Origin: Bacteroides fragilis NCTC 9343
Lineage (GTDB): Bacteria > Bacteroidota > Bacteroidia > Bacteroidales > Bacteroidaceae
Length of the DNA: 64,000 bases
Direction: 5' to 3'
Assembly (NCBI RefSeq): GCF_000025985.1
Contig: NC_003228.3
Coordinates: 1,922,001 to 1,986,000 of the forward strand
In this document: positions 1 through 64,000 of the stretch, in pieces
Position numbering within the stretch: the first letter of the stretch is position 1
How the letters are laid out: the number at the start of each line of letters is the position of its first letter
Program-made: the position numbers and the translations under genes
Notes under the pieces: model-generated
Databases searched by the model: none
Seen by the model: only the letters and a program-made list of their open reading frames with translations
What the model was told of the DNA's origin: nothing

Positions 1-425
1 CGTGAGAGTGTCAGGGAGCCTTGAAACAGATTGAAACCGATTTCCCAGGACTTGTTGGCGTTTATATTCAGTCCGTCCGGAGTATTGAAGTTGATGCCGT
101 CAGAGAGCCGTGTGTATCCCATATAGAATCCGGCAATATGCGGGTCGAACCGATAATGGTTCTTTCTTTTGACGAAGGGGACAGTGAATGCCGTGCGGCG
201 TTCGGTAGTTTGTCCGTCCGTATAGATTCCCTCAAAAATCTGATCGTTCTCTATCGTATCGCCGTGCGAAGACTGTTCGTAAAGTTTTACCTTTATTTTC
301 CCTTCGTTTTCTTTAATCAGGATTTTGCGTCCGTTGACGTAAAGAGTCGTGTCTTGCGAAATGCCTTCTTGAGCCATTCCCGCCATCGGGATCAGCATAA
401 ACAGTAATAAATAAATGTGTTTCAT
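1..425 (-). CDS. Outer-membrane-type protein, N-terminal part (runs off the left edge)
   Basis: The frame opens at an ATG (425) and stays open to base 1, so only the first about 141 residues are present. It starts with a signal peptide (MKHIYLLLFMLIPMAGMAQ, cut after AMAQ-like site) followed by a polar segment with strand-like alternation (YVNGRKILIKEN, HYRFDPHIAGFYMGYTRL). The GFYMGYTRLSD stretch resembles the start of an outer-membrane beta-barrel. It lies 13 bases after the DUF4252 gene, so it is probably the last visible gene of the sigma-factor operon. Identity beyond 'secreted, possibly barrel' cannot be settled without the missing part. Confidence 0.7.
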   Translation of the reverse strand, partial: MKHIYLLLFMLIPMAGMAQEGISQDTTLYVNGRKILIKENEGKIKVKLYEQSSHGDTIENDQIFEGIYTDGQTTERRTAFTVPFVKRKNHYRFDPHIAGFYMGYTRLSDGINFNTPDGLNINANKSWEIGFNLFQGSLTLS

Positions 426-438
426 ATTCTTATAATGT

Positions 439-888
439 TTAGTTTTTTTTCATAAATAACATGGTTACCAGATCGTCTGCATCCAACTCGCCCTCGATGT
501 AAATCAGGGTAGCCGAGCCTTTTTTACCGGTTTTGAACAGGATGAACCGGTTGACATCTTCTTTTAGCTGGGGCAATTGATAATAGCCGGACTGGATTTG
601 TCCGCCTGCCACCACTTCCTTCACTTTCTTTGCCTTCTTTTTGTCAGCATCCAGACAGTTGAGAATGGTGGGCAGTGCTTCTTCAACGTCTTTAAAGACA
701 AGGCTTTTATAGAGAGTCATCTGGTAGGTTTCCAGCATTTCGTTGGACAGCTCTACCATAGTCACTCCTTTTTGTTTACCGTATTTCTGGAATACGGAAG
801 CTATTTGTAGTCCCTGTTGTGCTCTTGCCATGCCGGAGGCGACAGTAAGTAGCAGGATAATCCATGTGGTGCGAATGACTTTATTCAT
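439..888 (-). CDS. DUF4252-type secreted protein
   Basis: 149 residues with an N-terminal signal peptide ending near ARA-QQ (about residue 23). The remainder resembles the small DUF4252 proteins that Bacteroidetes commonly encode next to ECF sigma factors; the function of that family is unknown to me. It is downstream of the sigma and anti-sigma-like genes on the same strand (28 bases after the previous stop) and is therefore probably co-transcribed and exported to the periplasm or outer membrane. Family assignment is from overall look (signal peptide, length, MVELSNEML start of domain) and operon context. Confidence 0.7.
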   Translation of the reverse strand: MNKVIRTTWIILLLTVASGMARAQQGLQIASVFQKYGKQKGVTMVELSNEMLETYQMTLYKSLVFKDVEEALPTILNCLDADKKKAKKVKEVVAGGQIQSGYYQLPQLKEDVNRFILFKTGKKGSATLIYIEGELDADDLVTMLFMKKN

Positions 889-916
889 ACTTCGTTTCTT
901 TTATTATTTTCTTTTT

Positions 917-1342
917 TTATTCGGAGAACAGCGTAGCGAATACTTCCTCCTCGCTGATACTCACATCACGAAACGCGATCATGGCTTGTTCGCGTACCAG
1001 TTTGGCATCGGTATAGCATTTCCCGTCAATGATTACATAATTAGCGGTTGAGGTGTTGAAATGTCGGTTGAGACCGGCAATACCCAATATAAGCAATATT
1101 CCGGCAGCCATTCCGCTGAATATGTAAAGTAGACGGCGGCGTAGAGGGACAGAAGTTTTCGGAACTTCGGGGACGGCAGTCTTGCTCTGCCGGTTCTCTT
1201 CGTTGAGGAAAGCAAACATCGGGCGGTACATCTGCAGATGTTCCGGTATGATGCCCCGGGTGAAAAAACGGCGGAGCTCACGTTCTTCTTCGCAGGTGGT
1301 TTCCCCTTCAAAATACTTGTTCAATAATTCTTCTATATTCAT
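917..1342 (-). CDS. Single-pass membrane protein, probable anti-sigma factor
   Basis: 141 residues if translation starts at the ATG at 1342. That start overlaps the sigma-factor stop codon as ATGA, which implies translational coupling; a longer in-frame reading from 1444 lies inside the sigma gene and is unlikely. The N-terminal about 60 residues are acidic and helical (MNIEELLNKYFEGETTCEEE), followed by one membrane span at about residues 71-91 (LLYIFSGMAAGILLILGIAGL-like, hydrophobic) and a C-terminal extracytoplasmic part. Cytoplasmic helical head plus one span plus coupling to an ECF sigma gene is the usual layout of an anti-sigma factor, but no zinc-binding HxxxCxxC motif is present, so the role is inferred. 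Confidence 0.6.
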   Translation of the reverse strand: MNIEELLNKYFEGETTCEEERELRRFFTRGIIPEHLQMYRPMFAFLNEENRQSKTAVPEVPKTSVPLRRRLLYIFSGMAAGILLILGIAGLNRHFNTSTANYVIIDGKCYTDAKLVREQAMIAFRDVSISEEEVFATLFSE

Positions 1343-1860
1343 GCTTCGTTTCTCCTTTTTCTTTGTTGTATGGTTTGCAGGTAAATGTCTCTTACTTTTT
1401 TCCGTGCCCTGGATAAATTGCTGCGGATGGCTTCGGAGCTGCATCCTGTTATCTCGGCGATTTCTTCGGTTTCGTACTCTTCTACATCTTTCATCCGGAG
1501 GATGGTCTGTTGCAGAGGTGGAAGTGTACTGATGATATGTCGCATCAGGCTGAATTCGTCTTTCTCTTCAAGCAAGCGTTCGGGGGTGGCGACCGGACTG
1601 GCAGCCTGTACGCTGTCGAGCGATAGGTTGTCGGGATGTTTCCCTCTGAGGATATCCATGCAGGTATGATGGGTCATAGTCATGGCAAGGGCCTCAATGC
1701 TATGGTATTCGTCCAGTTTCGGACGAAGGTTCCATAACTTCAGCATCACTTCCTGCACGGCATCTTCGGCATCCGAGTGGTCATCTGTCAACTTCCGCGC
1801 ATAACTAAGCAGTTTGTCGCGGAGTGGAAGAACGGCTATTTTGAATTGTTTTAGTTCCAT
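1339..1860 (-). CDS. ECF-type RNA polymerase sigma-70 family factor
   Basis: 173 residues, the usual ECF sigma length. Region 2 is visible at about residues 20-45 (YARKLTDDHSDAEDAVQEV, the acidic AEDAVQEV helix) and region 4 at about 115-162 (LPPLQQTILRM, then a helix-turn-helix EIAEITGCSSEAIRSNLSRA). It directs core polymerase to a small regulon, usually including its own operon. It is the first gene of a minus-strand unit with the coupled membrane protein, the DUF4252 protein and an outer-membrane-type protein. The inducing signal is not evident from the sequence. Confidence 0.92.
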   Translation of the reverse strand: MELKQFKIAVLPLRDKLLSYARKLTDDHSDAEDAVQEVMLKLWNLRPKLDEYHSIEALAMTMTHHTCMDILRGKHPDNLSLDSVQAASPVATPERLLEEKDEFSLMRHIISTLPPLQQTILRMKDVEEYETEEIAEITGCSSEAIRSNLSRARKKVRDIYLQTIQQRKRRNEA

Positions 1861-1916
1861 TTACATAAGCAAGACGGAGAAGGAAGGAAAACGTGACATG
1901 GAAAAGATAAAAAAAT

Positions 1917-2005
1917 GATGAACGATCAACAATAAGTAGTATCCTGACAGGTGGAATGTAGTGTGAGGTAAGACGATCTCTATCGTTTATGGTTGATCGT
2001 TCATC
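1917..2005. repeat. Intergenic inverted repeat (GAACGATCAAC word dyad)
   Basis: Left arm GATGAACGATCAAC at 1917-1930 is perfectly complementary to GTTGATCGTTCATC at 1992-2005, with about 60 bases between. The right arm continues with another copy of the word (GTTCATCGTTCATT). It sits between the oxidoreductase stop codon (2014) and the sigma operon. It could fold in the transcript of either side; there is no clear T-tract, so calling it a terminator would be a guess. Confidence 0.6.
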
Positions 2006-2013
2006 GTTCATTA

Positions 2014-3000
2014 TCAGATCTTTCCCAATATTTTATCCATCACCCAGTTAGTCGTTGTGGCACTTTCGCCATCACACGAACAGGTGGATTTTCCAAGAAG
2101 ATGGTCTACTACGGCCTGAATCAAGGGCTGCTGTACGTGTTCAGGGTTTTCTACCACTATTTCTTCACGTCCTCTTTCAGTATGGAGGGCAATCGGGTCA
2201 TAGGTAAATACGGAGAAGCAGATCATGCCTTTATCGCCGATAATTTCGATACGGTCTTCGCGGGCCGAATCATGGGCTACGAAGCACCACGAACCGCTCC
2301 CTACCAATCCGTTGTCGAACTGGAAACATGCGCTCAGTGTATCTTCTGCCGGATAGAGTCCGCCACGGTTGCTTTTATAGCCACTGGCTTCGAGTATGCA
2401 GCCGAACATCTCCTGCAGAAGGTCGATCTGGTGTGGTGCGAGGTCATAGAAGTATCCTCCTCCGGCAATATCGGCCTGTACACGCCAGGGCAGATTCTCT
2501 CTGTTATAGTCCAGATCGCGAGGGGGCTGTGCAAAACGGATCTGTACGTTGATTACATTGCCGATCGTACCTTTGTCCACCAGTTCCTTCACTTTCATAA
2601 AGTAAGGCAGGTAACGCCGGTAGTAGGCTACAAAACAAGGGACTCCCGTCTCTTGTGAGATGCGGTTGATGCGGGCACACTCTTCGTAAGTCTGTGCCAT
2701 TGGCTTTTCGATATAAACCGGTTTTCCGGCTTTCATGGACATGATGGCATAAGTGGCGTGTGAAGAGGGCGGAGTGGCTATGTATACGGCATTTACTTCC
2801 GGATCGTCTATTAACTCTTGTGCGTCGTCATACCACTTCGGTATGTTCCGCTCTTTAGCATAGGCTTTGGCTTTTTTACCGTCACGGCTCATGACTGCCA
2901 CTACTTTGGAGCCTTCTACTTTCTGAAAAGCAGGTCCGCTTTTGTATTTGGTCACCTCTCCGCAACCAATGAATCCCCATTTTATAATCTTATTGCTCAT
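2014..3000 (-). CDS. Gfo/Idh/MocA family NAD(P)-dependent oxidoreductase
   Basis: 328 residues. The N-terminal Rossmann fold has the dinucleotide motif GFIGCGEVTKY (residues 9-19), and the family's EKP motif is at 98-100 (IEKPMAQTYEE), where the lysine contributes to catalysis. Members oxidise or epimerise sugars, inositols and related polyols with NAD(P); the substrate cannot be read from sequence. It appears monocistronic, with its own promoter-like element just upstream and an inverted repeat downstream. Cytoplasmic, no signal peptide. Confidence 0.88.
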   Translation of the reverse strand: MSNKIIKWGFIGCGEVTKYKSGPAFQKVEGSKVVAVMSRDGKKAKAYAKERNIPKWYDDAQELIDDPEVNAVYIATPPSSHATYAIMSMKAGKPVYIEKPMAQTYEECARINRISQETGVPCFVAYYRRYLPYFMKVKELVDKGTIGNVINVQIRFAQPPRDLDYNRENLPWRVQADIAGGGYFYDLAPHQIDLLQEMFGCILEASGYKSNRGGLYPAEDTLSACFQFDNGLVGSGSWCFVAHDSAREDRIEIIGDKGMICFSVFTYDPIALHTERGREEIVVENPEHVQQPLIQAVVDHLLGKSTCSCDGESATTTNWVMDKILGKI

Positions 3001-3021
3001 ATCTTTTTATTTATCGTTCCG

Positions 3022-3050
3022 CAAATATACTCAATTCTGCCGAAAGCAAA
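3022..3050 (-). promoter_or_regulatory. Bacteroidetes-type promoter for the oxidoreductase gene
   Basis: On the minus strand TATATTTG (3029 to 3022) matches the -7 element TAnnTTTG, and TTTG at 3050 to 3047 is a -33 element with 17 bases between, slightly shorter than the usual 19. The start codon follows about 20 bases downstream. Confidence 0.5.
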
Positions 3051-3115
3051 GAATGATTTACAGTTATCCTGATAGAGATCGTTCGCGTTCGTCCCTTAGT
3101 GTGATAGCATCGGGT

Positions 3116-3196
3116 GTACAACTCATGCACGACGAGTTGTACCACTCGTACACGACCAGTTGCTCAACTCGTACTGTACCAGTTGTACAACTGGTA
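3116..3196. repeat. Cluster of palindromic GTACAACT words
   Basis: GTACAACTC (3116-3124) pairs with GAGTTGTAC (3134-3142), and a perfect 20-bp palindrome, TACCAGTTGTACAACTGGTA, occupies 3177-3196. Between them are further degenerate versions of the same word (CAGTTGCTCAACTCGTAC). The cluster lies in the intergenic space upstream of the oxidoreductase promoter and downstream of the solute-binding-domain gene. No T-tract follows it, so it looks more like a protein-binding or repeat element than a simple terminator. Confidence 0.65.
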
Positions 3197-3238
3197 ACTG
3201 TTATCTTTAAAAGAGACGGGAGGAGGGAAGAAAGCCGG

Positions 3239-4063
3239 TTATTGTTTCCCGTAATATTTGCGATAAACGGACTGGTATTCTCCTTTTTTTCGGAAGTCGG
3301 ATAGCCATGTATTCAGGCTGTCGAGTAGGGCGGGAGATTGCTTGCTGACTCCCCATGAATAGAATTGCGTGAAACTGATGGCGGTATTGATATCGAGCTG
3401 GGGTAGCGAGTCCACAGCCATCCGGGCGATGCCCTCGTCACATACGGCATAATCGATGTCTCCGTGAGCAACCATTGCGATCAGTTGCTCGGAACCATAT
3501 TTCTCTATTTCGTTAACATAGATCGTATCGCCTATTTCATTGCTCAGGTTGCGGATACGCAGGATGGAGGGAGATCCTTTGACGACATTCAATGTTTTGC
3601 CTGCCAGGTCGAGTTGGCTTCTGATGGCAAGTGAATCGTTTTCTCCGACTTTGCGTTGCACCAGGACTTGTTTGCTTAAAATGATAGGGGAGGTGAGGAG
3701 CAGCGAGTCTTTCAGTTCACTCGTAGCCGGTATGCCATAAGCCACTACATCATACGTTCCGTTGGCCAGCCCTTCCAGCCGTTGATTGAAGCTCATCACC
3801 GGAGAGACCTGTACCTGTAAACCTTTGTCGCGCGCAAACGCCTCTATCAGTTCGTAATGGAATCCCGAAACCGTATCTCCATCCACATAGAAGCTGATGG
3901 AGTTGTATTCTGTTGCAGCATGAAGAATGCCGCTTTCTTTGATCTCGGCATAATCCCGCGGATGTCCTTTGGGCTTCTCTTTGCGGGGCCAACAGGTGAC
4001 AACGAGGGCTGATATCAGTCCCAATACAACGTATTTCAGATACTTAGGTCTCAGTAGATTCAT
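3239..4063 (-). CDS. Solute-binding (SBP family 3) domain protein, membrane-anchored
   Basis: 274 residues: a short N-terminal hydrophobic segment (about residues 10-24, YVVLGLISALVVTC) then one periplasmic binding-protein family 3 domain (GILHAATEYNSISFYVDG, FHYELIEAFARDKGLQV, NGTYDVVAYGI). The VVTC sequence is a poor lipobox, so either a signal anchor or an atypical lipoprotein is possible. The same domain forms the N-terminal half of the lytic transglycosylase MltF, but here there is no catalytic SLT domain. No permease or ATPase gene is adjacent; the neighbour 8 bases upstream is a putative porin, so both probably form one transcript. Confidence 0.75.
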   Translation of the reverse strand: MNLLRPKYLKYVVLGLISALVVTCWPRKEKPKGHPRDYAEIKESGILHAATEYNSISFYVDGDTVSGFHYELIEAFARDKGLQVQVSPVMSFNQRLEGLANGTYDVVAYGIPATSELKDSLLLTSPIILSKQVLVQRKVGENDSLAIRSQLDLAGKTLNVVKGSPSILRIRNLSNEIGDTIYVNEIEKYGSEQLIAMVAHGDIDYAVCDEGIARMAVDSLPQLDINTAISFTQFYSWGVSKQSPALLDSLNTWLSDFRKKGEYQSVYRKYYGKQ

Positions 4064-4071
4064 GGCGGCAG

Positions 4072-6114
4072 TTAGTCATAGAAGTTCCAGGAAACACCAA
4101 TCTTAAACAGGCGCGGGTTGATGGGGTAATGGGGTGACAAGAAATAATTCGAGTTACCCATTCCCTGATTGACGTGGTACATCATCGCGAAAAGGCGCGT
4201 ACGTTTCAATTGCAGGTTGGCATATACATTGATGATCGGATAACCGCCAATCTTTACCTGGTCGTCTTCCGGTTGCAAGTGGAACTGCTGGATGGCGGGA
4301 GTATATGCCGGAGCATAATATTTGGTGAAATAGCGTACGTCGGCTCCCAATTGTACGTGAAGCACTTTCTTAGCCAGTGTTGTCTGGATATAGAGGTTAT
4401 GGTATAGTGAAAGTTCGGGCAGGGGTAACACGGTGTTGTTGCTCGACTTTTGCCAGGTCACTTCATTGTCCAGATGAAGAATGCCCAGGCGGAAGTTTTG
4501 TGACAGAGTGGCGGAAAGCACTTGGATATTACCTCCATTCTGTTGGGGCAATGCTTTTTGATTGAAATACGTATAGTTCTTGATGTTTTCCACTCCGGCT
4601 TTCAGGTTGGTTTGCCAATGTTCTATGTTCAGCTCACCTTCCAGTCGGGTACGGAATTCTTTTTCCATATTGTCATTGTCCCAATAGAAGTACTTGGAGT
4701 GATAATGACGCATATAGAATGCGGGAAGAGTGTTACTGATGGATCCGCGGGCAATAAAGCTGACCGTGTCTTTCCATAAGCGGAAGTTCAGGTCGAGGTC
4801 GGCGTTGACACGGAATTGCCCGATCGCTTTATCCAGGATTCCCACTTCACCCATGGCGCGGTAGTGGAGTGTTTTTCCCTGGCGTTTGGCCAGTTCACCT
4901 CCGACAAAGACTTCATGTTCGCTGTATTTATCCACGCTTACAGAGTCCCGGTCCATAAGCCGGTAATTGCTTAACTTATGCGAGATGAAAGCTGTCAGCC
5001 CGGCTTTGGCATATTTATTGAAACCCTCGAGCAGTGCGATTCCCAATGTGTTTTTGACTCCGATATAACTGGTAGAGTCATTCACCAATTTGTTTCCGGG
5101 TTGGATATAAGCCTCCGGATAAATTTTGTACAGTTCGTCCTCCGAAGTAAACTGGTGGCGGCTGCGTTCCACTTTCATCGTGTGGATGAAACTGGTGACC
5201 GGAACGAACTCTGTCTTTTGAGTGTTGGTTGTGTCATCTTTGGCTTTCTCCACTTCACGCGTGAATCCCAGTTTATAGCGTTGGGTGAGGAATATGTAAA
5301 AGTCTTTGTTACGATTGGCGCTTTTGCTCAACAGGGTAGGGATATTCTGCGATTCGTATTCCTTTTTTCCCTCCGCCATCTCTTCCGGACGGGTGATGTA
5401 ACGGTCGTCGGTGATACCGCCATTCTCGTTCATCTTCAGATAATTGTTGCTGTACAGTAAAGTGGCTTCATAGCGGTCGCCAATGTAACTTCCGAAAAGT
5501 GCGGCATTAAAGTAAGAGGTATTCTGGTTGTTATAATATCCCCGTCCGTACAGGTAATCGAAGTTGAAACCAAATGCCAGCCGTTTATTCACATTAACAG
5601 AAAAGTAAGACTTAAACCGTTCTTCTCCATTGATCTTATTACCGGCTTTATAGTAGGTAAGATTGGTGAAGGGCACGTTACTGTTGGTGAAGTTGAATTC
5701 GTCGGGACGTATGAAGAAGCTTGAAAAAGGTTCCATAAAGATGGTCGGTTCCGCGTCCCGACGTTCAAAGAAGAGGCGGGACAGACGGGGAGAACCTAAA
5801 TTGCCCAGATAATTATAATGTCCTGTCAGACCTTCTACCAGGTTGGTGTTCTGAAACATGTGGGTTGCGGTATCAGCCGGGATTCTTTGAATCGTCCCCA
5901 GGTTTTCGCTGACGTGCCACATATAAAGTGTCGGAGGAAGTCCCTGTATCTCAACGTCTGTACTATCTTCCTGAACCCGCATGGCCGGGTCTATCTGGTT
6001 GCCGTTGGCATCTCTGCCGGTACGGGGATCAACTTGTTGTGTAGGGTTGAACTGTGCCTGTGCGGTCAGCAAACCTACAACAAGGAGTATATATGTAAGT
6101 AGGATTCGTCTCAT
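4072..6114 (-). CDS. Putative outer-membrane porin (Bacteroidetes type)
   Basis: About 680 residues with a signal peptide ending at QAQ (MRRILLTYILLVVGLLTAQAQ) and a long series of amphipathic strands (for example RYEATLLYSNNYLKMN, LFAMMYHVNQGM) ending in a terminal aromatic-rich strand (FKIGVSWNFYD), as expected for an outer-membrane barrel. It resembles the large 'putative porin' family of Bacteroidetes. I chose the ATG at 6114 because a TATCTTTG promoter element covers 6124-6131 and therefore overlaps the alternative ATG at 6126. Substrate unknown; the co-transcribed gene is the solute-binding-domain protein. Confidence 0.8.
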   Translation of the reverse strand: MRRILLTYILLVVGLLTAQAQFNPTQQVDPRTGRDANGNQIDPAMRVQEDSTDVEIQGLPPTLYMWHVSENLGTIQRIPADTATHMFQNTNLVEGLTGHYNYLGNLGSPRLSRLFFERRDAEPTIFMEPFSSFFIRPDEFNFTNSNVPFTNLTYYKAGNKINGEERFKSYFSVNVNKRLAFGFNFDYLYGRGYYNNQNTSYFNAALFGSYIGDRYEATLLYSNNYLKMNENGGITDDRYITRPEEMAEGKKEYESQNIPTLLSKSANRNKDFYIFLTQRYKLGFTREVEKAKDDTTNTQKTEFVPVTSFIHTMKVERSRHQFTSEDELYKIYPEAYIQPGNKLVNDSTSYIGVKNTLGIALLEGFNKYAKAGLTAFISHKLSNYRLMDRDSVSVDKYSEHEVFVGGELAKRQGKTLHYRAMGEVGILDKAIGQFRVNADLDLNFRLWKDTVSFIARGSISNTLPAFYMRHYHSKYFYWDNDNMEKEFRTRLEGELNIEHWQTNLKAGVENIKNYTYFNQKALPQQNGGNIQVLSATLSQNFRLGILHLDNEVTWQKSSNNTVLPLPELSLYHNLYIQTTLAKKVLHVQLGADVRYFTKYYAPAYTPAIQQFHLQPEDDQVKIGGYPIINVYANLQLKRTRLFAMMYHVNQGMGNSNYFLSPHYPINPRLFKIGVSWNFYD

Positions 6115-6123
6115 AATTAGCCG

Positions 6124-6131
6124 CAAAGATA
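6124..6131 (-). promoter_or_regulatory. -7 promoter element, porin gene
   Basis: TATCTTTG on the minus strand fits TAnnTTTG. The ATG at 6114 begins about ten bases after the box, so the transcript would have almost no 5' leader. No convincing -33 TTTG was found. Confidence 0.45.
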
Positions 6132-6141
6132 CTTATTAAAA

Positions 6142-6230
6142 TGAGAATTGAGAATTGAAATTTAAAAATTATCCGCTATCTCTGCCTGTGGCATAGCTAA
6201 TAATTTTTAAATTCCGATTCTCAATTCTCA
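6142..6230. repeat. Long imperfect inverted repeat (TGAGAATTG word dyad)
   Basis: The arm at 6142-6172 (TGAGAATTGAGAATTG then AAATTTAAAAATTAT) pairs with 6200-6230 (ATAATTTTTAAATT, then CGATTCTCAATTCTCA), about 30 bp with a few mismatches. One arm holds a tandem repeat of GAGAATT. It lies just after the last gene of the ferredoxin oxidoreductase operon and before the porin promoter; it may end transcription of the operon. Confidence 0.6.
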
Positions 6231-6236
6231 GTCAGT

Positions 6237-6779
6237 TTAAGCTTCTCTGATCAGTTCCATCCCTTTTTTGATGGCCTCTTCGTTCATCGGGATCAGGTGA
6301 TGGTGGCGTTCGGGCAAAGTTTTCTTCAAACCTTTCACTACATTTTCTAAAGTGACAATGGGGCGAAGTTTCAGCAATCCTCCCAGCACGATCATGTTGA
6401 ATGCTTTAGCATTGTTCATTTCATTGGCCGCATCCATTGCATCGATGCGGTACACCTTGATATCCTTGCGGGTAGGCGGGTTGATAATGCCGTATCCGTC
6501 GTAGATCAGGATACCTCCGGGTTTCACACGGCTTTCGAACTTTTCCAGTGAAGGCTGATTCAGAATGATAGCTGTATCATATTTGCTCAAGATCGGTGAA
6601 GAGATCTTGTCGTCACTTACAATGACTGTAACGTTGGCTGTTCCGCCACGTTGCTCAGGACCATAAGCCGGCATCCAGGTCACTTCTTTGCCCTCCATCA
6701 GTCCGGAATAGGCTAAAATCTTTCCCATAGACAGTACACCCTGTCCACCGAATCCTGCTATAATTATTTCTTCTTTCAT
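6237..6779 (-). CDS. 2-oxoacid:ferredoxin oxidoreductase, gamma subunit
   Basis: 180 residues of the gamma-subunit fold, with the signature GFGGQGVLSMGK at residues 9-20 and PAYGPEQRGGTANVTV at about 38-53. The gamma subunit takes part in CoA binding and completes the active complex that converts a 2-oxoacid plus CoA to acyl-CoA, CO2 and reduced ferredoxin. It is the last gene of the operon, 18 bases after the beta subunit. Whether the complex is 2-oxoglutarate-type (Kor) or branched-chain (Vor) cannot be decided by eye. Confidence 0.88.
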   Translation of the reverse strand: MKEEIIIAGFGGQGVLSMGKILAYSGLMEGKEVTWMPAYGPEQRGGTANVTVIVSDDKISSPILSKYDTAIILNQPSLEKFESRVKPGGILIYDGYGIINPPTRKDIKVYRIDAMDAANEMNNAKAFNMIVLGGLLKLRPIVTLENVVKGLKKTLPERHHHLIPMNEEAIKKGMELIREA

Positions 6780-6797
6780 CTTAATGATATTAACTTA

Positions 6798-7559
6798 TTA
6801 TTTATCTTTCAAGTCGCCAAGAGGATAGAAGGGGAACATGTGTTCTTCCATCCATTTGTTGGCTTTCTCCGGAGTCATTTTCCAGCCGGAACTACAGGTC
6901 GAAACGATTTCTACCAGGTTGGAGCCTTTTCCGTTCATTGAATTTTCAAAAGCTTTACGGATTGCTTTTTTAGCTTTCCGGATAGCCGGAACGGATTGTA
7001 CCGACTGACGGGTTACGTAAGCTGTACCTTCCAGTTGGGCAGCAATCTCAGTTATCTTCAACGGATATCCGTGGAGTTCCGGATCACGTCCATAAGGACA
7101 AGTGGCGGTTTTCATTCCCATCAGGGTAGTAGGAGCCATCTGGCCTCCGGTCATACCGTAAATGGCATTGTTGATAAAGATAATCGTAATATTTTCACCA
7201 CGATTCAATGCGTGGATAGTCTCTGCCGTACCGATGCAGGCAAGGTCGCCATCTCCCTGATAGGTGAACACCAGGCGATCCGGCCAAAGACGTTTGATGG
7301 CAGTGGCAAGTGCCGGCGCACGTCCGTGTGCAGCTTCCTGCCAGTCAATGTCAAGGTAATTGTAGATAAATACAGCGCAACCTACGGGTGAGATACCGAC
7401 TGCTTTGTCTTCCAGTCCCATCTCCTCGATTACTTCGGCAATCAGTTTATGTACAACGCCGTGGCTGCAACCCGGACAATAGTGCATGCCATTGTCGTTC
7501 ATCAGAGTCGGTTTCTTATAAACCAGATTCTCGGGCTTGATTATTTCTTCTTTCGTCAT
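6798..7559 (-). CDS. 2-oxoacid:ferredoxin oxidoreductase, beta (thiamine diphosphate) subunit
   Basis: 253 residues. The thiamine diphosphate and magnesium site is visible as GDGDLACIG (102-110) followed by NNAIYGMTGGQ (130-140). MHYCPGCSHG (25-34) is the conserved N-terminal cysteine motif. The subunit carries the decarboxylation chemistry of the complex. It is translated after the 57-residue membrane protein and before the gamma subunit. A beta subunit of this length, without its own iron-sulfur domain, fits the four-subunit enzymes, which use a separate small ferredoxin subunit; that gene is at 8934-9161. Confidence 0.9.
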   Translation of the reverse strand: MTKEEIIKPENLVYKKPTLMNDNGMHYCPGCSHGVVHKLIAEVIEEMGLEDKAVGISPVGCAVFIYNYLDIDWQEAAHGRAPALATAIKRLWPDRLVFTYQGDGDLACIGTAETIHALNRGENITIIFINNAIYGMTGGQMAPTTLMGMKTATCPYGRDPELHGYPLKITEIAAQLEGTAYVTRQSVQSVPAIRKAKKAIRKAFENSMNGKGSNLVEIVSTCSSGWKMTPEKANKWMEEHMFPFYPLGDLKDK

Positions 7560-7655
7560 AACTTCTTTTTTTTATCTTTAAGTGACCGGGCTTGCTTGTT
7601 CTAAGTTCGGGTGTCTTAAACTACGCAGACTTAAAATGCTTCAAGGCCCGGATAC

Positions 7656-7829
7656 TTATCTGTTGGTGAACCGTATAAAAAACTCCATCAGCTTGACAAA
7701 AATTGCCGCGCCGCATACGTAGATAAACACCTTAAAGTCGTCCTTCGCAACGAAGTAGGTGATAATAGCTGCCAGAGCCAATATCATAAACAGTATGTTC
7801 AATACGTTTCTTATTTTATCGGGATTCAT
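7656..7829 (-). CDS. 57-residue membrane protein inside the oxidoreductase operon
   Basis: An ATG at 7829 opens 57 codons ending in TAA at 7656. The product has two hydrophobic segments (about residues 11-27, LNILFMILALAAIITYF, and 33-46, KVFIYVCGAAIFVK) with a short charged loop (AKDD) between and a basic C-terminus, so it looks like a two-span inner-membrane protein. It starts 10 bases after the alpha-subunit stop codon and lies about 96 bases before the beta-subunit start. I do not recognise a family. Its position suggests it might attach the complex to the membrane, but that is only inferred. Confidence 0.7.
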   Translation of the reverse strand: MNPDKIRNVLNILFMILALAAIITYFVAKDDFKVFIYVCGAAIFVKLMEFFIRFTNR

Positions 7830-7839
7830 CGTACTGTAG

Positions 7840-8922
7840 TTATTTGATTAATTGTTCTTTCAATGCAGTTACTATTTCGTCCGGATCGGGAACAATTCCT
7901 CCCAGGCGGCCGAAATGTTCAACTTTCACTCTTCCGTTCACTGCTAAACGAACGTCTTCTACCATCTGTCCGGCATTCAGCTCGGTTACCAGCATACCTT
8001 TTACTTTATTGGCATACTCGGCAATCGCTTTCGTCGGGAACGGCCATAGAGTGATGGGGCGAAGCATACCGACTTTAATCCCCTCTTCACGGGCCAGTTC
8101 CATTGCTTTCTGGCCGATACGTGCCATTGAACCGAAAGCTACAATCAGATATTCTGCATCTTCGCAGTCAATTTCTTCAAAACGTACTTCGTTTTCTTCA
8201 ATTACTCTGTACTTTGCCTGGAAGCGGAGGTTGTTTTTCTCCATCTCTTCCGGACGCAGTTCCAACGAAGTGATGATGTTGGGCTTACGGTCTTTTGTCT
8301 TTCCGGTAGAAGCCCATGGACATTGTGCTATGACTTCCGCATCCGTACGGCGGGCTTTTGCGGGAGGAAGAACCACTTTCTCCATCATTTGTCCGATAAC
8401 ACCGTCTGCAAGGATGATGGCCGGATTACGGTATTTGAACGCAAGTTCGAAAGCGAGTCCGACAAAGTCTGCCATTTCCTGAACAGAAGCCGGAGCCAAT
8501 GCGATGAGTTTATAGTCACCGTGTCCTCCACCTTTTACAGTCTGGAAATAGTCGGCCTGGCTTGGTTGGATAGTACCCAAACCGGGGCCGCCGCGCATCA
8601 CGTTTACGATCAGACATGGAAGCTCGGCACCTGCCAGATAAGAAATACCTTCCTGTTTCAGGCTGACACCGGGACTTGATGATGAGGTCATCACCATTTT
8701 GCCGCTTCCGGCACCGCCATAAACCATATTGATAGCTGCCACTTCACTTTCCGCCTGGAGGACTACCATGCCGGTAGTTTCCCAAGGTCTCAGTTCGGCA
8801 AGAGTTTCCAACACCTCCGATTGCGGAGTAATAGGATATCCGAAGTATCCGTCGGCACCACAGCGGATGGCCGCATGGGCGATGGCTTCGTTTCCTTTCA
8901 TTAATACAACTTCTTCTGCCAT
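7840..8922 (-). CDS. 2-oxoacid:ferredoxin oxidoreductase, alpha subunit (VorB/KorA-like)
   Basis: 360 residues. The N-terminal pyrimidine-binding domain carries FGYPITPQSEVLE (27-39), the family's YPITP motif, and the transketolase-C-like domain is near the end (SMARIGQKAME, VTELNAGQMVEDV). It pairs with the beta subunit to bind thiamine diphosphate. The gene order ferredoxin-alpha-beta-gamma is that of the four-subunit enzymes; annotation pipelines often call this form VorB (3-methyl-2-oxobutanoate), but a 2-oxoglutarate role is equally plausible in Bacteroides, where such enzymes supply 2-oxoglutarate reductively. Confidence 0.88.
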   Translation of the reverse strand: MAEEVVLMKGNEAIAHAAIRCGADGYFGYPITPQSEVLETLAELRPWETTGMVVLQAESEVAAINMVYGGAGSGKMVMTSSSSPGVSLKQEGISYLAGAELPCLIVNVMRGGPGLGTIQPSQADYFQTVKGGGHGDYKLIALAPASVQEMADFVGLAFELAFKYRNPAIILADGVIGQMMEKVVLPPAKARRTDAEVIAQCPWASTGKTKDRKPNIITSLELRPEEMEKNNLRFQAKYRVIEENEVRFEEIDCEDAEYLIVAFGSMARIGQKAMELAREEGIKVGMLRPITLWPFPTKAIAEYANKVKGMLVTELNAGQMVEDVRLAVNGRVKVEHFGRLGGIVPDPDEIVTALKEQLIK

Positions 8923-8933
8923 ATTCTTTTCTT

Positions 8934-9161
8934 TTATTCTACTTTTACTTTATAAACAGAGATACATCCGTCCGGACATACGGTTGCGCATGAACTGCAT
9001 CCGTTACAGGTATCTTCAAGAATCTGCTGGGCATAATTATACCCTTTCACATTCACCTCTTTGGCGAGGGATATTACGTTGAGCGGACAAGCTACCACAC
9101 ACAGGTTGCACCCTTTGCAACGCTCTGTGTCGACTACGATTGCTCCTTTGATTTTTGCCAT
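8934..9161 (-). CDS. Ferredoxin subunit with two 4Fe-4S clusters
   Basis: 75 residues with two CxxCxxCxxxCP motifs: cysteines at 15, 18, 21, 25 and at 52, 55, 58, 62. It is the delta (electron transfer) subunit of the neighbouring 2-oxoacid:ferredoxin oxidoreductase, passing electrons from the thiamine-bound intermediate to free ferredoxin. It ends 11 bases before the alpha subunit start. Confidence 0.92.
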   Translation of the reverse strand: MAKIKGAIVVDTERCKGCNLCVVACPLNVISLAKEVNVKGYNYAQQILEDTCNGCSSCATVCPDGCISVYKVKVE

Positions 9162-9179
9162 AATCTATTTTTATTACGT

Positions 9180-9455
9180 TTATTGATTATACATATCTTT
9201 ATTGTAGAAGTTCAATATATCCATCACCATTTTGCGTGCCTGGAGAGCCGGGCTGTCGGGATTGAGTTCAATGGCGGATTGATAATTATTGAGGGCTTTT
9301 TGCCAGTCTCCTAACTTGCGGTAAGCATTTCCCATCAGATAGTAAGCTTCGTCTTTACCGACGGGTTCAGTCTGGAGAAATTCTTCAAGTGCTTGAAGCG
9401 CATTTTCTATATCTCCTTGATTGATAAGCTCTTTGATGGTTTTCAGTTGATCCAT
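9180..9455 (-). CDS. Small tetratricopeptide-repeat protein
   Basis: 91 residues containing about two TPR units (NALQALEEFLQTEP; AYYLMGNAYRKLGDWQKALN; YQSAIELNPDSPALQ). TPR helices are protein-binding scaffolds. No signal peptide, so cytoplasmic. It is the first gene of the oxidoreductase operon, 18 bases ahead of the ferredoxin subunit, and could help complex assembly; this is inference from position only. Confidence 0.8.
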   Translation of the reverse strand: MDQLKTIKELINQGDIENALQALEEFLQTEPVGKDEAYYLMGNAYRKLGDWQKALNNYQSAIELNPDSPALQARKMVMDILNFYNKDMYNQ

Positions 9456-9484
9456 ATCTTTTGATTTTCCGGATTATTGAGTCA

Positions 9485-9492
9485 CAAAGATA
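9485..9492 (-). promoter_or_regulatory. -7 promoter element of the oxidoreductase operon
   Basis: TATCTTTG on the minus strand, 30 bases before the TPR gene start, matches TAnnTTTG. No -33 TTTG at the expected distance was found. Confidence 0.5.
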
Positions 9493-9647
9493 GCTTTTTA
9501 TCTTTTAACCTGTTCATCTCTACTGTGAAAAATAGGAAAACAGAAAAAAATAGAGGGGGGAAATAAAATAGGTATTTGTCAATCTGGTACTGTTCTGAGG
9601 ATGAATAGAGGCTATTGTATCCTTCCCGGGCATTTGCGAGGGGGCTA

Positions 9648-9705
9648 TAAAAAGGGGAGTGTATCAAAAGTTCGCTAATTTGCAGTGAACCCTTGATACA
9701 CTCCC
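9648..9705 (-). terminator. Terminator after rpiB
   Basis: Minus strand: GGGAGTGTATCAA, a 25-base loop (itself with a short GTTC/GAAC helix), TTGATACACTCCC, then CTTTTTAT. The 13-bp arms are at 9693-9705 and 9655-9667. It closes the tkt-rpiB unit. The stretch between it and the promoter at 9485 (9493-9647) shows no gene. Confidence 0.75.
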
Positions 9706-9764
9706 ATGTTGTTATTAAAGTCAGTCTTCTATCGATGTGATATGGAGGTCGATAGGGGAGACTC

Positions 9765-10199
9765 TCACTTTACAGGAATTTTATCAATGCGTTTCTGGTG
9801 GCGTCCGCCTTCAAACTCTGTCGAGAAAAATTCCGTCATAATCATATCCGCCTCTTCCGTGCTGATATAACGGCCGGGCATAACCAATACGTTGGCATCG
9901 TTGTGCAGGCGTGCCATGTGTGCGATTTCTGCTGTCCAGCAGAGTGCGGCACGAATACCCTGATGTTTGTTTAATGTCATGCTGATACCATTACCGCTAC
10001 CACAGATGGCAATTCCCGGATAGCATTCGCTGGCTTCAACAGCCAGTGCCAATGGATGGGCAAAATCGGGATAGTCACAGCTGTCTGTCGAGTAAGTTCC
10101 GAAGTCTTTGTATTCCCAACCTTTTGCTTCCAGCCAGCCCCTTACGTATTCTTTCAATTCGAAACCGGCGTGGTCGCAACAAATTCCAATTTTCTTCAT
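9765..10199 (-). CDS. rpiB: Ribose-5-phosphate isomerase B
   Basis: 144 residues, the usual RpiB length. The family motifs are present: CCDHAGFELK (7-16), with the Asp-His pair, the catalytic cysteine in AICGSGNGIS (C66), and HNDANVLVMPGR near the end. It interconverts ribose 5-phosphate and ribulose 5-phosphate in the pentose phosphate pathway, working with the transketolase encoded just upstream on the same strand. An 83-base gap containing a hairpin separates the two genes. Confidence 0.95.
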   Translation of the reverse strand: MKKIGICCDHAGFELKEYVRGWLEAKGWEYKDFGTYSTDSCDYPDFAHPLALAVEASECYPGIAICGSGNGISMTLNKHQGIRAALCWTAEIAHMARLHNDANVLVMPGRYISTEEADMIMTEFFSTEFEGGRHQKRIDKIPVK

Positions 10200-10225
10200 G
10201 TCCTTTTTAATGTGCTAATATAATG

Positions 10226-10271
10226 AATGTGCTAATGCACTGATCCTGCCGGATTAGCGCATTAGCACATT
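10226..10271. repeat. Hairpin between transketolase and rpiB (TGTGCTAA word dyad)
   Basis: AATGTGCTAATGC (10226-10238) pairs with GCATTAGCACATT (10259-10271), 13 bp with a 20-base loop; another copy of TGTGCTAAT is at 10211. It lies in the tkt-rpiB gap. There is no T-tract, so it may be a processing or stability element rather than a terminator. Confidence 0.6.
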
Positions 10272-10281
10272 TAATGATTGA

Positions 10282-12291
10282 TCAGAGCATTGCTTTTACC
10301 TGATTGTATACGTTTTCTGCGGTGAATCCCAGTTTCTCATCCAGCACTTTGTAGGGTGCCGAGAAACCAAATGATTCAAGACCGAACACTTTACCGTTGG
10401 AACCTACCAAACCTTCAAGATTCACCGGAAGTCCGGCTGTCAGACCAAAGATTTTGGCTCCTGCAGGAAGTATGGATTCTTGATACTCTTTGCTTTGATT
10501 ACGGAATAACCCTTCGGACGGAGCGGAAACAATACGTACTTTCACACCTTCTTTGCGCAGAAGTTCGGCACCGGCCACCAGCGTTGAAACTTCCGAACCC
10601 GAAGCTACTAGGATCACATCCGGGTTTTCATCGGCGTCGGCAATGATATAAGCACCTTTTGCAGCTTGTGAATAATCGGTTCCTGCGGGCAGGTTAACGA
10701 TATTCTGACGTGAAAGGATCAGTGCTGTAGGAGTCGACATGTTTTCCATTGCAAGTTTCCACGCAATGGTTGTCTCTTCCACATCCGCCGGGCGAAGTAC
10801 CAACATAGAGTTGTGTCCTTTGTGGTTCTTCAGTTTTTCAAGCAGGCGTACTTGTGCTTCTTGTTCTACCGGTTCGTGAGTAGGTCCGTCTTCTCCTACA
10901 CGGAACGCATCATGAGTCCAGATGAATTTTACCGGTTGCTCCATCAGGGCAGCCATACGCAGGGCCGGTTTCATGTAGTCTGAGAACACAAAGAATGTGC
11001 CGCATGCAGCAATGATACCTCCGTGCAGAGACATACCGATACAAATACAAGCCATACTTAACTCTGAAACTCCTGCTTGAAGGAAAGCGCCGCTGAAATC
11101 TCCTTTTTTGAATGCGTGCGTCTTTTTCAGGAATCCGTCTGTCTTGTCTGAGTTAGACAGGTCGGCTGATGAAACGATCATATTTTCTACCTGAGTGGCC
11201 AATGCTCCTAATACGGTTGCAGATCCGGCACGGGTTGCGCCGCCGGCTTTCTGTTCAATGGCATCCCAGTTTACTTTCGGGGCTTTTCCAGAGAAGAATT
11301 CGGCCAGTTTAGCTGCCTTTTCAGGGTTTGCTTTTGCCCATTCTGCTTTTGCTGCATATTTGTCAGCAACAATCTTCTTCAGTTCTTCCGCACGTTTGGC
11401 ATACAGTTCGGCTACTTCGGGGAAAATGGTGAATGGATTCTCCGGATTTCCACCCAGGTTCTTGATTGTATTCACATATGCGTCTCCGCCCAATGGTGCG
11501 CCGTGTGTCGCGCAGTCGGCTTCATAGCTGCTTCCATCGGCCCGGCGTGCTCCTTTACCCATGGTCGTTTTACCGATGATCAGGGTCGGACGGTTCTTTT
11601 CAGCTTTGGCTTCAGTCAGAGCTTTGCGTATCTCGTCAGGATCGTTACCGTTGATTGTGATTACTTTCCAGTCCCATGCTTCATATTTCATGGCTACGTT
11701 TTCCGTTGTTACATCTTCTGTGTTGGTAGAAAGCTGTACGTCGTTTGAATCGTAGAACATGATCAGGTTGTCCAGTCCGAGTGTACCGGCAATGCGGCCG
11801 GCACCCTGAGAGATTTCTTCCTGGATACCTCCATCGGATATATATGCGTAAATAGTCTGGTTCATTACTTCGCCAAAGCGGGCTTTCAGGAATTTGGCTG
11901 CAATGGCTGCGCCTACTGCATAAGTGTGTCCCTGTCCCAGCGGGCCGGAAGTATTTTCAACGCCACGGTCTACATTCACTTCAGGGTGTCCCGGAGTAGG
12001 GCTGCCCCACTGACGGAATTGCTTTAATTCGTCCAATGTATATTTTCCGGTGAAAGCCAATACGGAATAAAGCATCGGTGACATGTGTCCCGGGTCGAGG
12101 AAAAAGCGGTCGCGACCTTCCCAGCGTGGGTTTTGCGGATCGTATACCAAAAACTCAGAGAAGAGTACGTTCACAAAATCAGCACCGCCCATGGCGCCTC
12201 CGGGGTGTCCCGAATTGGCTTTTTCCACCATCGACGCAGCTAATATGCGGATATTATCAGCCGCACGATTCATAAGTTTACTATCGTTCAT
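10282..12291 (-). CDS. tkt: Transketolase
   Basis: 669 residues, full length. The N-terminal thiamine diphosphate domain has SGHPGGAMGGADF (27-39), GPLGQGHTYAVGAA, and SDGGIQEEI with the downstream MFYDSNDVQLS (the GDG-N type motif, with S replacing G at the first position). The pyrimidine domain includes DAFRVGEDGPTHEPVEQ and the C-terminal domain LVASGSEVSTLVAGAELL. It moves two-carbon units between sugar phosphates in the pentose phosphate pathway. The gene probably forms a transcript with rpiB. Confidence 0.96.
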   Translation of the reverse strand: MNDSKLMNRAADNIRILAASMVEKANSGHPGGAMGGADFVNVLFSEFLVYDPQNPRWEGRDRFFLDPGHMSPMLYSVLAFTGKYTLDELKQFRQWGSPTPGHPEVNVDRGVENTSGPLGQGHTYAVGAAIAAKFLKARFGEVMNQTIYAYISDGGIQEEISQGAGRIAGTLGLDNLIMFYDSNDVQLSTNTEDVTTENVAMKYEAWDWKVITINGNDPDEIRKALTEAKAEKNRPTLIIGKTTMGKGARRADGSSYEADCATHGAPLGGDAYVNTIKNLGGNPENPFTIFPEVAELYAKRAEELKKIVADKYAAKAEWAKANPEKAAKLAEFFSGKAPKVNWDAIEQKAGGATRAGSATVLGALATQVENMIVSSADLSNSDKTDGFLKKTHAFKKGDFSGAFLQAGVSELSMACICIGMSLHGGIIAACGTFFVFSDYMKPALRMAALMEQPVKFIWTHDAFRVGEDGPTHEPVEQEAQVRLLEKLKNHKGHNSMLVLRPADVEETTIAWKLAMENMSTPTALILSRQNIVNLPAGTDYSQAAKGAYIIADADENPDVILVASGSEVSTLVAGAELLRKEGVKVRIVSAPSEGLFRNQSKEYQESILPAGAKIFGLTAGLPVNLEGLVGSNGKVFGLESFGFSAPYKVLDEKLGFTAENVYNQVKAML

Positions 12292-12326
12292 ATCTATTGA
12301 TTAATTTAGTTTTTTCAGATTTTTCG

Positions 12327-12334
12327 CAAAGATA
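12327..12334 (-). promoter_or_regulatory. -7 promoter element, transketolase
   Basis: TATCTTTG on the minus strand about 35 bases before the tkt start codon. No clear -33 element. Confidence 0.45.
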
Positions 12335-12383
12335 ACCTTTTAGTGGGACTTATCTACCATAAAAAGATAGCTTTTTTACATAA

Positions 12384-12418
12384 CAAAAAGAAAGGCACAT
12401 CTGTTTAGGATGTGCCTT
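12384..12418 (-). terminator. Terminator of the galactose operon
   Basis: Minus strand: AAGGCACAT (12418-12410), loop, ATGTGCCTT (12400-12392), then TCTTTTTGTT. It follows the galK stop codon by about 27 bases and precedes the tkt promoter. Confidence 0.8.
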
Positions 12419-12445
12419 GTCTTCTGAATATTAGTTTTTGAATCT

Positions 12446-13600
12446 TTATACCAGTCTTCTTGAACCGTCACTGATAACTACATCATATACTTTCGGGCTT
12501 CTGCCGAATTTAGCTTTGAATGATTCTTTAGCTTTCTCGATGAAGTTGTCATACAATTCGTCTTTCACCAGGTTGATAGTACAACCGCCGAAGCCGCCGC
12601 CCATAACGCGTGAACCGGTTACGCCACACTCTTTAGCGCAGTCGTTCAGGAAGTCGAGTTCTTCGCAGCTTACTTCGTAAAGTTTGCTCATGCCATGATG
12701 AGTTTCGTACATTTTCTGACCTACCGTTTCGTAATCTCCTCTTTCCAGGGCATCACATACATCGAGTACACGCTGAATTTCTTCGATTACGTATTCGGCA
12801 CGCATGTAATCTTCTTCACTGATATCAGCTTTTGCCTCTGCCAGCATATCCATTGTACAGTCACGCAGGAATTCTACATGTGGATGTTTTTTCTGGATGG
12901 CAGCCACAGCAGCCTCGCAGCTCTGACGACGTTTGTTGTATGCCGATGAAGCCAATTCGTGTTTAACGACCGAATCCAGCAATACCAGACGATAACCTTC
13001 CGGTTTGAACGGGAAGTACTGGTATTCCAAAGAGCGGCAATCCAAACGAATCAGGCTACCTTCTTTACCGAATACAGAAGCGAACTGGTCCATAATACCA
13101 CAGTTCACACCGCAATAGTTGTGTTCTGTAGCCTGACCGATTTTAGCTAATTCGAATTTGTCTATTTTGTTTTCACCAAACAGGTCATTCAGCGCAAAGG
13201 CATAAGTACTTTCCAAAGCAGCCGATGAAGACATTCCGGCACCCAATGGCACATCTCCGGAGAAAGCGGTATTGAATCCTTTCACGTCAACGCCACGTTT
13301 GATCATTTCGCGGCACACACCGAATATATATCTTGCCCAGCTGGCGCGTGGAGCATCTTCTTCGTTCAATCCGAAAGTTACATAATCTTTCAGGTCGATA
13401 GAGTAAGCGTTTACTTTATCTGTGCCGTTAGGCTTGATTTCGGCGATCATACCTTTATCGATAGCTCCCGGGAAAACAAATCCGCCATTGTAGTCGGTGT
13501 GCTCACCAATTAGGTTGATACGGCCCGGAGAGGCATATACAAATCCTGTAGTTCCATCAAAATGTTTGATGAAGCGACTTCTTACGTGTTCTATATCCAT
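12446..13600 (-). CDS. galK: Galactokinase
   Basis: 384 residues of the GHMP kinase family. The galactokinase signature GRINLIGEHTDYNGG (27-41) is intact, as are the phosphate loop GDVPLGAGMSSSAALE (about 125-140) and the C-terminal motif GGGFGGCTINLV. It phosphorylates galactose to galactose 1-phosphate, the first committed step of the Leloir pathway. It is the third gene of a unit with the sugar permease and aldose 1-epimerase, 35 bases after the permease. Confidence 0.96.
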   Translation of the reverse strand: MDIEHVRSRFIKHFDGTTGFVYASPGRINLIGEHTDYNGGFVFPGAIDKGMIAEIKPNGTDKVNAYSIDLKDYVTFGLNEEDAPRASWARYIFGVCREMIKRGVDVKGFNTAFSGDVPLGAGMSSSAALESTYAFALNDLFGENKIDKFELAKIGQATEHNYCGVNCGIMDQFASVFGKEGSLIRLDCRSLEYQYFPFKPEGYRLVLLDSVVKHELASSAYNKRRQSCEAAVAAIQKKHPHVEFLRDCTMDMLAEAKADISEEDYMRAEYVIEEIQRVLDVCDALERGDYETVGQKMYETHHGMSKLYEVSCEELDFLNDCAKECGVTGSRVMGGGFGGCTINLVKDELYDNFIEKAKESFKAKFGRSPKVYDVVISDGSRRLV

Positions 13601-13635
13601 GATCGTTTTGGTATTAAAAAGTTATTATTTAAGTT

Positions 13636-14961
13636 TTATTCAACAGGAATATCCTTATTTACATTCTTGCAACCTACAAGTGCATAGTACAGCATGTATG
13701 CTACGGCAGCGAAGATTACCCAGTAACTTGCAATGTAGCTGCTGGTCACGTCGGCTACTGCACCCTGAATCAACGGCAGGATACCACCACCGCAAACCAT
13801 TACCATGAAGATACCGGAAGCCATTGCCGTATATTTACCCAGTCCTTCTACTGCAAGGTTGAAGATACCACCCCACATGATAGATGTACAGAGTCCGCAA
13901 AGTGCGAAGAACATGATTCCTACAGGTACTGTTTCCATACCGAAACCGATGCTGGCACCTCCTTTAAATACAGGCATAGCTACTGTTGTTGCGCTGGGGG
14001 CAAACATACCGATCAGCAAGAAGATCAAAGCCAGTGAAGAAACGACTGTCAACTGAGTTTTACTTGAGAATTTAGCTCCCAAAGCGCCACCGCACAGACG
14101 ACCGATCATCATCAGGAACCAGTAAGTACCTACGATTGAACCTGCCATAGCTGTATCCATACCGAAACCTTTGGCACCGGCTGCATCAGGTGAAGTAGTC
14201 AGGAACAGGTTGATAAAGTTAGGAATACCTACTTCCACACCTACGTATACGAAAATGGCAACTGTTCCCAAAACGAAGTGACGGAATGAAAGCGGGCTGT
14301 GAGTGTCTTTTACTTTATGATCACTGGCGCTTTCTTTGTGAGGTTCGGGGATGTCCATGATAGCCAACACGATGAATACGACAGCAAAGATACCCATAGC
14401 AATGAACAATGCCGGATTAGCGTCACTGATACGTGTGTCCTGGCTGATAGTACCGATCAGGTAACCACCCAATACCGGAACGATTGTAGCTGAAATAGAG
14501 TTCAGAGAACCACCGAACTGAATTAATTGATTACCTTTCTTACCGCCACCTGCAAGTGTATTCAGCAATGGGTTTACTACTGCATTCAACATACACATAG
14601 AGAAACCTGAAACAAAAGCACCTGTCAGATAGATCCAAAATACAGTCAGTTCACCGGGCTGGTAGTCCATCTGTCCCGAAAGCACCTGAATGCCGACTCC
14701 GATAAATCCTACTGCTACGGCAGTAAGGGCTGTCTTTTTGTAACCGATTCTTTTGAGCATCATACCTGCCGGGAGTCCCATAAAGGCATAAGCTATGAAG
14801 TTGGCTGCATTACCCAGCTGCGTCATCCAGTTGGCAGCCTGGAATTGCTCTTTTACAATAAGTCCGAGCGGGTTAGTAAGTCCTGTTACGAATGAAATCA
14901 TTGCAAAAAGCGCAAACATCATTGCAATAGGCAACACATAATTCTTTTTTTGTTGTGTCAT
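13636..14961 (-). CDS. Major facilitator sugar permease (FucP/glucose-galactose type)
   Basis: 441 residues with about twelve membrane spans. The N-terminal half has the FucP-like features FVTGLTNPLG and FMGLPAGMMLKRIGYKK, and NAVVNPLLNTLAGGGKKGNQL is a typical FucP-family loop. These carriers import sugars with protons. Lying between galM and galK, galactose or glucose/galactose is the probable substrate. The C-terminal span (YWVIFAAVAYMLYYALVG) ends in a short cytoplasmic tail. Confidence 0.9.
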   Translation of the reverse strand: MTQQKKNYVLPIAMMFALFAMISFVTGLTNPLGLIVKEQFQAANWMTQLGNAANFIAYAFMGLPAGMMLKRIGYKKTALTAVAVGFIGVGIQVLSGQMDYQPGELTVFWIYLTGAFVSGFSMCMLNAVVNPLLNTLAGGGKKGNQLIQFGGSLNSISATIVPVLGGYLIGTISQDTRISDANPALFIAMGIFAVVFIVLAIMDIPEPHKESASDHKVKDTHSPLSFRHFVLGTVAIFVYVGVEVGIPNFINLFLTTSPDAAGAKGFGMDTAMAGSIVGTYWFLMMIGRLCGGALGAKFSSKTQLTVVSSLALIFLLIGMFAPSATTVAMPVFKGGASIGFGMETVPVGIMFFALCGLCTSIMWGGIFNLAVEGLGKYTAMASGIFMVMVCGGGILPLIQGAVADVTSSYIASYWVIFAAVAYMLYYALVGCKNVNKDIPVE

Positions 14962-15011
14962 GGTTTTTAAAAAGTTGTTAGTTATAAAAATGAGGTTAGT
15001 TATTTCCTTAT

Positions 15012-16109
15012 TTATTTTTCAACTCCGAATTTATAGATGGTTACCTGCTGGTATTCATCGCCCGGCAGTAAAGTAGCCGACGGGAAGTGTGCTTTATTCG
15101 GTGTGTCGGGGAAGCATTGAGCTTCGAAGCAGATAGCGCTTCGTGCGGGGAAAGTAGCTCCGTTTGTTCCTTCGAAGCCGCCCAGCCAGTTGCCTGTGTA
15201 TAATTGTACGCCGGCTTCTGTGGTATATACCTCCATGATGCGTCCGCTGTTGGGCTCTTTGCAGGTAGCTGCCAGGTCGAGAGAACCTGTTTCTGCCTTG
15301 TTCAATACATAGCAATGGTCATAGCCGGCACCGTATATAAGTTGCTGGAATTTGTCATTGATTCGTTCGCCAACAGTATGTGGGGTACGGAAATCCATCG
15401 GAGTTCCTTCCACTTTGGCTATTTCTCCTGTCGGGATGGATACTTCATCGATCGGAGTATAAAAATCTGCGTTGATTGTGACGATGTTATTTTCTACAGT
15501 CGGAGTAGGATTGGCTGTTCCTGCCAGGTTGAAGAAACCGTGATTGGTCAGGTTTACGACTGTTGCTTTGTCTGTAGTGGCACGGTATTCGATGACAATC
15601 GCATTCTCTTCTTCTTCAAGGCGATAAGTCATTTCAACTTCCAGATTACCGGGGAAGCCCTCTTCTCCGTCAGCGGAAGTATAGTTGAATCGGATCACCC
15701 CTTCTTCAAGTTGCTCGGCATCCCATACTCTGGCGTGAAATCCGGTGGGGCCACCATGAAGTGAGTTGGGACCGTTGTTGATCGTGAGACTATGTTCTTC
15801 GCCATACAGGGTGAATTTACCTTTGGCGATGCGATTGCCATAACGTCCGATAGTGGTACTTAAGAAAGGTTCCGGTCCGTGCATCAGTGCATCCAGTGTA
15901 CCATAGCTGAGTACAACATTGGCATATTTTCCGTCTTTATCCGGAACCATGATAGATAGAATGGCGCATCCGTAGTTTGTTACGGCAACTTCCATTCCTT
16001 TCTTGTTTTTGAGGATAAACAAATCGGTTTTCTTATCGTTTATATCCTTTTGAAAATCTTTCCGGCTGAGCCCTGACCGATTTCCTTCAGTTGGGAATGT
16101 GTTAATCAT
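15012..16109 (-). CDS. galM: Aldose 1-epimerase (mutarotase)
   Basis: About 365 residues from the ATG at 16109; a reading from 16136 adds nine residues (MQEILIIPD) and cannot be ruled out. Motifs of the galactose mutarotase family: GRYGNRIAKGKF, NLTNHGFFNLAG with the catalytic histidine, GYDHCYVL, and ICFEAQCFPDTPN with the catalytic glutamate. It interconverts the alpha and beta anomers of galactose so that GalK receives its preferred form. It is the first gene of the galM-permease-galK unit, divergent from manA. Confidence 0.93.
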   Translation of the reverse strand: MINTFPTEGNRSGLSRKDFQKDINDKKTDLFILKNKKGMEVAVTNYGCAILSIMVPDKDGKYANVVLSYGTLDALMHGPEPFLSTTIGRYGNRIAKGKFTLYGEEHSLTINNGPNSLHGGPTGFHARVWDAEQLEEGVIRFNYTSADGEEGFPGNLEVEMTYRLEEEENAIVIEYRATTDKATVVNLTNHGFFNLAGTANPTPTVENNIVTINADFYTPIDEVSIPTGEIAKVEGTPMDFRTPHTVGERINDKFQQLIYGAGYDHCYVLNKAETGSLDLAATCKEPNSGRIMEVYTTEAGVQLYTGNWLGGFEGTNGATFPARSAICFEAQCFPDTPNKAHFPSATLLPGDEYQQVTIYKFGVEK

Positions 16110-16281
16110 GTCTGGTATTATTAAAATTTCTTGCAAATAAAGGGAAATTCTTTCGTTCTCCCAAATTATTCTTTGTAAATCTGTTCGGCGATTTAGGAAA
16201 GTTTAGCGTTTTCCGTGAAAGCATCCTAAGTTGTAATGCGAAGATAAAAAATTCATGTTAGTTTTAATTAAAAGCCCGGAT

Positions 16282-16314
16282 TTTGTGTATTATTTGATAT
16301 TTTTCGTATGTTTG
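16282..16314 (+). promoter_or_regulatory. Promoter of manA
   Basis: TTTG at 16282-16285, 21 bases, then TATGTTTG at 16307-16314 (TAnnTTTG). The start codon is about 58 bases downstream. The spacing is two bases longer than the usual 19. Confidence 0.5.
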
Positions 16315-16372
16315 TCCCTTGATTGTTAAAATCATGAGTTTTTAATCTAAGTTTATAACAAGAAAAACAAAA

Positions 16373-17344
16373 ATGTATCCGTTAAAATTCGAACCCATTC
16401 TGAAGCAGACGCTTTGGGGGGGCGACAAAATTATCCCGTTCAAGCATTTGAATGATGATTTGAAGGGAGTTGGGGAAAGCTGGGAAATATCCGGCGTAGA
16501 GAACAACGAATCTGTCGTAGCTAACGGCCCGGATAAAGGCCTTACACTGACCGATATGGTGAAAAAATACCGTGAGGAACTGGTAGGCGAAGCAAACTAT
16601 GCCCGTTTTGGCAATGAGTTTCCTTTGCTGATAAAGTTCATTGATGCGAAGCAAGACTTGTCTATACAGGTGCATCCCACTGATGAACTGGCTAAAAAAC
16701 GCCACAACTCAAAAGGTAAAACTGAAATGTGGTATGTAGTGGGTGCTGACGAAGGAGCCAAACTGCGTTCGGGATTTTCTGAACAGATTACACCGAAAGA
16801 ATATAAAGACCGCGTGCATAATAATACAATTACAGATGTTCTTCAGGAATATGAAATTCATCCGGGAGATGTTTTCTTCCTGCCTGCAGGGCGTATTCAC
16901 AGTATTGGTGCCGGGGCATTTATTGCCGAAATTCAGCAGACGTCGGATATCACTTACCGTATTTATGATTTTAATCGTAAAGACGCTAATGGAAAAACAC
17001 GTGAATTGCATACCAGCCAGGCACTTGATGCGATCAATTATGAAGTGCTCGATGACTATCGTACCAAATATGAACCTTTGAAAGATGAACCGGTTGAGTT
17101 GGTGGCATGTCCTTATTTCACGACTTCGGTTTATGATATGAGTGAACAGATCAGCTGTGATTATTCGGAGCTGGATTCATTCGTAATCTTTATTTGTATA
17201 GAAGGCTCTTGCCTGATGACAGATAATGAAGGCAACGAAGTGCGACTGGGTGCAGGAGAAACTGTTTTGCTTCCTGCCACTACTCAGGAATTGACCATTG
17301 TGCCTCAAGAAGGGAATGTGAAGTTATTGGAAACATACGTGTAA
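16373..17344 (+). CDS. manA: Mannose-6-phosphate isomerase, class I
   Basis: 323 residues, the short bacterial class I form. Zinc-site motifs are visible: SIQVHPTDELA (about 100-110), KTEMWYVV with the zinc-binding glutamate, and LPAGRIHSIGAG, with the histidine and the lid arginine. It interconverts fructose 6-phosphate and mannose 6-phosphate, linking glycolysis to GDP-mannose and fucose synthesis. It appears monocistronic, with its own promoter and terminator. Confidence 0.93.
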   Translation: MYPLKFEPILKQTLWGGDKIIPFKHLNDDLKGVGESWEISGVENNESVVANGPDKGLTLTDMVKKYREELVGEANYARFGNEFPLLIKFIDAKQDLSIQVHPTDELAKKRHNSKGKTEMWYVVGADEGAKLRSGFSEQITPKEYKDRVHNNTITDVLQEYEIHPGDVFFLPAGRIHSIGAGAFIAEIQQTSDITYRIYDFNRKDANGKTRELHTSQALDAINYEVLDDYRTKYEPLKDEPVELVACPYFTTSVYDMSEQISCDYSELDSFVIFICIEGSCLMTDNEGNEVRLGAGETVLLPATTQELTIVPQEGNVKLLETYV

Positions 17345-17371
17345 GGACATTCTTCAACGTATTTATATTAG

Positions 17372-17410
17372 ACGCCCGGATATGCAATGATGTATGTCCG
17401 GGTGTTTTTT
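17372..17410 (+). terminator. Terminator after manA
   Basis: ACGCCCGGATAT pairs with ATGTCCGGGTGT across a short loop and is followed by TTTTTTT. The opposite-strand gene ends at the same place, so it may work in both directions. Confidence 0.8.
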
Positions 17411-17673
17411 TAATATCTTTTTCGGAAGAGTCCGCGAACTTTACGGATCATTTTCATACCCAGCATGACACCGTCAAAAATGGCCATACCGGTACTGAAA
17501 GAGCGCATTAACGCATTACCACCGGAGGCGGCAGGTGCAAGGGGGGCGAAAATTCGGCGGGTGGTATCCGCCATGGCTTGTTTCTGGTCACAGATTTCCT
17601 GCAACACTTCTTGTTTACGCTGAGCAATGTCTTCCAGCGTAATTTTCTTTGGAGTAGGTGTGCTGTTGTTCAT
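17410..17673 (-). CDS. Small hypothetical protein of a stress-type cluster
   Basis: 87 residues from the ATG at 17673, which follows the upstream stop codon by 4 bases; an earlier start at 17715 would overlap the previous gene by 38 bases. The N-terminal half is helical and charged (KKITLEDIAQRKQEVLQEI), the middle is small-residue rich (FAPLAPAASGGNALMRSF), and the C-terminus is basic (KMIRKVRGLFRKRY). I do not recognise a named domain. With the holin-X-like and YtxH genes it makes a three-gene unit often seen in Bacteroidetes. Confidence 0.65.
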   Translation of the reverse strand: MNNSTPTPKKITLEDIAQRKQEVLQEICDQKQAMADTTRRIFAPLAPAASGGNALMRSFSTGMAIFDGVMLGMKMIRKVRGLFRKRY

Positions 17674-17677
17674 TGCT

Positions 17678-18043
17678 TCATTTTTTATTGGAGTCGTTGA
17701 GAAATAGGTTTGCAAGGAAATTTACCATCGGCGAAATGATAAGTTGCCTGCGGAAAAAATAAATGATGGCAATCAATAAAACATTGATGCCTGCTATGAT
17801 GCCGAAACTTACCATCAAACCGCCTACTAACGGCTCAAGAATATAAGCCAGGGCAAAAAGCAGATAAAACAGGGCTACCATACCTAAGATAGTGAGCACT
17901 AAAATCATTATTAACGTGGATAAGAGTATAGTTAACTTTTCCGTTAATTCCAGTTTGGTATATTCTTTCTGGAGTACAAGGAACTTCTTGAACTCAGCAA
18001 ACAGCTGCTGGATATTTTCAATGCTTTTATCGTCTGTAAACAT
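17678..18043 (-). CDS. Phage-holin-superfamily-like membrane protein (Holin-X type)
   Basis: 121 residues with two long hydrophobic segments (about 48-75, LLSTLIMILVLTILGMVALFYLL, and 78-110, ILEPLVGGLMVSFGI) after a charged helical N-terminus (ENIQQLFAEFKKFLVLQKEY). This fits the small two-span 'phage holin family / Holin-X' proteins of bacterial chromosomes, which are not phage genes and are linked to envelope stress. It lies between YtxH and the small hypothetical protein. Confidence 0.7.
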   Translation of the reverse strand: MFTDDKSIENIQQLFAEFKKFLVLQKEYTKLELTEKLTILLSTLIMILVLTILGMVALFYLLFALAYILEPLVGGLMVSFGIIAGINVLLIAIIYFFRRQLIISPMVNFLANLFLNDSNKK

Positions 18044-18069
18044 GATAGCTCTGTTTTGATCTTGTTCAT

Positions 18070-18279
18070 TTAGTCAATTACTTCGCCTTTGATTTCAGCT
18101 GCAATTTCATCAACGAGGTTTTCCATTTCGTTACGATTCAGCTTGATACCTTTTTTGCGAAGAATCTCTGCGATTTTGTGACGAGTATCTTCTCCTTTTT
18201 CAGGAGCGAATAAAATACCCAGGGCTGCACCAACGGCTGCACCACCCAGAAAAGCTGCTAATACATTAAGTCCTTTCAT
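18070..18279 (-). CDS. YtxH domain protein
   Basis: 69 residues: an N-terminal hydrophobic glycine/alanine segment (NVLAAFLGGAAVGAALGILFAPEKG) followed by a charged helix. The GALGILFAPEKGEDTR pattern is the YtxH signature. These proteins are envelope-associated and often general-stress induced. It is the first gene of the three-gene unit; TAGCTTTG at 18315-18308 on the minus strand is a plausible -7 element. Confidence 0.85.
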   Translation of the reverse strand: MKGLNVLAAFLGGAAVGAALGILFAPEKGEDTRHKIAEILRKKGIKLNRNEMENLVDEIAAEIKGEVID

Positions 18280-18307
18280 AATCTTTTGTTTTTAAATGAT
18301 CATATTA

Positions 18308-18315
18308 CAAAGCTA
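18308..18315 (-). promoter_or_regulatory. -7 promoter element of the YtxH unit
   Basis: TAGCTTTG on the minus strand, 29 bases before the YtxH start codon. No clear -33 partner. Confidence 0.4.
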
Positions 18316-18440
18316 ACATTTTTATTGAAAACTTGTTCTGTTTGCCTTAATTTTTTTAGAAAAAAAATACTCAGCTTAAAATCAGAAGTAATCTTAATGT
18401 AAATGCCGGGCGGCGTTTGGGAGGATGTGCTGAAACTCTC

Positions 18441-18527
18441 ATTCACCACAGATTATACAGGCCTATGCAGATAAATGTTATTAGTTATCAATAGATTAAG
18501 CTTGATCTGTACTACTCTGTGGTGAAT
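18441..18527. repeat. Palindromic CACCACAGA intergenic element, copy 1
   Basis: Ends are perfect inverted repeats: ATTCACCACAGA (18441-18452) and TCTGTGGTGAAT (18516-18527). The core holds TTATTAGTTATCAATAGATTAAG. Copy 2 at 22683-22788 has the same ends and a similar core. It lies in the 297-base gap between the helicase gene (3' end) and the YtxH unit. Confidence 0.65.
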
Positions 18528-18576
18528 GGTGGCATACCCTTCGGGCAGGATTGTTTTTGTCTGAATCCGAGAGTAT

Positions 18577-19860
18577 CTATTTCCTTTTTTCCTGTTTGGT
18601 GGAAGACGGTTGATTTGTTTTTTGCTTTTTCCGTCTCCAGAAGTCGCCATTAGCCCGGCTCCCGCGGTATGTTTTGTTGGCTTTGGCTTTAACCTTGATT
18701 TCTTCCTGCTTTTCTTCCTGGGCCTTGATACCTTCGGTCGTGACAAACGGGTGGTCTTTTACCACCGGGATGTTTTTCCCTATCAACTTTTGGATATCTT
18801 TTAAGTAGGGCAGTTCTTCTGATTCGCAGAAAGAGATGGCCACTCCTTCATGTCCGGCACGTCCGGTACGACCGATGCGGTGCACGTAAGTTTCCGGAAC
18901 ATTGGGCAACTCGTAATTGATTACGTGTGATAATTGGTCTACATCGATGCCGCGTGCAGCAATGTCGGTTGCTATCAAGGCGCGAAGGGTATGGTTCTTA
19001 AAATTGGTCAAAGCACGCTGGCGTGCATTTTGAGTTTTGTTACCATGTATCGCTTCAGCTCCGATACCGGCTTTAGTCAGTACACGTGCCAATTTGTCGG
19101 CTCCGTATTTTGTACGCGTAAAGATAAGTACCGACTCGATTGATGTATCTTTCAACAGATGGATCAGCAAGTCCTTTTTTTCTTTTTTCTCGACGAAATA
19201 GACCTGCTGTGAGATGATGTCCACAGTCGAAGAGGCCGGGGTCACTTCCACTTTCTCCGGTTTAGTCAACATCGAATTTGCCAACGTTTCTATTTCCGGT
19301 GGCATGGTCGCCGAAAAAAACAAAGTTTGTCTTCGGGCCGGTAGCAGTTTCAGGATGCGTTTGATGTCATGGATAAATCCCATGTCCAGCATACGGTCTG
19401 CTTCGTCCAATACAAAAAAATCAAGTGAACTCAGGGAGATAAATCCCTGTGATATCAAATCCAATAATCTGCCAGGAGTGGCAACCAGTATCTGAATACC
19501 GCTCCGTAGAGCGTCAGTCTGTGGTTTCTGTCCTACTCCTCCAAAGATTACGGCATGTTTCAGACCGGTATACCGTCCGTATGCTTCGAAACTTTCACCT
19601 ATCTGAATTGCAAGTTCCCGGGTTGGCGTCAGCACAAGTGCCTTGATACCTTTACGATGGTCGGTTTTATACAATTTTTGCAAGATAGGGATAGAAAAAG
19701 CAGCTGTTTTACCGGTACCTGTTTGAGCACAACCTAATAAATCTTTTCCTTGAAGTAAAATGGGGATTGACTGTTCTTGTATTGGGGTGGGAGAGGTGTA
19801 ACCCTCTTGTCTTAAAGCCTTTAAGATAGGCTCTATCAAATTCAAATTTTCAAATGTCAT
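18577..19860 (-). CDS. DEAD-box ATP-dependent RNA helicase (RhlE-like)
   Basis: About 427 residues from the ATG at 19860 (the ATG at 19866 is possible). All helicase motifs are present: F and Q motif ([13 protein letters not shown]), [27 protein letters not shown], and HRIGRTGR. The C-terminal tail is lysine- and glutamate-rich ([15 protein letters not shown]), as in RhlE/CsdA-type helicases involved in ribosome assembly and RNA turnover. TATCTTTG at 19914-19907 is the likely -7 element, and a GAGCC/GGCTC hairpin at 19876-19889 is in the short leader. Confidence 0.93.
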
Positions 19861-19906
19861 GTACAATAATTGAATGAGCCTCTCGGCTCTGTTATGTTAT
19901 ATAGCA

Positions 19907-19914
19907 CAAAGATA
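19907..19914 (-). promoter_or_regulatory. -7 promoter element, DEAD-box helicase
   Basis: TATCTTTG on the minus strand, about 47 bases before the start codon. Confidence 0.45.
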
Positions 19915-20050
19915 GGGTAATCGTAAGACGTAAATCCTTTTTTCTGTAATGCTTTAATCTTATTTAACTAAGGTGAAGGGCATATCATCGGAGGTTTAAG
20001 CGTACTTTTGCCTTTCATTATATAAGTAATCTAAATTTGTATAAGAAGAA

Positions 20051-20821
20051 ATGAAAGGTAAAATCGTTTTTATAACGGGAGCAAGCAGTGGCATTGGTGA
20101 AGGATGTGCGCGTAAGTTTGCTTCGCAAGGTTCGGATTTGATTCTGAATGCCCGTAACGTGGCAAAACTTGAAGAGTTGAAAGTAGAACTGGAAGCTAAA
20201 TACGGAGTACGTATCTGCCTGTTGCCGTTTGATGTACGTGATCGGAATGCAGCGACCATGGCGCTGGCTTCTTTACCAGAAGAGTGGAAACGTATTGATG
20301 TATTGGTGAACAATGCCGGTCTTGTGATTGGTGTAGATAAAGAATTTGAGGGAAACTTGGACGAATGGGATATTGTGATTGATACTAATATAAAAGCCTT
20401 GTTGGCTATGACGCGTATAGTGGTTCCCGGAATGGTGGAACGCGGACACGGGCATATCATCAATATCGGTTCGATAGCTGGTGATGCGGCTTATCCCGGC
20501 GGAAGCGTATATTGCGCCACTAAAGCCGCTGTCAAAGCACTTTCGGACGGTTTGCGTATTGATTTGGTAGATACTCCGCTTCGTGTGACAAACATAAAAC
20601 CGGGAATGGTGGAAACTAATTTTACGGTTGTCCGTTATCGTGGAGATAAGGATGCTGCCGATGCTTTTTATAAGGGTATTCGTCCGTTGACTGGAGACGA
20701 CATAGCTGAAACAGTTTATTATGCTGCCTCTGCTCCCGAACATATACAGATAGCAGAAGTGCTGGTGATGCCCACTTATCAGGCAACCGGTACGATTTCT
20801 TATAAGAAAAAAGACTGCTGA
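20051..20821 (+). CDS. Short-chain dehydrogenase/reductase (YdfG-like)
   Basis: 256 residues, classical SDR size. The NAD(P)-binding motif ITGASSGIGEG is at about 8-18, NNAG is at about 91-94, a serine is in INIGSIAGDAA, and the catalytic Tyr-Lys pair is in YCATKAAV (YxxxK). The nearest well-known type is YdfG, an NADP-dependent 3-hydroxy acid (serine/threonine) dehydrogenase, but substrate assignment by eye is uncertain. Cytoplasmic; alone between the helicase and the SPOR lipoprotein. Confidence 0.88.
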   Translation: MKGKIVFITGASSGIGEGCARKFASQGSDLILNARNVAKLEELKVELEAKYGVRICLLPFDVRDRNAATMALASLPEEWKRIDVLVNNAGLVIGVDKEFEGNLDEWDIVIDTNIKALLAMTRIVVPGMVERGHGHIINIGSIAGDAAYPGGSVYCATKAAVKALSDGLRIDLVDTPLRVTNIKPGMVETNFTVVRYRGDKDAADAFYKGIRPLTGDDIAETVYYAASAPEHIQIAEVLVMPTYQATGTISYKKKDC

Positions 20822-20935
20822 GGTATCTAAAAAAGTGTTTTTTAGGAAGATTGTTTTGTGGGGTGATAAAAATTCTATTATTTTGTCCCCTTCAAAAGAA
20901 TGGATACAAGATTATTAACTAAATGTGTATAGATT

Positions 20936-21433
20936 ATGAAAAAATTAGTAGTATTAGGGATGGGCGTATGCGTTGCCTTGGCATTTGCTTCATGTAAATC
21001 CAGCGAAAGCGCTTATAAAAAGGCATACGAGAAAGCTAAACAACAGGAATTGGCTGAGCCTCAGGTAGAAGCTCCCGTAGAAGTTACTCCGGTAGTTGCT
21101 GCTCCGGTAGAAACTAAAAAGGCTGTTGATAATGCTGCAGGCGTTCGTCAGGAAAAGGTAACAGTTGTTTCAGGTGCTGATGGATTGAAAGATTATAGCG
21201 TAGTATGCGGTAGCTTCGGTTTGAAAGCAAATGCAGAAGGTCTGAAAGATTTTCTGGACAAAGAAGGTTATAATGCAACCATTGCTTTTAATGCTGAGAC
21301 AGCTATGTATCGTGTGATTGTAAATACATTTGCCGATAGGGCTTCTGCTGCGCAGGCACGTGATGCTTTCAAGGCTAAATATCCTAGTAGAAAAGACTTC
21401 CAGGGCGCCTGGTTGTTATATAGAATCTATTAA
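20936..21433 (+). CDS. SPOR-domain lipoprotein
   Basis: 165 residues. The lipoprotein signal ends at AFASC (cysteine 20). A Pro/Val/Glu-rich linker (PQVEAPVEVTPVVAAPVE) leads to a C-terminal SPOR domain (about 85-165: DYSVVCGSFGLKANAEGL, YRVIVNTFADRASAAQA). SPOR domains bind septal peptidoglycan stripped of its stem peptides, so the protein probably sits in the periplasm near the division site. A terminator follows. Confidence 0.88.
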   Translation: MKKLVVLGMGVCVALAFASCKSSESAYKKAYEKAKQQELAEPQVEAPVEVTPVVAAPVETKKAVDNAAGVRQEKVTVVSGADGLKDYSVVCGSFGLKANAEGLKDFLDKEGYNATIAFNAETAMYRVIVNTFADRASAAQARDAFKAKYPSRKDFQGAWLLYRIY

Positions 21434-21483
21434 TAAAAAAATCTTTTTGGTAATTTCGGGAGTGACGGATGTTGTCTCCCGGT

Positions 21484-21519
21484 AAAGAAGGTATCCTGTG
21501 AAGGATGCCTTCTTTTTTG
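21484..21519 (+). terminator. Terminator after the SPOR gene
   Basis: AAAGAAGGTATCC, loop TGTGAA, GGATGCCTTCTTTTTTG: a stem of about 12 bp ending in a T-tract. Confidence 0.8.
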
Positions 21520-21583
21520 TTTCACCACTTGGGTAGATACACTTTTTATTGATAACATTAAAACAGGTTCTCAAAATATTATG

Positions 21584-21591
21584 TATCTTTG
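21584..21591 (+). promoter_or_regulatory. -7 promoter element upstream of the methyltransferase leader
   Basis: TATCTTTG fits TAnnTTTG. It lies 193 bases before the methyltransferase start, giving a long, structured 5' leader. Confidence 0.45.
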
Positions 21592-21595
21592 CGGC

Positions 21596-21659
21596 ATGAC
21601 AAATACTCTTAGATCGGATTTGGTTTTGTAAACAATCTGTTTTTTTGCAACAGATTGTC
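21596..21659 (+). promoter_or_regulatory. Leader with short ORF and hairpins before the methyltransferase
   Basis: Directly after the promoter an ATG (21596) opens an 11-codon ORF (MTNTLRSDLVL, stop at 21629). Its stop codon abuts a hairpin: ACAATCTGTT (21632-21641) pairs with AACAGATTGT (21649-21658) across TTTTTGC. A second stem, CTCTCGGAAAA with TTTTCGGGAG, follows at about 21669-21692. A short ORF next to alternative hairpins is the layout of an attenuator or translational control leader, but this is not demonstrated. Confidence 0.4.
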
Positions 21660-21783
21660 CTTTCGTCTTCTCTCGGAAAACTCTTTTCGGGAGCAATTCT
21701 TTATTATTATAATTCAAGTTTAATCTGCATGCAATGCTGAAAGTATTACTATGCTTTTCGTGTATGCGAAATATATTAAGATA

Positions 21784-22563
21784 ATGAGTAACGAAAATAA
21801 AACAATTCACGATTTCGAACTTAATTTAATCTGCGATTTTTTTTCCAATATGGAACGACAGGGTCCCGGAAGTCCTGAGGTAACATTGAAAGCATTGAGT
21901 TTTATAGATAATCTCACTGAAAAATCCCTTATCGCCGATATCGGCTGTGGAACCGGAGGTCAGACCATGGTATTGGCCGGTCATGTGACGGGGCAGGTTA
22001 CAGGACTCGATTTTCTTTCCGGCTTTATTGATATTTTCAATCGTAATGCAAGACAGTCGGGCTTGCAAAACAGGGTGACAGGCATTGTCGGTTCCATGGA
22101 TGATCTTCCTTTCCGAAATGAAGAGTTAGACTTGATTTGGTCGGAAGGGGCTATCTATAATATTGGTTTTGAACGGGGATTGAATGAATGGCGTAAGTAT
22201 TTGAAGAAAGGAGGGTATCTTGCAGTTTCTGAATGTTCATGGTTTACGGACGAACGTCCGGCGGAAATCAATGACTTCTGGATGGATGCATATCCCGAAA
22301 TCGATACGATTCCTAATCAAGTAGCCAAAATTCACAAGGCAGGCTATCTTCCTGTCGCTACATTTATTCTGCCTGAAAATTGTTGGACAGATCATTACTT
22401 TACCCCCAAAGTTGCAGCTCAGAAGATTTTTTTAACTAAATATGCCGGAAATAAAATTGCTGAGGAATTTAGTATGCTTCAATCCATTGAAGAAGAACTG
22501 TACCATAAGTATAAAGAGTATTATGGCTATACATTTTTTATTGCAAAAAAGATAAGGCTGTAA
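21784..22563 (+). CDS. Class I SAM-dependent methyltransferase
   Basis: About 259 residues from the ATG at 21784 ([12 protein letters not shown]); an earlier in-frame ATG at 21751 is less likely. The SAM-binding motif I is [16 protein letters not shown] (about 50-65), followed by [15 protein letters not shown] and [25 protein letters not shown]. The substrate is unknown; it belongs to the broad UbiE/small-molecule group rather than the rRNA or DNA methylases. Cytoplasmic and apparently monocistronic, with a long structured leader. Confidence 0.85.
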
Positions 22564-22682
22564 TTCTTTTCATGCCTATATAAACAGTTGTTTTAAGTAG
22601 GGCAGGGGAATCTGATCTAAAGGATATCGCCCTATAAGGCATCAAGCATATCTGTCGGTGCAAAGGTAAAGTCATAACTCTT

Positions 22683-22788
22683 TTCACCACGGAGTAACAC
22701 AGAGTATCACAGAGTTTTTTTATTAATAATCAATAACTTAAAATCGGCTCTGTGTTACTCTGTGTCTCCTGTGGTGAGTTTTGACACA
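22683..22788. repeat. Palindromic CACCACAGA intergenic element, copy 2
   Basis: TTCACCACGGAGTAACACAGAG at the left end is complementary to the right end (CTCTGTGTTACTC, then CTCCTGTGGTGAG). The core TTATTAATAATCAATAACTTAAAA is close to the core of copy 1 at 18441-18527. It lies in the gap between the methyltransferase and the GH2 gene, which converge here, and could act as a bidirectional terminator. Confidence 0.65.
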
Positions 22789-22815
22789 TTTCTCCTTTAG
22801 TAAATAGGAATATGA

Positions 22816-25491
22816 TTACTTTTTCTCACCGAACTCTTCCTGCTGTTGCTCTACTTCTTTTAGCTTGGCAGCATTTTCAGCTTTCTGTAGTCTTTCTTTT
22901 TCCAATGCCGCCTCTGATTTTGGAGCCAGGGCGTTTGCTGCCTCTTGTCCGGTGAAGTTCGGAATAAGTGCTGACTCTTCCCGGTCGTATATCTGGGGGA
23001 AGTCTCCCGGTTTACTTTCCAATTCCAGCACGGCACTGCTTGGCATCTGCGAGCCTTCGAACAAGACACTGGCTGTGATTTTTATTTTTCCGGGTTTCAA
23101 AGTAGACTGAACTAATATCGGGGCTGTTCCCCAACGGATAGGGGCCGGGTTAGCCAAATTGCCTGCTCCGCCTAAAATACGTCCTTCACCTTCTATTTGA
23201 AATTTGATGGTATAGTTGTTTAAGCGTTTGATATTTCCATCTTTGTCGGCAACGGCAGCTATGACTGTGACGAAGTCAGAACCGTCGGCTTTCAGGTCTG
23301 TTCCTTCATTGTCTACCCAAAGGAGCAGCTTTTCGGGACGTCGTGCCGGAGCCACTTTGTGGGTAGCGACTACTTTACCGTCAATCAATCCTTCTGCCAA
23401 TAAGTAAACGTCAGCTTGTTTACCTTGGCGTGAAAGTGCTTTATCTTTCATGAAGTCGTATACATTCTCGAATGTGATGACGGGGTGGGGCATTCCTTCT
23501 TTTTCCTGTTTATGTACATAGGTTTGCGTTTGTCCGCCTTTGAGATAAGTGAGTCTTACTTCGTCACAGTTCGAATAGACGGTGACATCTTTGCCGGAGA
23601 ACGGTGTCATTTCATGGGCGATATAAACCATTGGACCGGTTTGGAAAAGGCGCTCTTCTTTTATGGGCGACCGTTGTGCCATAAACATGTAATAAGAATA
23701 CTTCGGTTGGCGGAATACGTCCATGACACCTCCGTAGAAGGGATCGGGATGATAGCCGCGCTGATGATCGAACGAGTGCCAGAGGCAGCCTCCTACATGT
23801 TGCCGCGGAGTGCGGTAAAGAGCATCATAGCTGGTGTATTTGTAGGATGGACGGGCATAGTGCTGTGCTTGTATAAGCATGGCCTGCTCTCCCCAGTTGC
23901 GTGCTACGCGACTGGGAGAATTGTGCGAGTTCCAGTCATCCACATTGTCACCCCATTCACGTGTGAAGTAAGTCAGCTGTTTCTTGATATCGTTAGTCGA
24001 ATAGGCTCCTCCGTCTCCATTGAGCGGATGGGTAAAAAGTATCTGGAAATGTTCTTTCCCTTTGGCTTCGCTATCGCATCCGCTATAACAATAGGGATAT
24101 GGATATTCTGCCTCTACAATGTCATGTGCGTTCCGGGCGAAATCTGCCGGATACCATGTCTCGTTCAAGATCGGTTCCCACATCCATACGCAAGGATGAT
24201 TGCGGTCTCGACGAACCAGGTTACGGATATCGCTGTATACCCGCTGTGCAAAGACCGGGGCATCATTCCAGAATTGCCAGCCCGGGGTATTGACGATTAC
24301 AAATAATCCCAATTCATCACAAGCATCCATGAAGGCCGGGTCTTGCGGGCAGTGAGCATTACGAATTACTTTCATTCCGGCATCTCTCAGCTTTTTGGCA
24401 TCCCGCCAGTGAATACTGTTAGGTACCGCATTGCCCACAATTGCGAAATCCTGGTGCCGGTTGGCTCCGATTAACGGAGCTTCATAAGGTTTACCGTTCA
24501 GCCAGAATCCATCTTCTCCTTTGAATTCGATACTGCGTATTCCGATCCGGCGCCGGTAACCATCTATCGGATTGCCCTTTTCGTCACGGATACGAACGAT
24601 CAGGTTATATAATGCCGGATTTTCCGGACTCCATAGCATCGGACCCTTTACGGTCAGCTTATCTGATGAATAGGTTGATTTTCCGGGCTTGATCCGGATG
24701 ACGGAGTTTAGAGAAGCCACTTGTTGTCCGTCCGGTTGCTGAAGTTCGTATTCGACTACACCTTTGAAAGCTTTTCTCCCGGAGTTGCGAATCTGTATTT
24801 TCAGTAATACTTCGGCAGAGTGGTCCGATACATTGTTATAAGCGACAAATAGTCCTCCGCCAGCTTCTTCGTTCTCATAATTCGGATCGGTGATGAATAC
24901 CTGATTGTGTGCTATCAACCAGCAATCCCGATATATTCCTCCGAAATAAGTGAAGTCCAGCACTTCCTGTTGTTTTCCGGGAGGATAGTTGGGGTCATTG
25001 CTATTGTCAGCCCATACGGCGATCAGGTTTTCCTTTCCAAATTCCAATGCATCAGTTACATCGACGACCACCGGCAGATAACCACCGAAATGTTCGGCTA
25101 GCAATTTACCGTTTACGTATATTTTGCTTTTGCCCATAATTGCCTCAAAATGTAAAAAAAGTTTTTTACCTTTCAATGCCGCATCCGGTGTAAAGTGTTT
25201 GCGATACCAGACTTCGCCTTGGTAATTGATACAGCCGCTTGCTTCTGTAGGCAGATATTCGATACCATGAGGCAGAGAAACTACTGTCCATGACCGGTCG
25301 TCGAAATTTCCGGTTTCAGCTCCGGGGCAATTTCCTTTATAAAAACGCCATGCAGGATTCATGGAATAGACGTCTCGTCCGGAGTCTGCCAGCCGGAAAA
25401 ATCCGGCAGTGGAGAATTCGGGTTGATGTGCCTTTATGCATAGCGGGGATAAAAGTAAACTGATGAATAACAGAATAATACTTTTCTTCAT
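22816..25491 (-). CDS. Glycoside hydrolase family 2 protein (beta-galactosidase-like)
   Basis: 891 residues with a signal peptide ending near IKAHQ (about 22), so probably periplasmic. Order: sugar-binding jelly roll (about 60-190), Ig-like domain (about 205-315), TIM barrel (about 320-600), then C-terminal Ig-like/bacterial domains. The acid/base glutamate is probably in WEPILNETWYP, and FTREWGDNVDDW probably carries the nucleophile. The C-terminal tail is charged and coiled (EKERLQKAENAAKL, QQQEEFGEKK). Sugar specificity (galactose, mannose or glucuronic acid) cannot be read directly. No SusC/SusD pair or regulator is adjacent, so this is not an ordinary polysaccharide utilisation locus. 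Confidence 0.88.
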   Translation of the reverse strand: MKKSIILLFISLLLSPLCIKAHQPEFSTAGFFRLADSGRDVYSMNPAWRFYKGNCPGAETGNFDDRSWTVVSLPHGIEYLPTEASGCINYQGEVWYRKHFTPDAALKGKKLFLHFEAIMGKSKIYVNGKLLAEHFGGYLPVVVDVTDALEFGKENLIAVWADNSNDPNYPPGKQQEVLDFTYFGGIYRDCWLIAHNQVFITDPNYENEEAGGGLFVAYNNVSDHSAEVLLKIQIRNSGRKAFKGVVEYELQQPDGQQVASLNSVIRIKPGKSTYSSDKLTVKGPMLWSPENPALYNLIVRIRDEKGNPIDGYRRRIGIRSIEFKGEDGFWLNGKPYEAPLIGANRHQDFAIVGNAVPNSIHWRDAKKLRDAGMKVIRNAHCPQDPAFMDACDELGLFVIVNTPGWQFWNDAPVFAQRVYSDIRNLVRRDRNHPCVWMWEPILNETWYPADFARNAHDIVEAEYPYPYCYSGCDSEAKGKEHFQILFTHPLNGDGGAYSTNDIKKQLTYFTREWGDNVDDWNSHNSPSRVARNWGEQAMLIQAQHYARPSYKYTSYDALYRTPRQHVGGCLWHSFDHQRGYHPDPFYGGVMDVFRQPKYSYYMFMAQRSPIKEERLFQTGPMVYIAHEMTPFSGKDVTVYSNCDEVRLTYLKGGQTQTYVHKQEKEGMPHPVITFENVYDFMKDKALSRQGKQADVYLLAEGLIDGKVVATHKVAPARRPEKLLLWVDNEGTDLKADGSDFVTVIAAVADKDGNIKRLNNYTIKFQIEGEGRILGGAGNLANPAPIRWGTAPILVQSTLKPGKIKITASVLFEGSQMPSSAVLELESKPGDFPQIYDREESALIPNFTGQEAANALAPKSEAALEKERLQKAENAAKLKEVEQQQEEFGEKK

Positions 25492-26058
25492 TGTGGTAGG
25501 GATTATGATTAGTTATTATTGATGGTTTTGAATAATTTTATAGTCCTTTTTGATAGAATGATGTAAAGTTATGAAAAAAAAATATATTCGCAAGGATATG
25601 TGAATGCTTTGTATGCATAATCTGAAAGATTAATATAAAAACGGCATGACTTGAGATAATTTTATACTATTGGAAAAATATTGAAAGAGTATATGGTTAC
25701 TTAAATAACAACTGTCTCTTTGGGAACCTGAGGAAGAAAAAACTCGAACGGAGAATGATTTGATATTCTATTTGTTTTGGAACCAGATATTTACAATTGT
25801 TTGTTTGAAGCTTTGGAAAGCTTAGGTTTAACATTGTGTTAAATCTGCTTCTTTACATTCAAAAGACTTGTTGTTTGAATGTAAAAGAGGTGTTATTTGT
25901 GTATAGAGAACCAATAATAGGGAGCAAAGACTTAACAATGTTAATTAGTGATGTACTCAACCGGCATCAGCGATGAAAGGTTTTTTAGAGTTTTGCCCTT
26001 TTCTACTAAAAGAAGTTATAATTAGCTGTTTAAAAACTTTTTAAAGAGATAAAGTTTT
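25492..26058. other. Gene-free stretch with three consecutive small hairpins
   Basis: No credible gene lies between the divergent GH2 and CysQ genes. Three adjacent inverted repeats occur: AAGCTTT-GG-AAAGCTT (25808-25823), TTTAACA-TTG-TGTTAAA (25827-25843), and TTTACATTCAAA (25852-25863) with TTTGAATGTAAA (25874-25885). The rest is AT-rich without recognised features. Confidence 0.5.
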
Positions 26059-26066
26059 TACTTTTG
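26059..26066 (+). promoter_or_regulatory. -7 promoter element of the PAPS/sulfonation operon
   Basis: TACTTTTG (TAnnTTTG) lies 63 bases before cysQ. A small hairpin CCTTGT/ACAAGG is in the leader at about 26094-26110. The -33 region is only TTT-like. Confidence 0.4.
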
Positions 26067-26128
26067 TACCTCTATTAAATGGGGGATATTATGCCTTGTA
26101 GGAAACAAGGTCGTTAAAGCGTAATAAA

Positions 26129-26947
26129 ATGGAACATAAATACTTATTTGTCGCTGTTGATGCAGCCCTGAAGGCGGGGGAGGAAATATTGTCTATTTAT
26201 ACCGATCCGGCTTCGGACTTCGAAATAGAGCGGAAAGCGGATCACTCTCCTTTGACTATTGCTGACCGGAAAGCACACGTAACAATTGCCACCATTCTGA
26301 ACGAAACTCCTTTTCCCGTACTGAGCGAAGAGGGGAAACATTTAGAGTATGATACCCGTCGCAATTGGGATGTGATGTGGATTGTCGATCCATTGGATGG
26401 TACGAAAGAGTTTATCAAGCGAAACGGTGAGTTTACGGTAAATATTGCGTTAGTGAAAGCCGGAGTTCCCATTATCGGAGTGATTTATTTACCGGTCAAA
26501 AAAGAACTTTACTTTGCCGGTCAGGAAATCGGTGCCTACAAGCTGTCGGGCATTACGACTTTAGAAGACGATGCAACACTCGATAAGCTGGTAGCTGCTT
26601 CCGTACGGTTGCCGCAAGACCTGCAGCGGGATCGATTTGTAGTAGTGGCTTCCCGTTCACACCTGACTCCGGAGACCGAAGCGTACATTGATGCGGTGAA
26701 GCAAGAACACAAACATGTCGAGTTGATTTCCAGCGGCAGTTCTATTAAAATATGTTTGGTTGCCGAAGGTAAAGCGGATGTTTATCCCCGTTTTGCTCCT
26801 ACGATGGAGTGGGATACTGCTGCCGGGCATGCCATTGCGCGCGCTGCGGGAATGGAAATTTATCAGGCGGATAAAAAAGATGTTCCTTTGCAGTATAATA
26901 AAGAAGATTTACTGAATCCCTGGTTTATTGTTGAGAAGAGAAGGTAA
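26129..26947 (+). CDS. cysQ: 3'(2'),5'-bisphosphate nucleotidase
   Basis: 272 residues of the inositol-phosphatase superfamily. Metal-site motifs are present: SEEGK (66-70), DPLDGTKEF (87-95, the DPxDGT motif), and EWDTAAGHAI near residue 228. It converts 3'-phosphoadenosine 5'-phosphate (PAP), the by-product of PAPS use, to AMP, relieving inhibition of sulfotransferases and other PAPS enzymes. It is the first gene of the operon, and the PAP would come from the sulfotransferase encoded at its end. Confidence 0.92.
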   Translation: MEHKYLFVAVDAALKAGEEILSIYTDPASDFEIERKADHSPLTIADRKAHVTIATILNETPFPVLSEEGKHLEYDTRRNWDVMWIVDPLDGTKEFIKRNGEFTVNIALVKAGVPIIGVIYLPVKKELYFAGQEIGAYKLSGITTLEDDATLDKLVAASVRLPQDLQRDRFVVVASRSHLTPETEAYIDAVKQEHKHVELISSGSSIKICLVAEGKADVYPRFAPTMEWDTAAGHAIARAAGMEIYQADKKDVPLQYNKEDLLNPWFIVEKRR

Positions 26948-26967
26948 ACCACTAATTGTTTGCGTTT

Positions 26968-28524
26968 ATGACATTTGAAATTGCATTTGTGCTGTTATCC
27001 TTATTAGGGATGGTAATTGCTTTGATCTTGGACAAAATGCGTCCCGGCATGATACTTTTCTCTGTAGTGGTGTTGTTTCTCTGTGCGGGTATTTTGACTC
27101 CGAAGGAAATGCTCGAAGGATTCAGTAATAAAGGGATGATAACCGTGGCCCTGCTTTTTTTGGTCAGTGAAGGTATCAGGCAGTCGGGAGCGTTGGGGCA
27201 GGTTGTCAAGAAGTTGCTTCCTCAGAAACGGACGACGGTCTTCCGGGCACAATTACGCTTATTGCCTGCGGTCGCTTTTATTTCCGCTTTTCTGAACAAT
27301 ACTCCGGTAGTTGTCATTTTTGCCCCGATTATTAAACGATGGGCACGGACAGTCCATTTACCTGCCACTAAATTTCTAATTCCTCTTTCGTACGTAACTA
27401 TATTGGGAGGTATCTGCACTTTGATCGGTACATCTACCAACCTGGTTGTGCATGGAATGATATTGGAATCCGGTCATGAAGGATTTACCATGTTCGAATT
27501 GGGCAAAGTGGGTATCTTTATTGCAATAGCCGGTATTATTTATCTGTTTGCTTTTTCTAAGAAACTGCTTCCGGATGCACGCCCCGATACAGCTGTGCCC
27601 GATGAAGAAGTAGAAGAAGGCGATAAGCTTCACCGCGTGGAGGCAGTACTTGGTGCCCGTTTCCCGGGTATCAACAAAACTTTGGGAGAGTTTAATTTTA
27701 AACGTCACTATGGTGCCGAAGTTAAAGAAATAAAGAAACGTAACGGACAGCGGTTCATCAACAACCTTGAAGAAGTGATCTTGCGTGAAGGAGATACGTT
27801 GGTGGTAATGGCGGATGACACGTTCATACCCACTTGGGGAGAATCTTCCGTGTTTGTGCTGTTGGCTAACGGAAATGATAATGAACCGATACCGGGAAAA
27901 GGAAAACGTTGGTTTGCATTGATTCTGCTGATCCTGATGATTGCCGGTGCTACTATCGGTGAGCTTCCGGTAGTGAAAGAAATGTTTCCGGACATGAAGT
28001 TGGATATGTTCTTCTTTGTTTCTGTCACTACCATTATCATGGCTTGGACTAAAATTTTTCCGGCACGTAAATACACTAAATATATTTCCTGGGATATCTT
28101 GATTACGATCGCTTGTGCTTTTGCTATCAGTAAAGCAATGGTAAATTCGGGTGTGGCCGATAAGGTTGCAGGATTTATAATCGGCATGAGCCATGACTAT
28201 GGCCCGCATGTATTACTGGCAGTTTTATTTATTATCACCAATTTGTTTACGGAGCTGATAACAAACAATGCCGCTGCTGCATTGGCTTTTCCGTTGGCTC
28301 TGTCGCTTTCGGTCCAGTTGGGTGTCGACCCTACACCGTTCTTTGTGGTCATTTGTATGGCTGCATCTGCCAGTTTTTCTACACCGATCGGTTATCAGAC
28401 AAATTTAATAGTACAGGGTATCGGCAACTATAAGTTTATGGATTTTGTCAGGATCGGATTGCCATTAAATCTTATAACATTCCTGATTTCCATATTTCTG
28501 ATCCCTTTAATCTGGCCGTTTTAG
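26968..28524 (+). CDS. SLC13-family anion permease with TrkA-C domain (probable sulfate carrier)
   Basis: 518 residues from the ATG at 26968 (MTFEIAFVLL); an upstream ATG at 26956 adds four residues. About eleven membrane spans surround a cytoplasmic TrkA-C-like segment (about 215-295: LGARFPGINKTLGEFNF, LREGDTLVVMAD). The duplicated SNT-type motifs are present (IGTSTNLVVHG and TPIGYQTNLIVQG). Its place between cysQ and cysC points to sulfate uptake for PAPS synthesis; sulfate as substrate is inferred. Confidence 0.85.
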   Translation: MTFEIAFVLLSLLGMVIALILDKMRPGMILFSVVVLFLCAGILTPKEMLEGFSNKGMITVALLFLVSEGIRQSGALGQVVKKLLPQKRTTVFRAQLRLLPAVAFISAFLNNTPVVVIFAPIIKRWARTVHLPATKFLIPLSYVTILGGICTLIGTSTNLVVHGMILESGHEGFTMFELGKVGIFIAIAGIIYLFAFSKKLLPDARPDTAVPDEEVEEGDKLHRVEAVLGARFPGINKTLGEFNFKRHYGAEVKEIKKRNGQRFINNLEEVILREGDTLVVMADDTFIPTWGESSVFVLLANGNDNEPIPGKGKRWFALILLILMIAGATIGELPVVKEMFPDMKLDMFFFVSVTTIIMAWTKIFPARKYTKYISWDILITIACAFAISKAMVNSGVADKVAGFIIGMSHDYGPHVLLAVLFIITNLFTELITNNAAAALAFPLALSLSVQLGVDPTPFFVVICMAASASFSTPIGYQTNLIVQGIGNYKFMDFVRIGLPLNLITFLISIFLIPLIWPF

Positions 28525-28552
28525 TAATTGAAACAACATCTAACATATTATA

Positions 28553-29161
28553 ATGGAAGAAAATAATAATATATATCCGATATTCGACCGGATGCTGACC
28601 CGGCAGGATAAAGAAGAACTCTTGAAACAGCGTGGTGTGATGATCTGGTTTACCGGGTTGAGCGGATCGGGTAAGAGTACCATTGCCATCGCTTTGGAAC
28701 GCGAACTGCATAAACGCGGATTGTTGTGTCGTATCTTGGATGGAGATAACATCCGTACAGGCATCAACAATAATCTGGGCTTTTCCGAAACTGACCGGGT
28801 AGAAAACATACGCCGTATAGCCGAGGTTTCGAAACTTTTTATTGATACAGGCATTATTACAATTGCTGCTTTCATCAGCCCTAACAACGATATCCGTGAG
28901 ATGGCTGCCCGCATTGTCGGACCGGATGACTTTCTGGAAATATTTGTCAGCACTCCGCTCGCCGAATGTGAAAAGCGGGACGTAAAGGGATTGTATGCCA
29001 AAGCTCGTCGGGGAGAAATAAAAAACTTTACCGGAATATCCGCCCCTTTCGAAGCTCCCGAACATCCGGCTTTGTCACTTGACACTTCCGTATTGTCACT
29101 TGAGGAGTCTGTCAATCGATTGCTGGAAATTGTGTTGCCTCGGGTAAGCAGACATGAATAA
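28553..29161 (+). CDS. cysC: Adenylyl-sulfate kinase
   Basis: 202 residues. The P-loop GLSGSGKST is at 35-43, DGDNIR at about 64-69, and the APS-kinase stretch LFIDTGIITIAAFISP at about 91-106. It phosphorylates adenosine 5'-phosphosulfate (APS) to PAPS. It follows the permease by 28 bases and precedes cysD, so synthesis of the activated sulfate donor is encoded as one unit. Confidence 0.95.
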   Translation: MEENNNIYPIFDRMLTRQDKEELLKQRGVMIWFTGLSGSGKSTIAIALERELHKRGLLCRILDGDNIRTGINNNLGFSETDRVENIRRIAEVSKLFIDTGIITIAAFISPNNDIREMAARIVGPDDFLEIFVSTPLAECEKRDVKGLYAKARRGEIKNFTGISAPFEAPEHPALSLDTSVLSLEESVNRLLEIVLPRVSRHE

Positions 29162-29188
29162 AATATAGATGAAGAAATAATCATAAAA

Positions 29189-30100
29189 ATGAAAGAAGAA
29201 TATAAGTTAAGCCACTTGAAAGAACTCGAAGCCGAGTCTATCCATATTATCCGCGAAGTGGCGGCGGAGTTTGAGAATCCGGTCATGCTGTATAGCATCG
29301 GGAAGGATTCTTCGGTTATGGTACGCCTTGCCGAAAAAGCTTTTTATCCGGGCAAAGTACCGTTTCCTTTGATGCATATCGATTCAAAGTGGAAATTTAA
29401 GGAAATGATTCAGTTCCGTGACGAATATGCCAAAAAGTATGGCTGGAATCTGATTGTGGAAAGCAATATGGAAGCTTTTCATGCAGGGGTAGGGCCTTTT
29501 ACGCATGGCAGTAAGGTGCATACAGACTTGATGAAAACACAGGCTTTGCTGCGTGCGTTGGATAAATATAAATTTGATGCTGCCTTCGGAGGTGCTCGCC
29601 GCGATGAAGAGAAATCGCGTGCTAAAGAGCGTATATTCTCTTTCCGTGATAAGTTCCATCAATGGGATCCCAAAAACCAGCGTCCCGAATTGTGGGATAT
29701 CTACAATGCCCGTGTACATAAGGGTGAAAGTATACGTGTATTCCCGTTGAGTAACTGGACCGAACTGGATATCTGGCAGTACATTCGTTTGGAGAATATT
29801 CCGATTGTACCGTTGTATTATGCCAAAGAGCGTCCTGTGGTGCAGATGGACGGTAACTTGATTATGGCTGATGATGAACGTCTGCCGGAAAAATATCGTG
29901 ATCAGATCGAAATGAAAATGGTACGTTTCCGTACATTGGGATGTTGGCCGTTGACCGGTGCTGTCGAAAGTGAGGCCGACACCATTGAGAAGATTGTTGA
30001 AGAGATGATGACTACCACTAAGAGCGAACGTACGACCCGTGTTATCGATTTCGACCAGGAAGGTAGCATGGAACAGAAGAAACGCGAAGGATATTTTTAA
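29189..30100 (+). CDS. cysD: Sulfate adenylyltransferase, small subunit
   Basis: 303 residues of the PP-loop ATP pyrophosphatase family: [14 protein letters not shown] (about 35-48) is the PP-loop, and [21 protein letters not shown] is the CysD signature. With CysN it makes APS from ATP and sulfate, driven by GTP hydrolysis. The stop codon lies 11 bases before cysN. Confidence 0.96.
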
Positions 30101-30111
30101 ACATTACAACT

Positions 30112-31542
30112 ATGGCAGATAAATTAGATATAAAAGCATTTCTGGATAAGGACGAACAGAAGGATTTGCTTCGTCTGTTGACAGCAGGTTCGGTAGATGA
30201 CGGAAAGTCTACATTGATCGGACGTTTGCTGTTCGATAGCAAAAAATTGTATGAGGATCAGCTTGATGCATTGGAGCGTGATAGCAAGCGGTTGGGCAAT
30301 GCCGGCGAACACATTGATTATGCCTTGTTGCTGGATGGCTTGAAAGCAGAGCGTGAACAGGGCATTACGATTGATGTGGCTTATCGCTACTTTTCTACCA
30401 ATAACCGTAAATTTATCATTGCTGATACTCCGGGGCACGAACAGTATACCCGTAATATGATAACCGGCGGTTCGACCGCCAATCTGGCTATTATTCTGGT
30501 AGATGCCCGTATGGGAGTAATTACTCAGACAAGACGTCATACATTTCTGGTATCTCTGTTGGGAATCAAGCATGTAGTGTTGGCTGTCAACAAGATGGAC
30601 CTGGTAGATTTTTCGGAAGAGCGTTTCAATGAGATTGTAGCAGAGTATAAGAAGTTTGTAGCTCCCTTGGGGATTCCCGATGTGACTTGTATTCCACTGT
30701 CCGCACTCGATGGAGACAATGTGGTGGATAAGTCGGAAAGAACTCCGTGGTATGAAGGACTTTCCTTGCTCGATTTTCTGGAAACAGTCCATATCGACAG
30801 CGATAATAACTTTAGTGATTTCCGCTTTCCGGTACAGTATGTACTTCGTCCGAACCTCGACTTCAGGGGATTCTGTGGTAAGGTGGCATCCGGAATCATA
30901 CGCAAGGGAGACAAAGTAATGGCTTTGCCTTCCGGTAAAGTATCTCATGTGAAGAGTATCGTTACTTTTGATGGTGAGCTGGATTATGCTTTTCCCCCAC
31001 AGTCGGTCACACTGACACTTGAAGACGAGATAGATGTCTCAAGAGGGGAAATGTTGGTTCATCCGGATAATTTGCCTGTTGTGGACCGTAATTTTGAAGC
31101 AATGTTGGTGTGGATGGATGAAGAACCGATGGATATCAACAAATCGTTCTTTATTAAGCAGACAACGAATGTCAGCCGCACGCGTATCGACAGCATAAAA
31201 TATAAAGTGGATGTCAATACGATGGAACATTCGTCTGTTCCCTTTTTGTCTTTGAACGAAATTGCACGTGTGGTGTTTACTACAGCTAAAGAACTGTTCT
31301 TTGATCCGTACCGGAAGAATAAATCGTGCGGTTCGTTTATCCTGATCGATCCGATAACCAATAATACCAGTGCTGTGGGAATGATTATCGATCGTGTGGA
31401 AAAGAAAGACATGAATATTGCCGATGATTTTCCGGTTTTGAATCTGCCTGAACTGGGCATAGCTCCTGAACATTATGAAGCTATTGAGAAGGCGGTAAAA
31501 TCATTAAGTGAACAAGGTTTCGAAGTCAGAATAGAGAAGTAA
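30112..31542 (+). CDS. cysN: Sulfate adenylyltransferase, GTPase subunit
   Basis: 476 residues. GTPase motifs: GSVDDGKST (26-34), [12 protein letters not shown] and NKMDLV. The C-terminal part has EF-Tu-like beta-barrel domains. It lacks the fused APS kinase of NodQ-type proteins, consistent with a separate cysC in this operon. It couples GTP hydrolysis to APS formation by CysD. Confidence 0.96.
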
Positions 31543-31612
31543 ATGATTATTCGGTGTGCCGATATGCCTGCTGCATGCAGTTTGTCGGCACATTAACAAT
31601 GAACACATTATT

Positions 31613-32719
31613 ATGGGATTACTTGAATTTAACAAACTTCCGATAAATACTTTAGTAGGGGCAGACTGGCGGACATTTAAAGCTATTACCGGAGGAAGGG
31701 AGATCGATGCGGCTTATACAGGTAAATATCGTCTGACAAAGGCAGTTTGTCGCTTACTGTCTACTTTGGCTCCACTTCAGGATAAACGTTATGAGAAGCT
31801 GCTGGCAAATAAGCCGTTGGAACACGATCCGGTCTTTATCCTTGGTCACTGGCGTAGCGGAACTACTTTTGTACACAATGTTTTTTCGTGCGATTCACAT
31901 TTTGGCTATAACACCACTTATCAGACTGTATTTCCGCATTTAATGATGTGGGGACAGCCATTCTTTAAAAAGAACATGAGTTGGCTGATGCCGGATAAGC
32001 GGCCAACGGATAATATGGAGCTGGCTGTCGATTTGCCGCAGGAGGAAGAGTTTGCCCTTGCCAACATGATGCCTTATACCTACTATAATTTCTGGTTCTT
32101 GCCAAGATATCAGCAGGAATATGCAGATAAATACTTGCTTTTCGATACTATCAGTGAAGCGGAATTGAAGGTTTTTGAGGAGACTTTTACCAAATTGATT
32201 AAGATCTCTTTGTGGAATACGCAGGGTACTCAGTTTCTTAGCAAGAATCCCCCTCACACGGGACGCGTGAAGGAATTGGTAAAAATGTTCCCCAATGCGA
32301 AATTTATTTATCTGATGCGTAATCCGTATACTGTATTTGAGTCTACCCGTAGTTTCTTTACTAATACGATTCAACCCTTGAAGCTGCAGGATATCACTCC
32401 GGCTGAGTTGGAGAACAATATACTCTCTATTTATGCCAAATTGTATCATAAATACGAGGCCGATAAGCAATTCATTCCTGAAGGAAACCTGATGGAGGTG
32501 AAGTTTGAAGACTTTGAGGCAGACGCTATGGGAATGACTGAGAATATTTATCATGCTTTGGATATTCCGGGATTTGCCGAAGCGCGCGGCTCGATAGAGA
32601 AATATGTGGGAGGTAAAAAAGGATATAAAAAGAACAAATATAAGTACGATGACCGTACTGTGCAGTTAGTGCAAGATCATTGGGACTTTGCACTGAAACA
32701 ATGGGATTATAGTTTATAA
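31613..32719 (+). CDS. PAPS-dependent sulfotransferase
   Basis: 368 residues from the ATG at 31613; a longer reading from 31556 is possible. The 5'-phosphosulfate loop is ILGHWRSGTTFVH (about 76-88), and the 3'-phosphate site is KFIYLMRNPYTVFESTRSF (arginine and serine). It transfers sulfate from PAPS to an acceptor. Its operon position, after the PAPS genes and before a secreted protein, matches the gut Bacteroides locus in which a sulfotransferase (BT_0416 in B. thetaiotaomicron, as I recall it) sulfonates cholesterol and other steroids. Orthology is inferred from operon layout; acceptor specificity is not proven by sequence. Confidence 0.85.
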   Translation: MGLLEFNKLPINTLVGADWRTFKAITGGREIDAAYTGKYRLTKAVCRLLSTLAPLQDKRYEKLLANKPLEHDPVFILGHWRSGTTFVHNVFSCDSHFGYNTTYQTVFPHLMMWGQPFFKKNMSWLMPDKRPTDNMELAVDLPQEEEFALANMMPYTYYNFWFLPRYQQEYADKYLLFDTISEAELKVFEETFTKLIKISLWNTQGTQFLSKNPPHTGRVKELVKMFPNAKFIYLMRNPYTVFESTRSFFTNTIQPLKLQDITPAELENNILSIYAKLYHKYEADKQFIPEGNLMEVKFEDFEADAMGMTENIYHALDIPGFAEARGSIEKYVGGKKGYKKNKYKYDDRTVQLVQDHWDFALKQWDYSL

Positions 32720-32733
32720 AAAAAGGAGGAAAA

Positions 32734-33696
32734 ATGATTCAGAAGACATATCGCCTGTGGGTGGCAAGTCTGCTAACTTTGTGTTCAGCTTCTGCTGTAG
32801 CGCAGCAGAAAGTAGAGATACTCCCTTTTGGGAATATGGATCAATGGGTGACGCGTGAAATAAAAGAGTCGGGCATTATTGGCGGAAATACCAAAAAAGT
32901 ATATGCCATTGGCCCTACCGAAACCATTGTGGGTGCGAAGCCTTATGCAAATAAAGGTGGTTCACCCTGGGGAACTTCTAACGTAATGGCACGTGTGTCG
33001 GGTATTACCAAAACCAATACTTCGGTATTTCCCGAAACCAGAGGAGACGGTTTCTGTGCCCGTCTGGATACTCGTATGGAGAGTGTAAAAGTACTTGGTA
33101 TTGTAGATATCACCGTACTTGCTGCCGGATCTATGTTTTTGGGAACGGTTCATGAACCGATTAAGAGTACCAAGAATCCGAATAAGATGTTGCAGATGGG
33201 AATACCGTTCACTGACCGTCCGTCGGCTATTCAGTTCGACTATAAAGTGAAAATGTCCGATCGTGAAAACCGTATACGTGCAACGGGATTCAGTAAGATA
33301 ACGGATGTGCCGGGTAAGGATTTTCCGGCTGTTATTTTATTGCTACAGAAACGTTGGGAAGATGCCAAAGGCAATGTGTATGCTAAACGCATCGGGACAA
33401 TGGTGAACTATTACTATCATTCGACTGATTGGAAAAATGGTTCAAAATACGATATCATGTATGGTGATATCACGAAAGATCCGGCGTATAAAGCACACAT
33501 GATGCGACTTCAGGCCTCTGAATATTTTACGGTAAACAGTAAGGGCGAAAGTGTGCCGATTCATGAAGTGGCGTGGGGGGAAGCTGATGATGTGCCGACG
33601 CATATGATACTTCAGTTTACATCCAGTCATGGTGGTGCTTATATCGGTTCACCGGGAAATTCGCTCTACATTGACAATGTAAAACTGATCTATTAA
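32734..33696 (+). CDS. Secreted PCMD-like domain protein, partner of the sulfotransferase
   Basis: 320 residues with a signal peptide ending at AVAQQ (about residue 24). The fold resembles PCMD-type (putative carbohydrate metabolism domain) beta-sandwich proteins, ending in the typical SSHGGAYIGSPGNSLYIDNVKLIY. It starts 14 bases after the sulfotransferase stop and closes the operon. Its place suggests an exported or surface job connected with the sulfonated product or acceptor. Domain name by overall look; function unknown. Confidence 0.6.
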   Translation: MIQKTYRLWVASLLTLCSASAVAQQKVEILPFGNMDQWVTREIKESGIIGGNTKKVYAIGPTETIVGAKPYANKGGSPWGTSNVMARVSGITKTNTSVFPETRGDGFCARLDTRMESVKVLGIVDITVLAAGSMFLGTVHEPIKSTKNPNKMLQMGIPFTDRPSAIQFDYKVKMSDRENRIRATGFSKITDVPGKDFPAVILLLQKRWEDAKGNVYAKRIGTMVNYYYHSTDWKNGSKYDIMYGDITKDPAYKAHMMRLQASEYFTVNSKGESVPIHEVAWGEADDVPTHMILQFTSSHGGAYIGSPGNSLYIDNVKLIY

Positions 33697-33811
33697 GTCC
33701 CTGCTTAAATTTTTCTAGATTAAATTTTATATGGGTTTATTGACCCGTTTAGAGTTTCTTTCTGGTCTCTTTCCGGGTAAAATTTAAACAGGTTTTAAGT
33801 TGAGTTCAAGC

Positions 33812-33958
33812 TAACAGTAGTTATGGTAGCTTTATGTGGCAACCGGACTTTCAGCCTTAGGAATTAAGAGTTTAATATACTTTTCTATAAATCCGAATCT
33901 GGCTGCTGCGGTTTTGCCTGTCTGTGCAGTGTATCAATAACTACTATAACTACTGTTA
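33812..33958. repeat. 147-bp element bounded by 18-bp inverted repeats (MITE-like)
   Basis: TAACAGTAGTTATGGTAG (33812-33829) and CTACTATAACTACTGTTA (33941-33958) are inverted repeats with one mismatch, 111 bases apart. No coding sequence lies inside and no clear target-site duplication was found. The right end is 8 bases from the stop codon of the shortened cupin/AraC-like gene. The rest of the 33697-33965 gap (115 bases after the PCMD gene) holds only short hairpins such as GGGT-TTATTG-ACCC. Confidence 0.5.
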
Positions 33959-33965
33959 TGTCGAC

Positions 33966-34364
33966 TTATTCTATTTTAATCTTAAATCGATTTGTCCATA
34001 GCAGGGCAGAGCCGTTCGAATCGACTGTGGCATTTAAGCTGAAATGGGAAAAGATTTCGGGTAGGAATTCCAATTGCATCAAGGTCGTACCATCTGCTCC
34101 GGCTTCAAACAGATGACTGATGTCCGAAGTGATAATCATAATTTCTCCTTCACGAAAAGTGATACTCTCATGATCCGGATGGAGAATGCAGCTTCCCTTT
34201 TTCACATAGTTTATTTCGATACGTAAATGCTGATGTGATCCATACATCTCACCGGGATGGAATGAAATGAAACGAAAAACGTCAGCCAGGCGCTTGGTTT
34301 TAATATTTTCTGTGATGCTTTCTAATAGTTCCCGAAGTGAATATTGCTCTGTCCGATTGTCCAT
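33966..34364 (-). CDS. Cupin-domain protein, probably a truncated AraC-type regulator
   Basis: 132 residues. It has the N-terminal cupin sensor of AraC-family regulators (FHPGEMYGSHQHLRIEINYVKKG, then EGEIMIITSDISHLFEAG, TLMQLEFLPEIFSHF). AraC regulators of this type continue for about 150 more residues with two helix-turn-helix motifs, which are absent here. The ORF stops 8 bases from an inverted-repeat element. It could be a real stand-alone cupin protein or the remnant of a regulator. Confidence 0.6.
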   Translation of the reverse strand: MDNRTEQYSLRELLESITENIKTKRLADVFRFISFHPGEMYGSHQHLRIEINYVKKGSCILHPDHESITFREGEIMIITSDISHLFEAGADGTTLMQLEFLPEIFSHFSLNATVDSNGSALLWTNRFKIKIE

Positions 34365-34506
34365 GTTATCGCTTTAAGGTTTATATACCGGATATAGATT
34401 TACAATCTCTACTTTTTATAATAAAAACAAATGATGGATAAATTGGGGGGGATAATTTTCTTCTTTCAAATTCAGAAAGAACGTATAACAGTGATGGCGG
34501 AAGAGT

Positions 34507-34538
34507 AAAAAAGAGTGCGTCTCAGCGACGCACTCTTT
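34507..34538 (-). terminator. Terminator after the left OmpA-like gene
   Basis: Minus strand: AAAGAGTGCGTC, loop of five, GACGCACTCTTT, then a T-tract. The 12-bp arms are 34527-34538 and 34510-34521. It closes the left B-C-D operon about 50 bases after the stop codon. Confidence 0.8.
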
Positions 34539-34587
34539 AAAGTATAGAGCCAAAAACTTTCCCGCCCTATTGGGAATCGAAACCCTA

Positions 34588-35709
34588 TTATTCTAAAATT
34601 ACAACACGGTTCAGGAAGTTCTTGCCAAACATGTTGGCTGTTCCACCAAAACCGATGAGTTCCAGTTGATCTTTGCTTACGCCTTCTTTGATAAGAGCGT
34701 CATAAACGGCTTGAGCACGGGCCTCAGACAGTTTCTGGTTCCACTTGGCACTACCTGTAGCCTTATCTGCATAACCGGCTATTTTGTATTTCTTATCCGG
34801 GTTGGCTTTCAAGATCTTAGCGGCCAGTTGGATGTTAACCATACCATAGTCGTCGATCTTGGATTTACCAATCTGGAAGAAGACTGCGCGAGGGCCGGCT
34901 ACTTCGATTTCTTTCACCACTTCTTTCGTTACAGGTTTTACGTTAGCCAGCGCGTTTTTGGCATCGGCTAAGTCCGATTGCGCCTTTGACAGTTCACTTC
35001 TGTAACGATTCAGCTCTTCGTTGATAGCGTTTTGGTCTACCTGTGCACCGCAAGACACGAATCTCTTGCCACCGAATGTGTAAGTCACACCTGCTGTCAG
35101 AGAAACAGCACCGTCAGTACGGGCAGAACTATAATGTCCGAAGAGAGAAGGAGAGACTTCACCTCTTGCTTCTACATTGATATCCAAATATTTGTTGATG
35201 TTGAATTGTCCCATCAAACCGACAGAACCATTAATCAGCGCATTCAGTTTATCTTGATTGCCATAGGCCTTGGCAAACGTAAGTCCCGGACCTGCGAATA
35301 CGGATACAGTGAACAAGCGATCGGGATTATAGCCTCCGATAGCGTTTGACAAGTTGAACAATCCGTCGGCACGTAGAGTGAAGTATTTTTTATTCTTCAT
35401 CTTATTGTATTCGCCTTCCGGCATTCCATATTCGGAGTATAATGTACTCCAACATCCTGCTACCTGGCCACGGATCCCCCAAATAGGGTCGAACAGTTTA
35501 CCGACTGATGCGTGTATCAGTGGAGTTATGGCATGTCCAAAGCCATAATCAAAGTTGTCGGGGTTGACACATCCCTGTGCTCCTACACCCACGCTGATAA
35601 AGATATTATCTTTAGCTTTTTCGCTATAATAATGCTCTTTTGTCTGCGCTGAGGCTGAGACGGCTGCGCCTGTCAACAGTAAAGACAATATTGCTATTTT
35701 ACTTTTCAT
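34588..35709 (-). CDS. OmpA-family outer-membrane protein, left operon gene D1
   Basis: 373 residues. Signal peptide ending at ASAQ (about 22), an N-terminal barrel (about 30-210: ISVGVGAQGCVNPDNFDYGFG), a coiled-coil-like linker (NEELNRYRSELSKAQSDLAD) and a C-terminal OmpA peptidoglycan-binding domain (about 270-373; FFQIGKSKIDDYGMVNIQLAA, EARAQAVYDALIKEGV). It is nearly identical in protein sequence to the right-hand paralogue at 45208, yet synonymous sites differ often. It ends the left operon, one base after gene C1. Confidence 0.9.
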   Translation of the reverse strand: MKSKIAILSLLLTGAAVSASAQTKEHYYSEKAKDNIFISVGVGAQGCVNPDNFDYGFGHAITPLIHASVGKLFDPIWGIRGQVAGCWSTLYSEYGMPEGEYNKMKNKKYFTLRADGLFNLSNAIGGYNPDRLFTVSVFAGPGLTFAKAYGNQDKLNALINGSVGLMGQFNINKYLDINVEARGEVSPSLFGHYSSARTDGAVSLTAGVTYTFGGKRFVSCGAQVDQNAINEELNRYRSELSKAQSDLADAKNALANVKPVTKEVVKEIEVAGPRAVFFQIGKSKIDDYGMVNIQLAAKILKANPDKKYKIAGYADKATGSAKWNQKLSEARAQAVYDALIKEGVSKDQLELIGFGGTANMFGKNFLNRVVILE

Positions 35710-35710
35710 G

Positions 35711-36526
35711 TTATTTCATTTTTTGTTTTAACTCTTTGTTTCGTTTTTGCTTTTTCATTCCATCTTTTCCGGACAAGCGGAACTGGAAAGTCAATCCACC
35801 TGTGAAATATTTCATTCTTTGGAGTTCCACTTGTGCATGCAAATGGTTGAAAAGCAAATAGGTGGCACCTAACGCAAAATCTTTCGAATCATATTCGGCA
35901 ATTAATCTCAATTGCGGATGGAAAGACGGGTTATAACTGATACCTGCCGCGATCCCATTCAGTTTGTACTCTATCCTTTTGTTATAAAGATAGGAGAGGT
36001 GTACTCCCACTGTCTCTCTTCCTAATTGGACATGCCTGGTGGCTGCGATGTAGAAACGACTGAAGTATCCGTTACCTTCCGTCGGAGCCACAACTCCATT
36101 GCCGGACGAGGTAAAAGGATCGGAAGTGCCTACTACAACAGCGGGCATGTATTTCCAGAATTGCCCTTCTTTCAGTGCCCGTAATCTGAGAGAAAAATAC
36201 CGGTCCTGATTCGTAAAGCCTGAGTAACCATAAGGTTTTAATCCAAGAGCTTCCGCCTTAAATAAAGTACAGGTATATGCTACTTCCATCCAAGGTAAAA
36301 TGGTTACATTCAGGTAGTAATTGTACGTGTGGTAGTACCACGTTGGAGGAGTTATCTCCTTATTCATAAAGTTTGCACCCAGCATGACTGTTTTGTCCTT
36401 CTGCATTTCTGCCGAGGGAGCATGCAGCAATCCTGTAGTACCGTAGGTCAATTGAGCCGAAAGCATAAAGGGTATAGCTATAAATAGCGATACTATGAAG
36501 ATTCGTTTTAAATTTACTGTATACAT
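35711..36526 (-). CDS. YjbH-like outer-membrane protein, left operon gene C1
   Basis: 271 residues with a signal peptide ending at LSAQ (about 26). Right after it, LTYGTTGLLHAPSAEMQKDKTV resembles the start of the YjbH family of exopolysaccharide-linked outer-membrane proteins (GTxGLxxxPSA). Regularly alternating strands follow (RYFSLRLRALKEGQ, HLSYLYNKRIEYKLNG, LRLIAEYDSKDFALGATYL). It is about 20 residues longer than the right paralogue because of a basic C-terminal tail (KDGMKKQKRNKELKQKMK). Family call is moderate; function in the envelope or in capsule-type polymer export is inferred. Confidence 0.7.
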   Translation of the reverse strand: MYTVNLKRIFIVSLFIAIPFMLSAQLTYGTTGLLHAPSAEMQKDKTVMLGANFMNKEITPPTWYYHTYNYYLNVTILPWMEVAYTCTLFKAEALGLKPYGYSGFTNQDRYFSLRLRALKEGQFWKYMPAVVVGTSDPFTSSGNGVVAPTEGNGYFSRFYIAATRHVQLGRETVGVHLSYLYNKRIEYKLNGIAAGISYNPSFHPQLRLIAEYDSKDFALGATYLLFNHLHAQVELQRMKYFTGGLTFQFRLSGKDGMKKQKRNKELKQKMK

Positions 36527-36577
36527 TCTCTACGCTTTCGGTTCAATGATTTCAATTACTACATTTTATTCTCTCGG

Positions 36578-38797
36578 TTATTCAGAGATGATAATACCAC
36601 CACCGGCATTCAGGTCATCGCCGTGACCATGACCATGTCCATGACCGATCGCTTCAATCGTTCTAACAACTACTGAAGAAATCTTGCTGATTGTAACTTC
36701 AGCTGTTTTCTTTTCGATTGCTTTCGTTGCTTTATTGTAAACAGCAAACGGCAATACATAGGTAGTCTTGATAACGTTTCTTGTTACGTCGAATCCTGTC
36801 AACTGAGTATAAGCTGGTACTTCAAGTTCATATGTGAACTTTTTGTCTGTAAATGCAGCTCCCGGAGTAACATTGGCATTATCGTCTTTGATAGCTTCTT
36901 CCAAAGCTGCGCTGACCATCTTGATAGTAGTTGTAGTTAGTGTGGAATGTGCTTTCTTGATAATTTCTTCTACAGAAGCACCACCTTCGCACTTGATACC
37001 ACCCTTCCAGTTGATTTCCATTTTTACTTTGGCAGTTTCACCTTCAGTGTAGCATGCTTTGTCGAATTTCATAGAATCCAAGGCTGCTTCAGCCGTAGCT
37101 TTGCTGTCGGCTTCTTCGAAACCGAATTTGAATTTAGAGAAGTGGTGAACATTGCCAACAAATACTCCGTTCTGGTAAGTAGCATAGTTTTCTTCAGCTT
37201 CCCAAGTATTAGTCTTTTCATTGAAGTAAAGAGTAGCCAATGCAACTTCAGGAGTTTCTCCTTGCGCTACGACAACTGCAGGAGTAAATTTCACTTCCAT
37301 CGGAGTTACGAAAATAGTTCCGGTTGGAGTACCGTCGTATTCACGGACAGAAGCACCTTCTTTACCTTCGTCAGTACGGCTGATGTTCAGGGTGCTTGCT
37401 ACGCCACTTGTAAAAATGATTATAGTGTTAGCCGGAAGAACGATTTCGTCAATAACGGTTTCTTCTTTATCATTATTAGTATCAATTACTTTAGATTCCA
37501 GTTTGAAGGTCGTTTCTTTCTCGATCGGAAGAACTGCTACCTTATCGATTTCTGTCAAAGTACCGTTGGCTACATATTTTTCCATAGTGTTAACCACCTG
37601 TTCTGCTTGTGCCGGAGTAATCTTGATGTCCGATCCAGCAGCTTCCAAAACCTTGTTAATTGATTCTTCTACAGCAGATTTACTTGGAACTTTTTCACCT
37701 TCTGCTTTTTCCGGTGCGGCTTCAACAGCATTCTCTGTTGGAACTTCAATCTCTACATTGCCACCGATAAATACATTATCGTCATCATTCGGTTTTTCTG
37801 TATCCGGTTTCAGTATCAGAGTTACATTGACTGTGGTGTTAGATACTTGGCCATTGTCTACCGGTGCTATAAATGCAGTATATACATAGATCTTATAGCT
37901 GTTATGACGGATTGTTACAGTTGCTTTAGTCAGACCTTTTACTTTGTCGGCAGGAATCTCGAATTTGTAGAAACCGTTGGAAGCAGTAGTTGTTACTTCG
38001 TATCCTGACATGTTCAGTGTTACTTCAGCCTTAGTAACCATGCCACCATCCTGATTGTAGATATTTCCTGCCAAATAGTATTTAGGGGCAACCTCTACTT
38101 CTTTTTTCTGCATAGCAACAGTTACCGAAGTTTTTGCAATGAAAATACCTTCACCTTCCGGCCCGGCTACTTCACTGATCACAACGTCGGCAGTAGCCGG
38201 TTTGTATCCGTCAGCAGTGATATATATAGTGTGCTGACCCAGACCTACATTGGACATAGTGAATTCGTTACCATTCTGAATGGTTGCTGTCAATATGCCT
38301 GGCATAGTTGCGGTTTTGATAGCTACAGGCTCACCGCTTTCCGCATCAAATACAGAACCTTCAATTTGATATTCTACATCTTTTGTCGGTTTTGTTTCTT
38401 TGCCTTTTTCCATTTTAGCGTCGATGGTATAGGCTACGATAGAACCGTTTTCCTGTTTAGTAACGAATACCGAGCTTGTCACTGTTTTATAACCGCTCTT
38501 TGCAAAAGTTACTACGTTGGTTTCTCCCACTTTAGCTTCCAGAACATACTTACCGTCTGCTGCGGTAGTCATTGACTTTGAGTTTGTGACATTGGTTACT
38601 GTGACACCGTCCATTACAGCATTGCTTTCAGCATCTGTAACAATACCTGCTACTTGGTACGTCGTAGCTGTAGGGTCGGTCACTTTGGGAACATCAATCT
38701 CGTCTTTTTCGTAGCAACTTGCGAACATACCGCACATTGCCAACAGGGTTAGCGCTAACTTAGCGCCATTACCGAAAAGTTTACTTTTCATTTTCAT
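36578..38797 (-). CDS. Large lipoprotein with repeated carboxypeptidase-regulatory-like domains, left operon gene B1
   Basis: 739 residues. Lipoprotein signal with FASC at about residues 24-27 (start MKMKSKLFGNGAKLALTL). Three similar beta-sandwich modules follow (about 45-125, 143-230, 240-330), each with the 'VAGIVTDAESNAVMDGVTVT / GKYVLEAKVG' pattern of carboxypeptidase-regulatory-like domains. A long region without recognised domain (about 340-715) leads to a C-terminal GHGHGHGDD stretch and NAGGG. The first about 30 residues share near-identical DNA with the right-hand lipoprotein, but the rest of the two proteins differs. Predicted to be outer-membrane anchored. Confidence 0.75.
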   Translation of the reverse strand: MKMKSKLFGNGAKLALTLLAMCGMFASCYEKDEIDVPKVTDPTATTYQVAGIVTDAESNAVMDGVTVTNVTNSKSMTTAADGKYVLEAKVGETNVVTFAKSGYKTVTSSVFVTKQENGSIVAYTIDAKMEKGKETKPTKDVEYQIEGSVFDAESGEPVAIKTATMPGILTATIQNGNEFTMSNVGLGQHTIYITADGYKPATADVVISEVAGPEGEGIFIAKTSVTVAMQKKEVEVAPKYYLAGNIYNQDGGMVTKAEVTLNMSGYEVTTTASNGFYKFEIPADKVKGLTKATVTIRHNSYKIYVYTAFIAPVDNGQVSNTTVNVTLILKPDTEKPNDDDNVFIGGNVEIEVPTENAVEAAPEKAEGEKVPSKSAVEESINKVLEAAGSDIKITPAQAEQVVNTMEKYVANGTLTEIDKVAVLPIEKETTFKLESKVIDTNNDKEETVIDEIVLPANTIIIFTSGVASTLNISRTDEGKEGASVREYDGTPTGTIFVTPMEVKFTPAVVVAQGETPEVALATLYFNEKTNTWEAEENYATYQNGVFVGNVHHFSKFKFGFEEADSKATAEAALDSMKFDKACYTEGETAKVKMEINWKGGIKCEGGASVEEIIKKAHSTLTTTTIKMVSAALEEAIKDDNANVTPGAAFTDKKFTYELEVPAYTQLTGFDVTRNVIKTTYVLPFAVYNKATKAIEKKTAEVTISKISSVVVRTIEAIGHGHGHGHGDDLNAGGGIIISE

Positions 38798-38855
38798 CTC
38801 AATAAAATTAAAAATTTAATAATTCAGATTTTATAAAATATGGATTAAAACTATT
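38753..38855. repeat. Left arm of the 103-bp inverted repeat
   Basis: Reverse complement of 43195-43297 with two mismatches out of 103. It spans the last 15 codons of the truncated A' gene, the intergenic stretch (TTAAATTTTTAATTTTATTGAG) and the first 15 codons of lipoprotein B1. Just outside it the two copies quickly lose similarity. Confidence 0.8.
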
Positions 38856-39785
38856 GTTCTTCATTATGTTATCGTCAGGTGCTGAGCGATAAGTCTTATA
38901 GTAATATTGTTCATTTCCCGCATTATAAGACATTCCCATATTATTGGAAGGAGTGATCCGAGGAATATATCCTTTGCGTTTATATCGGTAAGGGGGTAAA
39001 GCTATTTGGAAACGGAATCCTCCATTGGCTTTCACGTCTTTGGCTTTCATTGCATAGAATCCAATGGAAGCATAGCGAAAATGCCGGATTGCTTCTACTC
39101 TAACTGCTTTCTCCTTTAATAGATATTGTTCAACTCTTGCATTTAATTCTACATTATAGCGTGGCCAATAAAAGCTTCCTCCCAATGACCATGTAGCCCG
39201 CATCTTTGTTCCATAATGCATAGTAAAACCTTCCCAATATCCTGTACCGGTATACCCGATGCGGCCTTCTATACTGAAACGTTCATCTTTAAAGTGGTGG
39301 ATCAGGTTGAAGTCGATGCCATATCGGCTATTATTAAAGCTACCGATAGCCAATGTTGCCCAAAAATTATAGGGCAGACGGACTGTTTGCGATAGTTCAA
39401 GGAAACCCGGATGTAGTTTATCGTATCTGCTGGCATATCCGTCATTATATACCGGAATCACCATTTGAGCCGTGAATTTCATCCCTTTCCAGAAAGAGAC
39501 TTCTATGGCGGGTGATAAATTGAAAAGCACTTGATAAATCTGTGTGATTACCAAGTTTTTTAGTGATAATTCCGGATATATTGTGATATCTACTTTATAC
39601 AAAGAGCTATTTGCTTTTTTATTCCTTTTTACTTTGTTCCAGCTATTTCCCAGATTATAACTAACTTCCCAGTCTTGTCTGCTAATATTTACTGTACTAT
39701 CTTTGAAAGATGGCTGATAATAAAGAGATATTTGCGGCACATTGTTATTCAAAACGATAATACGGCATGGCTTTCTTTCGGGTAA
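38808..39785 (-). pseudogene. 5'-truncated copy of gene A (left operon, A')
   Basis: The frame homologous to the right-hand A gene begins at 39785 (LPERKPCRIIVLNNNVPQISL) and lacks the signal peptide and about 110 N-terminal residues. The codon immediately upstream is an in-frame TGA (39786-39788). About half of the remaining about 315 residues match gene A, including FKDERFS, RIGYTG, HFRYASIGFY and FQIALPPYRYKRKGYIPR. The end, SFNPYFIKSELLNF, is identical. No ATG start, signal peptide or promoter is visible, so it is probably silent in this orientation. Confidence 0.75.
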
Positions 39786-39788
39786 TCA

Positions 39789-40132
39789 GTAGTTTGATTT
39801 GTAGAATATCACATCACTTACTTCGTTTCCTAATGTATTGATATACATTGGATTGATGTTTTAGTAGATTTTTCGGTTCTATTAGGACTTTGGCTGGTTG
39901 CTTCTATATGGAAGTATCTCTGTTACTGAGCTGCTACTTTAATTAAGATTCATAAAGAATCTTTGTTTTATTTATAATATTTTGGTTATCAGAATTATAG
40001 TGGATTTTGAAAACCGGTTTTTGTCTGATCGCTTTTTATTAGAAATCTTTTTTCATGGACTTTTGTTACCTGTTTGTTACTTATAACAGAATAATGTCTA
40101 TATTTATAACTAAAAACATACAAACAAATAAT
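39789..40132. other. Gene-free stretch between A' and the recombinase
   Basis: About 340 bases upstream of both the truncated A' (minus) and the recombinase (plus). No TAnnTTTG promoter facing A' was found. A small hairpin AAGATTC/GAATCTT is at 39955-39973. A weak promoter-like pair for the recombinase (TTTG 40073-40076, TATATTTA 40099-40106, 22 bases apart) is possible. Confidence 0.45.
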
Positions 40133-41275
40133 ATGAAAAAAGAAGTAAGGATTAAAGAACCGGTCAGGATCAGGACTAAACGTCTGTCGAACGGTTGTGA
40201 GTCTATATATTTAGATATTTATATGGATGGAAGAAGACGATATGAATTTTTAAAGCTATATATAATACCCGAGCATACACGGACGGATAAAGATTTAAAT
40301 CAGAGCACCATGAAACTGGCCAGTGCAGTGAAGGCACAAAGGATTATAGAATTACAGAATGGAGTATACGGCTTTAACCATCAACAGGAAAAGAAAGATA
40401 TAATGCTGATAGATTATATCAAGTATTTGGCAGACAAGGATATAGAAAAAACTTCAAGGAAAGTGTCTATGTATACACTGATATACCATCTTCAGCATTA
40501 TGATAAGATGGGTATCAGACTCAGACAGGTAGATAAAAAGTATATACTTGGCTTTGTTGAATACTTGAAGACGGCAACTCAGAAACACTGTAAAAGTGTG
40601 AAGAATATAAGTGCCAATACTCAAGTTCATTATTATAAGGTTTTTCATCATTGCCTGAATAGTGCTGTAATTGATGAAATTATAACTTCAAATCCAATGG
40701 ATAAGATAAAAAATGAGGAAAAGCCTAAGCGGAGAAGGACTGAACGGGCATTTCTGACTATTGATGAATTGAAAATATTGTCACAAACAGATTTTCATAA
40801 TGCGACTTTAAAAAAGGCTTTTCTATTCAGTTGTTTTTGTGGACTGAGACATAGTGATATAGTGGCACTTACATGGGGAAATCTGAAAAAGGGAAAAGTC
40901 GGTAAAATGGAGCTGCATATGACGCAACAGAAAACTCAGGAAATCCTCTCTCTTCCTCTGAGCAAGGAGGCTTTGAAACAACTTCCTGTCCGCGGAAAAG
41001 TACCTGATACAGAGAAAGTGTTCAAAGGTCTTATCAGTTTAGGAAGAACCAATGAAATATTACCCAAATGGGCTGCTAAAGCCGGTATTCAAAAGCATAT
41101 TACTTTTCATTCGGCACGACATACCCATGCCACAATGATGATTACTCTCGGTGCCGATCTTTATACGGTATCTAAACTCTTGGGACATACCAATATTCAA
41201 ACAACTCAGATTTATGCCAAGATAGTGGATGAAAGTAAAGAGAAGGCTATCGATTTAATTCCGGATATAACTTGA
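40133..41275 (+). CDS. Tyrosine-type site-specific recombinase
   Basis: 380 residues from the ATG at 40133 (MKKEVRIKEPVRIRTKR); the frame is open further upstream, to 40055, but those codons look non-coding. The N-terminal arm-binding part (about 1-85) and SAM-like core-binding domain (about 90-200) are followed by the catalytic domain with all key residues: CGLRHSD (Arg), HSARHTHA (His-x-x-Arg), LLGHTNIQTTQIYAKI (His and nucleophilic Tyr). Its length and layout match Bacteroides integrase/invertase (Tsr-like) enzymes. It sits between two oppositely oriented paralogous surface operons, with no phage or conjugative genes near, so DNA inversion is a more likely job than integration. Confidence 0.9.
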   Translation: MKKEVRIKEPVRIRTKRLSNGCESIYLDIYMDGRRRYEFLKLYIIPEHTRTDKDLNQSTMKLASAVKAQRIIELQNGVYGFNHQQEKKDIMLIDYIKYLADKDIEKTSRKVSMYTLIYHLQHYDKMGIRLRQVDKKYILGFVEYLKTATQKHCKSVKNISANTQVHYYKVFHHCLNSAVIDEIITSNPMDKIKNEEKPKRRRTERAFLTIDELKILSQTDFHNATLKKAFLFSCFCGLRHSDIVALTWGNLKKGKVGKMELHMTQQKTQEILSLPLSKEALKQLPVRGKVPDTEKVFKGLISLGRTNEILPKWAAKAGIQKHITFHSARHTHATMMITLGADLYTVSKLLGHTNIQTTQIYAKIVDESKEKAIDLIPDIT

Positions 41276-41400
41276 GAGGATGATGTATAGCAAGGTTAGA
41301 TAGTTGCTAAAAAACGAATCTCAAAAAGATACAAGAGGCTAAGAAAATGCTACAAAAGAATTTTCGTTTTGTAATGTGTTGAAAATGAACGTTCTATATA

Positions 41401-41471
41401 TTAATATCCTGCATTTACAAAGTTAACTTTAAACCTGTGTTAAAGTTAACTTTGTAAATGCAGGATATTAA
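41401..41471. repeat. Perfect 31-bp inverted repeat with 9-base spacer
   Basis: 41401-41431 is the exact reverse complement of 41441-41471; the spacer is AACCTGTGT (41432-41440). The arms contain TAAAGTTAACTTTGTAAATG. No T-tract follows, so it is a poor terminator. It is a candidate binding or exchange site for the recombinase encoded just upstream. Confidence 0.85.
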
Positions 41472-41510
41472 CTTCGTAGATGTATCAAGTTAACTTCGTA
41501 AATCGAGAAA
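41445..41510 (+). repeat. Three 22-bp direct repeats (GTTAACTTYGTAAAT)
   Basis: Units begin at 41445 (GTTAACTTTGTAAATGCAG), 41467 (ATTAACTTCGTAGATGTATC) and 41489 (GTTAACTTCGTAAATCGAG), exactly 22 bases apart; a fourth, inverted, copy is in the left arm of the palindrome (41401-41431). This phased arrangement is like arm-type sites or iterons. Confidence 0.75.
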
Positions 41511-41912
41511 TATGATTATCTCTTTGGATGATTAACATTGTTAATGCAATAATTTCAATCTTTGTGTTATTATATATAAGAAATACATTATTATATGTAT
41601 TGATGTTTTTTATCTATTTTTTATTTGGGTGGTTAATAAATATATATTTGGTTAGATTAGCTACTGCCTGATTTTACCGGAATTTAGTAAATTTGTAATA
41701 TAGTAGATATACTATTGAAAATTTGATCTTACTATATAATACGATTTGATTTTATTAATTTGTTAGCCTTATAACTCTCTCTATTAGTGATTCTAAAATA
41801 GGAGGTGGATATTATTTAAGATTACAAGTGGGTTTTCTGGTCCATTTTTAAGCAAACAGGTATTTGGATGAAAAAAAACTGATACAAATGTGCGAAAAAA
41901 CATGTAAAATTC
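41511..41912. other. Gene-free AT-rich leader region
   Basis: No coding frame worth naming between the direct repeats and the promoter of the right operon. Mostly A/T-rich sequence. Confidence 0.5.
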
Positions 41913-41943
41913 TTTGGTATTATTAAAATTGTGTCTATTTTTG
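41913..41943 (+). promoter_or_regulatory. Consensus promoter of the right envelope operon
   Basis: TTTG (41913-41916), exactly 19 bases, TATTTTTG (41936-41943): an exact match to the Bacteroidetes TTTG-N19-TAnnTTTG promoter. The gene A start codon is about 52 bases downstream. It lies inside the segment bounded by the 103-bp inverted repeat, so an inversion would carry it. Confidence 0.75.
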
Positions 41944-41994
41944 CACCATATTTTGCATCCATAAATTTAGATGCTTAAGTTATAAAGCAAACAA

Positions 41995-43242
41995 ATGAAT
42001 CACAAAGGCCCTTACATGAGGAAAAACATAACAATTGGCACTACTTTGCGCAGAATTTCACTCATATTATTCTGTTTACTTCCTTTGAAGGGGATTTGTC
42101 AAACAGGAGAGGCCACTGTTGACGCACTTGTTAAGATGGGATTTGAAAATGTAGGGTGGACAGAAGATACTGAAGAACGGGTTTTTGTGATACAAAACTC
42201 AGCCTATCGCCTTGAGGGAGTTGGAATAGGTAAAGCGGTTGATTTGATCCAGAAGATGGGTTTACCCGAAAATAAGCCATGTAGGTTAATAGTTTTAGAC
42301 AATAATGTTCCTCAGATATCCCTCTATTATCAGCCGATGAAAGGAGATAGTATTGCTGAAGTCAGTCGGGCTGATTGGAGTGTAAGTTATGATTTGGGAG
42401 AAGGATGGAAACAAGCGAGACGGATTAAGAAGCAAAATAGCTCTTTGTTTAAAGTAGATATAGTGGTGTATCCGGAGTTGTTGTTTAGAAACTATATTTT
42501 ATCTAAGGTCTATGAAATAGTGGTTAATGTTTCTCCTGCCATAGAAGTTTCTTTGTGGAAAGGAATGAAACTGACTGGACAAGTAATTTTTCCTATCTAT
42601 AATGATTATGGACAAAGGTATAAGCAAATCCGTCCAGGTTTTGTGACTTTGTCGCAGACAGTACGTTTACCACAGCGTACATTCCTGACTGCTTCGGTCG
42701 GTTTTTTTAATAAATTTCGTTGGGGAGGAGATTTGAAAGCAAAGCACTTCTTTAAAGATGAGCGCTTTTCGGTAGATGCGCGTATCGGATATACCGGAAG
42801 AGGATACTTTGAAGATTGGGCTTTTTATCATGGAACCAAATGGACCTTGACAGGTTCTATTGGGGCGAATTTCTATTGGCCAAAGTATAATACGCAGTTT
42901 AGTTTAAAGGGGGAAAGATATTTAGAAGGAGAGTATGGTGCACGTTTTGATATGATTCGTCATTTTCGATACGCTTCTATTGGCTTTTATGGAATGAAGG
43001 TGCAACATGCGGGTAACAAAGGGCTGAATGGCGGCTTCTTGTTCCAGATAGCATTGCCTCCGTATAAATATAAGAGAAAAGGTTATATCCCAAGAGTGAT
43101 ACCCAATAATTTCGGATTCCAATATAATGCGGGTAATGAGCGTATATATGGTAAAGGATATAGTCCTCAGGCAAGTGATAACGTGATGGAAAATAATAGT
43201 TTTAATCCATATTTTATAAAATCAGAATTATTAAATTTTTAA
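41995..43242 (+). CDS. Right operon gene A, complete barrel-like envelope protein
   Basis: 415 residues with a signal peptide (LRRISLILFCLLPLKGICQ, cut about residue 36). An N-terminal domain (about 40-105: VDALVKMGFENVGWTED) is missing from the left copy. The rest is rich in amphipathic strands (RRFSVDARIGYTG-like, HFRYASIGFYGMKV, GGFLFQIALPPYKYKRKGYIPR) and looks like an outer-membrane barrel; the GFYxM...GGFxFQIAxP pattern recalls the C-terminal half of YjbH proteins. It is followed after 10 bases by the lipoprotein gene. Confidence 0.7.
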   Translation: MNHKGPYMRKNITIGTTLRRISLILFCLLPLKGICQTGEATVDALVKMGFENVGWTEDTEERVFVIQNSAYRLEGVGIGKAVDLIQKMGLPENKPCRLIVLDNNVPQISLYYQPMKGDSIAEVSRADWSVSYDLGEGWKQARRIKKQNSSLFKVDIVVYPELLFRNYILSKVYEIVVNVSPAIEVSLWKGMKLTGQVIFPIYNDYGQRYKQIRPGFVTLSQTVRLPQRTFLTASVGFFNKFRWGGDLKAKHFFKDERFSVDARIGYTGRGYFEDWAFYHGTKWTLTGSIGANFYWPKYNTQFSLKGERYLEGEYGARFDMIRHFRYASIGFYGMKVQHAGNKGLNGGFLFQIALPPYKYKRKGYIPRVIPNNFGFQYNAGNERIYGKGYSPQASDNVMENNSFNPYFIKSELLNF

Positions 43243-43297
43243 TTTTATTGAGATGAAAATGAAAAGTAAATTTTTCGGTAATGGCGCTAAGTTAGCG
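43195..43297. repeat. Right arm of the 103-bp inverted repeat
   Basis: Reverse complement of 38753-38855 with two mismatches (plus the base changes just outside). It covers the end of gene A, the A-B gap and the start of lipoprotein B2. The identical stretch includes non-coding bases and synonymous codon positions. Confidence 0.8.
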
Positions 43298-44329
43298 TTA
43301 GCCGTTTTGGCAGTTTGCGGTACACTGTTTACAAGCTGCTATGAGAAAGCAGAAGTTGATCAAGCAACAAAACCAGCTGAAGCAAAGTATTATATTGCTG
43401 GTACGATTACTGATGCGACTACAGGCCAGGAATTGACTACTGCTAAAGTTACATTGGGTGATAAATCTGTCACTAGCTCTTTTAACGAGCAAGTTAATTA
43501 CAAGGCAGAAGGTTATGCTTTAGTCGTTTCAGCAGACGGATACTATCCTGTTAAAAGACAAGTTTATCTGAATCAGGTAAGTGATGGTCAGACAAGTGTT
43601 GCTACTGTTAATGTTGCATTGGTTTCAGTTGAAGCCGCAGTTATTCCTCCGGTAGTTCCTCCGACAGATCCTGAGACTGACATCAATGAAGGAGAAGCAA
43701 CTAAGGTTGCGGACAAGGCGGTAGAAGTAGCTAAACCTTCTGAATCAACTGTAACCGATATGCTTGCTGGTACTACAGCTACACCCGAAGAGAAAAAAGC
43801 ATTGGATGAGACTCTTGAAATGGCAGGAGGAATGAAAGTTGGTGAAACTACTCCTGAAGTTCTTGCTGATGGTTCTATTCTTGCTATTACTCCGGTGAAA
43901 TTTACGAATCCTATTCAGGATGCTCCGGCTATGGTTCCTTATTTCTATAATGAAGGTTGTGAACTAACAGGTGATGTAAAAGAAGTTGCTGCTCCTGTAA
44001 CAAGAGCTGATGGTGCTGTTGCAGCTGATATTCAGAAAGCATTCTTATCAAACGCTGCTAAGGCTCTGAACATGAATGCAGGGTTTGTTCAGAAGATCGG
44101 TTATACTCGGATTAGTGTATTGAATGGTTATAGCATCTTGGGTTATACAATTAAAGGACAATTGGTTTCTAAGAAACTGACATTCTTGATCTCTGGCAAA
44201 TATTATGAAGGTATCGTTTCTTATCAGAAGAGCGTAATGATCTATCCTAACTATTACAGCCACGATTCTCATGATTCTCATGATTCTCACGGTTTCAACC
44301 CGAATGCCGGTGGTGGATCTAACGACTAA
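43253..44329 (+). CDS. Lipoprotein, right operon gene B2
   Basis: 358 residues. The signal (MKMKSKFFGNGAKLALAV) ends at FTSC (about residue 28), followed by YEKAEVDQ, like B1. One carboxypeptidase-regulatory-like module (about 45-125: YYIAGTITDATTGQELTTAKVT) is followed by a region without recognised domain. The C-terminus is SHDSHDSHDSHG, then NPNAGGGSND, the counterpart of the GHGHGHG/NAGGG tail of B1. The two lipoproteins otherwise differ in length (358 against 739) and sequence, which makes them candidate alternative surface antigens. Confidence 0.75.
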   Translation: MKMKSKFFGNGAKLALAVLAVCGTLFTSCYEKAEVDQATKPAEAKYYIAGTITDATTGQELTTAKVTLGDKSVTSSFNEQVNYKAEGYALVVSADGYYPVKRQVYLNQVSDGQTSVATVNVALVSVEAAVIPPVVPPTDPETDINEGEATKVADKAVEVAKPSESTVTDMLAGTTATPEEKKALDETLEMAGGMKVGETTPEVLADGSILAITPVKFTNPIQDAPAMVPYFYNEGCELTGDVKEVAAPVTRADGAVAADIQKAFLSNAAKALNMNAGFVQKIGYTRISVLNGYSILGYTIKGQLVSKKLTFLISGKYYEGIVSYQKSVMIYPNYYSHDSHDSHDSHGFNPNAGGGSND

Positions 44330-44396
44330 TCAGAGTAAAGTAATTGTTGAGAATTGAAAAGTACGAGTTGAACCGAAAGTATAGAAATTGCAGATA

Positions 44397-45146
44397 ATGA
44401 TGAAAAAGATATTTCTTATAGGCTTGTTCCTTTGCTGTCATTTGGCACTTTCGGCTCAGTTGACGTACGGAACTACCGGTCTGCTTCATGCCCCGTCAGC
44501 AGAGATGCAACGGGATAAGACGGTAATGATCGGTGGAAATTTTTTAAATAAGGAGATAACTCCTCCTACATGGGATTACCATACGTATAATTACTTTTTG
44601 AACGTAACTATCTTTCCCTGGCTGGAAATAGCTTATACATGTACGTTGTTTCAGTCGCAGACGATAGGGATTGATTGGAAGGTCGGAAAGAAGAAGTTTA
44701 CGAATCAGGACAGGTATTTTTCTGCCCGTTTGCGAGTTTTGAAAGAAGGACAATTGTGGAAGTACATGCCGGCTGTTGTAGTGGGAACTTCGGATCCCTA
44801 TACCGAGTCTGGCGATGGCCAAGTAGGTTCTGCTGATGGTAATGGCTATTTCTGCCGTTTTTATGTCGCAGCCACCAAGCATATCCCAATTGGAAAGGAG
44901 AAGATAGGTGTACATCTGTCATATCTGTACAATCGAAGAGTGGATTACCACTTGAATGGATTAGCCGGAGGTCTTACTTACGCTCCATCTTTTGCCCCCG
45001 ATCTGACAGTAATCGCGGAATATGATGCGAAAGACTTTGCGTTTGGTGCTACCTATTTGCTTTTCAACCATTTGCATGCGCAGGTAGAATTGCAAAGAAT
45101 GAAGTATTTTACCGGCGGACTTACTTATAAAATCTATTTGAAGTAA
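44397..45146 (+). CDS. YjbH-like outer-membrane protein, right operon gene C2
   Basis: About 249 residues from the ATG at 44397 (the TTG at 44388 would add three). Signal peptide ends at LSAQ, and LTYGTTGLLHAPSAEMQRDKTV follows, as in C1. The protein aligns with C1 along its whole length except for C1's basic tail and a short different segment (DWKVGKKKFTNQ). Same inference: an outer-membrane component of an envelope or polymer-export apparatus. Confidence 0.7.
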   Translation: MMKKIFLIGLFLCCHLALSAQLTYGTTGLLHAPSAEMQRDKTVMIGGNFLNKEITPPTWDYHTYNYFLNVTIFPWLEIAYTCTLFQSQTIGIDWKVGKKKFTNQDRYFSARLRVLKEGQLWKYMPAVVVGTSDPYTESGDGQVGSADGNGYFCRFYVAATKHIPIGKEKIGVHLSYLYNRRVDYHLNGLAGGLTYAPSFAPDLTVIAEYDAKDFAFGATYLLFNHLHAQVELQRMKYFTGGLTYKIYLK

Positions 45147-45207
45147 GCGAGTGGGTCGGAGCAAATAAGAAACTAAAAGAGTTGAAAATATTTAAAAACA
45201 AAAAACA

Positions 45208-46326
45208 ATGAAAAGTAAATTAGTAATATTATCTTTATTGTTGGCCGGTGCTACTGCAGCTACTGCTCAGACTAAAGAGACGTTCTACAGCGAAAGCTTC
45301 AAGGACAATATCTTTGTGAGTGTAGGTGTTGGCGCTCAGGGTTGTGTAAACCCGGACAACTTTGATTATGGCTTTGGTAAAGCCATAACTCCGCTGATCA
45401 ATGTGTCAGTTGGTAAACTGTTCAATCCGGTTTGGGGTATCCGTGGTCAGGTAGCCGGTGCATGGACTACTTTGTATTCTAACTATGGACAGCCTGCCGA
45501 TACTTATATTAAGAGCAAGAATAAACATTACTTCACTATGCGTGCAGACGGTATGTTTAACTTGTCCAATGCTATTGGCGGTTACAACCCGGATCGTTTG
45601 TTCACCGTTTCTGTTTTTGCAGGTCCCGGTTTGACATTTGCCAAAGCTTATGGCGATCAGGATAAAGTAAATGCGTTGATTAACGGTTCTGTTGGTTTGG
45701 CTGGACAGTTCAATATCAACAAATACTTGGATATCAACATTGAAGCAAGAGGAGAAGTTTCTCCGTCTCCGTTTGGTAATATCAGCTCTGCCCATACCGA
45801 TGGTGCTGTTTCTCTGACTGCTGGTGTGACTTACACTTTCGGTGGCAAGAGATTTGTTTCTTGTGGCTCTCAGGTAGATCAGAACGCTATCAACGAAGAG
45901 TTGAATCGTTACAGAAGCGAGTTGGCTAAAGCTCAGTCTGATCTGGCTGATGCTAAGAACGCACTGGCTAACGTGAAACCTGTAACCAAAGAAGTGGTGA
46001 AGGAAATCGAAGTAGCCGGACCTCGTGCTATCTTCTTCCAGATTGGTAAATCTAAGATCGATGATTATGGTATGGTTAACATACAGCTGGCTGCCAAGAT
46101 CTTGAAGGCTAATCCGGATAAGAAATACAAGGTGGCAGGTTATGCAGATAAGGCTACCGGTAGCGCTAAGTGGAACCAGAAACTGTCTGAAGCTCGTGCA
46201 CAGGCTGTTTATGATGCACTTATCAAAGAAGGTGTAAGCAAGGATCAGCTTGAACTCGTCGGCTTCGGTGGTACTGCCAATATGTTTGGCAAGAACTTCC
46301 TGAACCGCGTTGTGATTCTGGAATAA
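45208..46326 (+). CDS. OmpA-family outer-membrane protein, right operon gene D2
   Basis: 372 residues, organised as D1: signal peptide ending at ATAQ, barrel, linker (NRYRSELAKAQSDLADAKN) and OmpA domain (FFQIGKSKIDDYGM, ARAQAVYDALIKEGVSKDQL). The OmpA domain ties the outer membrane to peptidoglycan. The two D proteins are almost the same in amino acids but differ at many synonymous positions, so the duplication is old and the proteins are under strong constraint. A terminator follows. Confidence 0.9.
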   Translation: MKSKLVILSLLLAGATAATAQTKETFYSESFKDNIFVSVGVGAQGCVNPDNFDYGFGKAITPLINVSVGKLFNPVWGIRGQVAGAWTTLYSNYGQPADTYIKSKNKHYFTMRADGMFNLSNAIGGYNPDRLFTVSVFAGPGLTFAKAYGDQDKVNALINGSVGLAGQFNINKYLDINIEARGEVSPSPFGNISSAHTDGAVSLTAGVTYTFGGKRFVSCGSQVDQNAINEELNRYRSELAKAQSDLADAKNALANVKPVTKEVVKEIEVAGPRAIFFQIGKSKIDDYGMVNIQLAAKILKANPDKKYKVAGYADKATGSAKWNQKLSEARAQAVYDALIKEGVSKDQLELVGFGGTANMFGKNFLNRVVILE

Positions 46327-46363
46327 TACAACTTTATAAGGACGATAGTCCGATAAATTTTAG

Positions 46364-46396
46364 AAAGGGTATCCGAACAACGGATACCCTTTTTGT
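46364..46396 (+). terminator. Terminator of the right envelope operon
   Basis: AAAGGGTATCCG, loop AACAA, CGGATACCCT then TTTTTG: a 12-bp stem and a T-tract about 40 bases after the D2 stop. Confidence 0.85.
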
Positions 46397-46429
46397 TGCT
46401 TAAATAGGCGATAATCCAAATTTTAATCG

Positions 46430-46437
46430 TATTTTTG
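46430..46437 (+). promoter_or_regulatory. -7 promoter element, ruvX
   Basis: TATTTTTG (TAnnTTTG) lies 11 bases before the ruvX start codon; the leader would be very short. Confidence 0.4.
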
Positions 46438-46447
46438 CAATCCAAAT

Positions 46448-46864
46448 ATGAGTAGAATAGTAGCAATAGATTACGGACGGAAACGTACAGGGATAGCTGT
46501 GAGTGATACGATGCAGATCATCGCTAACGGTTTGACAACTGTGCCTACACACGAGCTTCTGGATTTCATTACTAATTATGTGAAACAGGAATCGGTGGAA
46601 CGTATTATTATAGGTCTGCCCAAGCAGATGAATAATGAGGTCTCTGAGAATATGAAGAATATAGAGCCTTTTGTGCGTTCGCTAAAAAAACGTTTGCCCG
46701 ATATGCCTGTGGAGTATGTAGATGAACGTTTCACTTCTGTCCTCGCACATCGCACGATGCTTGAAGCCGGACTGAAGAAAAAAGACAGGCAAAACAAGGC
46801 ATTGGTTGATGAGATTAGTGCAACTATTATTTTGCAATCTTATTTGGAAACTAAGCGTTTGTAA
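46448..46864 (+). CDS. ruvX: Holliday junction resolvase-like protein (RuvX/YqgF)
   Basis: 138 residues. The RNase-H-like fold motifs are visible: AIDYGRKRTGIAVSD (5-19), IIIGLPKQMNN (about 56-66) and VDERFTSV (about 96-103), with the acidic catalytic residues at D7 and in the DERFT motif. The role is in resolving recombination intermediates and/or processing 16S rRNA 5' ends. It is transcribed with def, 36 bases downstream. Confidence 0.9.
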   Translation: MSRIVAIDYGRKRTGIAVSDTMQIIANGLTTVPTHELLDFITNYVKQESVERIIIGLPKQMNNEVSENMKNIEPFVRSLKKRLPDMPVEYVDERFTSVLAHRTMLEAGLKKKDRQNKALVDEISATIILQSYLETKRL

Positions 46865-46899
46865 AAAGAGAGAATAATTAAAAAGAATAATTTTAAGAT

Positions 46900-47454
46900 A
46901 TGATTTTACCTATTTATGTATATGGTCAACCGGTTCTCAGACAGGTAGCGGAAGATATAACTGTGGACTATCCGAATCTGAAGGAACTGATTGAAAATAT
47001 GTTTGAAACGATGGATCATGCTGACGGGGTAGGACTTGCCGCTCCTCAGATCGGTTTGCCTATTCGTGTCGTTGTTATTAATCTGGATGTGCTTTCTGAG
47101 GATTATCCCGAATATAAAGATTTTCGCAAGGCTTATATAAATGCCCATATTGATGTGGTAGAGGGTGAGGAAGTATCTATGGAGGAAGGTTGTCTCAGTT
47201 TGCCGGGTATTCACGAGTCTGTGAAGAGAGGCAGCAAGATACACGTAAGATATATGGATGAGAATTTTGTAGAACATAATGAGGTGGTAGAAGGATTTCT
47301 GGCACGGGTTATGCAACACGAGTTTGACCATTTGGATGGAAAAATGTTCATAGACCATATCTCTCCTCTGCGTAAGCAAATGATAAAAGGAAAATTGAAC
47401 ACGATGCTGAAAGGTAAAGCACGCAGTTCTTATAAAATGAAGCAGGTGAAGTGA
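46900..47454 (+). CDS. def: Peptide deformylase
   Basis: 184 residues. All three family motifs are intact: [10 protein letters not shown] (about 47-56), EEGCLSLPG (about 92-100, metal-binding cysteine) and [10 protein letters not shown] (about 142-151, two metal-binding histidines and the catalytic glutamate). It removes the formyl group from the N-terminal methionine of new proteins. Downstream of ruvX; a bidirectional hairpin follows. Confidence 0.97.
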
Positions 47455-47475
47455 TATGCCTGACTCTTTGAAATA

Positions 47476-47527
47476 AAAGTAACGGGTAAAGTTGATCGTA
47501 TCGATCAATTTTACCCGTTACTTTTTT
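47476..47527. terminator. Bidirectional terminator between def and the beta-propeller gene
   Basis: AAAGTAACGGGTAAAGTTGATCG pairs with CGATCAATTTTACCCGTTACTTT across TAT (23 bp with one G-T pair), followed by TTTTTT on the plus strand and preceded by A bases that give a T-tract on the minus strand. The two genes converge here. Confidence 0.85.
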
Positions 47528-47563
47528 AGGAAATATCCTGAGTATCTGTCCTGCTCGGAAGTG

Positions 47564-48781
47564 TTATGGTTGTTTTAAATATACTATCATCATTACCGGG
47601 TTATCGTCTTCATTCAATCCTTTTAATGGTTCGATTTGGAGGATGGAAGGAGTTTTTTCAGCCTTTTCAAGAAGTTCAGGAGCTTCCCATACATATAATA
47701 GCGTATGGCTGTCAAGTGCTGTTATCGGGCGTAATGGCAAACCTGGAGTTAAGTCATTCTTTATATGGCCTGTGGATACTTTAAAACAGTTTTTGGCCTT
47801 TTTATCGTAAATAGCCATTTGTCTTTCTTGCTCTTTCTCTCCTGCCCAATTAGAGTAAGGCATGAATATGTAAGAGTCAGTCTCTATGGTATTGTATTGG
47901 ATGTAAGGAGCAGCTACTTCCTGAAAGCGCTTCCCATCGCCGTTCAGATATTCAAATCTGCACTCTATCGGTAAAGAGTACTTACCCATTTGGAATATAT
48001 ATCGAGGCTCCAAAGTTTCTTGGGTAATAGTAAATAGAGTATCGTTATAATATTCTTTATAACAGGTATGGCTTTTGTAATGGAACATATAACGATCTAT
48101 GTCACTGCTGATCATCCAGCGATATTTACTATTTAAGTCAAATAGGTCCCAACGATTGAAAATTTTCAATGTGTCACCTTTCAGATTAGAAAGGTAAATA
48201 CGTTCTTTACGTTTTCCGTTATTATTGCGCATGAATGTTGCAGCAATTGTATCCTGAACACGTAACATCGCAAACTCACTTACTTCTATATTAGGAACTT
48301 TCATTGCACGGATGAATTTACCTGTTTCCATAGAATAGATATTGATTTTCCCCGTAGTTGTTAACATGTAGACCAATCCTTTTTTTTCATCCACATCGAT
48401 CTGCATGATCCAGTTAAACTCACCCGGTCCGCCGCCTTTGCGCCCCAGTGTCCGTATGAATTTACCATCTTTTGTGTACTGAAATAATTTATCGATCCAT
48501 GGTAGGAAGAAATATTCTTTTGTCCGGATGATATTGCTTCCCTTTAACCCTCTTATCAGGCATTTATTGTTCGTTTCCAACGGGATGTACCGAATCGAAT
48601 CGGCAATCTCACTCAATAGTATCTCTTGTTCTGTTTCGATGCCTGTTTCAAAAGGTACAATTTGTGGAAATTCGGGTTTAACGATTTGGACTGCGGTGTC
48701 AGACAACTGTCCGCTGTTCTTTTTTCCTCCGCAAGATAGTAGCAGAAAGGGTAGCAGTAAAAGAAGTGATTTTTGTCTCAT
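47564..48781 (-). CDS. 6-bladed beta-propeller lipoprotein
   Basis: 405 residues from the ATG at 48781 (MRQKSLLLLLPFLLLSCGG); a longer reading begins at 48820, but the lipoprotein signal with LLLSC (cysteine 17) decides the start. Repeated blade segments such as LFQYTKDGKFIRTLGRKGGGPGEF and GLVYMLTTTGKINIYSMETGKFIRAM fit the 6-bladed (NHL-like) beta-propeller proteins that are common surface lipoproteins in Bacteroides. Function unknown; apparently monocistronic. Confidence 0.8.
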   Translation of the reverse strand: MRQKSLLLLLPFLLLSCGGKKNSGQLSDTAVQIVKPEFPQIVPFETGIETEQEILLSEIADSIRYIPLETNNKCLIRGLKGSNIIRTKEYFFLPWIDKLFQYTKDGKFIRTLGRKGGGPGEFNWIMQIDVDEKKGLVYMLTTTGKINIYSMETGKFIRAMKVPNIEVSEFAMLRVQDTIAATFMRNNNGKRKERIYLSNLKGDTLKIFNRWDLFDLNSKYRWMISSDIDRYMFHYKSHTCYKEYYNDTLFTITQETLEPRYIFQMGKYSLPIECRFEYLNGDGKRFQEVAAPYIQYNTIETDSYIFMPYSNWAGEKEQERQMAIYDKKAKNCFKVSTGHIKNDLTPGLPLRPITALDSHTLLYVWEAPELLEKAEKTPSILQIEPLKGLNEDDNPVMMIVYLKQP

Positions 48782-49048
48782 GTTGATTATAATTAGGTGT
48801 ATAAAAGGTATAATTCGCAATTAGTCTTTTTTATTCAGTGTTTTCCATCTTCGTATGATCTGATTCGTTTCTCAATTTATGTCTATGTTACAAACGTACG
48901 TAATAATCGTAATTAAATAAGGAATAGGTCGTTAATTCATGTTAAGGAGGGTTGGGAGGTACTGAATTTTTTTTATCAAACGGACTTATAAAAAAATCAA
49001 AAAATATAAAAAGTTGCCCGTAATACCGGTTTAATAGATGAAAAGCAT

Positions 49049-49056
49049 TACTTTTG
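49049..49056 (+). promoter_or_regulatory. -7 promoter element of the TPR gene
   Basis: TACTTTTG (TAnnTTTG) lies 28 bases before the start codon. The gap 48782-49048 otherwise holds no gene. Confidence 0.4.
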
Positions 49057-49083
49057 CTCTACTTAAAAAGTAATCAAAAGCCG

Positions 49084-51132
49084 ATGATTAAAAAGATATT
49101 AGCAGCATTATTGTTGTTTCCTACATTTGCATATGCTCAGATAAACACAGACAGGGTGATGATGATTGCCCGAAACGCGTTATACTTTGAGGACTATGTC
49201 CTTTCCATTCAGTATTTTAATCAGGTGATTAATGCGAAACCCTATTTGTATGAACCCTATTTTTTCAGGGGACTTGCCAAAATCAATCTGGATGATTACC
49301 AGGGGGCTGAAGCCGACTGCGATGCGGCTATCGACAGAAATCCTTTTGTAGTGGGGGCTTATCAGATTCGTGGGTTGGCAAGAATTAAGCAGAATAAATA
49401 CGATGGTGCAATTGAGGATTATAAAAAAGCGCTCCACTTTGATCCGGAGAATATTACTCTTTGGCACAATCTGACCTTATGCCATATACAAAAAGAGGAT
49501 TACAAAGCTGCTGAAGATGATTTAGGCAAATTGCTTGCAGTCGCTCCGAAGTATACAAGGGCTTATTTGATGCGTGGAGAAGTCGCTTTGAAACAGCAGG
49601 ATACGTTGCGTGCCCTGAATGACTTTAATACGGCCATTGAGATGGATAAATATGATCCTGATGCCTGGGCTTCCCGGGCCATCGTCAGGTTGCAGCAAGG
49701 GAAGTATGCCGAGGCTGAATCGGATTTAAATCACGCGACACATTTGAATGCTAAAAATGCCGGAAACTATATTAACCGTGCTTTGGCACGCTTCCACCAG
49801 AACAATCTGCGCGGTGCTATGAGTGACTATGACCTGGCTCTCGATATTGATCCGAACAACTTTATCGGACACTATAACCGGGGCTTGCTCCGGGCGCAGG
49901 TAGGGGACGACAACCGTGCTATCGAGGACTTTGATTTTGTACTTCAGATTGAACCGGACAATATGATGGCTACATTTAATCGCGGATTGCTTCGTGCCCA
50001 GACAGGTGACTACCGGGGCGCCATCAAGGATTATACAAAAGTGATCGATGTATATCCAAACTTCCTGGCAGGGTATTATCAGCGTGCCGAGGCACGGAGA
50101 AAGATTGGCGACCGCAAAGGTGCTGAAATGGATGAATTTAAAGTTATGAAAGCGCAACTCGATAAACAGAATGGCGTAAGCAATGCTGATAAATCGGTGG
50201 CAGACAATAAAAACGGTAATAACAAAGACGAGAATAAAACTCGTAAAAAGTCTGATAAGGATATGAATAATTATCGGAAAATCGTTATTGCAGATAATTC
50301 TGAGGTGGAACAAAAATATAAGAGTGACATTCGGGGCCGGGTACAGGATCGTAATGTGAATATTAAAATGGAACCGATGTACGCTCTCACTTACTACGAA
50401 AAGATGAGTGATGTGAAGCGGGCCGTGCATTATTATAAATACATTGATGATTTAAATCGTGCCGGTGTTTTACCCAAACGTCTGTATATCACTAATATGG
50501 AATCGCCACTTACCGAAGAACAGGTAAAGTTCCATTTTGCACTGATCGATACACATACATCGGCTATTGTTGAAAATCCCAAAGATGCGCGCACACGGTT
50601 TTCTCGTGCTCTCGACTTTTATCTGGTGCAGGACTTTGCCAGCTCTATTGAGGACTTGACTCAAGCCATTTTATTGGATGACAGTTTCTTCCCCGCTTAT
50701 TTTATGCGTTCTTTGGTGCGTTGCAAGCAATTGGAATATCAAAAAGCGGAAGAAGCTAATGCCGCTTCGGCAACACCGGCCACATTGCCGGGTATTTCCG
50801 CTCCGCAAAAATCGGAAGTCAGTGCATTGGATTACGACATTGTGAAAAGTGACTTGGATCATGTGATCACTTTGGCTCCTGATTTTGTTTATGCTTATTA
50901 TAATCGGGCAAATGTGTTGGCTATGCTGAAAGATTATCGTGCGGCGATTGCCGACTATGATAAAGCTATTGAATTGAACAAGGAGTTTGCGGAAGCTTAT
51001 TTTAATCGTGGATTGACACATATTTTCTTGGGTAACAATAAAAACGGAATAGCTGACTTAAGTAAGGCCGGAGAGTTAGGTATTGTTTCAGCATATAATA
51101 TTCTGAAACGATTTACAGAGGTGCCGGAATAA
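49084..51132 (+). CDS. Large periplasmic tetratricopeptide-repeat protein
   Basis: 682 residues from the ATG at 49084 (MIKKILAALLLFPTFAYAQ, a clear signal peptide); the ATG at 49054 would put extra residues before it. At least ten TPR units are visible (for example YFEDYVLSIQYFNQVINAKPYL, YRAAIADYDKAIELNKEFAEAY, DNRAIEDFDFVLQIEP), in an N-terminal block (about 20-330) and a C-terminal block (about 490-680), with a low-complexity, lysine/asparagine-rich linker (about 365-400, NKNGNNKDENKTRKKSD) between. A scaffold for envelope protein complexes is likely; no enzymatic domain seen. Confidence 0.88.
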   Translation: MIKKILAALLLFPTFAYAQINTDRVMMIARNALYFEDYVLSIQYFNQVINAKPYLYEPYFFRGLAKINLDDYQGAEADCDAAIDRNPFVVGAYQIRGLARIKQNKYDGAIEDYKKALHFDPENITLWHNLTLCHIQKEDYKAAEDDLGKLLAVAPKYTRAYLMRGEVALKQQDTLRALNDFNTAIEMDKYDPDAWASRAIVRLQQGKYAEAESDLNHATHLNAKNAGNYINRALARFHQNNLRGAMSDYDLALDIDPNNFIGHYNRGLLRAQVGDDNRAIEDFDFVLQIEPDNMMATFNRGLLRAQTGDYRGAIKDYTKVIDVYPNFLAGYYQRAEARRKIGDRKGAEMDEFKVMKAQLDKQNGVSNADKSVADNKNGNNKDENKTRKKSDKDMNNYRKIVIADNSEVEQKYKSDIRGRVQDRNVNIKMEPMYALTYYEKMSDVKRAVHYYKYIDDLNRAGVLPKRLYITNMESPLTEEQVKFHFALIDTHTSAIVENPKDARTRFSRALDFYLVQDFASSIEDLTQAILLDDSFFPAYFMRSLVRCKQLEYQKAEEANAASATPATLPGISAPQKSEVSALDYDIVKSDLDHVITLAPDFVYAYYNRANVLAMLKDYRAAIADYDKAIELNKEFAEAYFNRGLTHIFLGNNKNGIADLSKAGELGIVSAYNILKRFTEVPE

Positions 51133-51173
51133 CATTTTTTAGACAAAAAATAGTAAACTCAAAAAGAAATCCT

Positions 51174-51181
51174 TATTTTTG
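51174..51181 (+). promoter_or_regulatory. -7 promoter element, thrS
   Basis: TATTTTTG (TAnnTTTG), 32 bases before the thrS start codon. No -33 at the usual distance. Confidence 0.45.
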
Positions 51182-51212
51182 CGTGCAATAACGAAAAATA
51201 TAACATAACATT

Positions 51213-53153
51213 ATGATAAAAATAACATTTCCTGATGGCTCTGTTCGTGAGTATAACGAAGGAGTAAACGGACTGCAAATTGCAGAAAGTATCAGTTCGC
51301 GTTTGGCGCAAGACGTACTGGCGTGCGGAGTGAACGGTGAGATTTATGATTTAGGACGTCCCATCAATGAAGATGCTTCGGTAGTACTCTATAAGTGGGA
51401 AGATGAACAGGGAAAGCATGCTTTCTGGCACACGAGTGCCCACTTGTTGGCTGAAGCTTTACAGGAACTGTATCCGGGCATTCAGTTTGGTATCGGTCCG
51501 GCTATTGAAAACGGTTTCTACTATGATGTTGATCCGGGAGAGGCGGTCATCAAAGAGGCTGATCTGCCTGCTATTGAAGCGAAGATGGCTGAGTTGGTTG
51601 CAAAGAAAGAGGCTGTCGTGCGTCGGGATATTGCAAAAGGCGATGCTTTAAAGATGTTTGGCGACCGTGGAGAAACATATAAATGTGAGCTGATTTCCGA
51701 ATTGGAAGACGGACATATAACTACATATACACAAGGTGATTTTACGGATCTTTGCCGTGGTCCTCACTTGATGACAACTGCTCCTATTAAGGCGATAAAG
51801 CTGACTTCTGTGGCAGGAGCTTACTGGCGTGGCCATGAAGATCGTAAGATGCTGACCCGTATATATGGTATCACTTTCCCGAAAAAGAAGATGCTGGATG
51901 AGTATCTGGCTTTAATGGAAGAAGCTAAAAAACGCGACCATCGTAAAATTGGTAAGGAGATGCAGTTGTTCATGTTCTCTGATACGGTGGGTAAAGGATT
52001 GCCTATGTGGTTGCCGAAAGGTACTGCTTTGCGTTTGCGCTTACAGGACTTCTTGCGCCGTATACAGACTCGTTATGACTATCAGGAGGTGATTACTCCG
52101 CCTATCGGTAACAAGCTGCTGTATGTGACTTCGGGACATTATGCGAAATACGGTAAAGATGCATTCCAGCCCATTCATACACCGGAAGAGGGTGAAGAAT
52201 ACTTCCTGAAGCCGATGAACTGTCCTCATCATTGTGAAATTTATAAGAATTTCCCGCGTTCGTATAAGGATTTGCCTTTACGTATTGCCGAATTCGGAAC
52301 TGTTTGTCGGTACGAGCAGAGTGGTGAGCTTCACGGGTTGACTCGTGTGCGTAGTTTTACTCAGGATGATGCACATATTTTCTGTCGTCCGGATCAGGTG
52401 AAGGGAGAATTCCTCCGTGTAATGGACATTATTTCGATTGTGTTCCGTTCTATGGATTTCGATAACTTCGAAGCACAGATTTCTTTACGCGATAAAGTGA
52501 ATCGTGAAAAATATATCGGTAGTGATGAAAACTGGGAAAAAGCCGAGCAGGCCATTATTGAAGCATGTGAGGAAAAAGGATTGAAGGCAAAGATAGAATA
52601 TGGTGAAGCTGCTTTCTATGGCCCTAAATTGGATTTTATGGTGAAAGATGCCATCGGTCGCCGCTGGCAGTTAGGTACTATCCAGGTTGACTATAATTTG
52701 CCGGAGCGCTTCGAACTGGAATATATGGGATCGGATAATCAGAAACACCGTCCGGTAATGATTCACCGTGCTCCGTTTGGATCTATGGAACGCTTTGTCG
52801 CTGTATTGATTGAGCATACTGCCGGTAAATTCCCGTTGTGGTTGACTCCGGAACAGGTAGTTATTCTCCCGATTAGTGAAAAATTCAACGAATATGCAGA
52901 GAAAGTGAAAACTTATCTGAAGATGAAGGAAATTCGTGCTATTGTAGATGATCGTAATGAAAAAATCGGGCGTAAGATACGCGACAATGAGATGAAACGT
53001 ATTCCGTATATGCTGATTGTCGGTGAGAAAGAAGCCGAAAATGGGGAAGTTTCTGTTCGTCGACAGGGCGAAGGGGACAAAGGAACCATGAAATTTGAAG
53101 AATTTGGTGAAATTTTGAACGAAGAAGTTCAGAATATGATAAATAAATGGTAA
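51213..53153 (+). CDS. thrS: Threonine--tRNA ligase
   Basis: 646 residues, full length. An N-terminal TGS domain (1-60), the editing domain ([11 protein letters not shown] with the HxxxH metal motif about 73-83), class II catalytic core with [35 protein letters not shown] and the zinc-binding Cys/His residues, and the C-terminal anticodon-binding domain. It charges tRNA-Thr and edits mischarged Ser-tRNA-Thr. It heads the thrS-infC-rpmI-rplT gene order conserved in many bacteria. Confidence 0.97.
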
Positions 53154-53158
53154 CTTTG
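53151..53158 (+). promoter_or_regulatory. Possible internal promoter for infC-rpmI-rplT
   Basis: TAACTTTG (TAnnTTTG) overlaps the thrS stop codon. It would give a leader of about 110 bases before infC, in which GTAAAAGC (53168-53175) and GCTTTTAC (53204-53211) can pair. No -33 element found. Confidence 0.4.
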
Positions 53159-53271
53159 CGCCCAATTGTAAAAGCACAGCATTTTGGTAATGTTCTAAAG
53201 ACAGCTTTTACTTTAATACATAATTAAATTTGGTAGACAATAAAAAACAAACTGGAAGTAAACGTTATTTA

Positions 53272-53883
53272 ATGAAGAATGACAGCATGAAATCGCAATA
53301 CCGGATCAATGAACAGATCCGTGCGAAAGAAGTCCGCATTGTAGGTGATGATGTAGAACCTAAAGTATATCCCATTTTTCAGGCTTTAAAATTGGCTGAA
53401 GAAAAAGAACTGGATCTCGTGGAGATTTCTCCCAATGCCCAACCACCTGTTTGTCGTATTATTGACTACTCTAAGTTTCTGTATCAGTTAAAGAAGCGTC
53501 AAAAAGAACAAAAGGCTAAGCAGGTAAAAGTAAATGTAAAAGAGATACGTTTTGGTCCGCAAACAGATGACCATGACTATAACTTTAAGTTGAAACATGC
53601 CAAAGGATTTTTGGAAGATGGTGACAAGGTGAAAGCTTATGTTTTCTTTAAAGGTCGTTCCATTCTTTTTAAAGAACAGGGTGAGGTGCTTTTGTTACGC
53701 TTTGCCAATGATCTGGAAGATTATGCAAAAGTAGACCAGTTGCCGGTGTTGGAAGGCAAACGTATGACCATTCAACTTTCTCCGAAAAAGAAAGAAAGTG
53801 CAACGAAAAAGCCTGCAACTCCCAAACCAGCTACTCCGGCTGCAGTAAAAGCTGAAAAACCGGCTGGAGATAATGAAGAGTAA
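53272..53883 (+). CDS. infC: Translation initiation factor IF-3
   Basis: 203 residues from the ATG at 53272 ([18 protein letters not shown]). The frame is open upstream to a TAA at 53221 and contains a TTG (53230) that could also start; E. coli infC also uses a rare start codon, so the start is not certain. The N domain (about 8-80, [18 protein letters not shown]), the linker helix ([13 protein letters not shown]) and C domain ([15 protein letters not shown]) are complete. The tail (about 170-203) is rich in Lys, Pro and Ala. IF-3 binds the 30S subunit and checks start codons. Confidence 0.95.
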
Positions 53884-53948
53884 GAAAAATGCGTAACGCG
53901 CAGGTATAGTGCGTTGCCATATCATTTAATAATTTAAAAACAATTAAG

Positions 53949-54146
53949 ATGCCAAAGATGAAGACTAACTCCGGTTCTAAAAAAAGGTTTGCCCTTACCG
54001 GAACAGGTAAAATCAAAAGAAAGCACGCTTTTCACAGTCACATTTTGACTAAAAAGTCTAAGAAAAGAAAAAGAAACCTGTGCTACTCTACAACTGTTGA
54101 TACAACAAATGTAAGCCAGGTTAAGGAACTCTTAGCTATGAAGTAA
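53949..54146 (+). CDS. rpmI: 50S ribosomal protein L35
   Basis: 65 residues, strongly basic, with the L35 pattern [28 protein letters not shown] at the start ([11 protein letters not shown]). It is part of the infC-rpmI-rplT cluster, 65 bases after infC. Confidence 0.97.
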
Positions 54147-54246
54147 TCAAAAGCGTACAAAGTATTATTAAAGTTATTAACCGAATGCTTTAGCTTTAAG
54201 TTCGTTACGTGAAGTAACGGCGCTAACATTCAAAAAAGAGAAAACT

Positions 54247-54597
54247 ATGCCAAGATCAGTAAATCATGTTGCTTCAAAAGCAAGAAGAAAGAAAATTTTG
54301 AAATTGACCAGAGGTTACTTTGGTGCAAGAAAAAATGTATGGACCGTAGCTAAAAACACTTGGGAAAAGGGTTTGACTTATGCGTTCCGTGACCGTAGAA
54401 ACAAGAAGAGAAACTTCCGTGCTCTTTGGATACAGCGTATCAACGCTGCTGCACGTCTGGAAGGAATGTCATATTCTAAACTGATGGGTGGTCTGCACAA
54501 AGCCGGTATTGAAATTAACCGTAAGGTTTTGGCTGACTTAGCTGTTAACCATCCGGAGGCTTTCAAGGCTGTGGTTGCTAAGGCTAAAGTTGCTTAA
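54247..54597 (+). CDS. rplT: 50S ribosomal protein L20
   Basis: 116 residues. L20 signature: [53 protein letters not shown]. It binds 23S rRNA early in 50S assembly. In several bacteria L20 also represses its own operon; the 100-base gap between rpmI and rplT contains a CGTTAC/GTAACG hairpin (about 54203-54220). A strong terminator follows the gene. Confidence 0.97.
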
Positions 54598-54621
54598 GTT
54601 TCAACAGTTTTAAGATTTAGA

Positions 54622-54655
54622 AAATGCCGGGTACAATAATGTATCCGGCATTTTT
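54622..54655 (+). terminator. Terminator after rplT
   Basis: AAATGCCGGGTAC, loop AATAAT, GTATCCGGCATTTTT: a 13-bp stem with one G-T pair and a T-tract. Confidence 0.85.
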
Positions 54656-54720
54656 CGTCTTAAAGACTAAGTTTACATTTCAAAAAATAGTCTAAGAAAG
54701 AAACAAAATTTCGCTTTTCC

Positions 54721-54751
54721 TTGTTTATCTCACAAAAACTATCTATATTTG
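54721..54751 (+). promoter_or_regulatory. Promoter of the structured RNA downstream of rplT
   Basis: TTG at 54721-54723, 20 bases, then TATATTTG at 54744-54751: a good Bacteroidetes promoter in a gene-free stretch, so a transcript beginning near 54757 is expected. Confidence 0.6.
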
Positions 54752-54756
54752 TTGTA

Positions 54757-54942
54757 GTAAAATATTAGCCGCATTGATTGGATCGGGAAACTCATCAATT
54801 AAACTGAAAACCGAGACAAGCTTCGCTTCTCAATGGCGGGCCACATCCTTCGGGATAACTTTATAGTCGGTGGATTACAAAGAGGACGGGCACTCAAATC
54901 ATGTCATTCGGAGTTTCATCACATCATCGGTGCGGCTTTTTA
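54757..54942 (+). ncRNA. 6S-like / Bacteroidales-1-type structured RNA
   Basis: A transcript of about 185 bases is bounded by the promoter at 54721-54751 and a stem that closes its two ends: AGCCGCATTGAT (54767-54778) pairs with ATCGGTGCGGCT (54926-54937), a 12-bp helix, followed by TTTT. The interior shows several short stems and no reading frame. A promoter-driven RNA with complementary ends just downstream of rplT matches the Bacteroidales-1 RNA motif, which is reported near L20 genes and has been proposed to be the 6S RNA of Bacteroidales. Covariance-model confirmation is lacking. Confidence 0.65.
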
Positions 54943-54955
54943 AATAAAAGGAAGA

Positions 54956-54991
54956 GGGCGGTAATCATCTAAAGACTACCGTCCTTTTTTT
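54956..54991 (+). terminator. Terminator after the structured RNA
   Basis: GGGCGGTAATC, loop ATCTAAA, GACTACCGTCC then TTTTTTT (one mismatch in the stem). It ends before the EFR1 gene at 55026. Confidence 0.75.
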
Positions 54992-55025
54992 ATGCTGTTT
55001 TCTTTAATACATATACATTATAGTT

Positions 55026-55817
55026 ATGATATTCTATTTTTCAGGAACTGGAAATTCTAAATGGATTGCGGAGCAGATCGCTAAGGCACAAAACGAAGTG
55101 CTTGTTTTTATGCCGAATGCCATCAGAGACGGAATAGAAGAGTTTGTGTTGGCGGATGATGAAAAAGTAGGTTTTGTTTTCCCTGTTTATTCATGGGGAC
55201 CTCCGTTGAGCGTATTGCGGTTCTTGGATTGGATTACTTTATCTAATTATCATTCTCAATACGTCTTTTTTGTCTGTTCCTGCGGAGATGATACAGGGCT
55301 GACGGAAGAACTCTTTCGCCGGGCATTGTCTCGTAAAGGAATGGAGTGTAATGCCGGTTTTTCAGTGGCTATGCCTAATAATTATGTTTTGCTTCCCGGA
55401 TTTGATGTGGATAAGAAGGAACTGGAGAAAAAGAAGTTGGATGAAGCAGTTGGCAGGGTAGAAGAGATTAATGATTCGATAACCGGAAAGAAAATAGGTT
55501 TTCATTGTAATGAGGGAAGTTTTCCATGGTTTAAAACCAAAGTACTCAATCCGCTCTTTAATCGTTTTATGACCTCGGCAAAACCATTTTACGCCACTGA
55601 TGATTGTATCGGGTGTAAACGTTGTGAAAGGATATGTCCGGTTGGGAACGTGGTGATGATAGGGTGGAGGCCTGTGTGGGGAATGGATTGTACATCCTGC
55701 CTGGCTTGCTATCATGTTTGTCCGAAGCATGCTGTGCAGTACGGAAGGAGGACTAAACGTAAAGGACAGTATTTAAATCCCAATGTGAGTATTTCACATG
55801 AGGCGGCCGCCCAATAG
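55026..55817 (+). CDS. EFR1-type flavodoxin/ferredoxin fusion protein
   Basis: 263 residues. An N-terminal flavodoxin-like domain (MIFYFSGTGNSKWIAEQIAKAQ, the phosphate loop) is followed at about 196-235 by two 4Fe-4S motifs, CIGCKRCERICPVGNV and CTSCLACYHVCPKHAV. This is the EFR1 family layout, in which flavin and clusters shuttle electrons in anaerobes. The partner is unknown; the gene stands alone between the ncRNA and xpt. Confidence 0.85.
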   Translation: MIFYFSGTGNSKWIAEQIAKAQNEVLVFMPNAIRDGIEEFVLADDEKVGFVFPVYSWGPPLSVLRFLDWITLSNYHSQYVFFVCSCGDDTGLTEELFRRALSRKGMECNAGFSVAMPNNYVLLPGFDVDKKELEKKKLDEAVGRVEEINDSITGKKIGFHCNEGSFPWFKTKVLNPLFNRFMTSAKPFYATDDCIGCKRCERICPVGNVVMIGWRPVWGMDCTSCLACYHVCPKHAVQYGRRTKRKGQYLNPNVSISHEAAAQ

Positions 55818-55891
55818 TAATAAGCGTATTGATAAGTGAAAAAACCTTTGTATGATCTGTTTAGAGAAAATACAAAGGTTTCTTTGGATAG

Positions 55892-56461
55892 TTAATCTTT
55901 TATTGTAATCCGGCAATTGGATAAATCTTCGATGATGGCAAGAGACTCTACTCTTACTCCTCTTTCTTCAAGTGTTTTACGCCCATTTTGAAATGCTTTT
56001 TCAATGATGAATCCCATTCCAACCAGATTTGCACCGGACTGTTTGATCAAATCAATGACACCTAAAGCGGCGTTTCCATAAGCTAAAAAATCATCGACGA
56101 ATAATACGTTGTCTTTCGGAGTGAGGAAGTCGGAACTGATGACTACTTCATAATCACGGTCTTTGGTGAAAGAGTGTACTGTGGTACTTAGCGCATTCTG
56201 AATTGTTCTGGGCGATTTTTTTTTGGCAAAAACGACTGGCAAGTCCATTAAATATCCCGTCATTATGGCCGGAGCTATTCCGCTGGCTTCAATGGTCATG
56301 ATCTTATTGACGTTTGTCCCTGCAAAGAGACGTACGAATTCTACGCCAATTGACTTCATTAGCACTGGGTCCATCTGGTGGTTGATGAAACTGTCTACTT
56401 TGAGAATTCCCCCCTCATAACATTTTCCGTCCTGTAGGATTCTTTTTTTTAATAATTGCAT
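55892..56461 (-). CDS. xpt: Xanthine phosphoribosyltransferase
   Basis: 189 residues, typical of Xpt. The PRPP loop is [16 protein letters not shown] (about 123-138), and [14 protein letters not shown] near the N-terminus is a family feature. It makes XMP from xanthine and PRPP in purine salvage. No permease gene or purine riboswitch was seen next to it. A strong hairpin (56487-56534) lies in the gap upstream. Confidence 0.92.
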
Positions 56462-56486
56462 GATTTATAATGATAAATTTAATGTG

Positions 56487-56534
56487 CCTAATATACCAAT
56501 GTATTTATGAATGGTGTACATTGGTATATTTAGG
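56487..56534. repeat. Hairpin between paaK and xpt (TATACCAATGTA dyad)
   Basis: CCTAATATACCAATGTA (56487-56503) pairs with TACATTGGTATATTTAGG (56517-56534), about 17 bp with one bulge. No T-tract on either side. It may lie in the 3' end of the paaK transcript or the xpt leader. Confidence 0.6.
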
Positions 56535-56546
56535 TTCATTGAATGA

Positions 56547-57854
56547 TTATTTATTGTTTCTCAGATCTTTTACTCTGACAGCTTTGCCTTCGCTCTGAGG
56601 TAAAGAGCCTTTTTTTACCAACTTGAGTTTAGGTGTAACAAGTATCTCGTCTTTTAGCTGGCGGGTAATGTCTTTGCGTATCTTTTCCAGTTCGATATAA
56701 TTGTCGGTAGAAAGATCACTCAGTTCTACTTCTACAATCATCTCGTCTTGATTGTTCACAGTTTCGAGCGTAATGAGATAATTGCTTCCTAGTTCGGGGA
56801 ATTGTACCAATATCTTTTCTACTTGCATGGGGAATATATTTACTCCCTTGATAATGAACATATCATCACTACGGCCTTTAATACGGTCTATCCGGATATG
56901 GGTACGGCCACAAGGACAGTTTCCCGGTAAAATGCGGGTAAGGTCACGTGTGCGATAGCGTATTAGTGGCATCATTTCACGATCAAGAGTAGTGAGTACA
57001 AGTTCACCGATTTCTCCTTCGGGTACAGGTTCACCTGTCTCGGGATTAATGATTTCCACATAATAGCAATCTTCCCAAAAATGCATGCCATTCTGCTCGG
57101 TACATTCAAATGCAACACCCGGACCATTCATCTCAGTCATGCCAAAGCTATTGTATGCTTTCACGCCAAGCATGCGTTCGATCTTTTTCCGCTGTTCGTC
57201 TGTATGCGGTTCAGCACCGATTACGAGCGTTTTAAGGGTGGTACTGCGCGGATCGATACCTTCCTCCTGAAAAACTTCGGCCAGGCGGATGGCGTAGCTG
57301 GGGATCGCATGCAAAGCTGTTGTCTTAAAGTCGGTGATAAACTTGATCTGACGCTTACTGTTGCCGGCAGCAGCGGGTACGGTCAATGCTCCCAGTCGTT
57401 CGGCTCCGTATTGGAATCCCAGTCCGCCGGTAAACATACCATAACCTGAACTGTTTTGAAAAACATCCGTATTACGTATACCTACACAATATAAGCATCG
57501 CGCAACCAGATTGGCCCATGAATCTAAGTCATGCTGTGAATGGACAATGACTGTCGGTGTTCCCGTTGTGCCGCTTGAAGAGTGGATGCGTACTCCGTCT
57601 TCTTTCATATTTCCTGCAACAAGTCCGAAAGGATAATTTGCCCGCATATCCGCCTTTGTGGTAAAAGGCAATTTACGGATGTCGTCTAGAGACTGGATAC
57701 TCTCCGGAGTAATGCCATGCTCTTGAAATACTTTCTTATAATAAGGGGCATTGGCTGCTATATTTATTGTTTTTTTAAGCCGTTGGAGTTGTAATTCCTG
57801 TAGCTTCTTGCGACTCATGGTCTCTATCTCTTCTTCCCAATATTTTGTATTCAT
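56547..57854 (-). CDS. paaK: Phenylacetate--CoA ligase
   Basis: 435 residues of the AMP-forming ligase superfamily. The P-loop-like motif SSSGTTGTPTVI (about 92-103), AYNSFGMTEMNGPG and YRTRDLTRILPGNCPCG are present, and the hinge and C-terminal domain finish the protein. It activates arylacetates to CoA thioesters, or runs in reverse to make ATP. It lies about 100 bases after iorB on the same strand, so aryl-pyruvate oxidation to aryl-acetyl-CoA and ligase activity are probably linked. Confidence 0.92.
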   Translation of the reverse strand: MNTKYWEEEIETMSRKKLQELQLQRLKKTINIAANAPYYKKVFQEHGITPESIQSLDDIRKLPFTTKADMRANYPFGLVAGNMKEDGVRIHSSSGTTGTPTVIVHSQHDLDSWANLVARCLYCVGIRNTDVFQNSSGYGMFTGGLGFQYGAERLGALTVPAAAGNSKRQIKFITDFKTTALHAIPSYAIRLAEVFQEEGIDPRSTTLKTLVIGAEPHTDEQRKKIERMLGVKAYNSFGMTEMNGPGVAFECTEQNGMHFWEDCYYVEIINPETGEPVPEGEIGELVLTTLDREMMPLIRYRTRDLTRILPGNCPCGRTHIRIDRIKGRSDDMFIIKGVNIFPMQVEKILVQFPELGSNYLITLETVNNQDEMIVEVELSDLSTDNYIELEKIRKDITRQLKDEILVTPKLKLVKKGSLPQSEGKAVRVKDLRNNK

Positions 57855-57892
57855 GGCTTCTGATATTTATTTAGATAGGGGGGATAATATAT

Positions 57893-57935
57893 CAAGGTGA
57901 TAATGCGACGATTGTTTCAATCACATTATCACCTT
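57893..57935. repeat. Inverted repeat between iorB and paaK (GGTGATAATG dyad)
   Basis: AAGGTGATAATG (57894-57905) pairs with CATTATCACCTT (57924-57935), 12 bp. The minus-strand transcript does not show a T-tract after it, so read-through to paaK is likely. Confidence 0.55.
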
Positions 57936-57958
57936 TTCCCATATTCAATTATCTCTGG

Positions 57959-58543
57959 TTATTTCATCGTTTTTTCTGCGATCTCTTTTCCGGCGGCCAA
58001 AGCTTTTAAATTCAATTCGACTATTGCATCGCCTTTCCGCTGGAATATTTCACGGATACTATCTTGTATCTTTTCATAATCAATGCCTAAAAACGGGATA
58101 GTGGCACCTAATAGAACGATGTTGGCAACTCGTGTAGACCCTAATTCTTTAGCTACTTTATCTACGTTCAATACGACTTTGTGTGGCAGTTTATTAATTT
58201 CTGCCATAACATCTGATTCAGCCGGATAATTGGGGATATTAACGAACGGAGTTTCATTCGTGACCAACCAACCCTCATGACCGAGGTAGGGCAGATATCT
58301 GAGTCCTTCCATGGGTTCGAGTGAAATGATTAAATCGCATTTACCCGAAGGAATCAAGTCGGAAGCAATGGGCTGATCGCTTATTCGGAGATTTGACTGT
58401 ACATCTCCACCTCTCTGGCTCATGCCGTGTACTTCTGCCTGTTTCATATACAGACCATCTTTAAGAGCGGCCTTTCCGATTACTGTGGCGATAGACAGGA
58501 TGCCTTGTCCGCCTACACCTGATAATATGATATCTTTTTTCAT
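57959..58543 (-). CDS. iorB: Indolepyruvate ferredoxin oxidoreductase, beta subunit
   Basis: 194 residues of the gamma-type 2-oxoacid oxidoreductase fold: SGVGGQGILSIATVIG (8-23) is the family signature, and VHGMSQRGGDVQSNLRI is conserved. With IorA it converts aryl-pyruvates (indolepyruvate, phenylpyruvate) to arylacetyl-CoA, CO2 and reduced ferredoxin. The gene starts 4 bases after the iorA stop codon. Confidence 0.92.
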   Translation of the reverse strand: MKKDIILSGVGGQGILSIATVIGKAALKDGLYMKQAEVHGMSQRGGDVQSNLRISDQPIASDLIPSGKCDLIISLEPMEGLRYLPYLGHEGWLVTNETPFVNIPNYPAESDVMAEINKLPHKVVLNVDKVAKELGSTRVANIVLLGATIPFLGIDYEKIQDSIREIFQRKGDAIVELNLKALAAGKEIAEKTMK

Positions 58544-58546
58544 GGC

Positions 58547-60139
58547 TTACTTACTTCTTTTTTTACGTGCTAATGTTTGTATACACTCTCTGCGCGGGAT
58601 GATAACGGATACTCCTTTATAATTAATTTCTTCGCGTATGATTTGCTTCATCTCTTCATAGTTCTTTTTCAATGGAACTACTACGCGAATGTGAGCCGGA
58701 TCTACACCTAATCCGGCGCAAATGGCTTCAAGGCGACCTGTGCCGGCAGAATCTTGTCCACCGGTCATTGCTGTTGTTTCGTTGTCCGAAATGACGATGG
58801 TAACATTGGCATTTTCGTTGACACAGTCCAATAGTCCGGTCATGCCCGAATGAGTAAAAGTTGAGTCTCCGATTACGGCAACAGCAGGATGGAGTCCTCC
58901 ATCGGAGGCACCCTTGGCCATGGTAATAGAGGCTCCCATGTCCACACATGAATTGATTGCGTTGAATGGGGCGTTTGCTCCTAAAGTGTAGCAACCGATA
59001 TCGCTGAAAACTTTGTGAGTGGGGTATTCTTCTTTTAGCACTTGAGTCAGTGTAATATACATGTCTCGGTGGCCGCACCCTTCACACAATGCCGGCGGAC
59101 GCATTTCTACAATATTCGGAACATTGAATTCCGAGCTGTTCTCTTTGCCGAGCGCACGTGCAACCGTGTCCGGATTCAATTCACCGTCTTGTGATAATGT
59201 ACCGTCAAGACGGCCTTTTACTTTTAATCCGATACCCAGATATCCTTTCAATTGTTTTTCAACAAATGGTTGTCCGTCTTCTAAAACAAGGATTTCGTCG
59301 CAAGCGTCGATTAATTGCATCAATTGTTTCTTGGGAAGCGGATATTGTCCAACTTTTAATACCGGATATTCGCAACCTTCCGGATAATTCTCCATTAGAT
59401 AGTTGTAACCGATTCCACAAGCTACAATACCAGTTTTCTTATTGGGGCCATCGATATATCTGTTATATGGTGACTCTTCTGATGCTTTGATGAATTCTTC
59501 CTGGCGTGTGAGTAGTACTTTATAACGTTTGCGTGCGTTGCCCGGGAGCAGGATAAATTGGCGCGGGTCTTCGCTGAACGAAATTTCGTTTTGTGGCTTT
59601 TGTGCTTTGTTTTCTACACCTGAACGAGAGTGAGCCAGACGTGTCACCATACGCATTAGTATCGGTTCACCTATCTTTTCAGAAAACTCAAAACCGTTGT
59701 ACACCATGTCATAAGCTTCCTGCTGGTTGCTCGGTTCGTACATCGGGATCAAAGAGAAATCGCCATAAAAACGGCTATCCTGTTCGTTTTGCGATGAATG
59801 CATGCTGGGGTCATCTGCTGCTACTACAATTAGTCCGCCTTTTACACCTGTGATGGCCGAATTGATAAAACAGTCGGCAGCTACGTTCATTCCTACATGT
59901 TTCATGCAGACTAATGCACGTTTGCCAACAAAAGACATACCTAAGGCAGCTTCCATTGCCGTCTTTTCGTTGGCACACCAACGGTTGTGTATGTTACGCT
60001 CGCTCGTAATAGGAGCCATTTGAATATATTCGGTAATTTCAGTAGATGGAGTGCCGGGATAAGCGTAAACGCCTGAAAGTCCGGCATCCAATGCTGCTTG
60101 CGCAATGGCTTCGTCGCCAAGTAAGAGTTGTTTGCTCAT
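58547..60139 (-). CDS. iorA: Indolepyruvate ferredoxin oxidoreductase, alpha subunit
   Basis: 530 residues with the thiamine diphosphate sites of the family: YAYPGTPSTEITEYI (about 24-38), CEGCGHRDMY (about 350-359), VIGDSTFTHSGMTG and NETTAMTGGQDS. IorA proteins usually run to about 600 or more residues and end in a ferredoxin domain with two CxxCxxC clusters; here the protein ends at ECIQTLARKKRSK with no such cysteine pattern. Electron transfer would then need another ferredoxin. It is the first gene of the iorA-iorB-paaK unit. Confidence 0.92.
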   Translation of the reverse strand: MSKQLLLGDEAIAQAALDAGLSGVYAYPGTPSTEITEYIQMAPITSERNIHNRWCANEKTAMEAALGMSFVGKRALVCMKHVGMNVAADCFINSAITGVKGGLIVVAADDPSMHSSQNEQDSRFYGDFSLIPMYEPSNQQEAYDMVYNGFEFSEKIGEPILMRMVTRLAHSRSGVENKAQKPQNEISFSEDPRQFILLPGNARKRYKVLLTRQEEFIKASEESPYNRYIDGPNKKTGIVACGIGYNYLMENYPEGCEYPVLKVGQYPLPKKQLMQLIDACDEILVLEDGQPFVEKQLKGYLGIGLKVKGRLDGTLSQDGELNPDTVARALGKENSSEFNVPNIVEMRPPALCEGCGHRDMYITLTQVLKEEYPTHKVFSDIGCYTLGANAPFNAINSCVDMGASITMAKGASDGGLHPAVAVIGDSTFTHSGMTGLLDCVNENANVTIVISDNETTAMTGGQDSAGTGRLEAICAGLGVDPAHIRVVVPLKKNYEEMKQIIREEINYKGVSVIIPRRECIQTLARKKRSK

Positions 60140-60187
60140 ATCTTATTTTCTTTTGGTGTTAATCACGTATTTTGTTATAATATCGGG

Positions 60188-60195
60188 CAAAGATA
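60188..60195 (-). promoter_or_regulatory. -7 promoter element of iorA
   Basis: TATCTTTG on the minus strand, about 49 bases before the iorA start codon. Confidence 0.45.
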
Positions 60196-60222
60196 CATTT
60201 TTAAGATCATTTTATCACGGGA

Positions 60223-61260
60223 TTACTTAAAAATCTTTCTTTCATTCAGCGCTTTCCAGTATTTTCTTGCATTAACCATATGATCTGCATAGTTGGAGGC
60301 AAAATTATGCGTACCGGAGAAATCTTCTTTTGCGCACATATAGATATAGTTATGCTTTACATAATTCAAGACACTGTCCAGCCCTTTGGGTGATGGTATC
60401 CGGATAGGGCCCGGAGGCAGTCCCGCATTCAGGTAAGTGTTATAGGGAGACTGTACGTCTAAGTGTTGATTGGTGATTCTGCGTAACCCGAAATCTTGTA
60501 GTGCGAATTTGATAGTCGGGTCGGCTTGCAGGGGCATGCCGGCATGTAATCGGTTGATGTACAATCCTGCAACCATAGGCTTTTCTGCATTGTTGTTGGT
60601 TTCTTCTTCTACGATGGAGGCCAGCGTGCAAACTTCTTCAGGAGTCATCCCTATTGCTTGGGCCTTTGAGAGTCGGTCTTTGTTCCAAAATTTATCATGC
60701 TCTTTCTTCATTCGGGCTAAAAAGTCTGCTGCACTGACATCCCAATATACCTGATATGTTTCGGGAATAAATAAGCAGGGGATGGTGGCTTCTGTGTATC
60801 CCATTTTTTCCAGAAAAATAGAGTCGTATAGTGCCATGGCAATTTCAGCGGAATCTATCATTAACTGTTTCCCTACGCTGCGGACTAATCTGTCAAGTGT
60901 TCGGACACTTCCAATTGTCAGGTTGACAGGAGTTTGATAGCCTCTTGATAATCTACTGTATAATTGATAAGTGTTATCTCCGGGTTTGATGGCGTAACGT
61001 CCGGTATGGATATTTTTACTATATTCACGGAAATGGGACATCCATTTGAAGCCATTAAAGCTATGAGGGTTTCCTTGCTTTCTTATTTTATTGAAGATGG
61101 AGTCTGTAGTATCATCGCGGTCTATATAGATATAAGTTGTCTTACTTGGATGAAACTGGGGGTAAAATAGGTAGTAATAGACTGTTCCTGTACCGGCGAT
61201 ACAAATGAAGAAAAAAGTAGCCAGTATGCTGAGAAATATTTTCTTTCTTTTCTTATTCAT
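60223..61260 (-). CDS. mltG: Endolytic murein transglycosylase
   Basis: 345 residues: a short cytoplasmic start, one membrane span (about 9-29) and a periplasmic YceG/MltG domain. LASIVEEETNNNAEKPMVAG (about 215-234) contains the catalytic glutamate, and QADPTIKFAL and SPYNTYLNAGLPPGPIRIPS are typical of the family. It cleaves nascent glycan strands near the membrane and probably acts as a terminator of peptidoglycan chains. TAACTTTG at 61298-61291 is the likely -7 element. Confidence 0.93.
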   Translation of the reverse strand: MNKKRKKIFLSILATFFFICIAGTGTVYYYLFYPQFHPSKTTYIYIDRDDTTDSIFNKIRKQGNPHSFNGFKWMSHFREYSKNIHTGRYAIKPGDNTYQLYSRLSRGYQTPVNLTIGSVRTLDRLVRSVGKQLMIDSAEIAMALYDSIFLEKMGYTEATIPCLFIPETYQVYWDVSAADFLARMKKEHDKFWNKDRLSKAQAIGMTPEEVCTLASIVEEETNNNAEKPMVAGLYINRLHAGMPLQADPTIKFALQDFGLRRITNQHLDVQSPYNTYLNAGLPPGPIRIPSPKGLDSVLNYVKHNYIYMCAKEDFSGTHNFASNYADHMVNARKYWKALNERKIFK

Positions 61261-61290
61261 ATAGAATATCTAATGGTTATAAAATCGTGC

Positions 61291-61298
61291 CAAAGTTA
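61291..61298 (-). promoter_or_regulatory. -7 promoter element, mltG
   Basis: TAACTTTG on the minus strand, 31 bases before the start codon. Confidence 0.4.
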
Positions 61299-61417
61299 AG
61301 AAGATTTCAATGATGATTGCTCTTGGATAATAAATGTTTTCTATCTGTTTAGTTATTATTTGCTTTTGGGGACTGTTGGTTTTTTCAATTCTTATCTTTC
61401 AATTGATGTGTTTGGGT

Positions 61418-62296
61418 TTAGATGCTCCATAAGGTGGTATCTATCCGACTTTCTATTTCATTTTCTAAAGAATCGGGGAGTGAAGAAAAGAAATCCAGTC
61501 CGGTGAGTTGTTCAATGCTGTCAATAGAGACGGCATAATTTCGTAAAGGTGCTATTGCGCGTTCATTCTTAAAAATAAATCCGATAGCTTTGGGAGTGGA
61601 GCCGTGAAGAGAGAGAATGACCTTAAAGAACTTTGATGGAACAGTCACCCGGCTTTTGCCGATTACCGGAGATTTTTTATTCGTGACCGGGCCGCAAATA
61701 ATAAGGATTGCGCTATCGGCTACAGCCCATTCGCGGACCTTGTCCTCCAGTGTTTTCCATTTCCGACGGTTAAGTTCGGGATGTTGCGGACATACATTGC
61801 TGAAATAAAAGGATTCTTTCATGGCTTCATTACTCCATTTCATGTCGGCAGCAGGTGCCATATGACCTTTGTCAAATCCGGAACGGGAATAATCAGAATT
61901 GTTTGCCATACCTCCTTTCACGACAGGATCGGCGATGAATCGTTCGTTTCTTTTTATATTCCCTTGTGTCTTTTGCTTGGTGAGTTCGTAAGCTACCCAA
62001 TTGGGGATCTTTTTATCCTTATTATAAGACACAGTATAACCTTTGTGATGAATTATCTGCTCTGTTAATGGGAATTGGGAAACCGGAACCTTCAGATTTT
62101 CATCGTGAGAATAATTGGGACGTGCAACATTCGGTCTTGATACTTTGGTTGCCTGAAAGAATACAGCTTGAATTTCCGGTGTGCAGAGATAGACTCCGTA
62201 GATTAATGGTAAAATCGCAAATAGAGCTATTATCCAAAAGCTCTTAAACGAATTGTGGTGTTGCTTTTTAGATGGTCTTTTTCGCTTATTTTTCAT
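61418..62296 (-). CDS. Membrane-anchored DNA/RNA non-specific endonuclease (NUC1 family)
   Basis: 292 residues. A basic N-terminus (MKNKRKRPSKKQHH) and one span (about 20-38) place the catalytic part outside the cytoplasmic membrane. The NUC1 active site is FDKGHMAPAADM (general-base histidine; DKGH replaces the commoner DRGH) with the metal-binding asparagine in FSNVCPQHPELNRRKW. These enzymes cut DNA and RNA without sequence specificity; a nutritional or defence role in the periplasm is possible. Confidence 0.85.
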   Translation of the reverse strand: MKNKRKRPSKKQHHNSFKSFWIIALFAILPLIYGVYLCTPEIQAVFFQATKVSRPNVARPNYSHDENLKVPVSQFPLTEQIIHHKGYTVSYNKDKKIPNWVAYELTKQKTQGNIKRNERFIADPVVKGGMANNSDYSRSGFDKGHMAPAADMKWSNEAMKESFYFSNVCPQHPELNRRKWKTLEDKVREWAVADSAILIICGPVTNKKSPVIGKSRVTVPSKFFKVILSLHGSTPKAIGFIFKNERAIAPLRNYAVSIDSIEQLTGLDFFSSLPDSLENEIESRIDTTLWSI

Positions 62297-62890
62297 GATA
62301 TTGAAAATTTAAAGCCGGGCGTTTCGAATAATATATTGAGCGAGTCATTGTTGACACTCTCAGAATAACTATTGGGGGTGATTTTTGTCGCATCAAAATT
62401 AATCAATCGATCAAGAAGTAGCAAATTAAACAGGTAGAATTATGAAAGCGGCCATTGATTACAAAAAAGCAAATAGTGCACTAATCGGCGTTGACACATT
62501 CGAGGGTATATTGGGTTATATTGTAGCGACAGTTATTTCAAATAAGAATATTCAAGCTCATGAAAGGAGCGGGAAGATATATGAATGAATTTGATTATAT
62601 GGAAGTATAGCATAAAACGAGGAACTAATAGAATATAGTTATCTGCCTGCAAATGATACCGCCTTTGTAAAACTTTTACGCAGACGGTTTATGCATTAGC
62701 GGATATTATGACTCTGTTTGAACTTTTTTTGAATAAACTTTTATATAGATTTTATCGATCTGTTTTGAGTTCCTTTTCGATTTATTCCCTCGTTTTTATT
62801 CGTCACATAACCCGCTATGCAGCTCACAAAACGGGAAAATATCTTCGAAAACAAATCTCAAAACAGCTTCGAGCGAAATTTAAACAGACC
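62297..62890. other. Gap of about 590 bases with one possible small ORF
   Basis: Apart from the 48-codon frame at 62442-62588 listed separately, no gene, RNA or repeat could be supported here. A longer plus-strand frame at 62708 runs over the 3' end of the leucine-rich-repeat gene and looks accidental. Confidence 0.5.
62442..62588 (+). CDS. Possible 48-residue protein
   Basis: ATG at 62442 (preceded by ACAGGTAGAATT) opens 48 codons to TGA. The product starts MKAAIDYKKANSALIGVD and has a weakly hydrophobic middle (GILGYIVATVI). Nothing recognised; kept because of plausible codon use and an isolated start in a gene-free stretch. It may be noise. Confidence 0.25.
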   Translation: MKAAIDYKKANSALIGVDTFEGILGYIVATVISNKNIQAHERSGKIYE

Positions 62891-64000
62891 TCAAAGAGCA
62901 ACGATTTTTTCAGCGAATGGCTTCCAGGCTTTGTTCTGCTTGTATGTTTCGACAAGGTTTTGGGGAACTCTTATCTTTTGAATTCCTGGCGGTACGGGGT
63001 AATAGTCGGCAGTAACCATCGTAGGCGACATTAATGAAATTTCGTCCAGCGAAACAGCATTTCCGAAAGCATTGAAGTCTAATGCCTTCACACTTGCGGG
63101 TAAAATAAGAGTTTTTACTTGACACTTGTTCAGAGCACTTATTCCTATTTTAACTATGCTTGCGGGAATTTTAAGAACAGTGAGTTTAGGAGAATGGTTA
63201 AAACATTCGCTCACTATTGCTGCCGTCCTGTCAACAGGCGAAGGTGTTGTCCGGGTTCCGTAAGTTTCGATGGTAGTAAGTTCGGGACAGCTGTAGAAAG
63301 AGCGGTCAATGTGGTAAATAGTATTCGGAAGGGTTACTTTCTGAATGGAACTGCCGGAAAAGGCCTCCAGGTCAATCACTTCACTTCCTTCGGGCAGAGT
63401 CAATTCTTTCAAGTTCTTTGTCTCTATGAAAGCCGATGCACCTACAATCTTAAAAGTGGAAGGCAAAGATATAGAAGATATACCGGATTTCCCGAAAGCT
63501 CCGTTCTGTAGTTCTTTGACGGAAGTATGGCTTATGTCGATAACATTCAGATCAGTACACCCGTAAAATGCCTCCTTTCCAACAATTTCCAAAGAAGCAG
63601 GCAGTGCTATTTTTTTTATTCCGGAAAATAAAAAGGCCTCTTCCGGCAATTCCTTAATCGATGTGTGGCTTAAATCGACGATTTTCAGATTTCTGCAATA
63701 AGCAAATGCTGCCTGCTCAATCGTACTCAAAGAGGCAGGGCACAGAAGTTCACTCGCTTTGATATTCTTATTTTCAAAGGCCTTTGATCCTATTGTGCGA
63801 ATACCATCCGGGAAGGTTATTGATGTAAAGTCGGAATCAATGACACTTACAACTTTATCTCCGTCTACTTTTACAGGTAATATTTGCACATCAAAAGATA
63901 CTTGTTTACCATCCAATTCAAGTGTCACTATTTGAAGTTGTGCCGGTACGGAAGAATTGAAACCTTGTACCCAATCAGCAGATGGAGCTGAATTTTCTTT
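62891..64000 (-). CDS. BspA-like leucine-rich-repeat protein, C-terminal part (runs off the right edge)
   Basis: The frame is open to base 64000 (from KENSAPSADWVQG on), so the true start is outside the window; a GTG at 63928 is not the start. About ten BspA-type (LRR_5) repeats of about 23 residues are seen (FPDGIRTIGSKAFENKNI, LPASLEIVGKEAFYGCTDL, LPSTFKIVGASAFIETKNL, LPNTIYHIDRSFYSCPEL). The protein ends FGNAVSLDEISLM ... KAWKPFAEKIVAL. Such proteins are usually surface-exposed and bind host or matrix proteins. The N-terminus, where a signal would be, is missing. Confidence 0.85.
   Translation of the reverse strand, partial: KENSAPSADWVQGFNSSVPAQLQIVTLELDGKQVSFDVQILPVKVDGDKVVSVIDSDFTSITFPDGIRTIGSKAFENKNIKASELLCPASLSTIEQAAFAYCRNLKIVDLSHTSIKELPEEAFLFSGIKKIALPASLEIVGKEAFYGCTDLNVIDISHTSVKELQNGAFGKSGISSISLPSTFKIVGASAFIETKNLKELTLPEGSEVIDLEAFSGSSIQKVTLPNTIYHIDRSFYSCPELTTIETYGTRTTPSPVDRTAAIVSECFNHSPKLTVLKIPASIVKIGISALNKCQVKTLILPASVKALDFNAFGNAVSLDEISLMSPTMVTADYYPVPPGIQKIRVPQNLVETYKQNKAWKPFAEKIVAL

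Follow-up and report, generated by a model that had tools for sequence, protein, structure and literature searches.

The stretch analysed here (the window) comprises 64,000 nucleotides of Bacteroides fragilis NCTC 9343 (NC_003228.3, positions 1,922,001 to 1,986,000, forward strand), and all positions given below are relative to it. Two paralogous surface operons flank a tyrosine recombinase gene, and the order D1-C1-B1-A' (minus strand), recombinase (plus strand), A-B2-C2-D2 (plus strand) agrees with that given in an earlier sequence-only reading of this DNA. The genes and the promoter are as follows:

34588..35709, minus strand: D1, OmpA-like
35711..36526, minus strand: C1, YjbH-like
36578..38797, minus strand: B1, lipoprotein of 739 aa, predicted to be silent in NCTC 9343
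38808..39785, minus strand: A', silent A body (residues 90-415), without a promoter match and with an in-frame stop immediately upstream
40055..41275, plus strand: tyrosine recombinase open reading frame, with Pfam matches PF00589 (E 2.9e-22), PF17293 and PF13102
41913..41943, plus strand: Bacteroides-type promoter TTTG-N19-TAnnTTTG, upstream of A
41995..43242, plus strand: A, 415 aa, an N-terminal a/b domain and then a beta-barrel, without a Pfam match
43253..44329, plus strand: B2, lipoprotein, promoter-linked in NCTC 9343 and identical to PDB 3g3l (BF1687 of NCTC 9343)
44388..45146, plus strand: C2, YjbH-like
45208..46326, plus strand: D2, OmpA-like

The true start of the recombinase is probably M27, at about 40133. 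Its translation contains, by eye, the catalytic R, HxxR, H and Y looked for in the enzyme of an inversion switch, and it scores below the curated NCBIfam XerD cut-off (75 bits vs 329.6). A fold search with a model of A returned generic barrels only, none of them at E <= 0.001, and a search of solved structures gave a single match with E 0.82. The promoter upstream of A reads TTTG-N19-TATTTTTG, and the description of A' as promoterless holds, in that the 520 nt before the A' site contain no match to the consensus. Across the loci compared, every one of the 15 switch-type A genes examined, with G409 among them, has the promoter upstream, as do 5/6 lone A genes and none of the 16 A' copies.

The A/B junctions of the two operons form a 103-bp inverted repeat with two mismatches, as described previously, which runs from the last codons of A and A' across the intercistronic gap into the beginning of both lipoprotein signal peptides, and which reaches 146 nt at 91% when extended:

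38753..38855, minus strand: left arm of the A/B-junction repeat, probably not the place of crossover
43195..43297, plus strand: right arm of the A/B-junction repeat

A third genome-wide match to this repeat (C1:1745766) is the start of an unrelated gene. Over the last 51 nt of A, seven within-genome pairs give 48 mismatches in total, of which G276 contributes 30; the permutation mean is 59, and 17 of 5,040 permutations are as low. Because similarity between species over these 51 nt almost equals that within genomes, we attribute the A-tail part of the repeat mainly to constraint on the A terminus, although, given the slight within-genome excess, occasional exchange at the A/B junction may occur.

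There is also a second, shorter inverted pair, which had been overlooked:

39766..39785, minus strand: putative A' recombination site TTACCCGAAAGAAAGCCATG, starting with codon 90 in the silent A body, recognised by the start of A/A' homology, within-genome identity and between-species variation
42262..42281, plus strand: putative A recombination site TTACCCGAAAATAAGCCATG, codons 90-96 of the promoter-linked A

The start of A' coincides exactly with the start of its 20-bp match to A codons 90-96. In the 30 nt upstream of the site, identity between A and A' is 0.10-0.33 in 14 of 15 pairs (0.50 in G276), whereas the core is identical within the genome (17/17) in 13 of the 15 pairs and matches at 15/17 in G369 and in B. 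fragilis; the segment in NCTC 9343 is thus flanked by near-identical inverted short sites, as in an inversion switch. Both mismatches in B. fragilis fall outside CCCGAAA, which we take as the overlap, and the crossover is likely to lie within it. The two site copies evolve in concert: with one genome for each of seven lineages there are 2/119 core mismatches against a permutation mean of 19, only the true pairing among 5,040 is as good, and both copies depart together from other species, with CCA in S82, CCACAG in B. nordii, CCGGGG in B. fluxus and GTCATG in G458. Of the 13 switch-type A genes that are readable, 12 have AAGCCATG and one has AAGTCATG; AAGCCATG is in none of the 24 site sequences from lone A genes, which form the negative group.

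The site pattern occurs twice in the window, against 0.04 expected in shuffles, and a full match is found at only two places in the NCTC 9343 genome. A third genome-wide match with one mismatch (C1:2918730) is taken as chance, since it falls in an apparent ribosomal-protein region and a reversed control pattern gave two matches. A scan of IMG/VR for the site gave no matches, and a scan of genome contigs gave ten, of which eight are from Bacteroides and the others from a Prevotella MAG and a Planctomycetaceae MAG.

Alignment of the locus across Bacteroides genomes provides further insight, as both orientations are found: in the ten genomes judged, the operon linked to the promoter is the one proximal to RuvX-Def in seven and the distal one in three. 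Between G418 and G375 the left flank and cassette are collinear up to the site (97.5%), the interior is inverted (92.8%) and the right flank is collinear again (95.9%), and the promoter-linked cassette of G375 corresponds to a silent cassette in G418, with 98.8% identity in the A body and 97.4% in the lipoprotein. As the right-hand cassettes also differ, this pair is separated by more than one simple inversion and its right edge cannot be read. Comparison of G418 with G456 gives both edges, the left collinear block (74%) stopping at the site and the right block (87.7%) beginning there, with an inverted interior. Inversion of the kind expected of a switch is therefore seen in nature between G418 and G375 or G456, that is, outside B. 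fragilis. Four contig ends of the draft G457 lie at the codon-90 site. Three sites each are present in G418, G375 and G456, and broken contigs suggest more than one silent body in G457 and G360. Body-only A copies occur in G409, where the A' site has diverged, and in G394, both draft assemblies in which the recombinase was not found at the threshold used. G435 was left out of the counts, as its contig ends near codon 89 of an A gene and no accompanying body or recombinase was found.

These orientations and breakpoints bear out the central proposal of the sequence-only reading, that a recombinase-encoding invertible segment moves a promoter between the two operons. Because the start of silent A', the site identity pattern, the comparative breakpoints and the contig ends all lie at codon 90, we place the limits of this segment there, at about 2.5 kb and not at the 4.3 kb proposed before:

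39783..42264: proposed invertible segment, 2,482 bp between cores, with the recombinase, the promoter and A codons 1-89; the homologous segment is inverted between G418 and G375 or G456

We consider it highly probable that this locus is a recombinase-encoding DNA-inversion switch at codon 90 of A, which picks which of the two four-gene operons is expressed. In this model the tyrosine recombinase would exchange strands between two inverted sites of about 20 bp, one at A codon 90 and the other at the first codon of the A' body, and so flip the 2.5-kb segment. This segment holds the recombinase gene, the only promoter that we matched for A, and A codons 1-89, which would encode the signal sequence and part of the N-terminal domain. 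By the flip, the start of A would be joined to the alternative body with the frame kept, and the cell would make either A2-B2-C2-D2 or A1-B1-C1-D1, the A body and the three genes behind it (lipoprotein, YjbH-like, OmpA-like) being exchanged together. Judging from sequence, we infer that inversion takes place in NCTC 9343 and that operon expression follows promoter orientation. An intergenic inverton would have its sites between genes, around the promoter alone, whereas here they are at A codon 90 and the start of the A' body. A shufflon would have at least three sites and competing silent cassettes; NCTC 9343 has its two full-match sites, and the relatives with a third cassette would constitute a small shufflon.

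Other explanations must be weighed, with probabilities that overlap in part. The inverted duplication could be a relic that no longer flips in NCTC 9343, its similarity being due to gene conversion and constraint. This would fit the orientation shared by NCTC 9343 and the two closest relatives compared (S82 and Q1F2), the two core mismatches in B. fragilis, and the finding that both mismatches between the 103-bp arms keep to their arm in S82. However, the reading frames of the recombinase and of both A bodies are open, the S82 core departs from that of B. fragilis in both copies (CCA for CCC), and orientation varies among relatives; we regard a relic as improbable. We give still less credence to a recombinase that targets some other nearby site, such as the hairpin at 41401-41471 with its perfect 32-nt stem, while another enzyme or homologous recombination inverts DNA at codon 90, even though PMC4747536 describes B. 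fragilis master invertases that act at a distance. The recombinase and the site are linked by co-occurrence, which suggests that the NCTC 9343 enzyme performs the codon-90 inversion: among 17 close recombinase relatives in 158 Bacteroides genomes, 14 are in loci with a codon-90 site and an A' copy. A match of about 20 bp is, moreover, short for homologous recombination.

Least probable of all, in our view, is crossover within the 103-bp A/B-junction repeat, as originally proposed, by which 4.3 kb would flip and B-C-D alone would be swapped behind a constant A. The near-perfect arms would preserve the reading frame, one position departs from B. fragilis in both S82 arms, and the A tail has its small within-genome excess of similarity, but that tail is also conserved between species. 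In G367 and G276, both of which have a recombinase and A', the junction repeat is weak, at 0.59 after the stop in G367 and at 0.73 and 0.59 in G276. Among G418, G375 and G456 the A body moves together with B and collinearity is lost at codon 90, and the G457 contigs cross the A/B junction, yet begin at codon 90. With the silent copies also starting at about this codon, the 103-bp repeat is probably not the exchange site, and the codon-90 pair is the preferred one.

DNA-inversion switches are well known in Bacteroides, and tyrosine-recombinase inversions reportedly affect outer surface proteins of B. fragilis (Weinacht et al. 2004), in which respect that locus resembles this one. Salmonella Hin is a serine recombinase whose switch works without a splice inside coding sequence, in contrast to the tyrosine recombinase and codon-90 splice proposed here. 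The Hin gene does lie within its flipped segment (PMC5903667), as the recombinase gene does here. Citing papers connect the Weinacht et al. locus with autoaggregation and a fimbrial-protein locus (PMC12632263, PMC4319957). PMC5729914 describes shufflon EE and the SusC-SusD shufflons of B. fragilis, in which, as at our locus, inversion puts silent outer-membrane-protein gene sets downstream of one promoter; the repeats there include the start codon of the leading gene, and Tsr0667 is the SusC-SusD recombinase (PMC4747536). In those accounts the promoter precedes the shuffled region and can itself invert, whereas at our locus the flipped segment takes in promoter, N-terminal coding part and recombinase gene, and each cassette is an A-lipoprotein-YjbH-OmpA operon. 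The system of PMC4747536 shares the tyrosine recombinase, surface proteins and phase variation, but involves promoter inversions at other loci (BF2767-2769 and BF3397-3403 of YCH46). In PMC3090145, hsdS shufflon BB has an intragenic rearrangement with an adjacent tyrosine integrase gene, but swaps target-recognition domains of one subunit and not whole operons. The same paper describes invertible regions R and S, with putative outer-membrane proteins in NCTC 9343, 638R and YCH46, which overlap to form a complex shufflon, unlike the present locus with its two full-match sites; compared by description, our locus may be one of these regions. We did not find the codon-90 arrangement of four-gene operons in the open-access literature, a scope outside which the key 2004-2009 papers fall.

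For a surface switch in a much-used gut symbiont strain, the codon-90 sites offer a precise crossover point that is open to test. If the model is true, the displayed lipoprotein (BF1687/3g3l or its 739-aa relative) and the displayed barrel would depend on DNA orientation, and two populations could be mixed in any work blind to orientation, whether it compares strains, measures the proteome, or studies the binding of phage or host. As the same arrangement occurs in 14 of the 158 Bacteroides genomes, its relevance extends beyond one strain. We lean towards a Bacteroides-wide class of switch, in which a recruited integrase, kin to those of mobilizable elements and of a prophage-like element, would fuse one common start (promoter, signal peptide and half-domain) at codon 90, with the frame kept, to alternative outer-membrane barrel bodies, so that the whole four-gene surface machine would change in a single step, with at least three cassettes to choose from in some species.

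The window is part (contig C1:1922001-1986000) of a genome of 5,241,700 bases, and the gene order, inverted repeat and promoter described in the sequence-only reading were all recovered where it had placed them. That reading put the crossover in a 103-bp repeat, which is probably not the place of exchange; we propose a shorter inverted pair within the A gene, referred to below as the site. An A body with its B, C and D genes (lipoprotein, YjbH-like and OmpA-like) will be called a cassette.

41995..43242 (+), A, promoter-linked gene for a predicted barrel, of operon A-B2-C2-D2
38808..39785 (-), A', body-only copy without promoter match, of operon A'-B1-C1-D1
40055..41275 (+), tyrosine recombinase gene
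39766-39785 (-) and 42262-42281 (+), the site, codons 90-96 of A
38753-38855 and 43195-43297, arms of the 103-bp A/B-junction repeat

The switch was seen in the fetched stretches of 14 genomes.

Switch genomes 1-7: NCTC 9343 (Bf), G014 (B. fragilis S82), G369 (Q1F2), G276, G381 (B. oleiciplenus), G418, G456 (B. stercorirosoris)
Switch genomes 8-14: G375, G384 (B. salyersiae), G458, G380 (B. nordii), G367 (B. fluxus), G360, G457

Both edges of an inversion are given by comparison of G418 with G456, in which a collinear block on the left (74%) ends at the site (12528/10109), the interior is inverted, and a collinear block on the right (87.7%) begins at the site (20934/18251). Between G418 and G375 the left-hand sequence is collinear at 97.5% as far as the site (12528/9937, with the codon of the site at 12526/9934), the interior is inverted at 92.8%, and collinearity resumes at 95.9% past the right-hand cassettes. 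This pair yields the left edge only, because the inverted alignment continues into neighbouring related bodies and the two genomes have different right-hand cassettes. Their promoter-linked A genes agree at 98.3% over the 60 nt leading up to the site and at 81% in the bodies, while the promoter-linked body of G375 matches a silent body of G418 at 96% over 300 nt (98.8% for the A body and 97.4% for the lipoprotein when the proteins of these cassettes are compared). Upstream of the silent slot-2 site, an ungapped comparison over 60 nt gives an identity of only 0.28 between the two genomes; this stretch lies inside the gapped 92.8% block. Orientation relative to RuvX-Def was judged in 10 of the 14 genomes, the promoter-linked operon being proximal in Bf, G014, G369, G375, G456, G384 and G458 and distal in G276, G381 and G418. 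In the G457 assembly, contigs C22 and C167 have their first bases on the body side of the site, and both ends of contig C180 stop at a site. Runs of N cover sites in G360, to which we give little weight, as N may also stand for withheld sequence.

Relatives of A occur in 105 of 158 genus genomes (E <= 0.001). Among the matches listed, body-only copies exist beside full-length ones and most begin near residue 88-90, because the homology of A' to A starts, in NCTC 9343, at the L90 codon (TTACCCGAAA..AAGCCATG). We compared 15 A/A' pairs from 12 genomes, omitting G360, G457 and G409, in which clean pairing is blocked by gaps, contig ends or a split over separate contigs; the A' site of G409 has diverged. 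The 30 nt upstream of the A' homology have an identity to A of 0.10-0.33 in 14 of the pairs (0.50 in G276), and a 17-base core is identical within the genome in 13 (15/17 in Bf and G369). With one pair for each of the 12 genomes, core mismatches average 0.33 within vs 2.76 between genomes, and none of 20,000 shuffles gave a within-genome value as low; after collapsing lineages to seven genomes, the true pairing alone was as good among 5,040. In G457 the upstream sequence ends in TTACCGGAT on one side and in TTTCCGGAT on the other, and the bodies start with AAAAAGCC and AGAAAGCC, which suggests that exchange takes place within a shared CCGGATA; NCTC 9343 has CCCGAAA at this position. An overlap of characteristic length is generally expected of tyrosine recombinases. 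The flanks of the site are weakly inverted (12/25 positions equal on reverse complement). Several CPS and S-layer switch sites are reported to have GTTAC in common (PMC12118408) and are unlike the site at A codon 90. In G375 (L145 / L146) two otherwise unlike A bodies are 99% identical at nt 20-120 past the site, suggestive of conversion tracts adjoining it.

The 103-bp repeat sits in a junction broadly alike between cassettes, identities in the 15 pairs being 0.73-1.00 over the last 48 nt of A and 0.59-0.99 from its stop to about B codon 20. Across the last 51 nt of A, copies from different species resemble each other almost as much as copies from one genome do; the latter are slightly more alike, and 17 of 5,040 permutations gave as few mismatches. 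We read the A part of the repeat as reflecting constraint on the barrel C-terminus, with gene conversion possible, and infer that the start signal and signal peptide of B are under constraint too. S82 departs from Bf at one position in the two arms alike and at several positions confined to a single arm. The two operons of G276 share an inverted repeat of 1,215 nt that spans their C genes and D ends (L095 5123-6337 / 13907-15121; 97% identical), which suggests that gene conversion has recently acted on the distal ends.

Seventeen of the 158 genomes have a recombinase matching at E <= 1e-120, namely the 14 switch genomes and G032, G365 and G455; by eye, the neighbours are mobilization-like genes in G032 and G365 and a tape-measure-like gene in G455. 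Close relatives outside the switch, with mobilization-like or prophage-like neighbours, are:

L032 8944-10116
L192 9394-10539
L193 9226-10401

In a tree of 29 recombinases, built without G365 and G455, the enzymes of the 14 switch genomes cluster in a single group with the mobile-element enzyme of G032 (100/99), the latter lying inside the switch group with weak support (87/77). The recombinase may have been recruited from mobile elements or lost to them, both being possible. Its start is probably M27 (40133), which would leave 40055-40132 outside the gene, and stops within the matches of several relatives are taken to fall in the stretch before M27. Between recombinase and promoter, 41401-41471 is a hairpin with a perfect stem of 32 nt and a loop of 7 nt, and may act as a terminator or bind a protein; fragments related to it recur at several loci elsewhere in the genome.

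Among the matches listed, body-only A without a recombinase at E <= 1e-120 was found in two drafts, G409 and G394. Another 33 of the stretches fetched contain A relatives, mostly as lone operons with some fragments, and RuvX-Def, where the switch lies, is present in 23 of them. A third, distant A relative (34%) lies at C1:3270341-3271576 of G000 (L110); its genes are ordered C-A-B, and a TGA interrupts the match.

Pfam assigns recombinase, OmpA, YjbH and lipoprotein domains in the window and has no match for A. B2 is identical across 326 aligned residues to PDB 3g3l, which is BF1687 of B. fragilis NCTC 9343 (PMC4387736). The available text of that paper gives OmpA-like and DUF940 genes as neighbours of the BF1687 lipoprotein family, does not contain the word recombinase and does not describe inversion. 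Residues 655-737 of B1 (36578-38797) weakly match PDB 3kog (E 5.5e-5), the structure set against BF1687 in the same text. The B2 lipoprotein of Q1F2 (L139 12476-13549) is just 77.7% identical to that of NCTC 9343, with A, C2 and D2 at 95-99%, a divergence that may represent fast change or replacement. DNA inversion of Bacteroides surface genes is well established (PMC12632263, PMC4747536, PMC3090145, PMC5729914, PMC10939037), and the present arrangement was not found in the open-access literature searched, whose coverage lacks key 2004-2009 papers.

In NCTC 9343 the proposed exchange would flip 39783-42264 (2,482 bp between cores). The reading frame is preserved at both sites, and the product would be residues 1-89 of A joined to the other body. 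The predicted model of A (mean pLDDT 84) has a helix at 74-88 and a strand at 96-102 of an N-terminal domain, followed by the barrel, which would place the splice between that helix and strand. As the promoter match is present in 15/15 switch-type A genes and 0/16 A' copies (5/6 for lone A), the A' operon is predicted to stay silent as long as the segment has not flipped.
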